Origin: a virus
DNA length: 39,529 nucleotides
Virus record (IMG/VR): IMGVR_UViG_3300042894_000876
Location: 1 to 39,529 of that record
Direction: 5' to 3' (one strand)
The notes under the pieces are model-generated. The model was not told the DNA's origin. It did no database searches and saw nothing but the letters and a program-made list of their open reading frames with translations. The stretch's first letter is position 1, and each line of letters opens with the position of its first letter. Shown here piece after piece: positions 1-39,529 of the stretch. The position numbers were made by a program, and so were the translations under genes.

Positions 1-127
1 CAGAACGTCTGACTAAGGCTGGGGCAAAGGATGAAGGGGATATGGTTGTTATCATATCTGGAGAAACCTACATCCTTGAACTCAAGAACAGGCAGACCCT
101 TTCCCTGCCTGAGTTCTGGAGAGAAGC
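1..127. repeat. Direct terminal repeat, left copy (circular-assembly overlap)
   Basis: Bases 1-127 are identical to 39403-39529. The reading frame of the resolvase gene continues perfectly across the join, so the molecule is circular or circularly permuted and this copy is redundant. A length of exactly 127 is a common maximum k-mer of short-read assemblers, so this is more likely an assembly overlap than a biological direct terminal repeat. Confidence 0.95.
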
Positions 128-272
128 GCAAGTTGAGGCGCTTAACTATGCAAAGGCAAGAGGTCTTGGGGAAGTCCCTCTGTCTTACGTGGTAGTTAAG
201 CGTCGCAACGCATCAATAGATCAGGCTTGGGTAATCCAAGACCTGACGCAGTGGCTAAAGGAGAAGCAATGA
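1..272 (+). CDS. Holliday-junction resolvase-like PD-(D/E)XK nuclease, 3' part
   Basis: This is the C-terminal part of a protein whose first codons lie at 39324-39402. Joined through the circle it is about 116 aa. An early FET (Glu near residue 13), then EGDMVV (Asp), then YILELKN (E-x-K) form the E...D...ExK active site of Hjc/RusA-like PD-(D/E)XK resolvases, and the length fits small archaeal or phage resolvases. It probably resolves branched replication or recombination intermediates before packaging. The stop codon overlaps the ATG of the next gene. The fold is well supported; the exact substrate is inferred. Confidence 0.85.
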   Translation, partial: ERLTKAGAKDEGDMVVIISGETYILELKNRQTLSLPEFWREAQVEALNYAKARGLGEVPLSYVVVKRRNASIDQAWVIQDLTQWLKEKQ

Positions 273-433
273 ATGAACAGGCTGGTTACTTTCAGACACC
301 ACCGCATTACTCAAAGGTTTGTAACTGCGGTGTCACAGTCATAGGAAGTTCAGAAAAAGGTTTACAATCTTTAATCAAACGACACATAGAAAAAGGACCA
401 ATCCACTTAGAGTGGGAAAAGGAGAATCAATAA
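269..433 (+). CDS. Hypothetical small protein with CxC motif, 54 aa
   Basis: The ATG at 269 overlaps the resolvase stop and follows an AAAGGAGA ribosome-binding site at ideal spacing. It is preferred over an upstream in-frame TTG at 227, which lies inside the resolvase. The protein has a single CNC motif and a Lys/His-rich C-terminal half (KRHIEKG). I do not recognise the family. Its stop overlaps the next start (TAATG), so it is translationally coupled in the replication operon. Confidence 0.7.
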   Translation: MNEQAGYFQTPPHYSKVCNCGVTVIGSSEKGLQSLIKRHIEKGPIHLEWEKENQ

Positions 434-558
434 TGCCAGTTCCAGAAGGTGTAATCACAAGTACAGACAATTGGGCAGAACCAACAGCAAACGAAGAAGT
501 AGTTGAAGATTCAACTACTGAAGAAGAGGACGATGATAGTACGACTGAGCAAGGATGA
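433..558 (+). CDS. Hypothetical very acidic small protein, 41 aa
   Basis: This short reading frame begins at an ATG coupled to the previous stop. The C-terminal half is almost entirely Glu, Asp, Thr and Ser and is probably disordered. GGAGAA precedes the start. Its last 26 bases overlap the next gene in another frame. No family is recognised. Position and coupling argue for a real gene; acidic phage peptides of this kind sometimes mimic DNA, but that is speculation here. Confidence 0.5.
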   Translation: MPVPEGVITSTDNWAEPTANEEVVEDSTTEEEDDDSTTEQG

Positions 559-1018
559 AGTAAGAGTCTGTACGATGCTCGCTACAGAGCGTTGGCTTGC
601 AAAGTATGGTTCAGTAGACAGACCAAACTATGCAGATGGTAAGAAGAACGGCTACTTAGAGCACGAACTTCTTGCCAATATCCGAGCCAACGTCTCTGAG
701 TGGGCGGTCGCATCTCTTACTGATACCGCTTGGAATGTACCTTGGTATCCCAATGAACTGCACCCTCGTCGGGCTAAGTTGCCTGATGTAGGTGTGAACT
801 TTGAGGTACGCACAGTACGCACACGTGATTCAATTCCCTTTTGGAATAAGGATGCTGGCAAGATACTAGTAGGTACGAAGATACTTGATGAAGATTACTA
901 CTCACAGGTTGAAGTCTATGGTTGGTGTAACCCTGAAGAGTATGCAACATCCCAGTATAGGGATGAGACTATCAGTGGCTGGCGTGTACCAGTAACAGAG
1001 TTGAAGGAGTTCAAATGA
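533..1018 (+). CDS. Conserved phage protein, possible PD-(D/E)XK-like fold, 161 aa
   Basis: The ATG at 533 follows GAAGAGG and is chosen over the upstream TTG at 503, which would start inside the acidic gene. The helical N-terminal half is followed by a block reading DVGVNFEVRTVRTRD, then a hydrophobic strand (KILVGTKIL), a YGW segment and a closing VPVTEL. This layout recurs in uncharacterised phage proteins, where the D...ExR part resembles the core of a restriction-like nuclease fold. I infer only possible kinship to that fold. The stop overlaps the following ATG (ATGA). Confidence 0.75.
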   Translation: MIVRLSKDEVRVCTMLATERWLAKYGSVDRPNYADGKKNGYLEHELLANIRANVSEWAVASLTDTAWNVPWYPNELHPRRAKLPDVGVNFEVRTVRTRDSIPFWNKDAGKILVGTKILDEDYYSQVEVYGWCNPEEYATSQYRDETISGWRVPVTELKEFK

Positions 1019-1194
1019 TTTGTTCTAACTGTATGAAAGCGGGAGAAGAGAACACTCTTTCCCATTACAAACGTGCTACTGCGTGGCACGGTAAGTGCGA
1101 CTACAAGGGGTGTGTATGTCAACACAAGACTGGTCCAGGGTACGTAAAGCGGGAAAATTCAAAGGTCCCGTTGATGCAAACACAATCCCCATAG
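1015..1194 (+). CDS. Small zinc-ribbon-like protein, 59 aa
   Basis: The ATG is coupled to the preceding stop as ATGA, behind AAGGAG. Cysteines fall as C3-x2-C6 and C28-x4-C33-x-C35, with His25 and His37 nearby, a plausible single zinc site. The 3' end overlaps the primase zinc-domain gene (start 1116) by 79 bases in another frame. The coding signal is strongest before 1116, so the C-terminal tail may be poorly constrained. No specific function can be assigned; it sits just upstream of primase. Confidence 0.6.
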   Translation: MICSNCMKAGEENTLSHYKRATAWHGKCDYKGCVCQHKTGPGYVKRENSKVPLMQTQSP

Positions 1195-1493
1195 GAGCAA
1201 TCGTTCTTCACTATGGTGGGGAAGTAAGAGAGGGCAGATCAGCATCTGTTAGGTGCTGTATCCACCCAGACAGGAGGCGTAGTGCTGTCATCAATACTTA
1301 TGACAACCTATTCTTTTGTCACACCTGTGGAAAGGGTGGCAACGCAGTAAATGTTGTCGGGATAATAGAGAACTTGGAGTTTAAGGATGCACTCAAAAGA
1401 GCAATCGAAATCGCTGCTGGAAGCGGTCACACATTACAGCAAAAGTCTGGACGAAAAGGCGCTGGCCTACCTCGAAGGACGTGGGATCTCTAA
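1116..1493 (+). CDS. DNA primase, zinc-binding (CHC2-type) domain frame
   Basis: This frame encodes the zinc-binding domain of a DnaG-like primase, which recognises template DNA. Ligands are Cys47, His50, Cys68 and Cys71, followed by the typical KGGNAV segment and a helix. The ATG at 1116 follows AAGGGG. After about residue 104 the frame reads a nonsense-like Arg/Gly tail and stops at 1493, while the natural continuation (a helix with ALAYLEGRG) is in the +1 frame. So the primase is split over two overlapping frames: independent proteins, a programmed frameshift or an assembly indel. The domain identity is firm. Confidence 0.88.
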   Translation: MSTQDWSRVRKAGKFKGPVDANTIPIGAIVLHYGGEVREGRSASVRCCIHPDRRRSAVINTYDNLFFCHTCGKGGNAVNVVGIIENLEFKDALKRAIEIAAGSGHTLQQKSGRKGAGLPRRTWDL

Positions 1494-2028
1494 GGATGTA
1501 GCAGAACAGTATTCATTAGGACTAGTGACTGACCCTATCAATGGTCACGAACACCACACTGGCTGGCTTTCCATCCCCTACCTGACTGCATTGGGTATGT
1601 GTGTTGGTGTTAAGTTTCGCAGGCTAGATGATGGCAAGCCTAAGTATGGTGCACCAACAGGACAGAAGGGTCATCTGTTTAATGTTGCTGACATCACCAT
1701 TGATTCATCTTCTATTGTAGTATGCGAAGGTGAGTTAGATGCCATTGTTGTATCAGGTTTGATTGGTCTACCAGCAGTAGGTGTACCAGGAGTGCAGGCT
1801 TGGAAGCCACACTTTGTTAAGTTGTTTACTGGTTACGATACTGTCTATGTTGTAGGCGACAATGATATTAAAGAGGATGGCACCAACCCTGGGGCTGAGT
1901 TTTCACGCCGTGTTTCACAAGAGGTAATGAACTCACGTATAGTATCCTTACCTCCATCAATGGACATCAATGACTTCTACCTTACACACGGTAAAGATGA
2001 GGCGTTGAAATTATTTGGAGGTGCGTGA
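1387..2028 (+). CDS. DNA primase, TOPRIM catalytic domain frame, 213 aa
   Basis: This frame encodes the catalytic half of a DnaG-like primase: a helical segment (ALAYLEGRGI), an N-terminal subdomain, then TOPRIM motifs VVCEGELDA (catalytic Glu) and VVGDNDIKEDG (metal-binding acidic pair). It makes RNA primers for lagging-strand synthesis. The frame overlaps the zinc-domain gene by 107 bases in +1 register. An ATG at 1387 has GGAG at 1376-1379, seven bases upstream, so separate initiation is possible. There is no helicase domain; the helicase-like ATPase is a separate gene at 38494. Confidence 0.9.
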   Translation: MHSKEQSKSLLEAVTHYSKSLDEKALAYLEGRGISKDVAEQYSLGLVTDPINGHEHHTGWLSIPYLTALGMCVGVKFRRLDDGKPKYGAPTGQKGHLFNVADITIDSSSIVVCEGELDAIVVSGLIGLPAVGVPGVQAWKPHFVKLFTGYDTVYVVGDNDIKEDGTNPGAEFSRRVSQEVMNSRIVSLPPSMDINDFYLTHGKDEALKLFGGA

Positions 2029-2423
2029 TGTATGACAATGACCGAGAGCGAGTGGGTCACGATGCTACAGACTTTGCAGCATTTGGGCTTTCAGATCCTT
2101 TCCGTGGATACGCAAAGCGAAGTGCTAACAATACGTCCGATACCAACACGTTTGTAACTGATGTGTGGTCTACCTTAGATGCAGCAGGTAACCTGCTCAT
2201 CAAGAAGCATAAGGACTACGGTCCAACTAACATAAGCCTGTCACCTGGTGGGCCTCTCAATGGTCTGCGTGTACGTATGCACGACAAGACAGCACGCATC
2301 AACCACTTGATTGATAGCGGTGCTACACCTGAGAACGAGTCCTTGCGTGATTCCTTTATTGATCTGCTTAACTACAGTGCTATTGCACTGATGGTGCTAG
2401 ATGGTAAGTGGCCTCGTGACTGA
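2028..2423 (+). CDS. DUF1599-like (nucleotide modification associated domain 1) protein, 131 aa
   Basis: A 50-residue leader is followed by LLIKKHKDYGP, an HDKTARINHLI helix and a C-terminal FIDLLNYSAIAL. This is the layout of the DUF1599/NMAD1 family, short helical proteins linked to phage nucleotide metabolism or base modification. ATG 2028 overlaps the primase stop (TGATG) and follows GGAGG; a GTG one codon earlier is possible. No nucleotide hypermodification enzyme is recognisable elsewhere, so the substrate is unknown. A MazG-like pyrophosphohydrolase is the main alternative. Confidence 0.7.
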   Translation: MYDNDRERVGHDATDFAAFGLSDPFRGYAKRSANNTSDTNTFVTDVWSTLDAAGNLLIKKHKDYGPTNISLSPGGPLNGLRVRMHDKTARINHLIDSGATPENESLRDSFIDLLNYSAIALMVLDGKWPRD

Positions 2424-3048
2424 TCCACATCCAATACTTAATGACCTTGTACCTAGCGTGGTGACCATTGTCCACCGTCGCTATCGTAAGTATGTAGATC
2501 GTGCTGACCTAGTGCAAGAAGCATACGCTTGGTTGATGACACGTGTGTCCTACTTCAATGACTTGCTAGGTGAAGAGGATGATGCAAGAAGGCTTATCAA
2601 TCAGAAGCGTATAGCATTTCAGATGCGCCGTGCATTAGAACGCTATGCTCGCAAGGAGAAGGCGGTCAGGTCTGGGTACCAGACCAATGATGAGTCCTTC
2701 TATGATGTCACTACTATTGCACGTTTGTTGCCATACATTATTGCAAGCATAGTCAACGACACCGCTATTGAACAAGCACAAAACCTTATCAATGATGGCA
2801 CACCACGCAAGCCAGCAGCCCCTGCTGAAGGTGGCAACCTATTAGCCACACTCATTGACATCAAGAAGTCTTATGAGTTGTTGGATGAGGATGAGAAGAA
2901 CATCTTGCGTCTTAGATACCACGAGAACTACACACTGCAACAGTTAAGCGAAGCAACAGAGTGTGCTATCTCTACTGCAGATCGTAGATGTACCAATGCA
3001 CTGCGTAAGATACTTAACTTTATGGGAGGGGAGTCGCCTTATCAATGA
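2401..3048 (+). CDS. RNA polymerase sigma factor-like protein, about 215 aa
   Basis: The N-terminal part contains VDRADLVQEAYAWL, as in sigma region 2. The C-terminal part has a region-4 helix-turn-helix: LRLRYHENYTLQQLSEATECAIS followed by a basic helix (broken here: LRLRYHENY, then TLQQLSEAT). It probably directs host RNA polymerase to phage promoters. The start is uncertain: ATG 2401 overlaps the preceding gene by 23 bases, while GTG 2416 overlaps by 8; neither has a strong ribosome-binding site. The protein is shorter than a housekeeping sigma and lies in the early operon. Confidence 0.75.
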   Translation: MVSGLVTDPHPILNDLVPSVVTIVHRRYRKYVDRADLVQEAYAWLMTRVSYFNDLLGEEDDARRLINQKRIAFQMRRALERYARKEKAVRSGYQTNDESFYDVTTIARLLPYIIASIVNDTAIEQAQNLINDGTPRKPAAPAEGGNLLATLIDIKKSYELLDEDEKNILRLRYHENYTLQQLSEATECAISTADRRCTNALRKILNFMGGESPYQ

Positions 3049-3197
3049 AGATAAGACTTATTGGTGGACCTAAAGACGGTCAGATAATTGATGCGCCTGA
3101 AACCGTCACAACAAAAAAAGGATCTCCCGATGACTGGTTAACCTACCGACTTGATCGTGTTGATGGTGAATTCATTGGAACATTTGAGGAGGAATAA
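3045..3197 (+). CDS. Hypothetical protein, 50 aa
   Basis: A short frame whose ATG overlaps the sigma-like gene's stop (ATGA) and whose TAA overlaps the next ATG (TAATG). GGGAGG lies upstream. The sequence has an initial beta strand with GGPKDGQ and ends in Glu residues. Similar short proteins beginning with a GGP-DG element occur in many phages without known function. Coupling on both sides makes it likely real. Confidence 0.65.
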   Translation: MKIRLIGGPKDGQIIDAPETVTTKKGSPDDWLTYRLDRVDGEFIGTFEEE

Positions 3198-3370
3198 TGC
3201 AGTATGACTATCGTTGCCCTGAGTGCAAGGCAGAACTTACTATTGAAAGATCAATCCACGAAGAACCACGTGAACCATCTTGCTTTGATTGTCACATACC
3301 AATGATACGTAAATGGGACTCGCCCTCTATCACCTTCAAGGGTAAGGGCTTCTACTCCACGGACAAATAA
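3197..3370 (+). CDS. FmdB-family zinc ribbon protein, 57 aa
   Basis: It begins MQYDYRCPEC and contains a second CFDC pair, then ends FKGKGFYSTD. The paired CxxC knuckles and the FKGxGFYxTD tail are the signature of the FmdB putative regulatory family. GAGGAGG precedes the coupled ATG. It is the last gene of the left + strand operon, directly before the hairpin at 3370-3408. Function in phages is unknown; the family is presumed regulatory. Confidence 0.85.
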   Translation: MQYDYRCPECKAELTIERSIHEEPREPSCFDCHIPMIRKWDSPSITFKGKGFYSTDK

Positions 3371-3408
3371 AGAACCCCACCGCAGGAAGGGTTTGCGGTG
3401 AGGTTCTT
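3370..3408. terminator. Bidirectional hairpin terminator between convergent operons
   Basis: Arms 3370-3384 and 3394-3408 form a 15-bp stem with one C/A mismatch and a 9-base loop. It lies between the stop of the FmdB gene (+) and the stop of the transglycosylase gene (-). Read on the - strand the stem is followed by TTCTTTATTT, a fair U-tract; on the + strand it is followed only by TTCTTCG. It therefore serves the leftward operon best and probably both. Confidence 0.85.
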
Positions 3409-3440
3409 CGTGCCCGAAAGGAGGATGCACTTATAGTGTA

Positions 3441-3866
3441 TCAGTACCAGCCTCTTCTGTTGCTATGTTGGAGAGCGCGACACGCAGATTTTCCGTAGCG
3501 GTGTTCAATGTATCGTAGACCGTGAAGGATTTGTAGTTCAGGTTCTCCACTACGCTCTCTAAGGAGTTGAGCAATTCCGTAAGCCGTGCTTCGTGGGTTG
3601 TCTGCGAGGTGGTCAAGCCTGCTTTCACGGGTCCATAGGGTGACAAGGCACCTGATCTGGTTTTGATTGTAACCGAGTGCTCGTGCGTAACTAATGACAA
3701 GTGCCTTGTTCTCACGCTTCTCCTCCATTGTCGCTTTGGTTCGTGCCTTGATGTACGTTTTCTTTGAGGACAGGTGCACCTCGTCCGCCTGCTGTGCGGA
3801 TACGAACACCGACAACAGGAATAGTATTACCGCTAAGGTCAAGCCACGTTTTGCCTTCTTGCTCAT
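3441..3866 (-). CDS. Secreted lytic transglycosylase/lysozyme-like enzyme, 141 aa
   Basis: The C-terminal domain reads CLVTLWTRESRLDH (catalytic Glu about residue 81), then AYGIAQLL, GLRYIEHRYG and a terminal GWY. These are the marks of SLT/goose-lysozyme-fold domains common in actinobacteria. From ATG 3866 the N-terminus is MSKKAKRG followed by about 18 hydrophobic residues and a VSA cleavage-like site, a good signal peptide. GGAG lies ten bases upstream. This start overlaps the preceding gene by 155 bases; ATG 3728 would overlap by 17 but would lose the signal and has no ribosome-binding site. It likely cleaves glycan strands during lysis or entry. Confidence 0.8.
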   Translation of the reverse strand: MSKKAKRGLTLAVILFLLSVFVSAQQADEVHLSSKKTYIKARTKATMEEKRENKALVISYARALGYNQNQIRCLVTLWTRESRLDHLADNPRSTAYGIAQLLRERSGEPELQILHGLRYIEHRYGKSACRALQHSNRRGWY

Positions 3867-4014
3867 CTGCTTTCTTCTCCATTTCAAGCAACTGCTTATA
3901 GGTATCAGGGTAAAGATGAGCAAGGCGTACTAGCGCACGATCTCTTGCCCGTCTGTAGTTGCGTTGGCGCACTGCCTGATTAGCAGCACCACGCAATCTC
4001 TTCTCAGCGTCCAT
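3712..4014 (-). CDS. Hypothetical basic helical protein, 100 aa
   Basis: The N-terminal half is strongly basic and helical (VRQRNYRRARDRALVRL, then a YPDTYKQLLEMEKK helix) and leads into EGKTWLDL. Proteins with this N-terminus occur in actinobacterial phages without known function. GGGAGG lies about twelve bases upstream of the ATG. Its C-terminal half overlaps the signal-peptide region of the transglycosylase gene in a different frame, so either the overlap is real or one start is mis-called. Confidence 0.65.
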   Translation of the reverse strand: MDAEKRLRGAANQAVRQRNYRRARDRALVRLAHLYPDTYKQLLEMEKKADEQEGKTWLDLSGNTIPVVGVRIRTAGGRGAPVLKENVHQGTNQSDNGGEA

Positions 4015-4090
4015 TGTTTGTCTTGTCCTCCCACACTATTAGTCCATAGGCTATCAGCATTATCACTGCTATCCCTATCCAGTAACTCAT
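4004..4090 (-). CDS. Putative single-span membrane peptide, 28 aa
   Basis: The ATG overlaps the upstream stop (ATGA) and the stop lies just inside the next gene. About 17 hydrophobic residues (WIGIAVIMLIAYGLIVW) are followed by a charged tail (EDKTNNGR). Coupling at both ends and the clean membrane segment support translation despite the tiny size. Its position two genes before the secreted transglycosylase suggests a lysis accessory or pinholin-like role, which is inference only. Confidence 0.5.
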   Translation of the reverse strand: MSYWIGIAVIMLIAYGLIVWEDKTNNGR

Positions 4091-4341
4091 TGTGCACCTG
4101 CTAACACAGCGTGAACGATCTTTGTGATGTCGATTGGTTCAATGATAAGGCGTGCGTCCTCTTCCCCTGCCTCCCAACAGGAGACTAACAGGCGTGAGTT
4201 CAATGGTGATTGGCGTAGCCAGGCCACCGCGCTATGCGGATCCTCTCCTCCCCACACAGCGTTGCCCTCCTCCGTTGCGATCTCATAAAAGTTTACGAGT
4301 TTATTCTTTGGGTGAAATCCCACCACGTTATCAGTTGCCAT
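4087..4341 (-). CDS. Hypothetical protein, 84 aa
   Basis: ATG 4341 has an excellent GGAGG six bases upstream and is preferred over an ATG at 4365. The protein is a mixed alpha/beta small domain with WLRQSPLNSRLLVSCWE and LIIEPIDITKIV stretches, perhaps a cytosolic regulator. No family is recognised. It overlaps its upstream neighbour by 11 bases and its stop overlaps the next start. Confidence 0.65.
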   Translation of the reverse strand: MATDNVVGFHPKNKLVNFYEIATEEGNAVWGGEDPHSAVAWLRQSPLNSRLLVSCWEAGEEDARLIIEPIDITKIVHAVLAGAQ

Positions 4342-4507
4342 CTTTGCCTCCCTCATTGTATGCATCTACCATAGACAAGGCGTGCACCATACGCATTAGG
4401 TTCATACCTGCCTCCTTCTCTGTCTCTTCATCTTCAATCTGTATCAGCGCAAGGTCACGACATAGGTCTGCCTTTGCTTTCCAGTAGTCTACCGTAGGCT
4501 CAGTCAT
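4331..4507 (-). CDS. Hypothetical acidic helical protein, 58 aa
   Basis: The chosen ATG 4507 overlaps the preceding gene by 8 bases. The product is almost wholly helical and acidic (a DLALIQIEDEETEKEAG stretch followed by a hydrophobic helix with Met and Leu). No strong ribosome-binding site is seen, so coupling is likely. Family unknown. Confidence 0.55.
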   Translation of the reverse strand: MTEPTVDYWKAKADLCRDLALIQIEDEETEKEAGMNLMRMVHALSMVDAYNEGGKDGN

Positions 4508-4673
4508 TAGATAACTCATATACATCAAAGAAGTAATCCACCTTGTTATCGTCTATCAGTTCGCGCAACTTGTCGCGCTTCTCTTTCGCCCAGATTCTGG
4601 CCTCTTCCTCAGTCTTAAACTCATCAGTTGTGCGGTACACAACCTTTGAAATACTAATCTCAAATTCCTTCAT
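4500..4673 (-). CDS. Hypothetical protein, 57 aa
   Basis: ATG 4673 follows AAAGGAGA at good spacing. The sequence has a beta strand (FEISISKVVYR), a charged helix (EEEARIWAKEKRDKLREL) and another strand (YFFDVYEL), a compact small-domain pattern. Family unknown. It overlaps the upstream gene's 3' end by 14 bases. Confidence 0.65.
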   Translation of the reverse strand: MKEFEISISKVVYRTTDEFKTEEEARIWAKEKRDKLRELIDDNKVDYFFDVYELSND

Positions 4674-4905
4674 CTTCTGCACTCTCCTTTACTAGGTCAT
4701 TGATAGTTTTCTCTTGCTTGTCAGTAGGCAATTCGATCTTAGACAGTGCCTCCCCTAGCGCGGTGCGCCAGTTCGTACCCTGTCCTGTTGCCAATTGCTT
4801 AGGTTCAGTGCCCGCAAAGTCCCACAGTTCCACGTCGTAACGCTTGTTCGCGGGTGCAATCACCACAGTGAAAACAAATTGCGCGGTGCTCTCTTCCTCA
4901 GTCAT
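4660..4905 (-). CDS. Hypothetical protein, 81 aa
   Basis: ATG 4905 follows an AAAGGAGA site. The protein looks like a three-stranded beta sheet (FVFTVVIAP, YDVELWDF, QLATGQG) with a following helix (WRTALGEALSKI) and an acidic tail. The arrangement resembles dsRNA-binding-like or KOW-size minidomains, but I cannot assign it. The neighbouring 36-aa membrane peptide gene overlaps its first bases. Confidence 0.65.
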   Translation of the reverse strand: MTEEESTAQFVFTVVIAPANKRYDVELWDFAGTEPKQLATGQGTNWRTALGEALSKIELPTDKQEKTINDLVKESAEDEGI

Positions 4906-5008
4906 TTTTTTCTCCTTTGGTCATCATCTTCTCAATCCAATAAGCAAGAGCGCCGATTGGAATTCCATATAGTAACAGTAAAGCCCATAGGACTATCGCA
5001 TCATTCAC
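4898..5008 (-). CDS. Putative single-span membrane peptide, GTG start, 36 aa
   Basis: GTG 5008 overlaps the upstream stop as GTGA behind GAGG. The product begins with a short polar stretch, then a membrane span rich in Leu and Ile (VLWALLLLYGIPIGALAYW), then a lysine-rich tail. No in-frame ATG occurs before Met28. It is the second tiny membrane peptide in this operon and could affect the host membrane or assist lysis; the role is not shown. Confidence 0.5.
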   Translation of the reverse strand: MNDAIVLWALLLLYGIPIGALAYWIEKMMTKGEKND

Positions 5009-5241
5009 GCCGTCGCCTCCTCAATCACTAGCGCCTCGCTGTCCTTCCTCTCACAATATGCGCGGGCTTGTGCGCTAGTGGCGAAGGTCTCGCGGTACGG
5101 GATCTCCATATTGAAACCGTAGTAACCCGCCCTCCAATCGTGAGCGCCCTCCCTCTTGATCCAATAGTACCAATGCGCTCTCGCTGTCCCCTTCACTGTA
5201 ATCTGCATCTTTCCTATGCGTGTTCCCCAAATAAGTTTCAT
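5005..5241 (-). CDS. Hypothetical protein, 78 aa
   Basis: ATG 5241 overlaps the previous stop (ATGA) behind AAGGAAGG. The sequence is rich in Trp and Tyr (HWYYWIKREG, WRAGYYGF) and alternates strands with one helix (SAQARAYCERK). An internal ATG at residue 12 is an alternative start. Family not recognised. Confidence 0.65.
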   Translation of the reverse strand: MKLIWGTRIGKMQITVKGTARAHWYYWIKREGAHDWRAGYYGFNMEIPYRETFATSAQARAYCERKDSEALVIEEATA

Positions 5242-5393
5242 TTCTTTCCTTCCTTAGACTGTGTGCACCCTGCACACTGTTTCCACTCTTGCAAGATTTT
5301 GAAGTGCAACTCTCTCGCCTCCGCTTGATCTTCACACTCTTGCACAATTTCAAAATGTTCTTCACACACCCACAGCGGGAGAGGTCTAGTCAC
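5238..5393 (-). CDS. Hypothetical protein with Cys/His pattern, GTG start, 51 aa
   Basis: GTG 5393 is chosen because it lies just after the upstream gene's stop and behind GGGGAGGG. A longer open frame to 5522 would sit entirely within the neighbour's coding region. Cys10, His13, a mid Cys and a C-terminal CAGC could bind zinc. The body is an acidic helix (EDQAEARELHFKILQEW). Family not recognised. Confidence 0.6.
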   Translation of the reverse strand: MTRPLPLWVCEEHFEIVQECEDQAEARELHFKILQEWKQCAGCTQSKEGKK

Positions 5394-5406
5394 TTTTGCC
5401 CTCCCC

Positions 5407-5793
5407 TTATGCCCACGCGTGATTGAGTAGATAACCCGCGTCTTTGGTGTCGCCCTCTTCGCGGAATAGTGCGCGGGAAAGGCTGTAGACGGTATGAAAT
5501 CCCATATCCATTCCACATCCACCCACGCGAAGAGCGCGTGAGCCGTTTACCTCCACGATAGGCCAATCCAAAACGGTGCCCGCGTAGTAAGTGAGATCAA
5601 GAATTTTCCCTTCACTTGCCACCTTGAGGGAAAGGGTACGGCTCATCCCACTAGAAGAAACACTTCTCAAAACTGTGTAAACGGTACTTCCTTCCTTTAC
5701 GTAGTGAGTGAGTAACTGTTCGCGGGCGTAGGCCACGTCTAGCGCCTTTTGTTCCTTCTTTGTTGTCTTCTTTGGTGCTGTTGCTGTTGTCAT
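5407..5793 (-). CDS. Conserved hypothetical phage/plasmid protein, 128 aa
   Basis: After a Lys/Thr-rich leader the protein shows SVSSSGMSRTLSLKV, then LTYYAGTVLDW and LRVGGCGMDMGFHTVYSLS. This combination of SSSGMSR and GGCGMDMGF is recurrent in phage and mobile-element hypothetical proteins whose function is unknown. The conserved Cys, Met and His suggest a ligand or metal site. ATG 5793 follows GGAAGGG. It is the best conserved gene of this operon. Confidence 0.8.
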   Translation of the reverse strand: MTTATAPKKTTKKEQKALDVAYAREQLLTHYVKEGSTVYTVLRSVSSSGMSRTLSLKVASEGKILDLTYYAGTVLDWPIVEVNGSRALRVGGCGMDMGFHTVYSLSRALFREEGDTKDAGYLLNHAWA

Positions 5794-5841
5794 TGTCTGC
5801 CCTTCCTAGGCTAAGAGGTGAGCGCCTTGCCCCTCTCTAGT

Positions 5842-5883
5842 GCCCCCGTGAGAGTGTGAGTCTCTAGCCTATAGCGCGGGGGC
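5842..5883. other. Inverted repeat between leftward genes
   Basis: GCCCCCG at 5842-5848 can pair with CGGGGGC at 5877-5883, enclosing a second possible GAGA/TCTC pairing. It sits in the 96-base gap between genes 5407-5793 and 5890-6270. A T-run follows it only on the + strand, against the direction of the flanking genes. It may be an attenuator, an RNA processing or stability element, or a terminator for antisense transcription. Confidence 0.45.
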
Positions 5884-5889
5884 TTTTCC

Positions 5890-6270
5890 TTATCCGAATA
5901 TGATCCTCCCAAAGATCGCCTTTTGAAGAACTAGATCACCGTGACACGCATCGGCGTTTTCTAAGTCTGCAAGGTTATAGCCCCCACAGTGTCCGAAGTT
6001 CTCCTTCACTAGTTCACCGAAGGCCTCAAAGAGGCGGGCGGGTTCGATAGTTGTCACGGCCTCCCCTCCCTCTTCGGTGTCGTGGGTGATAGTGATCGGG
6101 CAAGGGGTGCGCCACGTGTTGAGTTCTACAAAGTTGATCCAATACTTTGTGTGGGCAAATCCCGAACCCGTTACGGCCTCCCATACTTCCTCTTTGTTGA
6201 AGGTCAAAGTCACTTCAAAAGTTGCTGTTTCCTCTTTGATCGGAAAATCCTTTTCGGTGGCGATTCTCAT
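5890..6270 (-). CDS. Hypothetical protein, 126 aa
   Basis: ATG 6270 overlaps the zinc-ribbon stop (TGATG); a GTG one codon earlier is possible. The sequence begins with strands (ATFEVTLTF), a helix (KEEVWEAVTG), then strands WINFVELN and PITITHDTEE, and a helical C-terminus with ADACHGD. It resembles small alpha/beta phage proteins of unknown function. Confidence that it is a gene is good because of length and coupling. Confidence 0.7.
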   Translation of the reverse strand: MRIATEKDFPIKEETATFEVTLTFNKEEVWEAVTGSGFAHTKYWINFVELNTWRTPCPITITHDTEEGGEAVTTIEPARLFEAFGELVKENFGHCGGYNLADLENADACHGDLVLQKAIFGRIIFG

Positions 6271-6404
6271 CACTTCACCGCCGTTTCAAATCCGCACATC
6301 TGACAGCGATCGAAGTGTTGCCATTTGGAGACTTTGCCCCATTTGAGGTCTGAGACTGTTGTCATTGTTGATTCACCTTTGCACTTTGGGCAATCGTTTT
6401 TCAT
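6270..6404 (-). CDS. Small zinc-ribbon protein, 44 aa
   Basis: Two CxxC knuckles, CPKC near the start and CQMC near the end, frame a 30-residue insert with KWGKVSKWQHF, the usual spacing for a rubredoxin-like zinc ribbon. The ATG overlaps the upstream stop (TAATG) and the stop overlaps the next ATG. It may be a nucleic-acid-binding or protein-interaction module. Confidence 0.7.
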   Translation of the reverse strand: MKNDCPKCKGESTMTTVSDLKWGKVSKWQHFDRCQMCGFETAVK

Positions 6405-6622
6405 TATTTGCCCGCCTTGTCTTCTTGTTCCTGCAACCATTGAAGAAGAGTTGAAACAGATGCCACCAATTCAAGGGCAACCTGTCCAAAGTCTGATGAT
6501 TCTGAAAAGTCTGTGATCGTCTTATCTGAAAGCATTTTGTCTGCGGTCTGCATCAAAGTGCGGGCATAAGAAAAGTCATTTCTGACCTGTGTCTTTGTTG
6601 TTGAATTGTTAGTGTTTTTCAC
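6404..6622 (-). CDS. Hypothetical helical protein, GTG start, 72 aa (first gene of leftward operon)
   Basis: GTG 6622 follows GAAGGGA. The N-terminus is Asn/Thr-rich and polar; the rest is helical (FSYARTLMQTADKML, then ALELVASVSTLLQWL). It is the promoter-proximal gene of the - strand operon, 51 bases downstream of the candidate -10 at 6673-6678. Family unknown. First genes of early phage operons are often host-takeover factors, but nothing specific is seen. Confidence 0.6.
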   Translation of the reverse strand: MKNTNNSTTKTQVRNDFSYARTLMQTADKMLSDKTITDFSESSDFGQVALELVASVSTLLQWLQEQEDKAGK

Positions 6623-6644
6623 TGTTTTTTTCCCTTCGCTTTTA

Positions 6645-6665
6645 TCAAAGGCCTTCGCTCTTTGA
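6645..6665. promoter_or_regulatory. Inverted repeat in leader of leftward operon
   Basis: TCAAAG (6645-6650) and CTTTGA (6660-6665) form a palindrome with a 9-base spacer, between the candidate -10 element and the first leftward gene. The hexamer TTCGCT is also repeated 20 bases apart here. It could be an operator or a 5'-leader hairpin. Confidence 0.4.
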
Positions 6666-6672
6666 TGATCCT

Positions 6673-6702
6673 ATTTTACTCATACTTTTGTGTGGGTGTC
6701 TA
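6673..6702 (-). promoter_or_regulatory. Candidate sigma-70-type promoter for leftward operon
   Basis: Read on the - strand: TAGACA (6702-6697), an 18-base spacer, then TAAAAT (6678-6673). Both hexamers are close to consensus, and the position upstream of the first - strand gene is right. This is the best promoter match I see in the control region. Confidence 0.6.
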
Positions 6703-6767
6703 CCCCATTTGAGAAGATTCTTTTTGTGTCGTGTTGTGTCTCTTTGTCGACAATTCCAGGGGATGCG

Positions 6768-6830
6768 TAAGTTACCGAAGAGGTGCGGTCAGTAACTTAG
6801 TGGGCGATCTTGTTACTGATGAGTAACTTA
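6768..6830. repeat. GTAACTTA motif cluster with palindrome
   Basis: GTAACTTA occurs inverted at 6768-6775 and direct at 6792-6799 and 6823-6830. The last copy is part of a palindrome, GTTACT at 6812-6817 and AGTAAC at 6822-6827 with a 4-base spacer. Three copies in 63 bases suggest protein-binding sites, such as operators or origin elements. Confidence 0.6.
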
Positions 6831-6927
6831 ATGGATGGGCAGATCAAGGAAGGAGATGTTAAAAAGTAAGGGTTAGGGAATCGATAAGGGTGCCGAAGGG
6901 ACAGCAAGCCAATCCCTTTCGGATTGA

Positions 6928-6958
6928 ATAAAGATGCAAGGCGATGCATAAAGATGCA
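6928..6958 (+). repeat. Iteron-like direct repeats
   Basis: ATAAAGATGCA occurs at 6928-6938 and 6948-6958, exactly 20 bases apart, with a third GATGCA between them at 6943-6948. A perfect CAATCC/GGATTG hairpin (6910-6926) lies directly upstream. The arrangement resembles small iteron arrays or operator pairs; the binding protein is unknown. Confidence 0.5.
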
Positions 6959-7067
6959 GACAAAAGGCAGACAGATCACAGCAAGACAGGACAGGGGGAG
7001 GGGGGTGGGTGCTGTCTTCCCACGCCAGAAAACGGGACCCCCGTGTGTTAAGCGGGGCCAGTGTATG

Positions 7068-7073
7068 TATAAT
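7068..7073 (+). promoter_or_regulatory. Candidate -10 box (TATAAT), rightward
   Basis: A perfect TATAAT lies about 370 bases before terminase. No good -35 hexamer is seen at 16-18 bases (the region reads GTGTTA), so a promoter is plausible but unproven. A long structured leader would follow it. Confidence 0.4.
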
Positions 7074-7213
7074 ACTCCCCAACAAAAAATATACGCTAAA
7101 GTGAAATGTCCTAATTTGTACACATATTTCTAGTGACCTTAGTCACAAACCGTAAATAAAATCTACCGTAGACGGGAAATCGGTTATTTTTTCTGCCTTA
7201 TATATAGTAGGGA

Positions 7214-7383
7214 GTAAAACGAACCAGTACTAGTTTTACGACCGATACTCGCTACGTTGGCACTACGCGAGTCCCCCTAGGACGAGCACCAACTTACCCC
7301 TCGGTCGCTGTGGCTCCCTCGGGCGCTAAGCCCGAACTGGTTACTGCTTTTAGTGGGGATAGTTCTATCTCCAGTATAGAGAT
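7214..7383 (+). promoter_or_regulatory. Structured leader with nested inverted repeats upstream of terminase
   Basis: Pairings visible by eye: GTAAAAC 7214-7220 with GTTTTAC 7233-7239; AACCAGT 7222-7228 with ACTGGTT 7336-7342, enclosing ACTCGC/GCGAGT (about 7247-7272) and TCGGGC/GCCCGA (7319-7335); a near-perfect GGGGATAG/CTATCTCC palindrome at 7355-7372; and ATCTC/GAGAT overlapping it up to 7383. Some are mutually exclusive, as expected for a switching leader RNA, but they could equally be operators. Confidence 0.45.
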
Positions 7384-7441
7384 CCTTCCCCTAGTATAAA
7401 AATTTTTTACGCGCTCATCGCGCTTTATTAGAGGAGACTAC

Positions 7442-9301
7442 GTGGCAGAGAAGTCCAGTGACATCGCCAAACGTCTGATCCTTTCAGGTGTAGCAGAAGG
7501 TTTAACCATCGAGGCAGCCACGGCTGCATCTGGTAAATCCTATAAAACCTACGAGTACTATCGCAGGACCGATAAGGTCTTTGCAGACAAGATGGACCGA
7601 ACAAGGCTAGGTTTGAAAGACAAGAACTTTGCCTCCTCCGATGTCCACGACTTAACCTTTGCAGAGTTTCGCCAAAGGTACTTACACTCTCGGACCTTTC
7701 CACACCAGCAGAACCTCATCGATGTAATCGAGGGTAGGGAACCTGGTTGGCTACATCCCAGTATGAAGTATGAAAAGGGTCTGGCTAATAACCGTATCCT
7801 TTTGAATATCCCGCCCAACCACGCCAAGTCTATGACGGTGACCGTCGACTACGTTACCTGGCAGGTTTGTCAGAACCCTAATTTCCGTGTTCTGATAGTT
7901 TCACAAACGCAGCAATTGGCTGCTGACTTTCTCTACGCCATCAAGCAACGCCTGACACATCCTAACTATGAAGCACTGCAACAGGCTTACGCTGCTGGCG
8001 TAGGGTTTAACTCTAAGACCGCCTCTTGGCAGGCAACCCGCGTTACCTTCGGTGATGAACTCAGAGAATCCTCAGAAAAGGATCCTAACATTGAGGCCGT
8101 TGGTATCGGTGGTCAGATCTACGGTAAGCGTGCAGATATGATTATCGTAGATGACGCGGTGACATTAAAGAACGCAAACGAGTTTGAGAAGCAGATCCGC
8201 TGGTTAACCCAGGATGTGCGCTCCCGTTTGAACCCTACTGGTAAATTAATTATCGTAGGTACCCGCGTTACTGCAGTTGACCTATACCGTGAACTGCGCT
8301 CCGAGGACCGCTACCCTGGTGGCTTGGTACCTTGGACATATCTGGCAATGCCAGCATTGCTCAAGACAGATGAGGATCCTGATAAGTGGGAAACTCTCTG
8401 GCCTGCAAGTGATGCTCCCTTTGATGGGCAGACAGAAGCAGATTTGAATGAGGATGGACTATACCCACGCTGGAATGGTCGTAACCTTTACAATGAACGA
8501 CAAGCAATGGATGCATCTACCTGGGCGTTGGTTTACCAGCAACAGGATATATCAGATGATGCAATCTTTGACCCAGTATGTGTGCGAGGTTCTATAGATG
8601 GAATGCGTAAAGCAGGTCGTTTGGTTCCTGGTCACCCAGGCCATCCGCGTGACCTTAATGGCTTTTCAATTATTTGTGGTCTTGATCCCGCTATGGTTGG
8701 TGATACAGCCGCCATTTGCTACGCTGTTGATCGGACTAGCCATAAACGCTATATCGTTGATGCTATTAAGATTACTCGTCCAACGCCTGCTCAAATTCGC
8801 CAACTGATATTTGACTGGACTTCCCTGTATCAACCTGGCGAGTGGATTGTAGAAAAGAATGCGTTCCAGTCTTTCCTTACTCAAGACGAGGGCATCAGGC
8901 AAAACCTGGCCTCACGAGGAGTGCTACTGCGGGAACACCATACTGGAACCAACAAGTGGGACTCAGGCTTTGGTGTTGCATCAATGTCAACTTTGTTCGG
9001 CACCAAGCAACACGACGGTAAGCACCACCGCGACAATCTTATGCATCTTCCGTCAGATCAAACAGAAAATGTTAAGGCGCTCATCGAGCAACTGATTACG
9101 TGGTCGCCTACTACTAAGGGTAAGACCGATATGGTGATGGCACTTTGGTTCTGTGAGATCCGCGCACGTGAGATGCTCAACCAAGGTATGCACAAGACCC
9201 ACCACTTAAAAAATCCATTCCTGTCTCGTTACGAACAGGGCAAACGAACAGTTATCAACATAGATGAACTGCTCGCAGAAAAAGATCGTACATTCATCTA
9301 A
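7442..9301 (+). CDS. terL: Terminase large subunit with N-terminal HTH, 619 aa
   Basis: This is the ATPase and nuclease that packages DNA through the portal. Residues 8-58 form a helix-turn-helix segment resembling a small-subunit DNA-binding domain. The ATPase has a Walker A-like IPPNHAKSM (123-131), a Walker B DMIIVDD (232-238) and LIIVGTRVT. The RNase H-like nuclease has Asp415 (GLDPAMVGDTA), Glu471 (WIVEKNAF) and Asp563 (KTDMVMA). It starts with GTG behind GAGGAG. It opens the late operon; no separate small terminase gene is seen next to it, so the fused HTH may take that role. Confidence 0.97.
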   Translation: MAEKSSDIAKRLILSGVAEGLTIEAATAASGKSYKTYEYYRRTDKVFADKMDRTRLGLKDKNFASSDVHDLTFAEFRQRYLHSRTFPHQQNLIDVIEGREPGWLHPSMKYEKGLANNRILLNIPPNHAKSMTVTVDYVTWQVCQNPNFRVLIVSQTQQLAADFLYAIKQRLTHPNYEALQQAYAAGVGFNSKTASWQATRVTFGDELRESSEKDPNIEAVGIGGQIYGKRADMIIVDDAVTLKNANEFEKQIRWLTQDVRSRLNPTGKLIIVGTRVTAVDLYRELRSEDRYPGGLVPWTYLAMPALLKTDEDPDKWETLWPASDAPFDGQTEADLNEDGLYPRWNGRNLYNERQAMDASTWALVYQQQDISDDAIFDPVCVRGSIDGMRKAGRLVPGHPGHPRDLNGFSIICGLDPAMVGDTAAICYAVDRTSHKRYIVDAIKITRPTPAQIRQLIFDWTSLYQPGEWIVEKNAFQSFLTQDEGIRQNLASRGVLLREHHTGTNKWDSGFGVASMSTLFGTKQHDGKHHRDNLMHLPSDQTENVKALIEQLITWSPTTKGKTDMVMALWFCEIRAREMLNQGMHKTHHLKNPFLSRYEQGKRTVINIDELLAEKDRTFI

Positions 9302-9314
9302 CAAGGAGATAACA

Positions 9315-9470
9315 ATGGCACAAATGAAGAAGGCAGCAGCAAAGAAAGTAGTAGCAAAGCCAATGTCTAATACTACAAAGAAGGCACCTGCAAAGCCAAA
9401 GCCTATGGAAACTACACGTGTTGGTGGAATTTTTAATGTACCAAAAAAGCCTAAGAAGACAGTTTACTAA
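9315..9470 (+). CDS. Lys/Ala-rich basic small protein, 51 aa
   Basis: ATG 9315 follows AAGGAG. The product is dominated by Lys, Ala and Pro (AAAKKVVAKP, KKAPAKPKP), histone-tail-like and probably disordered. It sits between terminase and portal with another basic peptide. A DNA-compacting or virion DNA-associated role is plausible but inferred. Confidence 0.75.
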   Translation: MAQMKKAAAKKVVAKPMSNTTKKAPAKPKPMETTRVGGIFNVPKKPKKTVY

Positions 9471-9490
9471 ATAACTTAAGGAGTTAGATA

Positions 9491-9634
9491 ATGCCAGGAG
9501 CAAAGAAACCTGCACCTAAAAAGGGTTCAGTAGCAAAGACTTTCGATCCTAAGAAGTTACAACCAAAGATGACCAAGCAAGATGCAGCAATGAAGAAGAT
9601 TCTTGAAAAGAAACACGGCAAGATCTACGGATAA
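9491..9634 (+). CDS. Lys-rich basic small protein, 47 aa
   Basis: ATG 9491 follows AAGGAG. It is rich in Lys (KKPAPKKGS) and ends in a short basic helix (AAMKKILEKKHGKIYG). It is similar in composition to its upstream neighbour and may be a diverged relative. Family not assigned. Confidence 0.7.
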   Translation: MPGAKKPAPKKGSVAKTFDPKKLQPKMTKQDAAMKKILEKKHGKIYG

Positions 9635-9643
9635 GGAAAACAA

Positions 9644-11395
9644 TTGTTATCAACTAAAGAGGTAGTAGCCAAGGTAGCACGTCTACAAACACGCTACTCC
9701 GCACGTGACCAGAGAATGCGTGATGTGCTCTCTGTACGTCAGGGAGACATTAGCAAGGTTTACCCTGCAATGTTCTCAGAGGAATATCCAAAGCCTCTAG
9801 TTGCTAACTTTATTGACGTAGCAGCACGTGACTTAGCAGAGGCTATGGCACCGCTACCATCATTTAACTGCGCTGCAACCAATATGGTTTCAGACTCAGC
9901 ACGTAAGGCTGCAGATACTCGTACCCGTATTGTCAACCATTACGTCAGTGCATCTGAACTACAAATTCAAATGTATACTGGTGCTGATTGGTTCAACACT
10001 TATGGTATGTTGCCAGCGATTGTAGAGATGGACTATGAAACCAATAATCCGAGAATACGTCTGCTTAATCCTTTTGGTGTATATCCTGAAGTTGATCGCT
10101 TTGGTCGGACAATTTCGATTTCGCAGATTATGGCAACCGATGCTGAGACGTTAGCAGCACAGTACCCAGAGTTCTATGACCAGATTATGCCAAAGAATGT
10201 TTATGGTCAAGGTTCACCTTACCTATCTTTGGTTCGTTACCACGACAAAGACCAAGACTTAATCTTTATCCCAGAGCGTAAGAACCTAGTACTCTCAAAC
10301 ATTCCAAACCCTATCGGTAAGTGTATGGCATACGTTGCTATGCGCTCATCTATTGATGGTGAAGCACGTGGACAGTTTGATGATGTTCTATCAGTTCAAC
10401 TTGCTCGTGCTCGCTTTGCAGTATTGCAAATCCAAGCAGCAGAGAAATCTATCCAAGCACCTATTGCTATCCCACAAGATGTGCAAGAGTTGGCACTCGG
10501 TCCTGATGCGATTATGCGTTCTGCTAATCCTCAAGGTATTCGTCGCGTTCCGCTAGAACTACCACCTGGAGTCTTTACAGAGTCAGGTGTACTAGAGCGT
10601 GAACTACGTTTAGGTTCTCGTTACCCAGAGGTTCGCTCAGGTAACATCGATGCATCTATCGTTACAGGTCGCGGTGTACAAGCGCTACAAGCAGGCTTTG
10701 ATACACAGATCAAATCAGCACAAGCACAGTTTGCTCGTATGTTTACAGACCTTGCTTCTCTTTGCTTTGAAGTAGATGAGAAGATCTTTGGCAATATGCA
10801 AAAGGAAATCAAGGGCGTAGACGACGGTACTCCATTCAATATGAAGTACATCCCATCAAAGCAGATTGCAGGCAACTACGGCGTAGATGTTCGTTACGGC
10901 ATTATGTCTGGTATGGATCCAAACCGTGCCATCGTTGCATTGCTACAAATGCGTTCAGACAAGTTGGTATCACGTGACTATGTACGTCGTGAGATCCCAA
11001 TGGAGTTAAACGTAACTCAGGAGGAACAGCGTGTTGATATCGAAGAAATGCGCGATTCTTTGCGCGTGGCTGTTGCTCAGTATGCTCAAGCCATTCCAGC
11101 CCTTGCAGCGCAAGGTCAAGATCCATCTCAGATCATTACCCGTATTGCAGAAGTTATCCAAGGCCGTCAAAAGGGTCTTCAGTTAGAAACTATTATTGGT
11201 AAGGCATTCGCGCCACCAGAAGCGCCAGAGATGCCACAAGCCCCAGAGATGATGGGTGCACCTCAAGTTCCAGCAGCGGGAGCACTCTCTGCCCCTGCCT
11301 CGCAGCCGACTCCAGAACAACCAGGAGGCGCACCCGCTGCTGCTCAACGTCCAGATATAGGAAACCTACTAGCCGCCATTGGCGGGGCAGCATAA
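9644..11395 (+). CDS. Portal protein, TTG start, 583 aa
   Basis: Directly downstream of terminase, of portal size, with a typical alpha/beta portal pattern. It has a helical N-terminus (VARLQTRYSARDQRM), DVAARDLAEAMAPLPSF, then beta stretches (IRLLNPFGVYPEVDRFG) and a late helical region with RRVPLELPPG. The last 60 residues are Pro/Gln/Ala-rich and probably disordered. It would form the dodecameric DNA channel at the capsid vertex. The start is TTG at 9644 behind AAGGA; no better ATG is nearby. The size fits podovirus head-tail connectors. Confidence 0.88.
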   Translation: MLSTKEVVAKVARLQTRYSARDQRMRDVLSVRQGDISKVYPAMFSEEYPKPLVANFIDVAARDLAEAMAPLPSFNCAATNMVSDSARKAADTRTRIVNHYVSASELQIQMYTGADWFNTYGMLPAIVEMDYETNNPRIRLLNPFGVYPEVDRFGRTISISQIMATDAETLAAQYPEFYDQIMPKNVYGQGSPYLSLVRYHDKDQDLIFIPERKNLVLSNIPNPIGKCMAYVAMRSSIDGEARGQFDDVLSVQLARARFAVLQIQAAEKSIQAPIAIPQDVQELALGPDAIMRSANPQGIRRVPLELPPGVFTESGVLERELRLGSRYPEVRSGNIDASIVTGRGVQALQAGFDTQIKSAQAQFARMFTDLASLCFEVDEKIFGNMQKEIKGVDDGTPFNMKYIPSKQIAGNYGVDVRYGIMSGMDPNRAIVALLQMRSDKLVSRDYVRREIPMELNVTQEEQRVDIEEMRDSLRVAVAQYAQAIPALAAQGQDPSQIITRIAEVIQGRQKGLQLETIIGKAFAPPEAPEMPQAPEMMGAPQVPAAGALSAPASQPTPEQPGGAPAAAQRPDIGNLLAAIGGAA

Positions 11396-11410
11396 AGAGG
11401 GGGTGTAAAT

Positions 11411-11554
11411 ATGAACAAAGGATCACGTGCAGCAGCACCAATGTCGAAGCCAACTGAAGGCAAGAAGGATACTTCTAAGCCAGCAGGACCAGGCAAGGTA
11501 GTACCATCAATGATGCCAGCAGGTCGTCGCGGCAACGCAGTAAAAAAGGGATAA
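11411..11554 (+). CDS. Basic small protein, 47 aa
   Basis: ATG 11411 lies behind AGAGGGGG. The sequence is rich in Lys, Ala, Gly, Ser and Pro, with Met-Pro stretches (VVPSMMPAGRRG) and a basic end. Probably disordered; a virion DNA-associated or assembly peptide is possible. Confidence 0.65.
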   Translation: MNKGSRAAAPMSKPTEGKKDTSKPAGPGKVVPSMMPAGRRGNAVKKG

Positions 11555-11583
11555 AGTAATTCTAATTAACGGAGGTACTGGGC

Positions 11584-11805
11584 TTGGATAATAATAACGA
11601 CGTTCCTCGCCCAGTACACTTCGCTGATTTTTTAGTAGCACTCTCAGGACTTGTGCACAACGTTGCAAGTTCTGTGCATACATTTACAGAAGAGTTAATG
11701 GAGATAGCAATCTACAACGCTAACCGTAACTCTAAAGTAAACAAAGTATGGGAACAATTTGCAAACGATTTAGAAACGATAGAGGAGGAAACCGATGGCA
11801 GATAA
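11584..11805 (+). CDS. Hypothetical helical protein, TTG start, 73 aa
   Basis: TTG 11584 follows GGAGG with normal spacing. After a short polar N-terminus it is one or two long helices (FADFLVALSGLVHNVASSVH and a C-terminal acidic helix). Its stop overlaps the next gene's start region by 11 bases. Unknown function in the head-assembly cluster. Confidence 0.7.
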   Translation: MDNNNDVPRPVHFADFLVALSGLVHNVASSVHTFTEELMEIAIYNANRNSKVNKVWEQFANDLETIEEETDGR

Positions 11806-12205
11806 CCCAATCAGAGGTGTATCAGGCCCAGGTAAATTCTCTGTGCGTGAAGATTTACCACCATCAGAAAATTACGGTGACCGTAAGGCTATGCAAGAAA
11901 TCATAGCAGGAGCACCTACCGCTAGAACACCAGATGTTCGCGGATTACCTACAGGCCAAGTTCAGGCTGCAGCACAGGCTGCACCACAAGAACAGGTCAC
12001 ACCATTATTTGCACCATCACAGCGCCCAGGTGAGCCAATCACAACTGGTATCCCAATGGGTGCGGGTCCAGGTCCAGAAGTCTTAGGTATGCAATCACAG
12101 TTTGCACAGGTCAAGTTATCTGACACATTAGCAAAGATGATTCCCTTTGACACAACAGGCGAAATTATTATCCTTTATCAGGATGCTCTAGCAAGAGGAA
12201 ATTAA
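11795..12205 (+). CDS. Hypothetical structural or assembly protein, 136 aa
   Basis: ATG 11795 follows GAGGAGG. Gly/Pro/Ala/Gln-rich and mostly disordered in the first 95 residues, then a helical and hydrophobic end (TLAKMIPFDTTGEIIILYQDAL). Its TAA overlaps the ATG of the 1587-aa gene (TAATG). It may be an accessory or chaperone of that virion protein. Confidence 0.7.
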   Translation: MADNPIRGVSGPGKFSVREDLPPSENYGDRKAMQEIIAGAPTARTPDVRGLPTGQVQAAAQAAPQEQVTPLFAPSQRPGEPITTGIPMGAGPGPEVLGMQSQFAQVKLSDTLAKMIPFDTTGEIIILYQDALARGN

Positions 12206-15200
12206 TGGCTGACAATCTAAAAGCAGCCGCAGCAGCAGCAGGTCTTTCTGAGAAAGAACTTAAAGTAATTGAGTCTTTTGGCAAAGCACAATCTGCACAC
12301 AGACAACTTTCTAACCTGCCTTCTAATGTGGCTAACAAAGTGTTTACCACTAAGTACACACCAGAACAACAGGCAGATCTTATTGCAAAGTATGGTACTG
12401 AAGATCCAGTAAGCAAGCCCAACCGTGGCTGGCTAGGTACCGCTTGGCACTATACAGGTGGCGCAGTTGCTTCTGGCTTTGGTAAGACACTTGCTGGCTT
12501 ACAGAATGTTTCAGACTTTTCTACACGTCTTTACCGTACTGGCGCTATCGCTGCTTTTGAAAACAAGAACATTATTGATGCCTGGGATAGAGCCAACGAC
12601 AAAGGCGACAAGATATTTAACAATGATCGTCTTGGTAAAGTCAAGGCTAAGTATGGCGATGCACAGGTACGAGTAGCAATGAAACTTGCTGCTGGTGAAG
12701 ACATCTTTGCATACGCAGCAACAGCATCACCTGATGAACTTCCTTATATTCGTCTTGCACAAAAGACTCAGGGCACAAAACGTGGTGCAACTGAAGAAGT
12801 TATCAGTGCAGAACAAGCAAACTTTAATGACGCACTCGCTGAGGTAAATGCTGCTAAGTACTCACCTGGTCGTCAGTTTGCAAACTTTATTGATGCAATC
12901 ACACCTGGTGATCTAGTCAAGAACGGTCTTGCATACAGGGCTGTGTCTGGAACTATTGATGCTGCCTATCGTGTATTTGCAGATCCACTATTAATTGCTG
13001 GCAGAGTAAAGCGTCTAATAGATGTTAAGAACTACGCACTAGATGTAATTACTGGATCTAGCAAGAATGTCGATAACTACTTTTCCAAGTCTAACAACGT
13101 TGCCTTCTGGGACCAGTACGGCAGTTTGCTTAAAGATTTTTCTAAAGCAAAAGAAACCAAAAACACTGCAGAGCAACTGGCTATTAGAAATCAGATGGCG
13201 ATTATGGCTCCAGAGTTTGGGCCAGCAGTTATCAAGTCTTTTCTAAATACATCTGATAACGCTATTCCTATCACAGATGCACTCAGTGCTAAGGCTTTCT
13301 TTAAGAATACCAAGCAGACAGATGAAATGATGTCTGGTCAAATTGGTCGCCGTCGTGTGTTGATGCCTACACTTAACGCTCAGCGCAAAGCACGTATTAA
13401 TTTTTTAACTACAGCAAACAAGAAGTTTGACATTGATCGTGTTGGTCCTAAGTTTGTAGAAGATACATTCTTTGGTGCACCAGCAACAGATGATGGAATT
13501 GCTAAGGCAATTGTCGACAATCAAGAAAAGATTGTTGCAGATCTTAAGGCTAATGCTAATCCTAAAGATGCTGCATACTTTTCAACGGCAATGGTTGCAA
13601 AGCGCATTGACAAGTTCAAGCAAAAGTTTACTCCTATCCCATACGCTGCTATGGAAGGTTTAGATGTACTGGCAAAAGATGCAGATGTACAGATATACCG
13701 CCTAGCACGCTTGGTTATGCCACAGCGTGACTCTAAGTTGTTTGCTCAGGCATTTGATAACGCAGATGAAGGTACACGCAAGGCTATGTACTCTGGAATC
13801 TGGGGAACTATTGCAGACTTCCGTGGTATTAATCTTGGTAAGACTGGTCAAAATGTTGAACGTCTTGCAACTGGTAAGCAGAAGCCATCATTTGCCCTTG
13901 AGGTAAACGGACGTAACCCATCCGTACCAGCAGGATCTGACGAGTCTATTGCACTTGTTGCAACTGACCTTAGTTCGTGGGTATCTGCACCAAACCTTGT
14001 GGACATTGATCGTCTTGCAGCAAGAAATACCTACCTTCAAAAGTTAATGGGTTTTTCACACTCAGAGTTTGTAGAGAAGACAACATCTGCTTGGGTATTC
14101 CTTACCCTTGCTGGACCACGTTATGCACTGCGTAATGCAACAGAAGATTTAATGGTTAACCTTGCTATTGGTAAGAATCCTTGGGGCATCCCAGTAGCAA
14201 AGCACCTATCAACACGTTCTCGTACATTCCTACAGCCTGCAAAGGGCTTGACCAAGTGGGAAGGTCGCGCTGAAGATCCACTAGGTGTGATTATGCGTAT
14301 GGTTAATAAGAGCGAGTCTCAAAAGTACGCACAAAAAGCAGCAGAGATCCGCGAACGCGGTGGAGATATCGAAGAGATTCGTGAGTTATACGCTCAGGCT
14401 CTTGGCGAAGGCAAGATGAATCGCTTCTACAGGGCTATTGGTCTTGGTAAAATGATTGAGCGTGACACTGCAATCCTTGCAAAGCAAATTAGATTTGGTG
14501 ATCTCAACAATGCTCTTGAAGATGTAGTCGAAGGTGGTAAAAATCTTAACACTGGGCTTGACTACACACAACGAGCACTGAACTACCAGAAAGATACTGG
14601 TACTCGTGTTGCAGCCCTTGAGGTAGCCATACCTAAAGAATTAAAAAAGGCTAGAGTCAAAAAAGATTTTGGTCGCATAGATCCATTTGCAGATGATTCA
14701 GCAAAGACAAGTTGGCTTCTTCGTATTGGCTACTATGCCAATGATGAGATTGCTACTTCAGTTCTAGCAAACCTTGATAATCCAGAGATTGCTATTGCAT
14801 CTGCACGTGAGTGGCTTAAGAATAACCCAGAAGTATCTAAGCGTTTCCGTTGGAAAGACTACGATACAGATGAACAAGGCCACGCAGAAAACATTTACGA
14901 AGCAGTCAAGCAGATAATGGTTAAGCAAGACGGTACTACTATCAATACCGACCTGCTCAATCAGTTCCGTTCTTATGACCCAGTACGTGGAAGATACTTT
15001 ATCTCTGGTAAACTTACACTAGATGATCTACCAACTAACCGTGCTGATGTTCCTGACTACATTAACGGTCCTAAGTTGATTGCTGTTTCTGAAACAGGCA
15101 ACTACACAGCATCTATTATGGAACTTGGATACAAGTGGCTTGGTGAATCCAATGCACGTATGTCACGTGAACCTATTGTTCTCTACAATATGATTCAATT

Positions 15201-16968
15201 CCGTAAGCAGTTGGAAGATACTGGTTATGAGAAGGCATTCAAGGATTCTTTTACTCGCGGTATTGATCCTGCGAATACAAAGGCCATTGAAAAGGCTACA
15301 TTGCAGGCTGAATACAGACTGGCAGAGATCGTAGAAGATCGTGCACGTCTGCAAACACTGGCGTATGTGGATAACCCTATGGTCCAAAGCCAGATGGCTT
15401 TCTCAATTCGTAACTTTGCACGCTTCTATCGCGCATCTGAGGACTTTGCACGACGTATTACACGTGTTGTTAAGTACAATCCAGAGGCAATCGTTAAAGC
15501 AAGCCTTACATACGAGGGTATTACCCACTCTGGTTGGATTCAAGAAGATGATAAGGGTGAGCCATACTTCGTTTACCCAGGAATGACACAGGTTTACCGT
15601 GTTGTTCAGGGTGTAATGCAAGCATTAGGCGTACCAGCAGAGTTTAAGGTACCGTTCCCAGTGGAATTCGGTGCAAAGGTTAGTATGTTAACTCCATCTT
15701 TGAACCCAGATTCACTAATGCCTACATTTGCAGGTCCATTATCGGGCATATCTATCAAAACGTTATCTAATGTGGTGGGAATCTTTAGCCCAGGATCTGC
15801 AGATACTCTTACTCGTCTAACACTTGGACCTTATGCTGAAGATCAGTCAATGGTTTCAGCATTTTTGCCAGCACACGTCAATCGTATCTACAGTGCAATG
15901 AACCAAGATGAGCGTGATGGTCAGTACGCATCAGCAATACGTAAGTCTATGACCTATCTTGAGTCAGCAGGCCACGGCCTAGAGCAAAAGTACGAGATGA
16001 TTGATGGAGTAGAAACTCCTATTGCATTTACACCACAGGAACTTGAAGAGTACCGTGTGCGTTTGAAGAACACTACACTAGGTGTTCTAGGTTTACGTGT
16101 GTTCTTTGGCTTCTTTGCACCAGCATCACCACAGGTACAACTGCGCTCAGACATTACTGAATGGGCACGTGATAACGGTAAGGCTAACTTCAAGCAGGCT
16201 TGGTACAGTTTATTAAACCAGTACCCAGGAGATTACGACGGTGCGATGAAGCGCTGGGTAGAACTTTATCCAGACCAGATTCCATTTACAGTCTCTGAGT
16301 CAGATCGTACAACAGTTGCATACTTCCGTTATGCAGAAGAATCAAATGCTTTCGTTGAGAACAACGAGGATCTGTTCAATGAGTACCGTCAAGGTGCAGC
16401 ATTCCTAATTCCGCACAAGGCTGGATACTCTTGGGATGCGTACAAGACTATGACTGATATGGGTCTTCGTAAGAACAAGACTGTCACAGATTACCTACGT
16501 GAGGTACAGACAGCAGCAGATCTACAGACTTACTATGATCGCAAGAATACATTTGATAAGTCATTAACTGAGGTAGGAACAGACTTTGAACGCAGTCGCC
16601 TACGGCAGGAATGGACTGATTGGTCGACAACCTTCAAGGCTGGTCGTCCATTAGTGCAGGAAGAGATCAACCAAGGTGGCAAGCGAGCCATTGAACGTGT
16701 TGCTGCTCTTAATGACCTACGCAATATGCTTGATGATGAGAGGTCTTACAAGGCTGCTCCTAAGACTGCATCTGCTCTTAAGCAAATGCTTTCTGTTTAC
16801 GACAAGTTCCAAGAAACAAAGAAGTCTCTAAAGAAGATCTCTAGCAGTTCATATCTAGTAGACCTAGAAGAGACAGAAACGCTTGCTAAGTTGCAACAAT
16901 TATCCAAGACTAACGAGAATACTTTGAGTGCGTACAACGTACTGTTCTCAAAATTGATGGGAGCATAA
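12205..16968 (+). CDS. Large virion protein, candidate internal/ejection protein, 1587 aa
   Basis: By far the largest gene, starting at an ATG coupled to the previous stop behind AGAGG. Mostly helical, with more hydrophobic zones near residues 74-100, 628-658 (VFLTLAGPRYALRNATEDLM) and 1293-1310 (LGVLGLRVFFGFFAP). The GPRYALRNATE segment resembles a motif I associate with very large structural proteins of actinobacterial phages. It lies between portal and scaffold, unlike a tape measure, which normally follows the tail tube. An ejection or core protein as in T7-type podoviruses fits best. No enzymatic domain was recognised. Confidence 0.65.
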   Translation: MADNLKAAAAAAGLSEKELKVIESFGKAQSAHRQLSNLPSNVANKVFTTKYTPEQQADLIAKYGTEDPVSKPNRGWLGTAWHYTGGAVASGFGKTLAGLQNVSDFSTRLYRTGAIAAFENKNIIDAWDRANDKGDKIFNNDRLGKVKAKYGDAQVRVAMKLAAGEDIFAYAATASPDELPYIRLAQKTQGTKRGATEEVISAEQANFNDALAEVNAAKYSPGRQFANFIDAITPGDLVKNGLAYRAVSGTIDAAYRVFADPLLIAGRVKRLIDVKNYALDVITGSSKNVDNYFSKSNNVAFWDQYGSLLKDFSKAKETKNTAEQLAIRNQMAIMAPEFGPAVIKSFLNTSDNAIPITDALSAKAFFKNTKQTDEMMSGQIGRRRVLMPTLNAQRKARINFLTTANKKFDIDRVGPKFVEDTFFGAPATDDGIAKAIVDNQEKIVADLKANANPKDAAYFSTAMVAKRIDKFKQKFTPIPYAAMEGLDVLAKDADVQIYRLARLVMPQRDSKLFAQAFDNADEGTRKAMYSGIWGTIADFRGINLGKTGQNVERLATGKQKPSFALEVNGRNPSVPAGSDESIALVATDLSSWVSAPNLVDIDRLAARNTYLQKLMGFSHSEFVEKTTSAWVFLTLAGPRYALRNATEDLMVNLAIGKNPWGIPVAKHLSTRSRTFLQPAKGLTKWEGRAEDPLGVIMRMVNKSESQKYAQKAAEIRERGGDIEEIRELYAQALGEGKMNRFYRAIGLGKMIERDTAILAKQIRFGDLNNALEDVVEGGKNLNTGLDYTQRALNYQKDTGTRVAALEVAIPKELKKARVKKDFGRIDPFADDSAKTSWLLRIGYYANDEIATSVLANLDNPEIAIASAREWLKNNPEVSKRFRWKDYDTDEQGHAENIYEAVKQIMVKQDGTTINTDLLNQFRSYDPVRGRYFISGKLTLDDLPTNRADVPDYINGPKLIAVSETGNYTASIMELGYKWLGESNARMSREPIVLYNMIQFRKQLEDTGYEKAFKDSFTRGIDPANTKAIEKATLQAEYRLAEIVEDRARLQTLAYVDNPMVQSQMAFSIRNFARFYRASEDFARRITRVVKYNPEAIVKASLTYEGITHSGWIQEDDKGEPYFVYPGMTQVYRVVQGVMQALGVPAEFKVPFPVEFGAKVSMLTPSLNPDSLMPTFAGPLSGISIKTLSNVVGIFSPGSADTLTRLTLGPYAEDQSMVSAFLPAHVNRIYSAMNQDERDGQYASAIRKSMTYLESAGHGLEQKYEMIDGVETPIAFTPQELEEYRVRLKNTTLGVLGLRVFFGFFAPASPQVQLRSDITEWARDNGKANFKQAWYSLLNQYPGDYDGAMKRWVELYPDQIPFTVSESDRTTVAYFRYAEESNAFVENNEDLFNEYRQGAAFLIPHKAGYSWDAYKTMTDMGLRKNKTVTDYLREVQTAADLQTYYDRKNTFDKSLTEVGTDFERSRLRQEWTDWSTTFKAGRPLVQEEINQGGKRAIERVAALNDLRNMLDDERSYKAAPKTASALKQMLSVYDKFQETKKSLKKISSSSYLVDLEETETLAKLQQLSKTNENTLSAYNVLFSKLMGA

Positions 16969-16969
16969 T

Positions 16970-17623
16970 ATGAGTATGATGTATGGTTCAGCAGATGCAG
17001 CGCGTGCTGCAGCAATGAAGCCACCTGCTTCTCAGCAACCATCAGTAGCAGAGTTGGAACTTGGGGATTACATTAGAAGTATTGCTAGTAGTGGTCCAGA
17101 AGCAATTAAAATTCTTTCAACACGTCTAGCCCAGACTCCATATTACCGTGGCAAGCCAGTTACAAAGTTAACTCCTAGTCTTGTCAAGGCACTTGAGAAT
17201 ATGGAAGAAGCCCGTGCAATGCTGCGGGATTATCGTGGAGATATCCCACGTAACCAATTTCTTGTAGAGTCTATTGCTGAAGGTACTGGTGGGGCACCTA
17301 AAGGCCCAACATCTACTGTGCAAACACGTGTATCTACAAAACTAGAAGGCCGTACACTTATCAACAAAATCTTTGAAGATCTACTAGGTCGTGGCCCTAC
17401 TAAGGCTGAGTTTGAGAAGTATTACTCACAGGTAACTAAGCGTCAGAAGGATATGCCTACTACCACTACTTACTCTGGTGGCACAAAGAATGTTGTTACT
17501 CAAACTGGTGGACCAGATGTAGAAGAGTTTTTGTTCCAAAGAATTGCAGGAACAGATGAAGCAAAGTCCAGAAAAGTCTTCGGCTTTTATGATATTTTCA
17601 AGCAAGCGTTAGGTGTAGACTAA
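16970..17623 (+). CDS. Virion-associated protein, candidate, 217 aa
   Basis: It starts one base after the previous stop with two ATGs; the first is used here. The N-terminal third is helical; the middle is Thr/Ser-rich; the C-terminal part contains [19 protein letters not shown], a helical module common in phage structural proteins of environmental actinophages, then [12 protein letters not shown]. The module recalls parts of the two next large proteins. Probably a component of the same internal or tail complex. Confidence 0.65.
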
Positions 17624-17624
17624 T

Positions 17625-20423
17625 ATGGCATCAGTAGCAGAAGAGATTGCAAAGACTAAGAAGAAGGCAGCAGATGCCAAGAAAGCAGCAGAACTCAAAG
17701 CCAAGCAAGAAGCAGAAGGCAGAAAAAAGGCTGCAGAGTTAAAGGCCAAACAAGATGCTGCTGCTAGAATTGAAGCCCAGCGCAAGAAGGATGAAGCGCT
17801 ACTTAATAGTCTGATTGCTACACGCAAGAAGTTGATTGAGTATGCTGCTAATCCTAAGACATCTGCAAAGGATAAGGCTGCTGCTTTAACTAATCTTAAG
17901 GGTCGCCCTGGGCAACCTGCATTAGATGTAACTATCGCAAAACTTGCTACTTCGCTTGGGCTTGCTTTTGAAAGTGGTAAGTTAATCAAGCGCCCATTTA
18001 GCGTACCTGGTACTGCTAACTATGATCCTAAGACTAAGGGCTGGGTTCGTGGTGATGAGAAGTGGGATTCAGCGGGTAAAAGAGTTGTAGCAACTAAAAC
18101 ACTTACACCACCTAAAGGCCCAACTGGTCCTAATGCACCAACAGGTGCACCAGTTAAAACGGCTACTGGCCCAACTGGTATTAATGCACCAACAGGTAAA
18201 ACCGCTACAGGTCCTACTGGTATCAATGCACCTACAGGCAAAGCAGCCACTGGGCCAACAGGCCCTACTGCACCAACAGGACCTACGGGCAAAGCGGCTA
18301 CTGGACCAACAGGTGCCAATCTACCTACAGGACCAACAGGTAAAGCAGCAACTGGCCCTACTGGTCCAACAGGGCCATCGGTAACGGGACCAACGGGTCC
18401 AACAGGCAAGGCTGCGACAGGACCTTCAGGCCCAGCAAGTACAGGTCCAACAGGACCAGCAGGAACTGGACCTACAGGCGCTGCTCCACTAACTCCATTT
18501 GACCAGATCTTAGCCAAGGCAAAGACAACCTATGGCGACATTGATGATGTCTTTGCTAATGACAAAGAATTAAATCAACTTCTGCGTGATGCAATTGGTG
18601 ATGTAGCAGATCCAAATGACGATATGAAGGACGCTGAGTTCTTGGCTCGTCTTAAAGGAACAACTTGGTGGACAACTTCAGCAGGTGAAGTACGCAAGCG
18701 TGGATTTGAAAAGCGCCAATACGAAAGACTTAAGGCTGCATTAGATCCAAAGGCACCTGACTACCAAAATAAACTTGATAAGTTAGAAAGCGAAAACACT
18801 TATGCTCGCGGCTTGGCTCAGGCTAAGGCAGAGTTAAGATTCCTGACTAACCAAGAAGGTCTTAATGTAACTGATGAAGAGTTAACAAAGATTGCTGGTG
18901 GACTATACGACCTAGCCAATGAAGGCAACACTCTTAGTAAGTATGATGCATTGTCACGTTTTGTTACAGCCAATGGATTATCAGAAGGACCTACTGGTAA
19001 GAACCTGCGTCTGCTTCGTGCTACAGCACGTGCTAATGGTATTGACCTTAATGAGGCAGCAGGCGGAAACATTGATGCCTGGCTTCAGAAGATGTTCAAG
19101 GGTAAGGATCCTGCAGATTACGAACAGATAATTCGTGACAAGGCAGGCCAGAATCAACCTAAGTATGTAAAAGACTTGCTCGCTGCTGGAACTGATTTGC
19201 GTACTATCTATGATCCATTCATTAGAGAGATGGCAAATTCACTAGGCATTGTTGATATGAATAGCATTGATCTTAATGACCCATTACTTAAGGGTGCCTT
19301 TACTGAAAATGGCGCAATCAATACCACTCAGTTTAGAAATCTATTAAGAACTGATAGCCGCTTTACTAATGCTCCTGCTGCTATCGAAGAAGGCAATGTC
19401 GAGGCGCAAGCACGTCAGCAATTTGCACGTATTGCACAAGACAACGGATTTAACCTTGATGCAGATTTCAAGGATCAAATTGGTGGTTGGTTAGCACGTG
19501 TTAAGAACGGTGAGTCTATTGACCTAGTAGGTCAGGCTATCCGTGATAAGGCGGGCGAAGGACGTGGACAGTACGTTGCAGGACTACTGAAGAGTGGATA
19601 TAACCTCAACGGAATCTATGGCAACTACATCAACCTTATGGCTCAGTACTTTGGTATCGATCCTGAAACAATTAGCGAGAACGATCCGCTACTTCAAAAG
19701 GTATTTGATGACAAGGGTGGATTAAAGTTTTCTGACTTTGAAGCCTTATTACGTAGCGATGATCGCTACAAGGGAACTAAGGCAGAGGGTCAGCAAAAGG
19801 ACTTTAGCCAGGCAGTTGCAGATCGTGCACTCGCACTAGGTGTAACACTTGCTCCAAAAGATGTTGACGAAATCGTTAACAATGCTTTGTCTATGGGTAT
19901 CAGTGCAAGTTCATCTCTAGTAGACGGACTTATCCGCGCCAAGTTAACTTACTCTCCAACTGTAGCGCTAGGCGGAGCAGCAGGTGGCGCACTTGCTCAA
20001 CTCAAGAAAACTGCTGCTGCTAATGGTCTTGACTTTGATACTCAGTTTGGAACACAAGCACAGACTTGGCTTTCAAAGATCCTTCAAGGTGAATCACCAG
20101 ATACATTTGAAAATGTAATTCGTGAGACTGCTGCTGCAGGTCTACCAGATAACGTTAAGTCATTATTAAAACTTGGCGTTAACTTAGATACTGTCTATAC
20201 CCCATACAAAAACATTATGGCATCTGTACTTGAGGTCAATCCAGAAACTATTGGTCTTAACGATAAGACTCTACGTTCTGCCATTGGCGATAAGGAAATG
20301 ACTCTTTACGACTGGGAGCGTTCACTACGCAAAGACCCACGTTGGCAATACACTAATAATGCCCGTCAAGAAGTCTCAAGCATTGGGCTTAATGTTCTAC
20401 AACAGTTAGGATTCCAGGGATAA
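17625..20423 (+). CDS. Virion protein with coiled coil, collagen-like linker and three helical repeats, 932 aa
   Basis: Residues 1-60 are Lys/Ala/Glu heptad-like (coiled coil). Residues about 163-286 are made of GPTGP, APTG and KAATGPTG units, collagen-like but interrupted. From about 458 on, three related helical units of 125 residues occur (about 458-585, 595-720, 790-915). Each holds an NGxxLD start, a WL..I..GESP core, an IYxPYxxxMA segment and an end like LLRSDDRY or LRKDPRW. The layout suggests an extended virion or ejection protein. Start ATG follows the upstream stop directly. No enzyme motif seen. Confidence 0.72.
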
Positions 20424-20425
20424 CA

Positions 20426-21787
20426 ATGGCTGTTAACGATAGATTCTATATCAACGCAAAGGGCGATGTGCCTGCAGCAGACTTTGCCTACACTATGTCA
20501 CCAACTGGTGCTGGCGCTGAAGGCTCAGTAGCAGTACCTTGGGTAAAGACTGGCTTAGGCGGAGCAAGCCTTCCAGAAAACATCCGTAAACTTATTTATG
20601 GAACAGCAAACAAGTTCACTGGTTACGACCCATTTGCAAATGCAACAGGTTATGCAATTGATCCTAACACTGGACAGGTCATTATTCGTCAGGGAGAAGG
20701 CGGAGCATCTTATGTCAGCGCCTTTGTTCCTGGTGTTGGAAGTGGCAAGCCTGTTGAAATGGACTACTCAAGCCTTGATAACGCAGAAGGTTCTGCCGAT
20801 ACAAGCGCTACTGGCGGTGCGTCAGATTTACCTGACGGTGTGACGGTTGTTAGCACCTATGCAGACCCAACAACTGGCGATGTAACAGCAACACTTTCAA
20901 ATGGAACAACAAAGGTTCTTGCAAAAAGTGGAGCAGAAAGTGCAGCGAAAAAGTCTGCCTATGATTTGCTATACCAGCAATTCAATGACTTAGGTATTGG
21001 CGCTTTAGTACCAGAACTCAAGACATTAATTGATGAGGGAATTGCTCCATCTGAATTTACGCTTCGTTTACGTCAAACAGATTCCTACAAGAAGCGCTTT
21101 GCTGGCAATGCTCAACGCATTGCTAAAGGTCTTCGTGCCTTGTCAGAGGCAGAGTATGTAGGACTAGAGGACCAGTATCAAAACGTTATGCGTCAGTACG
21201 GACTACCACAGACTTACTACTCACGTGGTGAGATGGGCCGTCAAGAAGGATTTGAGAAGTTTATTGCTGGAGATGTAAGTCCTGCTGAACTAGAAGATCG
21301 CATCTCTACAGCACAAAAGCGAGTAATCAATGCTAACCCAGAGGTAACTCAGGCATTAAAGACATTCTATCCAGGTATCTCTAATGGAGATATCTTGGCT
21401 TACACTCTCGATCCATCAAAGGCTATCGAGGATATTAAGCGTAAGGTCACAGCAGCAGAGATTGGTGGAGCGGCAGTACGTTCTGGTCTAAGCACCAATG
21501 TTGCAGATGCTGAATACCTACGAAACTATGGTGTTACAAAGGAACAAGCAGACCAAGGTTACGCAACTATTGCAGGTGGACTACAACGTGGTTCACAACT
21601 TGCCTCAATGTATGGAGAGAATCCATATACTCAAGCAACTGCAGAGCAAGAAGTCTTTAATGTACCTGGAGCAGCAGAAGCGCGTAAGCAGCGCCAAAAG
21701 ATTACTGGACTAGAAAAGGCCACATTTGCTGGTCAATCTGGTTTAAGTCAAGGAGCCTTAGTGCGAGATCGCGCTGGCGCTTACTAA
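20426..21787 (+). CDS. Virion protein, candidate, 453 aa
   Basis: Beta- and Gly-rich N-terminal third (ATGYAIDPNTGQVIIRQGEGG), then from residue 184 a helical part reading YQQFNDLGIGALVPELKTLI, FTLRLRQTDSYKKRFAGNAQR and SPAELEDRI. These elements resemble the repeat unit of the 932-aa neighbour. It ends in a basic, glutamine-rich region. Position before scaffold suggests a structural or ejection component. No known enzymatic family. Confidence 0.65.
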   Translation: MAVNDRFYINAKGDVPAADFAYTMSPTGAGAEGSVAVPWVKTGLGGASLPENIRKLIYGTANKFTGYDPFANATGYAIDPNTGQVIIRQGEGGASYVSAFVPGVGSGKPVEMDYSSLDNAEGSADTSATGGASDLPDGVTVVSTYADPTTGDVTATLSNGTTKVLAKSGAESAAKKSAYDLLYQQFNDLGIGALVPELKTLIDEGIAPSEFTLRLRQTDSYKKRFAGNAQRIAKGLRALSEAEYVGLEDQYQNVMRQYGLPQTYYSRGEMGRQEGFEKFIAGDVSPAELEDRISTAQKRVINANPEVTQALKTFYPGISNGDILAYTLDPSKAIEDIKRKVTAAEIGGAAVRSGLSTNVADAEYLRNYGVTKEQADQGYATIAGGLQRGSQLASMYGENPYTQATAEQEVFNVPGAAEARKQRQKITGLEKATFAGQSGLSQGALVRDRAGAY

Positions 21788-21914
21788 ATAAAAGCCTGCC
21801 AATGGGATGACTGGTCCATTGGAGTGATAACAAAACCAGTAGCAAGAGCCACACTACCTCCCCCAAGGTTACTGTGAGGCTTGCGTCAATCTAACAAGAA
21901 TGGGAGAAGGACCT
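21788..21914 (+). promoter_or_regulatory. Structured leader upstream of scaffold/capsid genes
   Basis: CCAATGG (21799-21805) and CCATTGG (21816-21822) form a perfect hairpin with a 10-base loop. ACTGGT (21810-21815) can instead pair with ACCAGT (21835-21840). A third imperfect stem joins GCAAG-GCC near 21843 with GGCTTGC near 21877. No U-tract follows, so this is not a classical terminator; it may be a processing site, attenuator or leader setting capsid expression. Confidence 0.5.
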
Positions 21915-22382
21915 ATGTCCAACTATGACTACGAGGATGATGATTTCGACTTGGACTCATCAAGCAATGACCTTGTAAAACAACTGCGTAAACAATTAAA
22001 AGCAAAAGAAAGAGAACTGAGCGAAAAAGAAAATGCTCTTAACCATCTTTCATTAGCGCAACGTGAACGAGCAATCAAAGACACCCTCGCAAGTCGCGGG
22101 GTAAATAGCAAAATTGCTTCATTTATCCCACAGGATATAGACCCAACTGAAGAGTCTGTATCTAAATGGCTAGAAGATAATGCCGATGTATTCGGTATCG
22201 AACTTAGCCAAAACCAGGCAAGACCTAACGTTAATCCAGCCGATGCTGCTGCATATAAGCGTATGACTAATACTGTCGAAACAGGATCATCTCCTGAACA
22301 CAACGACAACATTATGCAGAAACTTATGAATGCAAATAGCAGAGAAGAACTGGATGAAGTTATCAGATTGTCTGGACTCTAA
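21915..22382 (+). CDS. Scaffold protein, candidate, 155 aa
   Basis: ATG 21915 follows GGGAGAAGGA and is preferred to ATG 21900, which lacks a ribosome-binding site. The product begins with an acidic stretch (YDYEDDDFDLD), then a long charged coiled coil (LVKQLRKQLKAKERELSEKE) and a disordered Asn/Ala/Gln region, ending with a short helix (REELDEVIRLSGL). Acidic, coiled-coil and immediately upstream of the capsid gene: the standard place and look of a phage scaffold. Confidence 0.82.
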   Translation: MSNYDYEDDDFDLDSSSNDLVKQLRKQLKAKERELSEKENALNHLSLAQRERAIKDTLASRGVNSKIASFIPQDIDPTEESVSKWLEDNADVFGIELSQNQARPNVNPADAAAYKRMTNTVETGSSPEHNDNIMQKLMNANSREELDEVIRLSGL

Positions 22383-22415
22383 AATCCGATCCTAAACAAG
22401 AAAGGCTAGACCCTA

Positions 22416-23594
22416 ATGGCAACACCAGCAGGTACCCCTACCACCACGTCTAGCATCAGCAACCTCGTACAAACAGCATACGACCAGTATGTAAGAATGG
22501 CGCTTCGCTCCATTCCTGTTATGCGTTCACTTGCAGATGTTAAGCCAGTGCAACAGGCAATGCCAGGATCATCAGTTGTTTTCTCAATCTATTCAGATTT
22601 GGCACAGGCTACTTCTACATTGACAGAAACTTCAGATGTATCAAGCATTGCACTAGGTAACCCTTCACAGGTTACAGTAACACTGAACGAATACGGTTCA
22701 GCAGTTACAACAACAAAGAAGTTAAACCTAACTTCATTCAACGATGTTGATTCAGCACTTGCTGACATCATCGCATACAACGCAGCAGATTCTATTGACA
22801 ACGTTGTAGGTCAGGTCCTCTCAGCAGGAACTAACGTGATCTACTCAAACGGTCCATCAGGAACTGCTCCAACTGCATCATCAGCAGTTCTACCAGTAGA
22901 CACAATGACAGTTGCAGATATCCGCAACGCTGTTGTATCACTACGCACAAACAAGGCATTGCCTCGTATGGGTGAACTATATGCTGCATACCTACACCCA
23001 CGTCAGTCAGCCGATCTTCGCGCTGAAACTGGTACAGGTGGATTCCAGGAACTAACAAAGTACGTTGAGCGTACACCGTTCGTTGCTGGTGCAGTAGGCG
23101 TTATCGAAGGCGCTTTCATCGTTGAGACACCTCGCGTTCTTAACGGTCTAAAGTTGTCAACAGGTATCACACCTACAGTGTCAATCACCAACGTTGCTTT
23201 GACATCTAACGTAGTAACTATTACTACAGCAGTTGCTCACGGCCTCGGAACAGGTCAGGTTGTAACAGTTGCTGCTACAACTAACACAGGTGTTAACGGC
23301 ACATATACCATCACAGGTACAACATCAACAACATTTACCTATGCACTTACAGCATCTAATATCACATCAGTTGCTGACACAGGTACTGTAACATTTACTA
23401 ACAACTACCGCGCAATCGTCGCTGGTCGTGAAGCATTGGCTGAAGCACAGGCTGCAGACATCTCAACCGTTATCGGTCCAGAGATTGACGCGCTACGTCG
23501 TTTCCGTACAATCGGTTGGTACTACTTCGGAGGCTTTGCACGCCTTCGTGAGGCTGCGCTCTATCGCATTGAGTCAGCAGCAACAAACGGATAA
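22416..23594 (+). CDS. Major capsid protein, N4-gp56-like, with inserted beta domain, 392 aa
   Basis: HK97-fold capsid features of the N4-gp56 type: an N-terminal YVRMALRSIPVM helix, FSIYSDL, a long helix after ALADIIAYNAADSID, AAYLHPRQSADLR, and a C-terminal IGWYYFGGFARLREAALYRIES. Residues about 250-330 look like an inserted Thr/Val-rich beta domain (VAHGLGTGQVVTVAA, TFTYALTASN) of the kind seen in phage adhesins; it probably projects from the capsomer. Start ATG 22416 follows AAAGG. It follows the scaffold gene. Confidence 0.9.
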   Translation: MATPAGTPTTTSSISNLVQTAYDQYVRMALRSIPVMRSLADVKPVQQAMPGSSVVFSIYSDLAQATSTLTETSDVSSIALGNPSQVTVTLNEYGSAVTTTKKLNLTSFNDVDSALADIIAYNAADSIDNVVGQVLSAGTNVIYSNGPSGTAPTASSAVLPVDTMTVADIRNAVVSLRTNKALPRMGELYAAYLHPRQSADLRAETGTGGFQELTKYVERTPFVAGAVGVIEGAFIVETPRVLNGLKLSTGITPTVSITNVALTSNVVTITTAVAHGLGTGQVVTVAATTNTGVNGTYTITGTTSTTFTYALTASNITSVADTGTVTFTNNYRAIVAGREALAEAQAADISTVIGPEIDALRRFRTIGWYYFGGFARLREAALYRIESAATNG

Positions 23595-23612
23595 TTCCCG
23601 TTACTGCTCGGC

Positions 23613-23636
23613 AGGGGGTAGGGAAACCTACCCTCT
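23613..23636 (+). terminator. Strong GAAA-tetraloop hairpin after capsid gene
   Basis: AGGGGGTAGG (23613-23622) pairs with CCTACCCTCT (23627-23636) with one G-U pair and a GAAA loop. No U-tract follows, so it is probably a partial terminator or a 3' stabiliser that raises capsid mRNA relative to downstream genes. Confidence 0.55.
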
Positions 23637-23657
23637 GTCACTTAGGAAAGGTTGGAT

Positions 23658-23981
23658 ATGCCATACACATTAAACACTCCGTACCAGTGGCAAACTTGGG
23701 GCGCAGGTGGCAGTGAGTTTACTCCGTACTCACGTCTTGCAGGTCGCCGTCTTAACGGTGGAACTATTAGTGGGGCAATTGCTCCTAGTATGACAGACAT
23801 CCCACGAGGACAAACTTTAATTGTTAATGGAACTACAGTAACTATTACTTTAACTCCAAGCCAAGATGAATTAGCAGCAGCAAGTTATTACTTCCTCGGC
23901 GGTCACGAATACGAGATCAGCGATTACCAAGCAGGGGTACTTACCGCTGCAGGATACGGAAGTTGGTTAACTCCAGTATGA
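23658..23981 (+). CDS. Head or head-tail completion protein, candidate, 107 aa
   Basis: ATG 23658 is chosen over TTG 23652; GGAAAGG lies upstream. The protein is mostly beta (TLIVNGTTVTITLTPS, YYFLGGHEYEISDYQ) with a Tyr/Trp/Gly-rich N-terminus and a LTAAGYGSWLTP end. Position after capsid suggests a decoration or head-completion role. Its stop overlaps the next start. Confidence 0.65.
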   Translation: MPYTLNTPYQWQTWGAGGSEFTPYSRLAGRRLNGGTISGAIAPSMTDIPRGQTLIVNGTTVTITLTPSQDELAAASYYFLGGHEYEISDYQAGVLTAAGYGSWLTPV

Positions 23982-24250
23982 GTCTACACAGAAGGCAGAC
24001 ACATCCAGAATATGTTGAAGGATGCTTTGGCTGCAAGATAGGCGAGTTAGAACTAAGCGTTGGTATGGCTAATCACAAAGGCATACCTACTGCAAAACAG
24101 CACGACAAAGAACTGCAGTCTTACTACGACGCAACACGTCAAGGTATAGAACCACGTTCAACAAAGAGCAAAGATATAGATGCAGCAGTCCAACTTTCCA
24201 ACGAGGCTGGTAAGGCTTTCGATGGAATCTCAATGACGTTCAAGGAGTAA
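23978..24250 (+). CDS. Conserved actinophage-type protein, 90 aa
   Basis: ATG 23978 is coupled (ATGA). HPEYVEGCFGCKIGELELSVG near the N-terminus with CFGC is followed by a polar helical body. The short 'HPE..EGCFGCK' block occurs in actinobacterial phage proteins as I recall. Possible zinc binding with CxxC plus His8 and His38. Function unknown. Confidence 0.65.
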   Translation: MSLHRRQTHPEYVEGCFGCKIGELELSVGMANHKGIPTAKQHDKELQSYYDATRQGIEPRSTKSKDIDAAVQLSNEAGKAFDGISMTFKE

Positions 24251-24252
24251 TA

Positions 24253-24396
24253 ATGGAAAACTATTCAAAGATGGAAAATGAGTCAGACGAGTACATTACA
24301 AAGTACCCAACACCTGACAAGCAATACGCAGGTGCTATGAAGTACTGCACCTATGAATCAATCCAGACAGGCGCTATGGGAAAGGCAGCAAAATAA
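24253..24396 (+). CDS. Hypothetical protein, 47 aa
   Basis: ATG 24253 follows AAGGAG. It is polar, Tyr/Lys/Glu-rich with one Cys (MKYCTYES) and a short Ala/Lys tail. The stop overlaps the next ATG (TAATG). Family not recognised. First of a run of four short coupled genes. Confidence 0.6.
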   Translation: MENYSKMENESDEYITKYPTPDKQYAGAMKYCTYESIQTGAMGKAAK

Positions 24397-24569
24397 TGAA
24401 GAAGACTGCCAAGAAAAAGAAAGTCGCTAAAGTAATGAAAGAATTTAAGGCAGGAACTCTTAACTCTGGTTCTAGTAAAGGACCTGTTGTAAAGGGTAAG
24501 AAGCAAGCAATTGCTATCGCTTTGTCTCAGGCAAAGATGACCAAGAAGAAGATGGGCAAGAAGAAGTAA
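24396..24569 (+). CDS. DUF6496-like basic protein, 57 aa
   Basis: KVMKEFKAGTLNSGSSKGP followed by VKGKKQAIAIALSQA and a Lys-rich end is the pattern of the DUF6496 family, short basic proteins frequent in phages. ATG is coupled to the previous stop. Function unknown; composition suggests nucleic-acid contact. Confidence 0.8.
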   Translation: MKKTAKKKKVAKVMKEFKAGTLNSGSSKGPVVKGKKQAIAIALSQAKMTKKKMGKKK

Positions 24570-24848
24570 TTGGCTAAGTCTCCAGCGTGGCAAAGAGCAG
24601 AGGGCAAGAACCCAAAGGGTGGCCTCAACGCAAAGGGTCGTGCCTCTGCCAAAGCGCAGGGGATGAACCTTAAGCCTCCAGTCAAGAAGGCTGAGGCTGC
24701 CAAGTCTCCCAAGTCTGCAGCAAGGCGCAAGTCTTTCTGTGGTCGTATGTGTGGGATGAAGGCAAAGAACACTTCTAGTAAGACAGCAAAAGATCCGAAC
24801 TCAAGAATAAACAAGTCACTTCGTGCTTGGGATTGTAGTTGCAAATGA
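24570..24848 (+). CDS. Basic protein of DUF6321-like type, TTG start, 92 aa
   Basis: TTG 24570 immediately follows the DUF6496 stop. WQRAEGKNPKGGLNAKGRAS, then a Lys/Ala linker, SFCGRMCGMKAKN and a terminal SRINKSLRAWDCSC. The NPKGGLNAKGR and RMxGMK blocks are what I associate with DUF6321. Four cysteines may bind metal. Function unknown; probably virion DNA-associated. Confidence 0.75.
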   Translation: MAKSPAWQRAEGKNPKGGLNAKGRASAKAQGMNLKPPVKKAEAAKSPKSAARRKSFCGRMCGMKAKNTSSKTAKDPNSRINKSLRAWDCSCK

Positions 24849-25009
24849 AAAAGAAAGCAGCATTTTGGGATACAAAGAATCCCAACAAGAAGTCAAAGCC
24901 TTTGACATCTGAACAAAAAACAGCAGCAAAGGCAAGAGCCAAAGCAGCGGGACGACCATATCCCAATCTAGTAGATAACGCTGCAGTCAAGAGAACTAAG
25001 AAGAAGTAG
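24845..25009 (+). CDS. Lys-rich basic protein, 54 aa
   Basis: ATG 24845 overlaps the previous stop (ATGA). KKKAAFWDTKNPNKKSKPL, then a helix, and AAGRPYPNLVDNAAVKR. The RPYPNLVDN motif is recurrent in environmental phage proteins as I recall. Last of the basic run. Confidence 0.7.
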   Translation: MKKKAAFWDTKNPNKKSKPLTSEQKTAAKARAKAAGRPYPNLVDNAAVKRTKKK

Positions 25010-25018
25010 GAGACATAG

Positions 25019-25299
25019 GTGGCACTAGGACAATACGGCACAACGTTATTAGATGAACTTAATCGTTTGGCTAATGGTGGCACCTATCGAGCACCAGGCG
25101 AAATGGTAGGCGAAGCCCTTGCTGCAAAGCAATGGGCAACGCAACGTTCAGTTACAACAAACTTAACCGACACAGTGGGAGTATTAAATGCGATTGCGGG
25201 TACGTCTACTACTAATCGTCTTGATTACAACGGCGTATGTAATCTCATCGCTGGTACTTTTCAACTACCTGCAGCGCAGGCTCTCAGAGCGGTGTCATC

Positions 25300-25303
<4 letters not shown>
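25019..25303 (+). CDS. Hypothetical structural protein, GTG start, 94 aa
   Basis: GTG 25019 follows AGGAGACATA. The protein is helical with a Gly-rich loop (LANGGTYRAPGEMVGEALAAKQW) and Ala/Leu-rich ends. Located just before the fibre genes. Its stop overlaps the next TTG start. Confidence 0.65.
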
Positions 25304-26936
<1,633 letters not shown>

Positions 26937-26945
26937 GATTCTCCT

Positions 26946-28007
26946 ATGAGATTCCACGTTATTAGCCTGCCCCATACACAAACAACTAAAGATTACGTCA
27001 ATTGCGCTTATACCGAAAAGGTTAGGCGTTTTTGTATGATGATGAAAGGGCTAGGCCATACGGTCTATCTTTATGCTGGAGAAGACAACGAAGCCCCAGT
27101 AGATGAACTGATTACTTGTATCACTAAAGAGCAGCAAGCAGAGGCTTTGGGTGGTAGTCATTACACTGAAGCATCATTTGATACAAATCTTCCACACTGG
27201 CAAATTTTTAACGGTAACGCCATCAAGGAACTAGGCAAGCGCCTAGAGCAGAAAGACTTTATCTGTGTTATTGGTGGATCAGCACAGCAACCTATTGCAG
27301 ATGCTTACCCTGACCACATAACCGTAGAGTTTGGTGTGGGCTACGGTGGAGTCTTTAGTAAGTACAAAGTGTTTGAATCATACGCTTGGATGCACAGCAT
27401 CTATGCAATGTTTAAGAATCCAACAGCGGTAGACGGCAACTTCTATGATGCGGTTATTCCTGGTTACTTAGAGCCAGAGATGTTTCCGCTACAAGAGAAG
27501 AAAGAAGATTACTACTTATACGTTGGACGGATGATAGATCGTAAAGGTCTAGTCATTGCTCAACACGTATGTAAAGAACTAGGACTTAAGTTAATTATGG
27601 CAGGTCCTGGCAATAACCCAAAGATTGAATACGGTGAGTGGGTAGGTCCAGTAGGACCTGAAGAGCGAGCAAAGTTAATGGGTGGCGCTACTGCCTTGTT
27701 TGCTCCAACGCTCTACATAGAACCTTTCGGTAACGTTGTTATCGAAGCACAAACCTGTGGAACTCCAACGATTACCACAGACTGGGGTGCTTTTACAGAG
27801 ACTAATCCCAATGGTGTTACTGGATACCGTTGCAGAAATGCAATGGAGTTTGCAGCAGCAACAGAGTGGGTGAAGGATCTTGACCCAGTAGCAATACACA
27901 AGCGAGCAGTGTCCTTGTATTCCTTGGATGTTATCGCACCACAATACGAGCAATACTTTGCACGACTGCTAACTCTATGGGGAGATGGCTGGTATGAAAG
28001 GAAATAA
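26946..28007 (+). CDS. GT4-type glycosyltransferase, 353 aa
   Basis: GT-B fold with YVGRMIDRKG (start of the C-terminal Rossmann domain), LIMAGPG, then the E-x7-E motif in EPFGNVVIE (Glu259, Glu267) and a GGT-like CGTPTITTDWGAF. These are GT4 hallmarks for nucleotide-sugar binding. It lies ten bases after the collagen-like fibre gene and before the neck gene. Transfer of sugar to fibre Thr residues or to other virion surfaces is likely; modification of host receptors is an alternative. Its stop overlaps the next ATG. Confidence 0.9.
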   Translation: MRFHVISLPHTQTTKDYVNCAYTEKVRRFCMMMKGLGHTVYLYAGEDNEAPVDELITCITKEQQAEALGGSHYTEASFDTNLPHWQIFNGNAIKELGKRLEQKDFICVIGGSAQQPIADAYPDHITVEFGVGYGGVFSKYKVFESYAWMHSIYAMFKNPTAVDGNFYDAVIPGYLEPEMFPLQEKKEDYYLYVGRMIDRKGLVIAQHVCKELGLKLIMAGPGNNPKIEYGEWVGPVGPEERAKLMGGATALFAPTLYIEPFGNVVIEAQTCGTPTITTDWGAFTETNPNGVTGYRCRNAMEFAAATEWVKDLDPVAIHKRAVSLYSLDVIAPQYEQYFARLLTLWGDGWYERK

Positions 28008-28909
28008 TGCCAACACTGAACGAACTGGTGGACGAGGTAAAGGCTAACCTACAAGGTTATGCACTGCGCCAAGACCGTATCACTTATGTTGCTAACCCTG
28101 CTGGTTTAACTACTACCAGCACTGAAATCACCGTTGGCTCGTCTTCTAACCTAGCCAAAGGTATCATCGAAATTGATGATGAACTGATCTGGATTGACTC
28201 CTTTGATAAGTCAAACAACCAACTCAACGTTATCCCAGGCTTTGGTCGTGGATACCAGGGAACAACAGCATCGCCTCACTCACTCTATGCACCAGTAACT
28301 CTGTCTCCAACCTTCCCACGCAACTCCATTAAGAAGGCTATCAACGATACGATCAACAGTTTCTATCCTAAATTGTGGATTATTAACTCTTATACATTTA
28401 CCTTTAACGCATCTCAGACAACATACCCACTGCCTGATGACTGCGAAGGTGTGCTCTTTATCTCTTGGCAGACAACAGGTTCTAGCCAGGAATGGCTACC
28501 AGTAAATCGCTGGCGCTTAGATGGTATGGCAAATGCTGCTACCTTCAATACAAACAATACAATTAACATCTATGAGAACGTACAACCTGGTCGTACAATT
28601 CAGGTTTGGTATACCGCCACGCCGAACACTCTTGACGCAAACACAGATGATTTTGCTGACGTTACTGGTTTACCAGATTCTTGTAAGGATGTTGTTGTCC
28701 TCGGTGCATCATACAAACTACTGTCTTATCTTGACGCTGGACGAATCAATCTATCTAGTGCTGAAGCAGATCTAAACGACTCTAAGTTGCCATCATCTGC
28801 AGGTGCTGCAGCCTCTCGTTACATCTTTGCCCTCTATCAACAGCGTCTAAATGAAGAAGCGTTGAAGTTGGCAGACAAGTATCCAATCCGTATTCACTAC
28901 ACCCGCTAG
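28007..28909 (+). CDS. Neck/tail adaptor protein, candidate, 300 aa
   Basis: Starts coupled to the GT stop (TAATG). N-terminal helix, then a beta module with IIEIDDELIWIDSF and IPGFGRGYQGTTASPHSLYAPV, followed by an alpha/beta core (KKAINDTINSFYPKLWI, YPLPDDCEGVLFISWQ) and a helical C-terminus (ASRYIFALYQQRLNEEALKLADKYP). Size and helix pattern fit an adaptor between portal and tail nozzle (T7 gp11/P22 gp4 role). The E-I/RG-GT-A-H module is shared with the next gene. Confidence 0.7.
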   Translation: MPTLNELVDEVKANLQGYALRQDRITYVANPAGLTTTSTEITVGSSSNLAKGIIEIDDELIWIDSFDKSNNQLNVIPGFGRGYQGTTASPHSLYAPVTLSPTFPRNSIKKAINDTINSFYPKLWIINSYTFTFNASQTTYPLPDDCEGVLFISWQTTGSSQEWLPVNRWRLDGMANAATFNTNNTINIYENVQPGRTIQVWYTATPNTLDANTDDFADVTGLPDSCKDVVVLGASYKLLSYLDAGRINLSSAEADLNDSKLPSSAGAAASRYIFALYQQRLNEEALKLADKYPIRIHYTR

Positions 28910-28922
28910 GTAAGGAAAGCCA

Positions 28923-29726
28923 ATGACTCGTAAGTATTCGTCCATCAGCGTTGAAACGACGCTGGCTTCGGGAATCTCTAACAGTGCAACTACTATGACA
29001 GTTGCTACTGGTACAGGTTCTGCCCTTATGGGGGGTGTCACTCTTGCTGCTGGTAACGTAGATCAATTTACGGTAGCACTTGATGTTGATACACAGAATG
29101 AAGAAATTGTTTTTATCACCGCTGTATCTAGCGACACCTTTACCATCGTTCGTGGTCAGGCAGGAACCTCTGCCATCTCACATACAGGCGGGGCCACAGT
29201 CAAACACGTTCTTACCAGTAGCGACTTAACCTTCTATACAACAGGTGTGGCTACAGCAGATGCTGCAATCCCAAAGGCATTAGTTACAGCCAAGGGTGAC
29301 ATCATCGCAGCAAGTGCAAGTGCGGTACCAGATAACCTCGCCGTTGGAACTAACGGACAGGTGCTCACTGCTGATTCAACAGCAACACTGGGAGTTAAGT
29401 GGGCAACACCTATAACTGCTGATCTAACGCTAAGTGCCAAGACTGCTAACTACACCTTGGTAGCAGGTGATGTTAACAAGTTAATCACTATGAGTGATGC
29501 AGGAACTTTGACACTAACAGTTCCTAACGGAGTCTTTACAGCAGGCCAACAGATTAACGTACAACGCATTGGAGCAGGAGCAGTCCAGATTAGAAATGAT
29601 GGAACTACCGTTCTTACATCTACTGGCGCTACATCTACCGCCCCTGACTTACGTGCTCAGTACAGCGCAGCAACCATTATTTGTACATCAAGTAATAACT
29701 TCACAGTGATTGGGGATCTATCCTAA
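28923..29726 (+). CDS. Tail fibre/spike protein, 267 aa
   Basis: ATG 28923 follows AAGGAAAG. N-terminal module ([27 protein letters not shown]) similar to that in the neck gene; a middle [23 protein letters not shown]-type trimeric fibre motif (typical of phage tail fibres); and a C-terminal beta domain ([18 protein letters not shown] to [10 protein letters not shown]). That C-terminal domain is closely related to the protein of 30046-30414. It likely contacts host surface structures. Confidence 0.8.
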
Positions 29727-30046
29727 TGCCAACATATAAGGTTCTGGCGCAGTCGGCACCAACGGCTGCAACTGCAACCACACTCTATACAGCAACTAAT
29801 GCAACGATTATATCTACACTTAACGCATCAAACATTGGTGGCACACAAGATACTATCCGAGTAGCAGTGCGACCAACAGGTGCTGCCTTGGCTAACCAAC
29901 ACTACATTGCATACGGAGTACCACTTGCAGCAGGAGCCGTATTCTCACTACAAGGTGGTATTACCTTGGCTAACACAGATGTTATTACCGTGTACTCAAC
30001 TACAGGTAATACATCCTTTAGTGCATTTGGATCGGAAGGTAACTAA
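29726..30046 (+). CDS. Tail-associated beta protein, 106 aa
   Basis: Coupled start (TAATG). Thr/Ala/Ser-rich beta protein: YKVLAQSAPTAATATTLYTAT, then VRPTGAALANQHYIAYGVPL and a TVYSTTGNTSFSAFG end. Resembles small phage tail-tip jelly-roll proteins. Unknown exact role; lies within the fibre cluster. Confidence 0.65.
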   Translation: MPTYKVLAQSAPTAATATTLYTATNATIISTLNASNIGGTQDTIRVAVRPTGAALANQHYIAYGVPLAAGAVFSLQGGITLANTDVITVYSTTGNTSFSAFGSEGN

Positions 30047-30414
30047 TGAGCGTTTCAATTATCGGCGGTAGTGTTAGCCCATCAACGGCGTTAACACTTA
30101 ACGCACAGACTGGTACTACATATACATTTGTCTTGGCAGATTCGGATAATAAGTTAGTCACAGCCAGCAACGCTGCAACACAGACATATTCAATACCAAC
30201 TAATGCCAACGTTGCCTATCCAATCGGATGCCAAATTAACATCATTGCAATTGGCGCAGGTCAGGTAACGATCAATGCGGTAACTAGCGGTACAACAACT
30301 ATTCTTTCTAATGGAGCAGCCCCTGCTGCACCTAAGTTGAGAGTCCAGTATTCATCTGCCACCTGTATCAAGGTAGCAACAGATACTTGGTATGTAGTAG
30401 GTGATATAGCGTGA
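30046..30414 (+). CDS. Tail-tip beta protein, paralogue of spike C-terminal domain, 122 aa
   Basis: Coupled start. TYTFVLADSDNKLVTASN, INIIAIGAGQVTI and DTWYVVGDIA match the C-terminal domain of the 267-aa fibre ([36 protein letters not shown]). It seems to be a stand-alone copy of that domain, created by duplication. Confidence 0.75.
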   Translation: MSVSIIGGSVSPSTALTLNAQTGTTYTFVLADSDNKLVTASNAATQTYSIPTNANVAYPIGCQINIIAIGAGQVTINAVTSGTTTILSNGAAPAAPKLRVQYSSATCIKVATDTWYVVGDIA

Positions 30415-30980
30415 CTCCAATTTTAGGGATTATGGCATCTGGTATCACAAAAAGTAAACTCAGTACAGCATCTTACGAATCCATCGCCTCTGCAACTGGC
30501 ACAGGATCAAATACTACGATAACTTTTTCCTCAATACCTAGTACCTTTACTGCGCTTCAAGTTCGTTTTATAATTAGAGGAACTGCATCAGGTACCGACC
30601 CTTATCTATATTTTAATGGAGATTATGGTTCACCGTACAATTACACTTGGCATAGATTAATTGGTAATGGTTCATCTGTAACTGCTAGTGGTAGTGCAGG
30701 CGATTCTGGAGTGCGCTTGATATATGGTGCTGATACAGACACAACCTATCCCATAGTTGGGATTATAGATGTTCAACAATACGCATCAACTACGCAAAAT
30801 AAAACTGTAAGAACTTTTGCGGGTCAAGATGCAAATGGGACATTTGCTAGTCCAGTCGGTTTAACTAGTGGGTTATGGAACAATACAAATGCTATAACTT
30901 CTTTAAGTTTAATTCTTGCTGGTGGTCCAGCATTTGCTACTGGTACAACCATTTCACTATACGGAATCAAGGGAGCGTAA
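30411..30980 (+). CDS. Tail-tip protein, YGI-ending paralogue 1, GTG start, 189 aa
   Basis: GTG 30411 is coupled (GTGA). ESIASATGTGSNTTITFSSI and a terminal TGTTISLYGIKGA define a family shared with the next two genes. The domain is a beta sandwich with Asn/Ser-rich loops; likely an exposed, host-binding tail tip. Confidence 0.78.
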   Translation: MTPILGIMASGITKSKLSTASYESIASATGTGSNTTITFSSIPSTFTALQVRFIIRGTASGTDPYLYFNGDYGSPYNYTWHRLIGNGSSVTASGSAGDSGVRLIYGADTDTTYPIVGIIDVQQYASTTQNKTVRTFAGQDANGTFASPVGLTSGLWNNTNAITSLSLILAGGPAFATGTTISLYGIKGA

Positions 30981-31481
30981 ATGCCAGCAACTTATGAGCC
31001 AATCGCTACCACGACTCTAGGCAGCGCAAATGCAACTATTACTTTTAGTTCAATTACTTCCGCTTACACAGACTTGCGTTTGATTTTAGTCGGAAGCGTA
31101 ACAAGTGGAACAATTATTCCAAAAATGACTTTTAACGGAGTCACTACCTCAACTTATTCTTTCACAAATTTGTCTGGTAACGGATCATCTGCTTCAAGTG
31201 GTAGTCTGACATCACAGACAGGCCTAGATTTAGGCTATCAAACAGGTTTTTCCTCTGGAACAATATCCACGATTGCTATTGATATTTTCTCCTATGTAGG
31301 ATCAACTAATAAAACTTGTTTAATTGCTACCTCAATGGACAAAAATGGTTCAGGTGCAGTTGAAAGAATTGTGGGCTTATCACGCAATACTGCGGCAATA
31401 AGCAGCATCACACTTACTTCACCTGGAGGAACTTTTGCAACAGGATTCACAGCCACACTCTACGGAATACTAAAGGCGTAA
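30981..31481 (+). CDS. Tail-tip protein, YGI-ending paralogue 2, 166 aa
   Basis: ATG 30981 follows GGAG. EPIATTTLGSANATITFSSI at the start and FATGFTATLYGILKA at the end match its neighbours, while the middle loops differ strongly. Such divergence with kept ends is typical of receptor-binding tips under selection. Confidence 0.78.
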   Translation: MPATYEPIATTTLGSANATITFSSITSAYTDLRLILVGSVTSGTIIPKMTFNGVTTSTYSFTNLSGNGSSASSGSLTSQTGLDLGYQTGFSSGTISTIAIDIFSYVGSTNKTCLIATSMDKNGSGAVERIVGLSRNTAAISSITLTSPGGTFATGFTATLYGILKA

Positions 31482-31482
31482 A

Positions 31483-32010
31483 ATGGCGAACACATACACA
31501 CTTATCTCAAGCAATGTGCTTGGCAGTTCTGCTGCAAGCGTTACCTTTTCTGCCATTCCTGCGACTTATACAGACTTGGTTTTAAGATACAGCGCAAGGA
31601 GTAGTCGCACCTCTGACCTGCAAAATGTGTACATAACTTTTAACGCATCAACCTCATCTGATTATTCTCAAACAGATGTAAAAGATTTTGGTGTGACAAT
31701 TTTATCTACACGAGCAAGTAATGATGCAAAAGTGCAATCACTTGTGAACGGCGCCCCAAGCACAGCGAACACTTTTAGTAACAACGAAATTTATATAGCA
31801 AACTATGCTGGATCAACGAACAAAGTCTTTAGCGTTGTAGATTGTTGCGAAGCCAATAGCACTTCTGATTTTACAAATGCAAGAGCAGCAAAAGCAGCAT
31901 TGCGCAGCAATACGGGTGCTATAACAGAAATCAAACTTGATGCAACTCTTGGATCAAGCACTTTTCTTTCAGGATCATCTTTCTATCTCTACGGCATCAA
32001 GAACTCATAA
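31483..32010 (+). CDS. Tail-tip protein, YGI-ending paralogue 3, 175 aa
   Basis: ATG 31483 follows AAAGG. YTLISSNVLGSSAASVTFSAI at the start and LSGSSFYLYGIKNS at the end match the two upstream genes. The centre has a Cys pair (VVDCCEAN) lacking in the others. Probably the third member of a tip complex or an alternative receptor-binding domain. Confidence 0.78.
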   Translation: MANTYTLISSNVLGSSAASVTFSAIPATYTDLVLRYSARSSRTSDLQNVYITFNASTSSDYSQTDVKDFGVTILSTRASNDAKVQSLVNGAPSTANTFSNNEIYIANYAGSTNKVFSVVDCCEANSTSDFTNARAAKAALRSNTGAITEIKLDATLGSSTFLSGSSFYLYGIKNS

Positions 32011-32019
32011 GGAGCAACA

Positions 32020-32241
32020 ATGACAACACCAACAGCAATCGAAGTAAACTGCAGCACAGGCGAAGTCACAGAGCGCCCACTTACAGCAGAAGAGATCGCA
32101 GCCAATGAAGCAGCGGCAGCACAAGCAGAAGCAGATCGTGCAGCAGCAGAGGTTAAGGCAGCAGCAGATGCTGAGGCTAAGGCTGCGCTACTTGCAAAGT
32201 TAGGCATCACAGCAGACGAAGCAAAACTACTTCTAGCGTAA
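32020..32241 (+). CDS. Ala/Glu-rich helical small protein, possible fibre chaperone, 73 aa
   Basis: ATG 32020 follows AAGGAG. EVNCSTGEVTERPLTAEEIAANE, then a long Ala-rich helix (AAAAQAEADRAAAEVKAAAD), then LAKLGITADEAKLL. The TAEEIAA-type opening is common in small proteins encoded beside phage tail-tip genes, some acting as assembly chaperones. Role inferred from position. Confidence 0.65.
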   Translation: MTTPTAIEVNCSTGEVTERPLTAEEIAANEAAAAQAEADRAAAEVKAAADAEAKAALLAKLGITADEAKLLLA

Positions 32242-32251
32242 GGACAACTAC

Positions 32252-34162
32252 GTGCCATACGGCGACGACATCACAGAGGGCTTACCCTACGTACTATCTA
32301 ACCCAGTAGGTGCGACTACTTACTCATCTACTGGTGAGGCTTACGACATAGCAATTGCTGGCTTGCCGTTCTTCTTAATGAACAGTGACGATGCACCTTA
32401 TCGTCGTGTCACAGCGCAGTATCGCAAGCAACAGATTGACCAGAGCCGTGAGCCTGGTGAGCAGACGCTTACTGGTTGGTGGCTACGTAGCCAAAGTTCT
32501 TTCCACCTTGGTGCTGGTATTAAATTCTTTGAACCTATCCAAGAGGAATCTTTGCGATTCCAGTACACAGAATCCAAAGGTGTAGATGTCTGGACCAGAG
32601 GCCAGGCAACCTTGCTTTATGACACTGCTTCATTCTATGCAGGCGCAGCACCTGCTCAACTAATCGGTGTCAACGATGGAACCAATGACTGTATCTATGT
32701 AACAGATGGCAGCGCATTAAAGAAGATCACAACAGGTGGTACCAGTACGACTATCACTCAGGCTGGTACGCCTTCAACCATCTACAGTCTTACAACTGAT
32801 GGCTCTAACTATTACTTTATCAACGGTACTAAGGTTCACAAGGGATCAGTAGGTGCAACACCTGCAGACTCTGAGATCTACAATACTCCTTCAGTTACCA
32901 GAGCAACTATCCGCTACGTCAAGCAACGCTTGATCCTGGCTATCGGCAATGTGCTATACGAACTTAACGCTAACGCTACTGGATCTGCTGCATTGCCCAC
33001 TGCTTTATACACCCATCCCAACACTAACTGGGTATGGTCATCTATTGCAGAAGGCCCACAAGCAATCTACGTATCAGGCTATGATCCAAACGGTACATCA
33101 TCTTCTGTCTTTAAGATTACCCTAGATGCAACCACTCCTAACTCTTTAGGTTTCCCAACCCTAAGCGTTCCTACAGTTGTTATTGATATGCCAGAAGGTG
33201 AACGCATCAATGACTTTGATGTATACCTAGGTGCCTATGCAATCCTTGCTACAAACCTAGGATTTAGAGTAGGTATCTCTGATGCTACTGGAGATGTCCA
33301 ATATGGACCATTGCTTTTCAAGGATGCACCTTGTACGGCTATTGCTTTCCGCGACAGTTTTGCATATATCGCAAGTAAGATTGATGGCGAGGCAGGGTTA
33401 GTACGGGTAGATCTAGGCACTAACGTTCTAGCAAATAGCCTGTTTTTCCCTTGGGCTTGGGACTTAGTTGCAACTGGTACTACTACCACTGCATCTCAGG
33501 TAGCCTTCTTTGGCAACTCAGACAGAGCAGCATTTACCAATGACAATAATACTTGGGCAGAATCTACAACCACGCTAGTACCAAGCGGCTACCTACGCAC
33601 AGGATACATTCGCTACAACACATTAGAACTTAAAATCTTTAAGTTGATGCAGGCTCGTGTAGATACCACAAACGGTGGTCTTAACATTGACTCTATTGAC
33701 TATGCCGATAACTTCTATCGCATTGGTACCTTTACACAAGAATCTGAAGTGCCAGAAGTTAACATCAACTACCCACAGGCATCTCAAGAATACCTTGGTT
33801 TCCAGTTCACACTCACTAGATCAACTACAAATGTGGGTAAGGGTCCATTGTTTACTGGATACCAAGTCAAGTCTCTGCCTGCTATTCCACGTCAGCGATT
33901 GATCCAGTATCCACTGTCTTGTTACGACCACGAGTCAGATCACTTTGGTGTTGAGGTTGGCTTTGAAGGTTCTGCCTATGATCGTATGACTCAGTTGGAA
34001 TCTATTGAAAACGTAGGTGACACCATCCGCGTTGAAGACTTTAGAACTGGCGAGTCCTACATTGGACTGATCGAAGAGTTGGACTTTAGAAATGCAACAC
34101 CTTCGGATAAGCGATTCTCTGGATACGGCGGAACGCTCTTAGTAACCATTAGGACGGTCTAA
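32252..34162 (+). CDS. Tail nozzle/tubular-B-like protein, GTG start, 636 aa
   Basis: GTG 32252 follows AAGGA. A long beta protein with repeated strand-turn elements (TLLYDTASFYAG, DCIYVTDGSALKKIT, SNYYFINGTKVHKG, KQRLILAIGNVLYEL) suggests a beta-propeller-like body, ending in a strand-rich C-terminal domain (DHFGVEVGFEGSAYD, TIRVEDFRTGESYIGLIEEL). It resembles nozzle or minor tail proteins. Located after tip genes and before lysis genes. Confidence 0.72.
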   Translation: MPYGDDITEGLPYVLSNPVGATTYSSTGEAYDIAIAGLPFFLMNSDDAPYRRVTAQYRKQQIDQSREPGEQTLTGWWLRSQSSFHLGAGIKFFEPIQEESLRFQYTESKGVDVWTRGQATLLYDTASFYAGAAPAQLIGVNDGTNDCIYVTDGSALKKITTGGTSTTITQAGTPSTIYSLTTDGSNYYFINGTKVHKGSVGATPADSEIYNTPSVTRATIRYVKQRLILAIGNVLYELNANATGSAALPTALYTHPNTNWVWSSIAEGPQAIYVSGYDPNGTSSSVFKITLDATTPNSLGFPTLSVPTVVIDMPEGERINDFDVYLGAYAILATNLGFRVGISDATGDVQYGPLLFKDAPCTAIAFRDSFAYIASKIDGEAGLVRVDLGTNVLANSLFFPWAWDLVATGTTTTASQVAFFGNSDRAAFTNDNNTWAESTTTLVPSGYLRTGYIRYNTLELKIFKLMQARVDTTNGGLNIDSIDYADNFYRIGTFTQESEVPEVNINYPQASQEYLGFQFTLTRSTTNVGKGPLFTGYQVKSLPAIPRQRLIQYPLSCYDHESDHFGVEVGFEGSAYDRMTQLESIENVGDTIRVEDFRTGESYIGLIEELDFRNATPSDKRFSGYGGTLLVTIRTV

Positions 34163-34365
34163 TGCAGGCACAAGACTACGCAACAGTTGCTGTTGCAGTA
34201 ATGACAATCATAGGTGGCTTTGCTGCAGCAGTGCGCTGGATGGTTAAGCATTACCTCAATGAACTTAAGCCCAACTCTGGCAGTTCGTTAAAGGATTCGG
34301 TCACAAGATTGGAGCGACAAGTTGAAGAGATTTATCGCATCCTTCTTTCTCGCAATAACTCTTAG
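34162..34365 (+). CDS. Small membrane protein with coiled coil, holin-like, 67 aa
   Basis: Coupled start (TAATG). One membrane segment (VAVAVMTIIGGFAAAVRWMV), then a linker and a coiled-coil end (VTRLERQVEEIYRILLS). Proteins of this shape are frequent next to actinophage lysis genes. Its last 44 bases overlap the next lipoprotein gene. Confidence 0.7.
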   Translation: MQAQDYATVAVAVMTIIGGFAAAVRWMVKHYLNELKPNSGSSLKDSVTRLERQVEEIYRILLSRNNS

Positions 34366-34510
34366 CGGTTGTTCATACCAAGGCTGGGTTCGTTACCCCT
34401 GCCAAGAGTTTGAGAACTGGGAAAAGCCTGAGTGCAATCCTCCACAATGCGAGGTAACAGGCAACTGCACTATTGATCTATTACCAGAGGTATTTGATGA
34501 AACGCCCTGA
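34322..34510 (+). CDS. Cys-rich small lipoprotein, TTG start, 62 aa
   Basis: TTG 34322 lies within the preceding gene, behind GGAG eight bases away. MKRF plus a hydrophobic helix and an LSGC lipobox (Cys17) mark a lipoprotein signal. The mature chain has Cys at 27, 38, 43 and 49 (YPCQEF, PECNPPQCEVTGNC). Such short CSYQG-type phage lipoproteins also occur in phages of other hosts, as I recall. Possible roles: spanin-like, superinfection exclusion or envelope disruption. Confidence 0.7.
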   Translation: MKRFIASFFLAITLSGCSYQGWVRYPCQEFENWEKPECNPPQCEVTGNCTIDLLPEVFDETP

Positions 34511-34766
34511 AAGATATACACCTGAAGAACTCCACGCTAGATTGATTGTCAGCATTGGCATCATCTTAGCAATCGTATTTGCTGGCTCAGTGTTCTCATT
34601 ACTCTGGGCTTTAGTTTTTGTAACTCAACCAATGAAGCAAGCACCTAATGATGCAGCCTTTATTGATTTAGTTTCTACCCTGACCGTGTTCCTTACTGGA
34701 ACCTTGGCAGGAATCGTATCTGCTAACGGACTAAAGAGTAAGAAGAAGGAAGATGAATCAAGATGA
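34497..34766 (+). CDS. Two-span membrane protein, holin candidate, 89 aa
   Basis: ATG 34497 overlaps the lipoprotein stop by 14 bases, behind AGAGG. Hydrophilic start, first span (LIVSIGIILAIVFAGSVFSLL), polar loop, second span (LVSTLTVFLTGTLAGIVSANG), then a Lys-rich tail. This is class II holin-like. Its stop overlaps the endolysin start (ATGA), which supports a lysis role. Confidence 0.75.
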   Translation: MKRPERYTPEELHARLIVSIGIILAIVFAGSVFSLLWALVFVTQPMKQAPNDAAFIDLVSTLTVFLTGTLAGIVSANGLKSKKKEDESR

Positions 34767-35266
34767 AACCTGTTGTAAAGAAAGCCACGCCTGCCGCTAT
34801 TGCTGTCCTTCGTCAAGCCACAGCGATCAAGCCATTGCGTATGAAGGCCAGCGATGGATTACTTCCATCCAAAGCACACATCCATCAGAATCCTGACTCA
34901 GACCACAACACAGGTTATGCAGTTGATTTGACCCACGACAAGTTAGGTGGGATTGATTGTGATGAGATCTTTCAGAAGTTAAAAGAAGACAAGCGAGTAA
35001 AGTATCTAATCTTCAAAGGCAAGATCTGGTCAGCAGAGCGAGCCGATGAAGGTGACCGTGTATATACAGGTAGCAATAAGCACAACAAGCACCTGCATAT
35101 TTCCATCAACGATGGAATGGGCAACGATACAAGCCCTTGGTTCTGGTGGATGAATCAACCAAAGATCATCAATCAGATCAAAGCAAAAACAATCCCTGCG
35201 CCAACTAAGAAGTTGGCTAAGGAAGAAGTTTGTACCTGTTGCAAATTGCACGGTGCAAATTCCTAA
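34763..35266 (+). CDS. Endolysin, M15-type (VanY-like) peptidase, 167 aa
   Basis: Zinc peptidase motif SDHNTGYAVDLTH (His48, Asp55) and KHLHIS (His112), the classic M15 D,D-carboxypeptidase/L-Ala-D-Glu endopeptidase ligands. It would cut peptidoglycan stem peptides. There is no signal peptide, so it needs a holin, and holin candidates flank it. The C-terminal 30 residues carry a CTCC and lysines, possibly cell-wall binding. ATG is coupled to the upstream membrane gene. Confidence 0.9.
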   Translation: MKPVVKKATPAAIAVLRQATAIKPLRMKASDGLLPSKAHIHQNPDSDHNTGYAVDLTHDKLGGIDCDEIFQKLKEDKRVKYLIFKGKIWSAERADEGDRVYTGSNKHNKHLHISINDGMGNDTSPWFWWMNQPKIINQIKAKTIPAPTKKLAKEEVCTCCKLHGANS

Positions 35267-35283
35267 TCCCCATAGGAGGAAAA

Positions 35284-35475
35284 ATGAACACAGAAAAAAT
35301 CAAAGCAATCGCAGTTACATACCTACGTGCAGGAGTGGCATCAGTGCTGGCCCTGTACCTTGCAGGTGTGACAGACCCAAAGGCTCTGCTTATGGCAGGA
35401 GTCGCAGCAGTTGCAGGCCCATTGCTTAAGGCAATTGACCCATCCGCTACAGAGTTTGGACGTGGGTCTAAGTAA
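35284..35475 (+). CDS. Holin, actinophage type, 63 aa
   Basis: ATG 35284 follows a perfect AGGAGG. Two hydrophobic stretches (AGVASVLALYLAGV and ALLMAGVAAVAGPLL) are separated by TDPK, and the end reads IDPSATEFGRGSK. The pattern YLRxxxAxxLALYLAGVTDPKAL with a C-terminal FGRGSK is typical of actinobacteriophage holins. It is the last gene of the late operon, next to the endolysin. Confidence 0.85.
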   Translation: MNTEKIKAIAVTYLRAGVASVLALYLAGVTDPKALLMAGVAAVAGPLLKAIDPSATEFGRGSK

Positions 35476-35531
35476 CCCACTAGCGCGAGGCAGGAAGAGG
35501 CTCACCCCGAAAGGGGTGGGCTTCTTTTTTT
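35462..35531 (+). terminator. Rho-independent terminator of late operon
   Basis: AAGAGGCTCACCCC (35495-35508), a GAAA loop and GGGGTGGGCTTCTT (35513-35526) form a 14-bp stem with two G-U pairs, followed by a T-run to 35531. A smaller hairpin, GTGGGT/ACCCAC (35462-35480), overlaps the holin stop codon just before. The T-run is only on the + strand side. Confidence 0.92.
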
Positions 35532-35542
35532 ATGCCATAAAA

Positions 35543-35893
35543 CTAATTGATACCTGAGTTGCTGTCCCCTGACAGGTGGGTCTTGAGCCTGTGGCAGTTA
35601 GCACAGAGGGTTTGCAGGTTGGCTGGGTCATTGTTAAAGCGGTCGCCGTCTATGTGGTCTACGTCCAACTGGCTGATGTGTACTGGCTTGAAGTCACAGT
35701 GTTCGCAGTAATCTTTTTTGTATACCGTATACGGGTAGATAGACTTATTATGGTTTCTTATATAGACAGCCCTGCACTTATACCTACCAGTGATTGGCTT
35801 CTTTTTGTCCCGTATCTTTATCTTAGTGGGACCGCAAACTGAGCACAGTGCTGTGCGATTTTCTTCATCAATCTCAGATAGTTTGTGATTCAT
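35543..35893 (-). CDS. HNH endonuclease, 116 aa
   Basis: DYCEHC, then LDVDHIDGDRFNNDPANLQTLC and ANCHRLKTH: the beta-beta-alpha-metal HNH site (Asp-His, Asn, His) with zinc-binding Cys pairs. A second Cys pair lies near the N-terminus (CSVC). No clear ribosome-binding site; the start overlaps the upstream gene. Transcribed opposite to the late operon. It could be a free-standing homing endonuclease or assist packaging. Confidence 0.9.
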   Translation of the reverse strand: MNHKLSEIDEENRTALCSVCGPTKIKIRDKKKPITGRYKCRAVYIRNHNKSIYPYTVYKKDYCEHCDFKPVHISQLDVDHIDGDRFNNDPANLQTLCANCHRLKTHLSGDSNSGIN

Positions 35894-36128
35894 CTTTGTC
35901 TACTGGACAAGGAACAGTGACTATGTTTCCACAGTTAACACAGGTAGCATCAAGGAAATACCAGACCAGTTCGTAGTCTTCAAAGGATGCCATTACAGAA
36001 AAGACTTGTGAGCCACAGGGACAGACGTGTACTGGACCCAGACCTCGTAGGTCAGTGCCAAATTTATCTGGTAGTTTGGACCTGAATTTCGGCAGCCTTG
36101 GTAGACGGAGCCGCACAGTTATTACCAT
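35874..36128 (-). CDS. Zinc-ribbon protein, 84 aa
   Basis: ATG 36128 is chosen for AAAGGGG nine bases upstream; an alternative start lies at 36173. A basic N-terminus (RLRLPRLPKFRSKLP) is followed by CPCG, strands (FSVMASFEDYELVWYFL) and CVNCGN: a two-knuckle zinc ribbon. It overlaps the HNH gene by 20 bases and may work with it or bind nucleic acid. Confidence 0.72.
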   Translation of the reverse strand: MVITVRLRLPRLPKFRSKLPDKFGTDLRGLGPVHVCPCGSQVFSVMASFEDYELVWYFLDATCVNCGNIVTVPCPVDKDESQTI

Positions 36129-36134
36129 ACCATC

Positions 36135-36151
36135 GTGCCCCTTTGGGGCAC
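36135..36151. other. GTGCCCC/GGGGCAC palindrome
   Basis: Perfect 7-bp inverted repeat with a 3-base TTT spacer at the divergent boundary between the zinc-ribbon gene (-) and the Ntn hydrolase (+), overlapping the former's ribosome-binding region. Either an operator or an RNA hairpin controlling translation. Confidence 0.5.
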
Positions 36152-36197
36152 CCTTTGGTTTTATTCGCCTCACGGCTCATATTGTAGCCAGTAGTAG

Positions 36198-36213
36198 CGT
36201 TGCTAACGCAACG
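36198..36213. promoter_or_regulatory. Operator-like palindrome at -35 position
   Basis: CGTTGC (36198-36203), TAAC, GCAACG (36208-36213): perfect 6-bp arms. It lies where a -35 element for the TACAAT box would sit and could bind a regulator of the Ntn hydrolase gene. Confidence 0.5.
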
Positions 36214-36226
36214 ACACGCCGATCAC

Positions 36227-36242
36227 TGATACAATTCCAGTA
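36227..36242 (+). promoter_or_regulatory. Extended -10 promoter giving a leaderless transcript
   Basis: TGATACAAT (TG at 36227-36228, TACAAT 36230-36235) is an extended -10 element. Expected initiation about 7 bases downstream falls on or next to A36242, the first base of the ATG. No ribosome-binding site is present. Leaderless mRNAs are frequent in actinobacteria. Confidence 0.65.
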
Positions 36243-36799
36243 TGACAACAATCGCAGCGATAGAAGGAATTGACTACGCAGTTCTAGTAGCAGATTCACA
36301 GATCACAGAAGACAATCTCGTGACTCTTGCAACCAGTACACCTAAGATCGTTGAGGTTGGCAAGTACCTAGTAGGTATCTCAGGCGACACCAGGCCAGGT
36401 GACATCCTCGCCTACAACTGGAAGCCACCGCTCTACAAGGGTGAGAACCCAGCACAGTTTATGGGTAAGAAGGTTATACCCAGTATCAACCAGGCATTTG
36501 CCGATAACAACTACGACTACAACAAGGTGGACAAAGATGGTGGCTTCGATTATCTCATTGCTTTTAACGGCAACATCTTTCGGATTGCTTGTGATCTCTC
36601 TTTTTTCCAAGCAAATCACGGAGCGTATGGCATTGGTAGTGGGGGTCAACTTGCTCTTGGCTACCTGTATTCAATTGTCAAGCCTGATATGGACTTAGCC
36701 TTTGCAAAGAGACACGCCCGTAGAGCCGTAGAGATTGCGTCGGTCCTTGACTCCAATACTGGTAAGCCCATACAGTTAGTAGTCCAGGAAAGGATGTAG
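36242..36799 (+). CDS. Proteasome/HslV-like Ntn-hydrolase, 185 aa
   Basis: After removal of Met the chain starts Thr1-Thr2-Ile, with Asp17 in VADSQI and Lys34 in PKI: the same Thr1/Asp17/Lys33 arrangement as proteasome beta subunits and HslV. YLVGISGD and AYGIGSGGQLALGYL match the internal beta strand and GSG loop of the fold. The late part (FAKRHARRAVEIASVLD) is a typical C-terminal helix. Phage homologues have not been assigned a role to my knowledge; protease, peptidase or scaffold processing are all possible. Transcript appears leaderless. Confidence 0.85.
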   Translation: MTTIAAIEGIDYAVLVADSQITEDNLVTLATSTPKIVEVGKYLVGISGDTRPGDILAYNWKPPLYKGENPAQFMGKKVIPSINQAFADNNYDYNKVDKDGGFDYLIAFNGNIFRIACDLSFFQANHGAYGIGSGGQLALGYLYSIVKPDMDLAFAKRHARRAVEIASVLDSNTGKPIQLVVQERM

Positions 36800-36801
36800 T
36801 T

Positions 36802-36924
36802 ATGGAACTAAAACAAATAGCAATGACAGATGAATACTCTGCTCATTACTTTTATGAGATGGGTTGGAAGGCTTGCAGATTAGCCTACAAGTTACACGAA
36901 GAGGCTAACAATGACAGCGACTGA
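36802..36924 (+). CDS. Hypothetical small helical protein, 40 aa
   Basis: ATG 36802 follows GGAAAGGA within the Ntn hydrolase 3' end. It is helical and aromatic (YSAHYFYEMGWKACRLAYKL) with an acidic end. Its end overlaps the nuclease gene by 14 bases. Family unknown. Confidence 0.6.
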   Translation: MELKQIAMTDEYSAHYFYEMGWKACRLAYKLHEEANNDSD

Positions 36925-37858
36925 TCCAAAAGAATTACTGCTCACTGCTCTTAAGGCAGGGGACGCGAAGCGTTCACGTTCTACACAGGTACAGATAGGA
37001 CCATCAGAGTTAGGTGGCTGTCGTCGTAAGGTCTGGTACAGATTAAACGATCAACCTGAAACCAATGAGAACGAGATGAAACTTGCTGCGATTATGGGTA
37101 CTGCTATCCACGCAGAGATTGAGCGAGCACTAGCAGATAACCCTGACGTGATGATTGAAACATCTGTTGAGTACAACGGTATGAAGGCACACATTGACTG
37201 CTACGTACCAGGTACTGGTGATGTCATTGACTGGAAGACAAGTAAGGTGAAGAACCTTTCCTACTTCCCATCAACCCAACAGCGCTGGCAGGTACAGACC
37301 TACGGTTACCTACTGGAAAAGAATGGTTACGACGTAAAGCGTGTGTCACTGGTTGCTATTGCACGTGATGGTGACGAACGTGATGTAAAGGTACACACAG
37401 AAGATTACGATGAGTCAATTGCATTGCAAGCATTGAACTGGTTAGAAGCAATCAAGGCATCAACAGAGGCACCAGATCCAGAACGAGACTCAAGTTACTG
37501 CAAGTTCTATTGCAAGTTCTACGATGCATCAGGTGAGATGGGATGCGTTGGTATAAAAAAAGAACATACAGCAGTCAGTGATGTAATCATTGATGATGCT
37601 GATATTGACAAGAACGCACTGTTGTATCTACAGTTAGCAGCGCAGATAAAAGAGTTAGAGAAAGAACAAGATTCTTTGAAGACTTCTTTTGAAGGACTGT
37701 TAGGTGTTACACCTAGTGGAATAGAAGTCAGTTGGACAACTGTCAAAGGTCGTGAAAGCATTGACAGTGAAGAGGTAGAAAAACTACTTGGGTTTGTACC
37801 TAAGAAGTTTGGTAATGAATCACAGCGGTTATCAATTAAACAAACTGGAGGAAAGTAA
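36911..37858 (+). CDS. RecB/Cas4-like PD-(D/E)XK nuclease, 315 aa
   Basis: GTAIHAEIE (motif I His), HIDCYVP and DVIDWKTSK (D...DxK), and QVQTYGYLL (motif QxxxY): the RecB-type nuclease core. Cys in GGCRRK and three late Cys (SYCKFYCKF, GCVG) are placed like the four iron-sulfur ligands of Cas4/AddB nucleases. A C-terminal coiled-coil/SSB-like end (AAQIKELEKEQDSLKTSF) follows. It likely resects DNA ends for recombination in phage replication. Confidence 0.9.
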   Translation: MTATDPKELLLTALKAGDAKRSRSTQVQIGPSELGGCRRKVWYRLNDQPETNENEMKLAAIMGTAIHAEIERALADNPDVMIETSVEYNGMKAHIDCYVPGTGDVIDWKTSKVKNLSYFPSTQQRWQVQTYGYLLEKNGYDVKRVSLVAIARDGDERDVKVHTEDYDESIALQALNWLEAIKASTEAPDPERDSSYCKFYCKFYDASGEMGCVGIKKEHTAVSDVIIDDADIDKNALLYLQLAAQIKELEKEQDSLKTSFEGLLGVTPSGIEVSWTTVKGRESIDSEEVEKLLGFVPKKFGNESQRLSIKQTGGK

Positions 37859-38236
37859 ATGGCTGCAAACGAAAACACAAAGTTCCAGATTAACTATAAG
37901 TTAAACGACGGAACGCTTATTAATCTTTATGCATCAGATGTGAAGGAACTAGAGACAGGTCTTAATGATCTAGGTATGGTTGCTGCATTGATTTCAGTAA
38001 CAGCAAAAGAACTAGGTGGTGCACCTGCACCAACAGTTGCATCAGTAGCACAATCTTTTAATGCAACACCAGTTGCAGCACCTGCTCCAGCAGTTACTGA
38101 AGGACAGGCACCTACCTGTAATCACGGCAATATGGTCTTCCGTAATGGAACGTCAGCACGTGGACCTTGGAAGGCGTGGATGTGTTCTGCACCAAAGGGT
38201 GCAACAGATAAGTGCGACCCTATCTTCTTGAGATAA
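37859..38236 (+). CDS. Zinc-finger protein next to nuclease, possible ssDNA-binding partner, 125 aa
   Basis: ATG 37859 follows GGAGGAAAG. Beta/alpha N-terminal domain (KFQINYKLNDGTLINLYAS), Ala/Pro linker, then TCNHGNMVFRNG, WMCSAPKGATDKCDP: a Cys/His zinc knuckle. Its place next to the RecB-like nuclease suggests a single-strand-binding or recombination-partner role, which is only inferred. Confidence 0.7.
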   Translation: MAANENTKFQINYKLNDGTLINLYASDVKELETGLNDLGMVAALISVTAKELGGAPAPTVASVAQSFNATPVAAPAPAVTEGQAPTCNHGNMVFRNGTSARGPWKAWMCSAPKGATDKCDPIFLR

Positions 38237-38240
38237 TACG

Positions 38241-38510
38241 ATGCGGGAACCTCGCGAGTACGAGAACCCGTTATGTGCAGAGATAGGCGGTGACTTCTGG
38301 TTCCCTGACAAAGACAAGGACTCAGTAAGTTACATTGAAAGTCAGTATGCAAAGTCAATCTGTAAACGTTGTACTCATAGAACTGAATGTGCTGAGTGGG
38401 GAATTCACAAGGAGCAGTTCGGTATATGGGGTGGTCTTGCACCACGTGAACGTCTAGCAGTAAGAAGACAACGCAGAATAAATCTTGGAGGGGATGAGGA
38501 AGTTGCTTGA
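38241..38510 (+). CDS. WhiB-family transcription factor, 89 aa
   Basis: Four Cys at 12, 41, 44 and 50 (C-x28-C-x2-C-x5-C) bind a [4Fe-4S] cluster; FGIWGGL (60-66) is the Wbl G[I/V]WGG turn, followed by a basic C-terminal segment (RERLAVRRQRR) for DNA contact. WhiB proteins bind host sigma-A region 4 and tune transcription. Phage copies such as TM4 WhiB can repress host whiB2 and cause superinfection exclusion. It signals an actinobacterial host. Confidence 0.95.
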   Translation: MREPREYENPLCAEIGGDFWFPDKDKDSVSYIESQYAKSICKRCTHRTECAEWGIHKEQFGIWGGLAPRERLAVRRQRRINLGGDEEVA

Positions 38511-39324
38511 TCTAAAGAGGGCGCTAGGCACCAGCACTATCAAGGCTGTGCCATTGCCTGATGTATGGACTGGGTTGGCTAGTGAGTCCATCAAGTTTAG
38601 ACGAGGGCAAGTATGTATGGTTGCTGCTGCACCTAATGCTGGTAAGAGTATGTTCTCTCTTGTCTATGCAATCAAGGCAAAGGTACCAACACTTTTCTTT
38701 TCCGCAGATACTGATACTGCTACGGTGCTAATGCGATCTGCAGCCCAGATCTCAGGGCATACACAGTTAACAGTTGAAACCAATATGGATTACAAACCTG
38801 ACTATTACGCTGAACATCTCAACAAGATGTCACATATACAGTGGGTCTTCGATTCAAGTCCATCATTAGATGACATTGAATTAGAAATCAAAGCCTATGT
38901 TGAACTGTATGGAATAGCACCTGAGTTAATTATCATTGATAACTTAATGAATGTTGCTGCCGAGACAGACAATGAATGGGCAGGGCTACGTGCAATTATG
39001 ATGGAGTTGCACGATATGGCACGCAAGACAGAGGCTTGTGTCTTAGTACTCCATCACGTATCAGAACAGTCCGAGTACGGTTCGCCAATGATGCCACCAC
39101 CACGTCGTGCTATCCACGGTAAGGTCAGTCAGTTACCTGCACTGATACTTACATTAGGTTATGAGCCAGGTCAGGGTGGAGGTATGTTGCGTGTGGCTGC
39201 AGTGAAGAACCGCTTCGGTCCACATACAGCAGATGCCTCAAAGTGGGCTACACTATTTGTTAACTTTGCTTCCTGTCAGATTGGAGATCAAGATGCACAA
39301 GGCAGAGCATACTTGCGAGTGTGA
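38494..39324 (+). CDS. RecA/DnaB-like helicase ATPase, about 276 aa
   Basis: Walker A in AAAPNAGKS, LFFSADTDTA after it, Walker B in LIIIDNLMNV, then VLVLHHVSE and a late AAVKNRFGP arginine-finger region: a RecA-fold, DnaB/RepA-type hexameric helicase core without N-terminal domain. It likely unwinds the replication fork with the separate primase. The start is unclear: ATG 38494 lies only a few bases after GGAGGGG, TTG 38485 precedes it and TTG 38503 has better spacing. Confidence 0.87.
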   Translation: MRKLLDLKRALGTSTIKAVPLPDVWTGLASESIKFRRGQVCMVAAAPNAGKSMFSLVYAIKAKVPTLFFSADTDTATVLMRSAAQISGHTQLTVETNMDYKPDYYAEHLNKMSHIQWVFDSSPSLDDIELEIKAYVELYGIAPELIIIDNLMNVAAETDNEWAGLRAIMMELHDMARKTEACVLVLHHVSEQSEYGSPMMPPPRRAIHGKVSQLPALILTLGYEPGQGGGMLRVAAVKNRFGPHTADASKWATLFVNFASCQIGDQDAQGRAYLRV

Positions 39325-39529
39325 TGGCTAACAAGAACGGACGTAAAGGTTCTCAGTTTGAGACAGATGTAATGAAATGGTTACGCAGTAAAAGCGTAAT
39401 AGCAGAACGTCTGACTAAGGCTGGGGCAAAGGATGAAGGGGATATGGTTGTTATCATATCTGGAGAAACCTACATCCTTGAACTCAAGAACAGGCAGACC
39501 CTTTCCCTGCCTGAGTTCTGGAGAGAAGC
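39324..39529 (+). CDS. Holliday-junction resolvase-like nuclease, 5' part
   Basis: ATG 39324 overlaps the helicase stop by one base (TGATG). It begins MANKNGRKGSQFETDVMKWL with the first catalytic Glu, continues through the join and ends at base 272. The frame is conserved over the join because 39402 to base 1 is in register. The basic N-terminus fits DNA binding. See the entry at 1-272. Confidence 0.85.
   Translation, partial: MANKNGRKGSQFETDVMKWLRSKSVIAERLTKAGAKDEGDMVVIISGETYILELKNRQTLSLPEFWRE
39403..39529. repeat. Direct terminal repeat, right copy
   Basis: Identical to bases 1-127; one copy should be removed when closing the circle at about 39,402 bp. Confidence 0.95.

Follow-up and report, generated by a model that had tools for sequence, protein, structure and literature searches.

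The non-coding gap at positions 6623-7441 of the 39,529-base viral record analyzed here (the whole stretch, hereafter termed the window) is probably, as judged from sequence comparison, a hub that combines terminal and regulatory functions in a freshwater podovirus, a grading that applies to the overall description and not to each mechanism proposed within it. Alignment with relatives showed four sequence-defined modules in a fixed order. In the working model, a leftward promoter with its operators would be followed by a hypervariable cassette, at whose border motifs terminase would cut and within which replication would start; a host protein of the CRP/GlxR family would then activate a near-invariant rightward promoter, and the nascent leader transcript would fold on leaving RNA polymerase and act in cis. 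The folded leader would make elongation processive through an operon of ∼35 kb, in the manner of the put RNA of phage HK022. The original prediction, which took the gap for a control region with possible origin, packaging, and operator functions, was supported in these respects; the GC-skew criterion that it proposed was not decisive, and it missed the best-kept element of the gap, namely the leader RNA at 7210-7363 together with its fixed CRP-type site and promoter.

Genome setting and relatives

The gap (∼820 bp) divides a leftward small-gene operon, extending from 6622 to 3431, from the main rightward operon, whose genes run mostly from 7442 round to 3370. The first gene of the rightward operon, at 7442-9301 (+), encodes the large terminase subunit TerL (phrog_38, E = 4e-66). 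Other genes identified in the window encode a portal, a major head protein, a collagen-like tail fiber, and a glycosyltransferase, together with a DnaB-like helicase, a primase, an exonuclease, and a sigma-like factor. The predicted division between two operons therefore holds, but the rightward operon is not confined to late genes, given that it continues from the structural genes through to the helicase, primase, and sigma-like factor. The gap is also the longest in the genome, as had been claimed, the next candidate (35476-36241) being largely filled by a leftward 116-amino acid ORF. This ORF (35543-35893, -), within the rightward operon, resembles by eye an HNH endonuclease and is adjoined by a strong terminator-like hairpin at ∼35488-35531. 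An HslV/proteasome-like peptidase, unusual for a phage operon, is encoded at 36242-36799 (PF00227, 3e-11). No tRNA genes were found in the window. The 127-base repeat present at both ends of the window looks like the overlap of a circular assembly and is compatible with the collapse of a terminal repeat as well as with circular permutation.

The closest annotated TerL relatives belong to the “Ca. Planktophila” phages E7 and F5 (46% identity; OX376640/OX376641), which agree in size and host strain with isolates described previously (PMC10202952), and to the Streptomyces podophages of cluster BF (Beephvirinae: Immanuel3, Zeigle, and Stella; 43% identity), in which TerL likewise lies at or near the left end. 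The phage is a podovirus whose host is probably actinobacterial. The bacterial genomes searched contained neither a match to the RNA pattern nor a TerL relative from which the host could be assigned directly, and blastn of the gap against GenBank phages returned no match. Relatives were drawn from IMG/VR, in which at least 80 loci were gathered via TerL and further loci via DNA patterns. With at least 80 TerL loci and at least 167 RNA loci, such phages are numerous in public metagenomes, and their closest cultured relatives infect “Ca. Planktophila,” an abundant freshwater actinobacterium. Alignment of the gap across relatives revealed strongly conserved islands amid otherwise fast-changing sequence. 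One relative (L048; record G002, 49,744 bases) exceeds a single genome in length and contains TerL twice; it is probably an over-circularized assembly or a joining of two strains.

A conserved structured RNA leads the TerL operon

The structured leader RNA (∼150 nt; 7210-7363, +) starts at the first base after the rightward promoter. It was present in 56 of 56 listed TerL relatives with >800 bp of upstream sequence, once in each and on the TerL strand. Among the matches listed in the wider collection, it lay 5' of TerL at all 167 loci, at a distance of 115-724 nt. Given that part of this collection was gathered with CUUACCCCUC as an anchor, the TerL-based count is the unbiased one.

The leader comprises helices P1 (7214-7220/7233-7239), P2 (7248-7252/7267-7271), and P3 (7271-7274/7280-7283), the invariant segment CUUACCCCUC (7293-7302), helices P5 (7303-7318) and P6 (7320-7324/7330-7334), and the segment UUUUAGUGGGGAUAG (7348-7362). 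The unpaired CUUACCCCUC and a UGUR loop barely vary among relatives, and the helices change in a compensatory manner. In P1, GUAAAAC/GUUUUAC is replaced by GCAAAGC/GCUUUGC, GUAGAC/GUCUAC, or GUAAAAU/AUUUUAC; hairpins 5' of the invariant core take the forms GGCCUC/GAGGCC, GUCC/GGAC, GCUUC/GAAGC, CGCCCC/GGGGCG, and CAUCCC/GGGAUG; and in P5, the outer pair of which is frequently A.C, AG/CU is replaced by GC/GC, GG/CC, or AC/GU. In alignment A2, 91.4% of the cells in the named helices were paired as against 85.9% after shuffling (0/500), and 6 double-change pairs were counted as against 2.5 in shuffles (0/500). A sliding control reduced pairing to 23-55%. Compensatory change thus exceeds that of shuffled alignments, as is expected of a structured RNA, with the exception of P4, for which no support was obtained. 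Covariation was likewise absent for a long-range CCCC/GGGG pairing, the 3' partner of which is missing from some distant relatives. A pseudoknot (GUUGG/CCAAC) fits one subgroup, is not kept in others, and is not claimed.

The stability of single-sequence folds was modest, with a z score of -2.0 for the window and a mean of -1.2 over 41 relatives, and the mean for the opposite strand of these relatives was about equal, such that the strand is not discriminated by this measure. RNAalifold returned a poor structure from the mixed alignment, in which the subgroups misalign; therefore, the helices were scored as named pairs and by direct stem extraction.

No match to the window exceeded the gathering threshold in Rfam 15, nothing credible was returned for positions 6600-7500 at E values up to 10, and a literature search for an RNA upstream of terminase found none. 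The leader RNA is thus previously uncatalogued, in the sense of being absent from Rfam, and, as a conserved RNA at a fixed place behind one promoter, it constitutes a small and directly testable element. No intrinsic terminator (a hairpin with a U run) was found between the RNA and TerL in 74 loci, which argues that the RNA is the leader of the operon. By contrast, 0 of 80 members of the E7 clade contain this RNA, and the strongly structured leader that precedes TerL in cluster BF phages has hairpins unrelated in sequence.

In several relatives, the interval from the leader RNA to TerL contains an insertion. In L003, L050, L052, and L053, this is a tRNA gene that resembles, by eye, tRNA-Arg (ACG); another tRNA-like insertion is found in L019, L021, and L028; and an extra ORF of roughly 60 amino acids is present in L040, L044, L047, L051, L054, L057, L061, and L064.

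The rightward promoter and its putative activator site

The main rightward promoter, CTGCCTTATATATAGTA at 7193-7209 (+), has a predicted transcription start at ∼7210, and its motif CCTTATATATAGTA is nearly invariant across relatives. A comparable box of the TATATA type is found in Streptomyces BF phages, and in the E7/F5 clade the promoter position is similar. The original prediction had also pointed to promoter-like boxes in the gap. Matches to the σ70 consensus (3 observed, 2.0 expected) do not bear this out by number, but conservation among relatives picks out two that look real, the rightward promoter and the leftward promoter described below. The motif of the rightward promoter occurs just once in the window, and the idea of a promoter for a phage RNA polymerase was rejected for this reason. 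A σ70-like factor is encoded at 2401-3048, toward the distal end of the rightward operon (PF04545, 6e-06, and phrog sigma-factor families), and could be a partner of the conserved TATATATAGTA promoter.

Upstream of the promoter, AGTGACCTTAGTCACA (7132-7147) departs by one mismatch from TGTGA-N6-TCACA, the consensus for GlxR (PMC7999487). Enrichment of CRP-type sites was not significant in the window taken alone. Across relatives, in roughly 90% of 115 loci, [AT]GTGA-N6-TCACA precedes the promoter by 50 or 66 bp, and the middle of the site is not conserved, as expected for a CRP-family site; cluster BF phages also have one or more TGTGA-N6-TCACA sites. Given that HMM searches revealed no CRP-type gene in the phage, a host protein is implied as the activator, and, with the fixed spacing of the site, activation of the rightward promoter by a CRP/GlxR-family protein of the host is probable.

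Possible roles of the leader RNA

With an activator site, a promoter, a folded leader, and a very long operon following one another in that order, the nascent RNA may modify RNA polymerase in the same way as HK022 put, which acts without protein (PMC9378689). A cis effect on transcription through the ∼35-kb operon is the likeliest single mechanism for the leader, although it is proposed only tentatively, the antitermination role being suggested by position alone. Both RNAs are structured and lie at the 5' end, or close to it, of a long phage transcript. However, put is ∼70 nt in length, with two stem-loops, and serves a coliphage early operon, whereas the RNA described here measures ∼150 nt, has about six hairpins, and shows no sequence relation to put. 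A more speculative proposal still is that it defines a new class of processive antiterminator RNAs that work without protein in actinobacterial phages. Were it true, the unrelated structured leaders at the same place in BF phages would point to a general rule by which the single very long operon of these podophages is read with the help of a leader RNA.

A rather unlikely alternative is that cleavage of the leader releases a stable phage non-coding RNA that acts in trans. Abundant non-coding RNAs are known in actinobacteriophages (PMC5712189), and those of cluster A mycobacteriophages similarly arise from a strong promoter; they are, however, located at the right genome end behind an early promoter, whereas the present RNA leads the TerL operon. 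The conserved unpaired stretches (CUUACCCCUC and UGUR) resemble binding sites, the RNA is retained despite the insertion of genes and tRNAs behind it, and relatives tolerate tRNA genes at that position, all of which would suit a trans-acting species. Against this, the RNA was never found apart from the TerL operon at the 167 listed loci and always lies directly behind the promoter, without a terminator of its own. The proximity of TerL, which is the next gene in most loci, such that the RNA lies within its 5' untranslated region, raises the question of whether the RNA controls TerL translation in cis or tunes terminase levels as an attenuator. This role is improbable given that in some relatives the RNA and TerL are kept apart by a small gene, a tRNA, or as much as ∼570 nt of additional sequence, and that the hairpin and U run expected of a terminator are absent from that interval in 74 loci. 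Least likely of all is that 7210-7363 serves packaging rather than gene expression, either as a pac-like DNA element or as a pRNA-like packaging RNA. Phages of the phi29 type use a packaging RNA, which provides a precedent, and 7210-7363 has the predicted genome end on one side and the terminase gene on the other. It begins, however, immediately behind a promoter, and both the E7 clade and the BF phages keep the border motifs described below without this sequence. Furthermore, TerL is an ordinary large terminase of phrog_38 and not a phi29-type gp16, and the replication genes are of the DnaB-like helicase/primase kind.

Border motifs predict a direct terminal repeat

Two border motifs flank the hypervariable part of the gap. 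The left motif, TGCCGAAGGGACAGCAAGCC (6891-6910, +), has the family form [CT]GCCGNA..AGA|GTCNGCCC and a near-constant position in relatives; it predicts a left genome end at about 6903/6904. The right motif, ACCCCCGTGTGTTAA followed after 22 nt by ACTCCC (7037-7079, +), predicts a right end at about 7073/7074. In most matched loci of the window family, the right border reads ACCCCC.GTTGTTAA with ACTCCC after 21-22 nt. The spacing is 22 nt in matched loci of the E7 clade, part of which has this motif, and 22-23 nt in BF phages.

The comparison with cluster BF gives these motifs a likely function. In BF phages, the right border is ACCCGGGGGTTGTTAA - 22/23 nt - AGTCCC, the direct terminal repeat ends directly before AGTCCC, and the left ends begin GTCCC. 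The window thus has BF-type motifs at both ends of the interval with a fixed spacing to the expected cut. Terminal repeats of 253-265 bp have been reported for BF phages (PMC9753666, PMC13097060). Among the records compared here, repeats of 263, 264, and 275 bp were observed in three, and the fourth, Abafar, has a longer overlap of 396 bp with a different starting base. By contrast, the repeat predicted for the window from its border motifs and the BF repeats is only ∼170 bp (6904-7073). On this basis, there is good reason to consider the border motifs terminase cut sites and the cassette between them a direct terminal repeat, in keeping with the packaging function proposed for the gap. If so, the motifs would predict exact genome ends in uncultured phages.

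In the window family, contig starts are concentrated at 300-375 bp upstream of the RNA core, a few of them falling exactly on the predicted left end, GT[CA]N..CC. Given that no cluster of right ends was observed at the right border, and that hypervariability can break assemblies, this pattern is suggestive only. Near-complete contigs were set aside as proof of ends, two having circular-assembly end repeats at unrelated places and one having no end repeat. The same observations could be accommodated if the motifs marked the edges of a recombination-prone regulatory cassette in a phage that packages by headful, since hypervariability alone could produce the pile-up of contig starts, right ends show none, and the window and several relatives assemble as circles. 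This is a less likely reading than terminase cutting, given that BF phages in which an end has been mapped at that site share the right motif, with ACTCCC/AGTCCC following after 21-23 nt.

An exchangeable cassette with origin-like repeats

Within the predicted repeat, an iteron-like pair of ATAAAGATGCA (6928-6958, +) has copies at 6928 and 6948, exactly 20 bp apart. This pair was part of the original prediction and exceeds chance, 3 of 1000 shuffles having produced a direct repeat of that length with a period of 12-30. Relatives do not preserve the iteron in its exact form, most of the close ones having DnaA boxes instead, and many relatives carry tandem TTATCCACA DnaA boxes at the position of the window's iterons. 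Exact TTATNCACA matches numbered 122 in 115 regions of 510 bp, compared with 43 in 1.04 Mb of the same loci, and DnaA boxes were present in the cassette interval of 51 of the 115 relatives. The window's own gap contains no DnaA box. In L005, a near relative that also lacks one, the 11-mer ATAACTATGCA occurs twice with the same 20-bp period as ATAAAGATGCA in the window; the two copies are thus identical within each genome but not from one genome to the other, which is the behavior of iterons. No recognizable iteron initiator gene was found among the proteins scanned. Other repeats, such as CTAGACCGCAG-like units at ∼13-bp spacing, occur in cassettes without DnaA boxes (L095, L140, L163, and L171), which suggests several alternative types of initiator site among relatives.

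These data are consistent with 6904-7073 being an exchangeable replication-start cassette. The balance of the sequence evidence leans modestly toward an origin served by host DnaA in relatives with TTATCCACA arrays and by 20-bp iterons in the window, and the coincidence of the two in position lends weight to the origin originally proposed. Tandem DnaA boxes and regularly spaced repeats are features of known DnaA-box and iteron origins; the difference is that here both types interchange at one place inside a predicted terminal repeat. Such a swap would be a natural experiment on how a phage changes its replication trigger. By contrast, none of the BF repeats was found to contain an exact TTATCCACA array. 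The main alternative, that DnaA or a phage protein uses the arrays and iterons to control transcription, is possible though less favored: DnaA also regulates promoters, and the repeats are merely ∼100-200 bp upstream of one. Yet 2-5 tandem exact boxes beside an AT-rich stretch, in a phage with a DnaB-like helicase and primase, are the usual arrangement of an origin loaded by DnaA. The cumulative GC skew, proposed as a check, has its minimum at 6438, 185 bp left of the gap; this provides weak support for an origin because skew in this genome tracks gene direction.

Leftward promoter and operator-like dyads

At the left side of the gap, a consensus scan identified the promoter of the small-gene operon (TAGACA-18-TAAAAT; 6673-6702, -). 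It is overlapped by an inverted repeat, GGGTGTCTACCC (6694-6705), which aligns with TACGGTAGACAACCGTA in relatives and is kept as a dyad among close ones. The perfect palindromes noted earlier are present. TTGTCGACAA (6744-6753) is kept in most close relatives and has a counterpart, TTGTCGACAATT, in “Ca. Planktophila” phage E7; GTTACTGATGAGTAAC (6812-6827) is a full dyad, also kept in most close relatives. The three GTAACTTA sites of the original prediction were found at 6768-6775 (-), 6792-6799 (+), and 6823-6830 (+). Three copies of one 8-mer within 70 bp were obtained in 0 of 1000 dinucleotide shuffles of the region, and the genome-wide search that had been suggested yielded a fourth copy, at 38326, the expectation for the whole window being 1.5. 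GTAACTTA corresponds to the better-kept half of a GTTACT-N4-AGTAAC dyad. Its exact form is conserved only in close relatives, being common in the window's subgroup at about equal distance and scattered or absent elsewhere. The GGGTGTCTACCC/TACGGTAGACAACCGTA, TTGTCGACAA, and GTTACT-N4-AGTAAC dyads look like putative operators for a lineage-specific regulator, in line with the operator function assigned to the gap.
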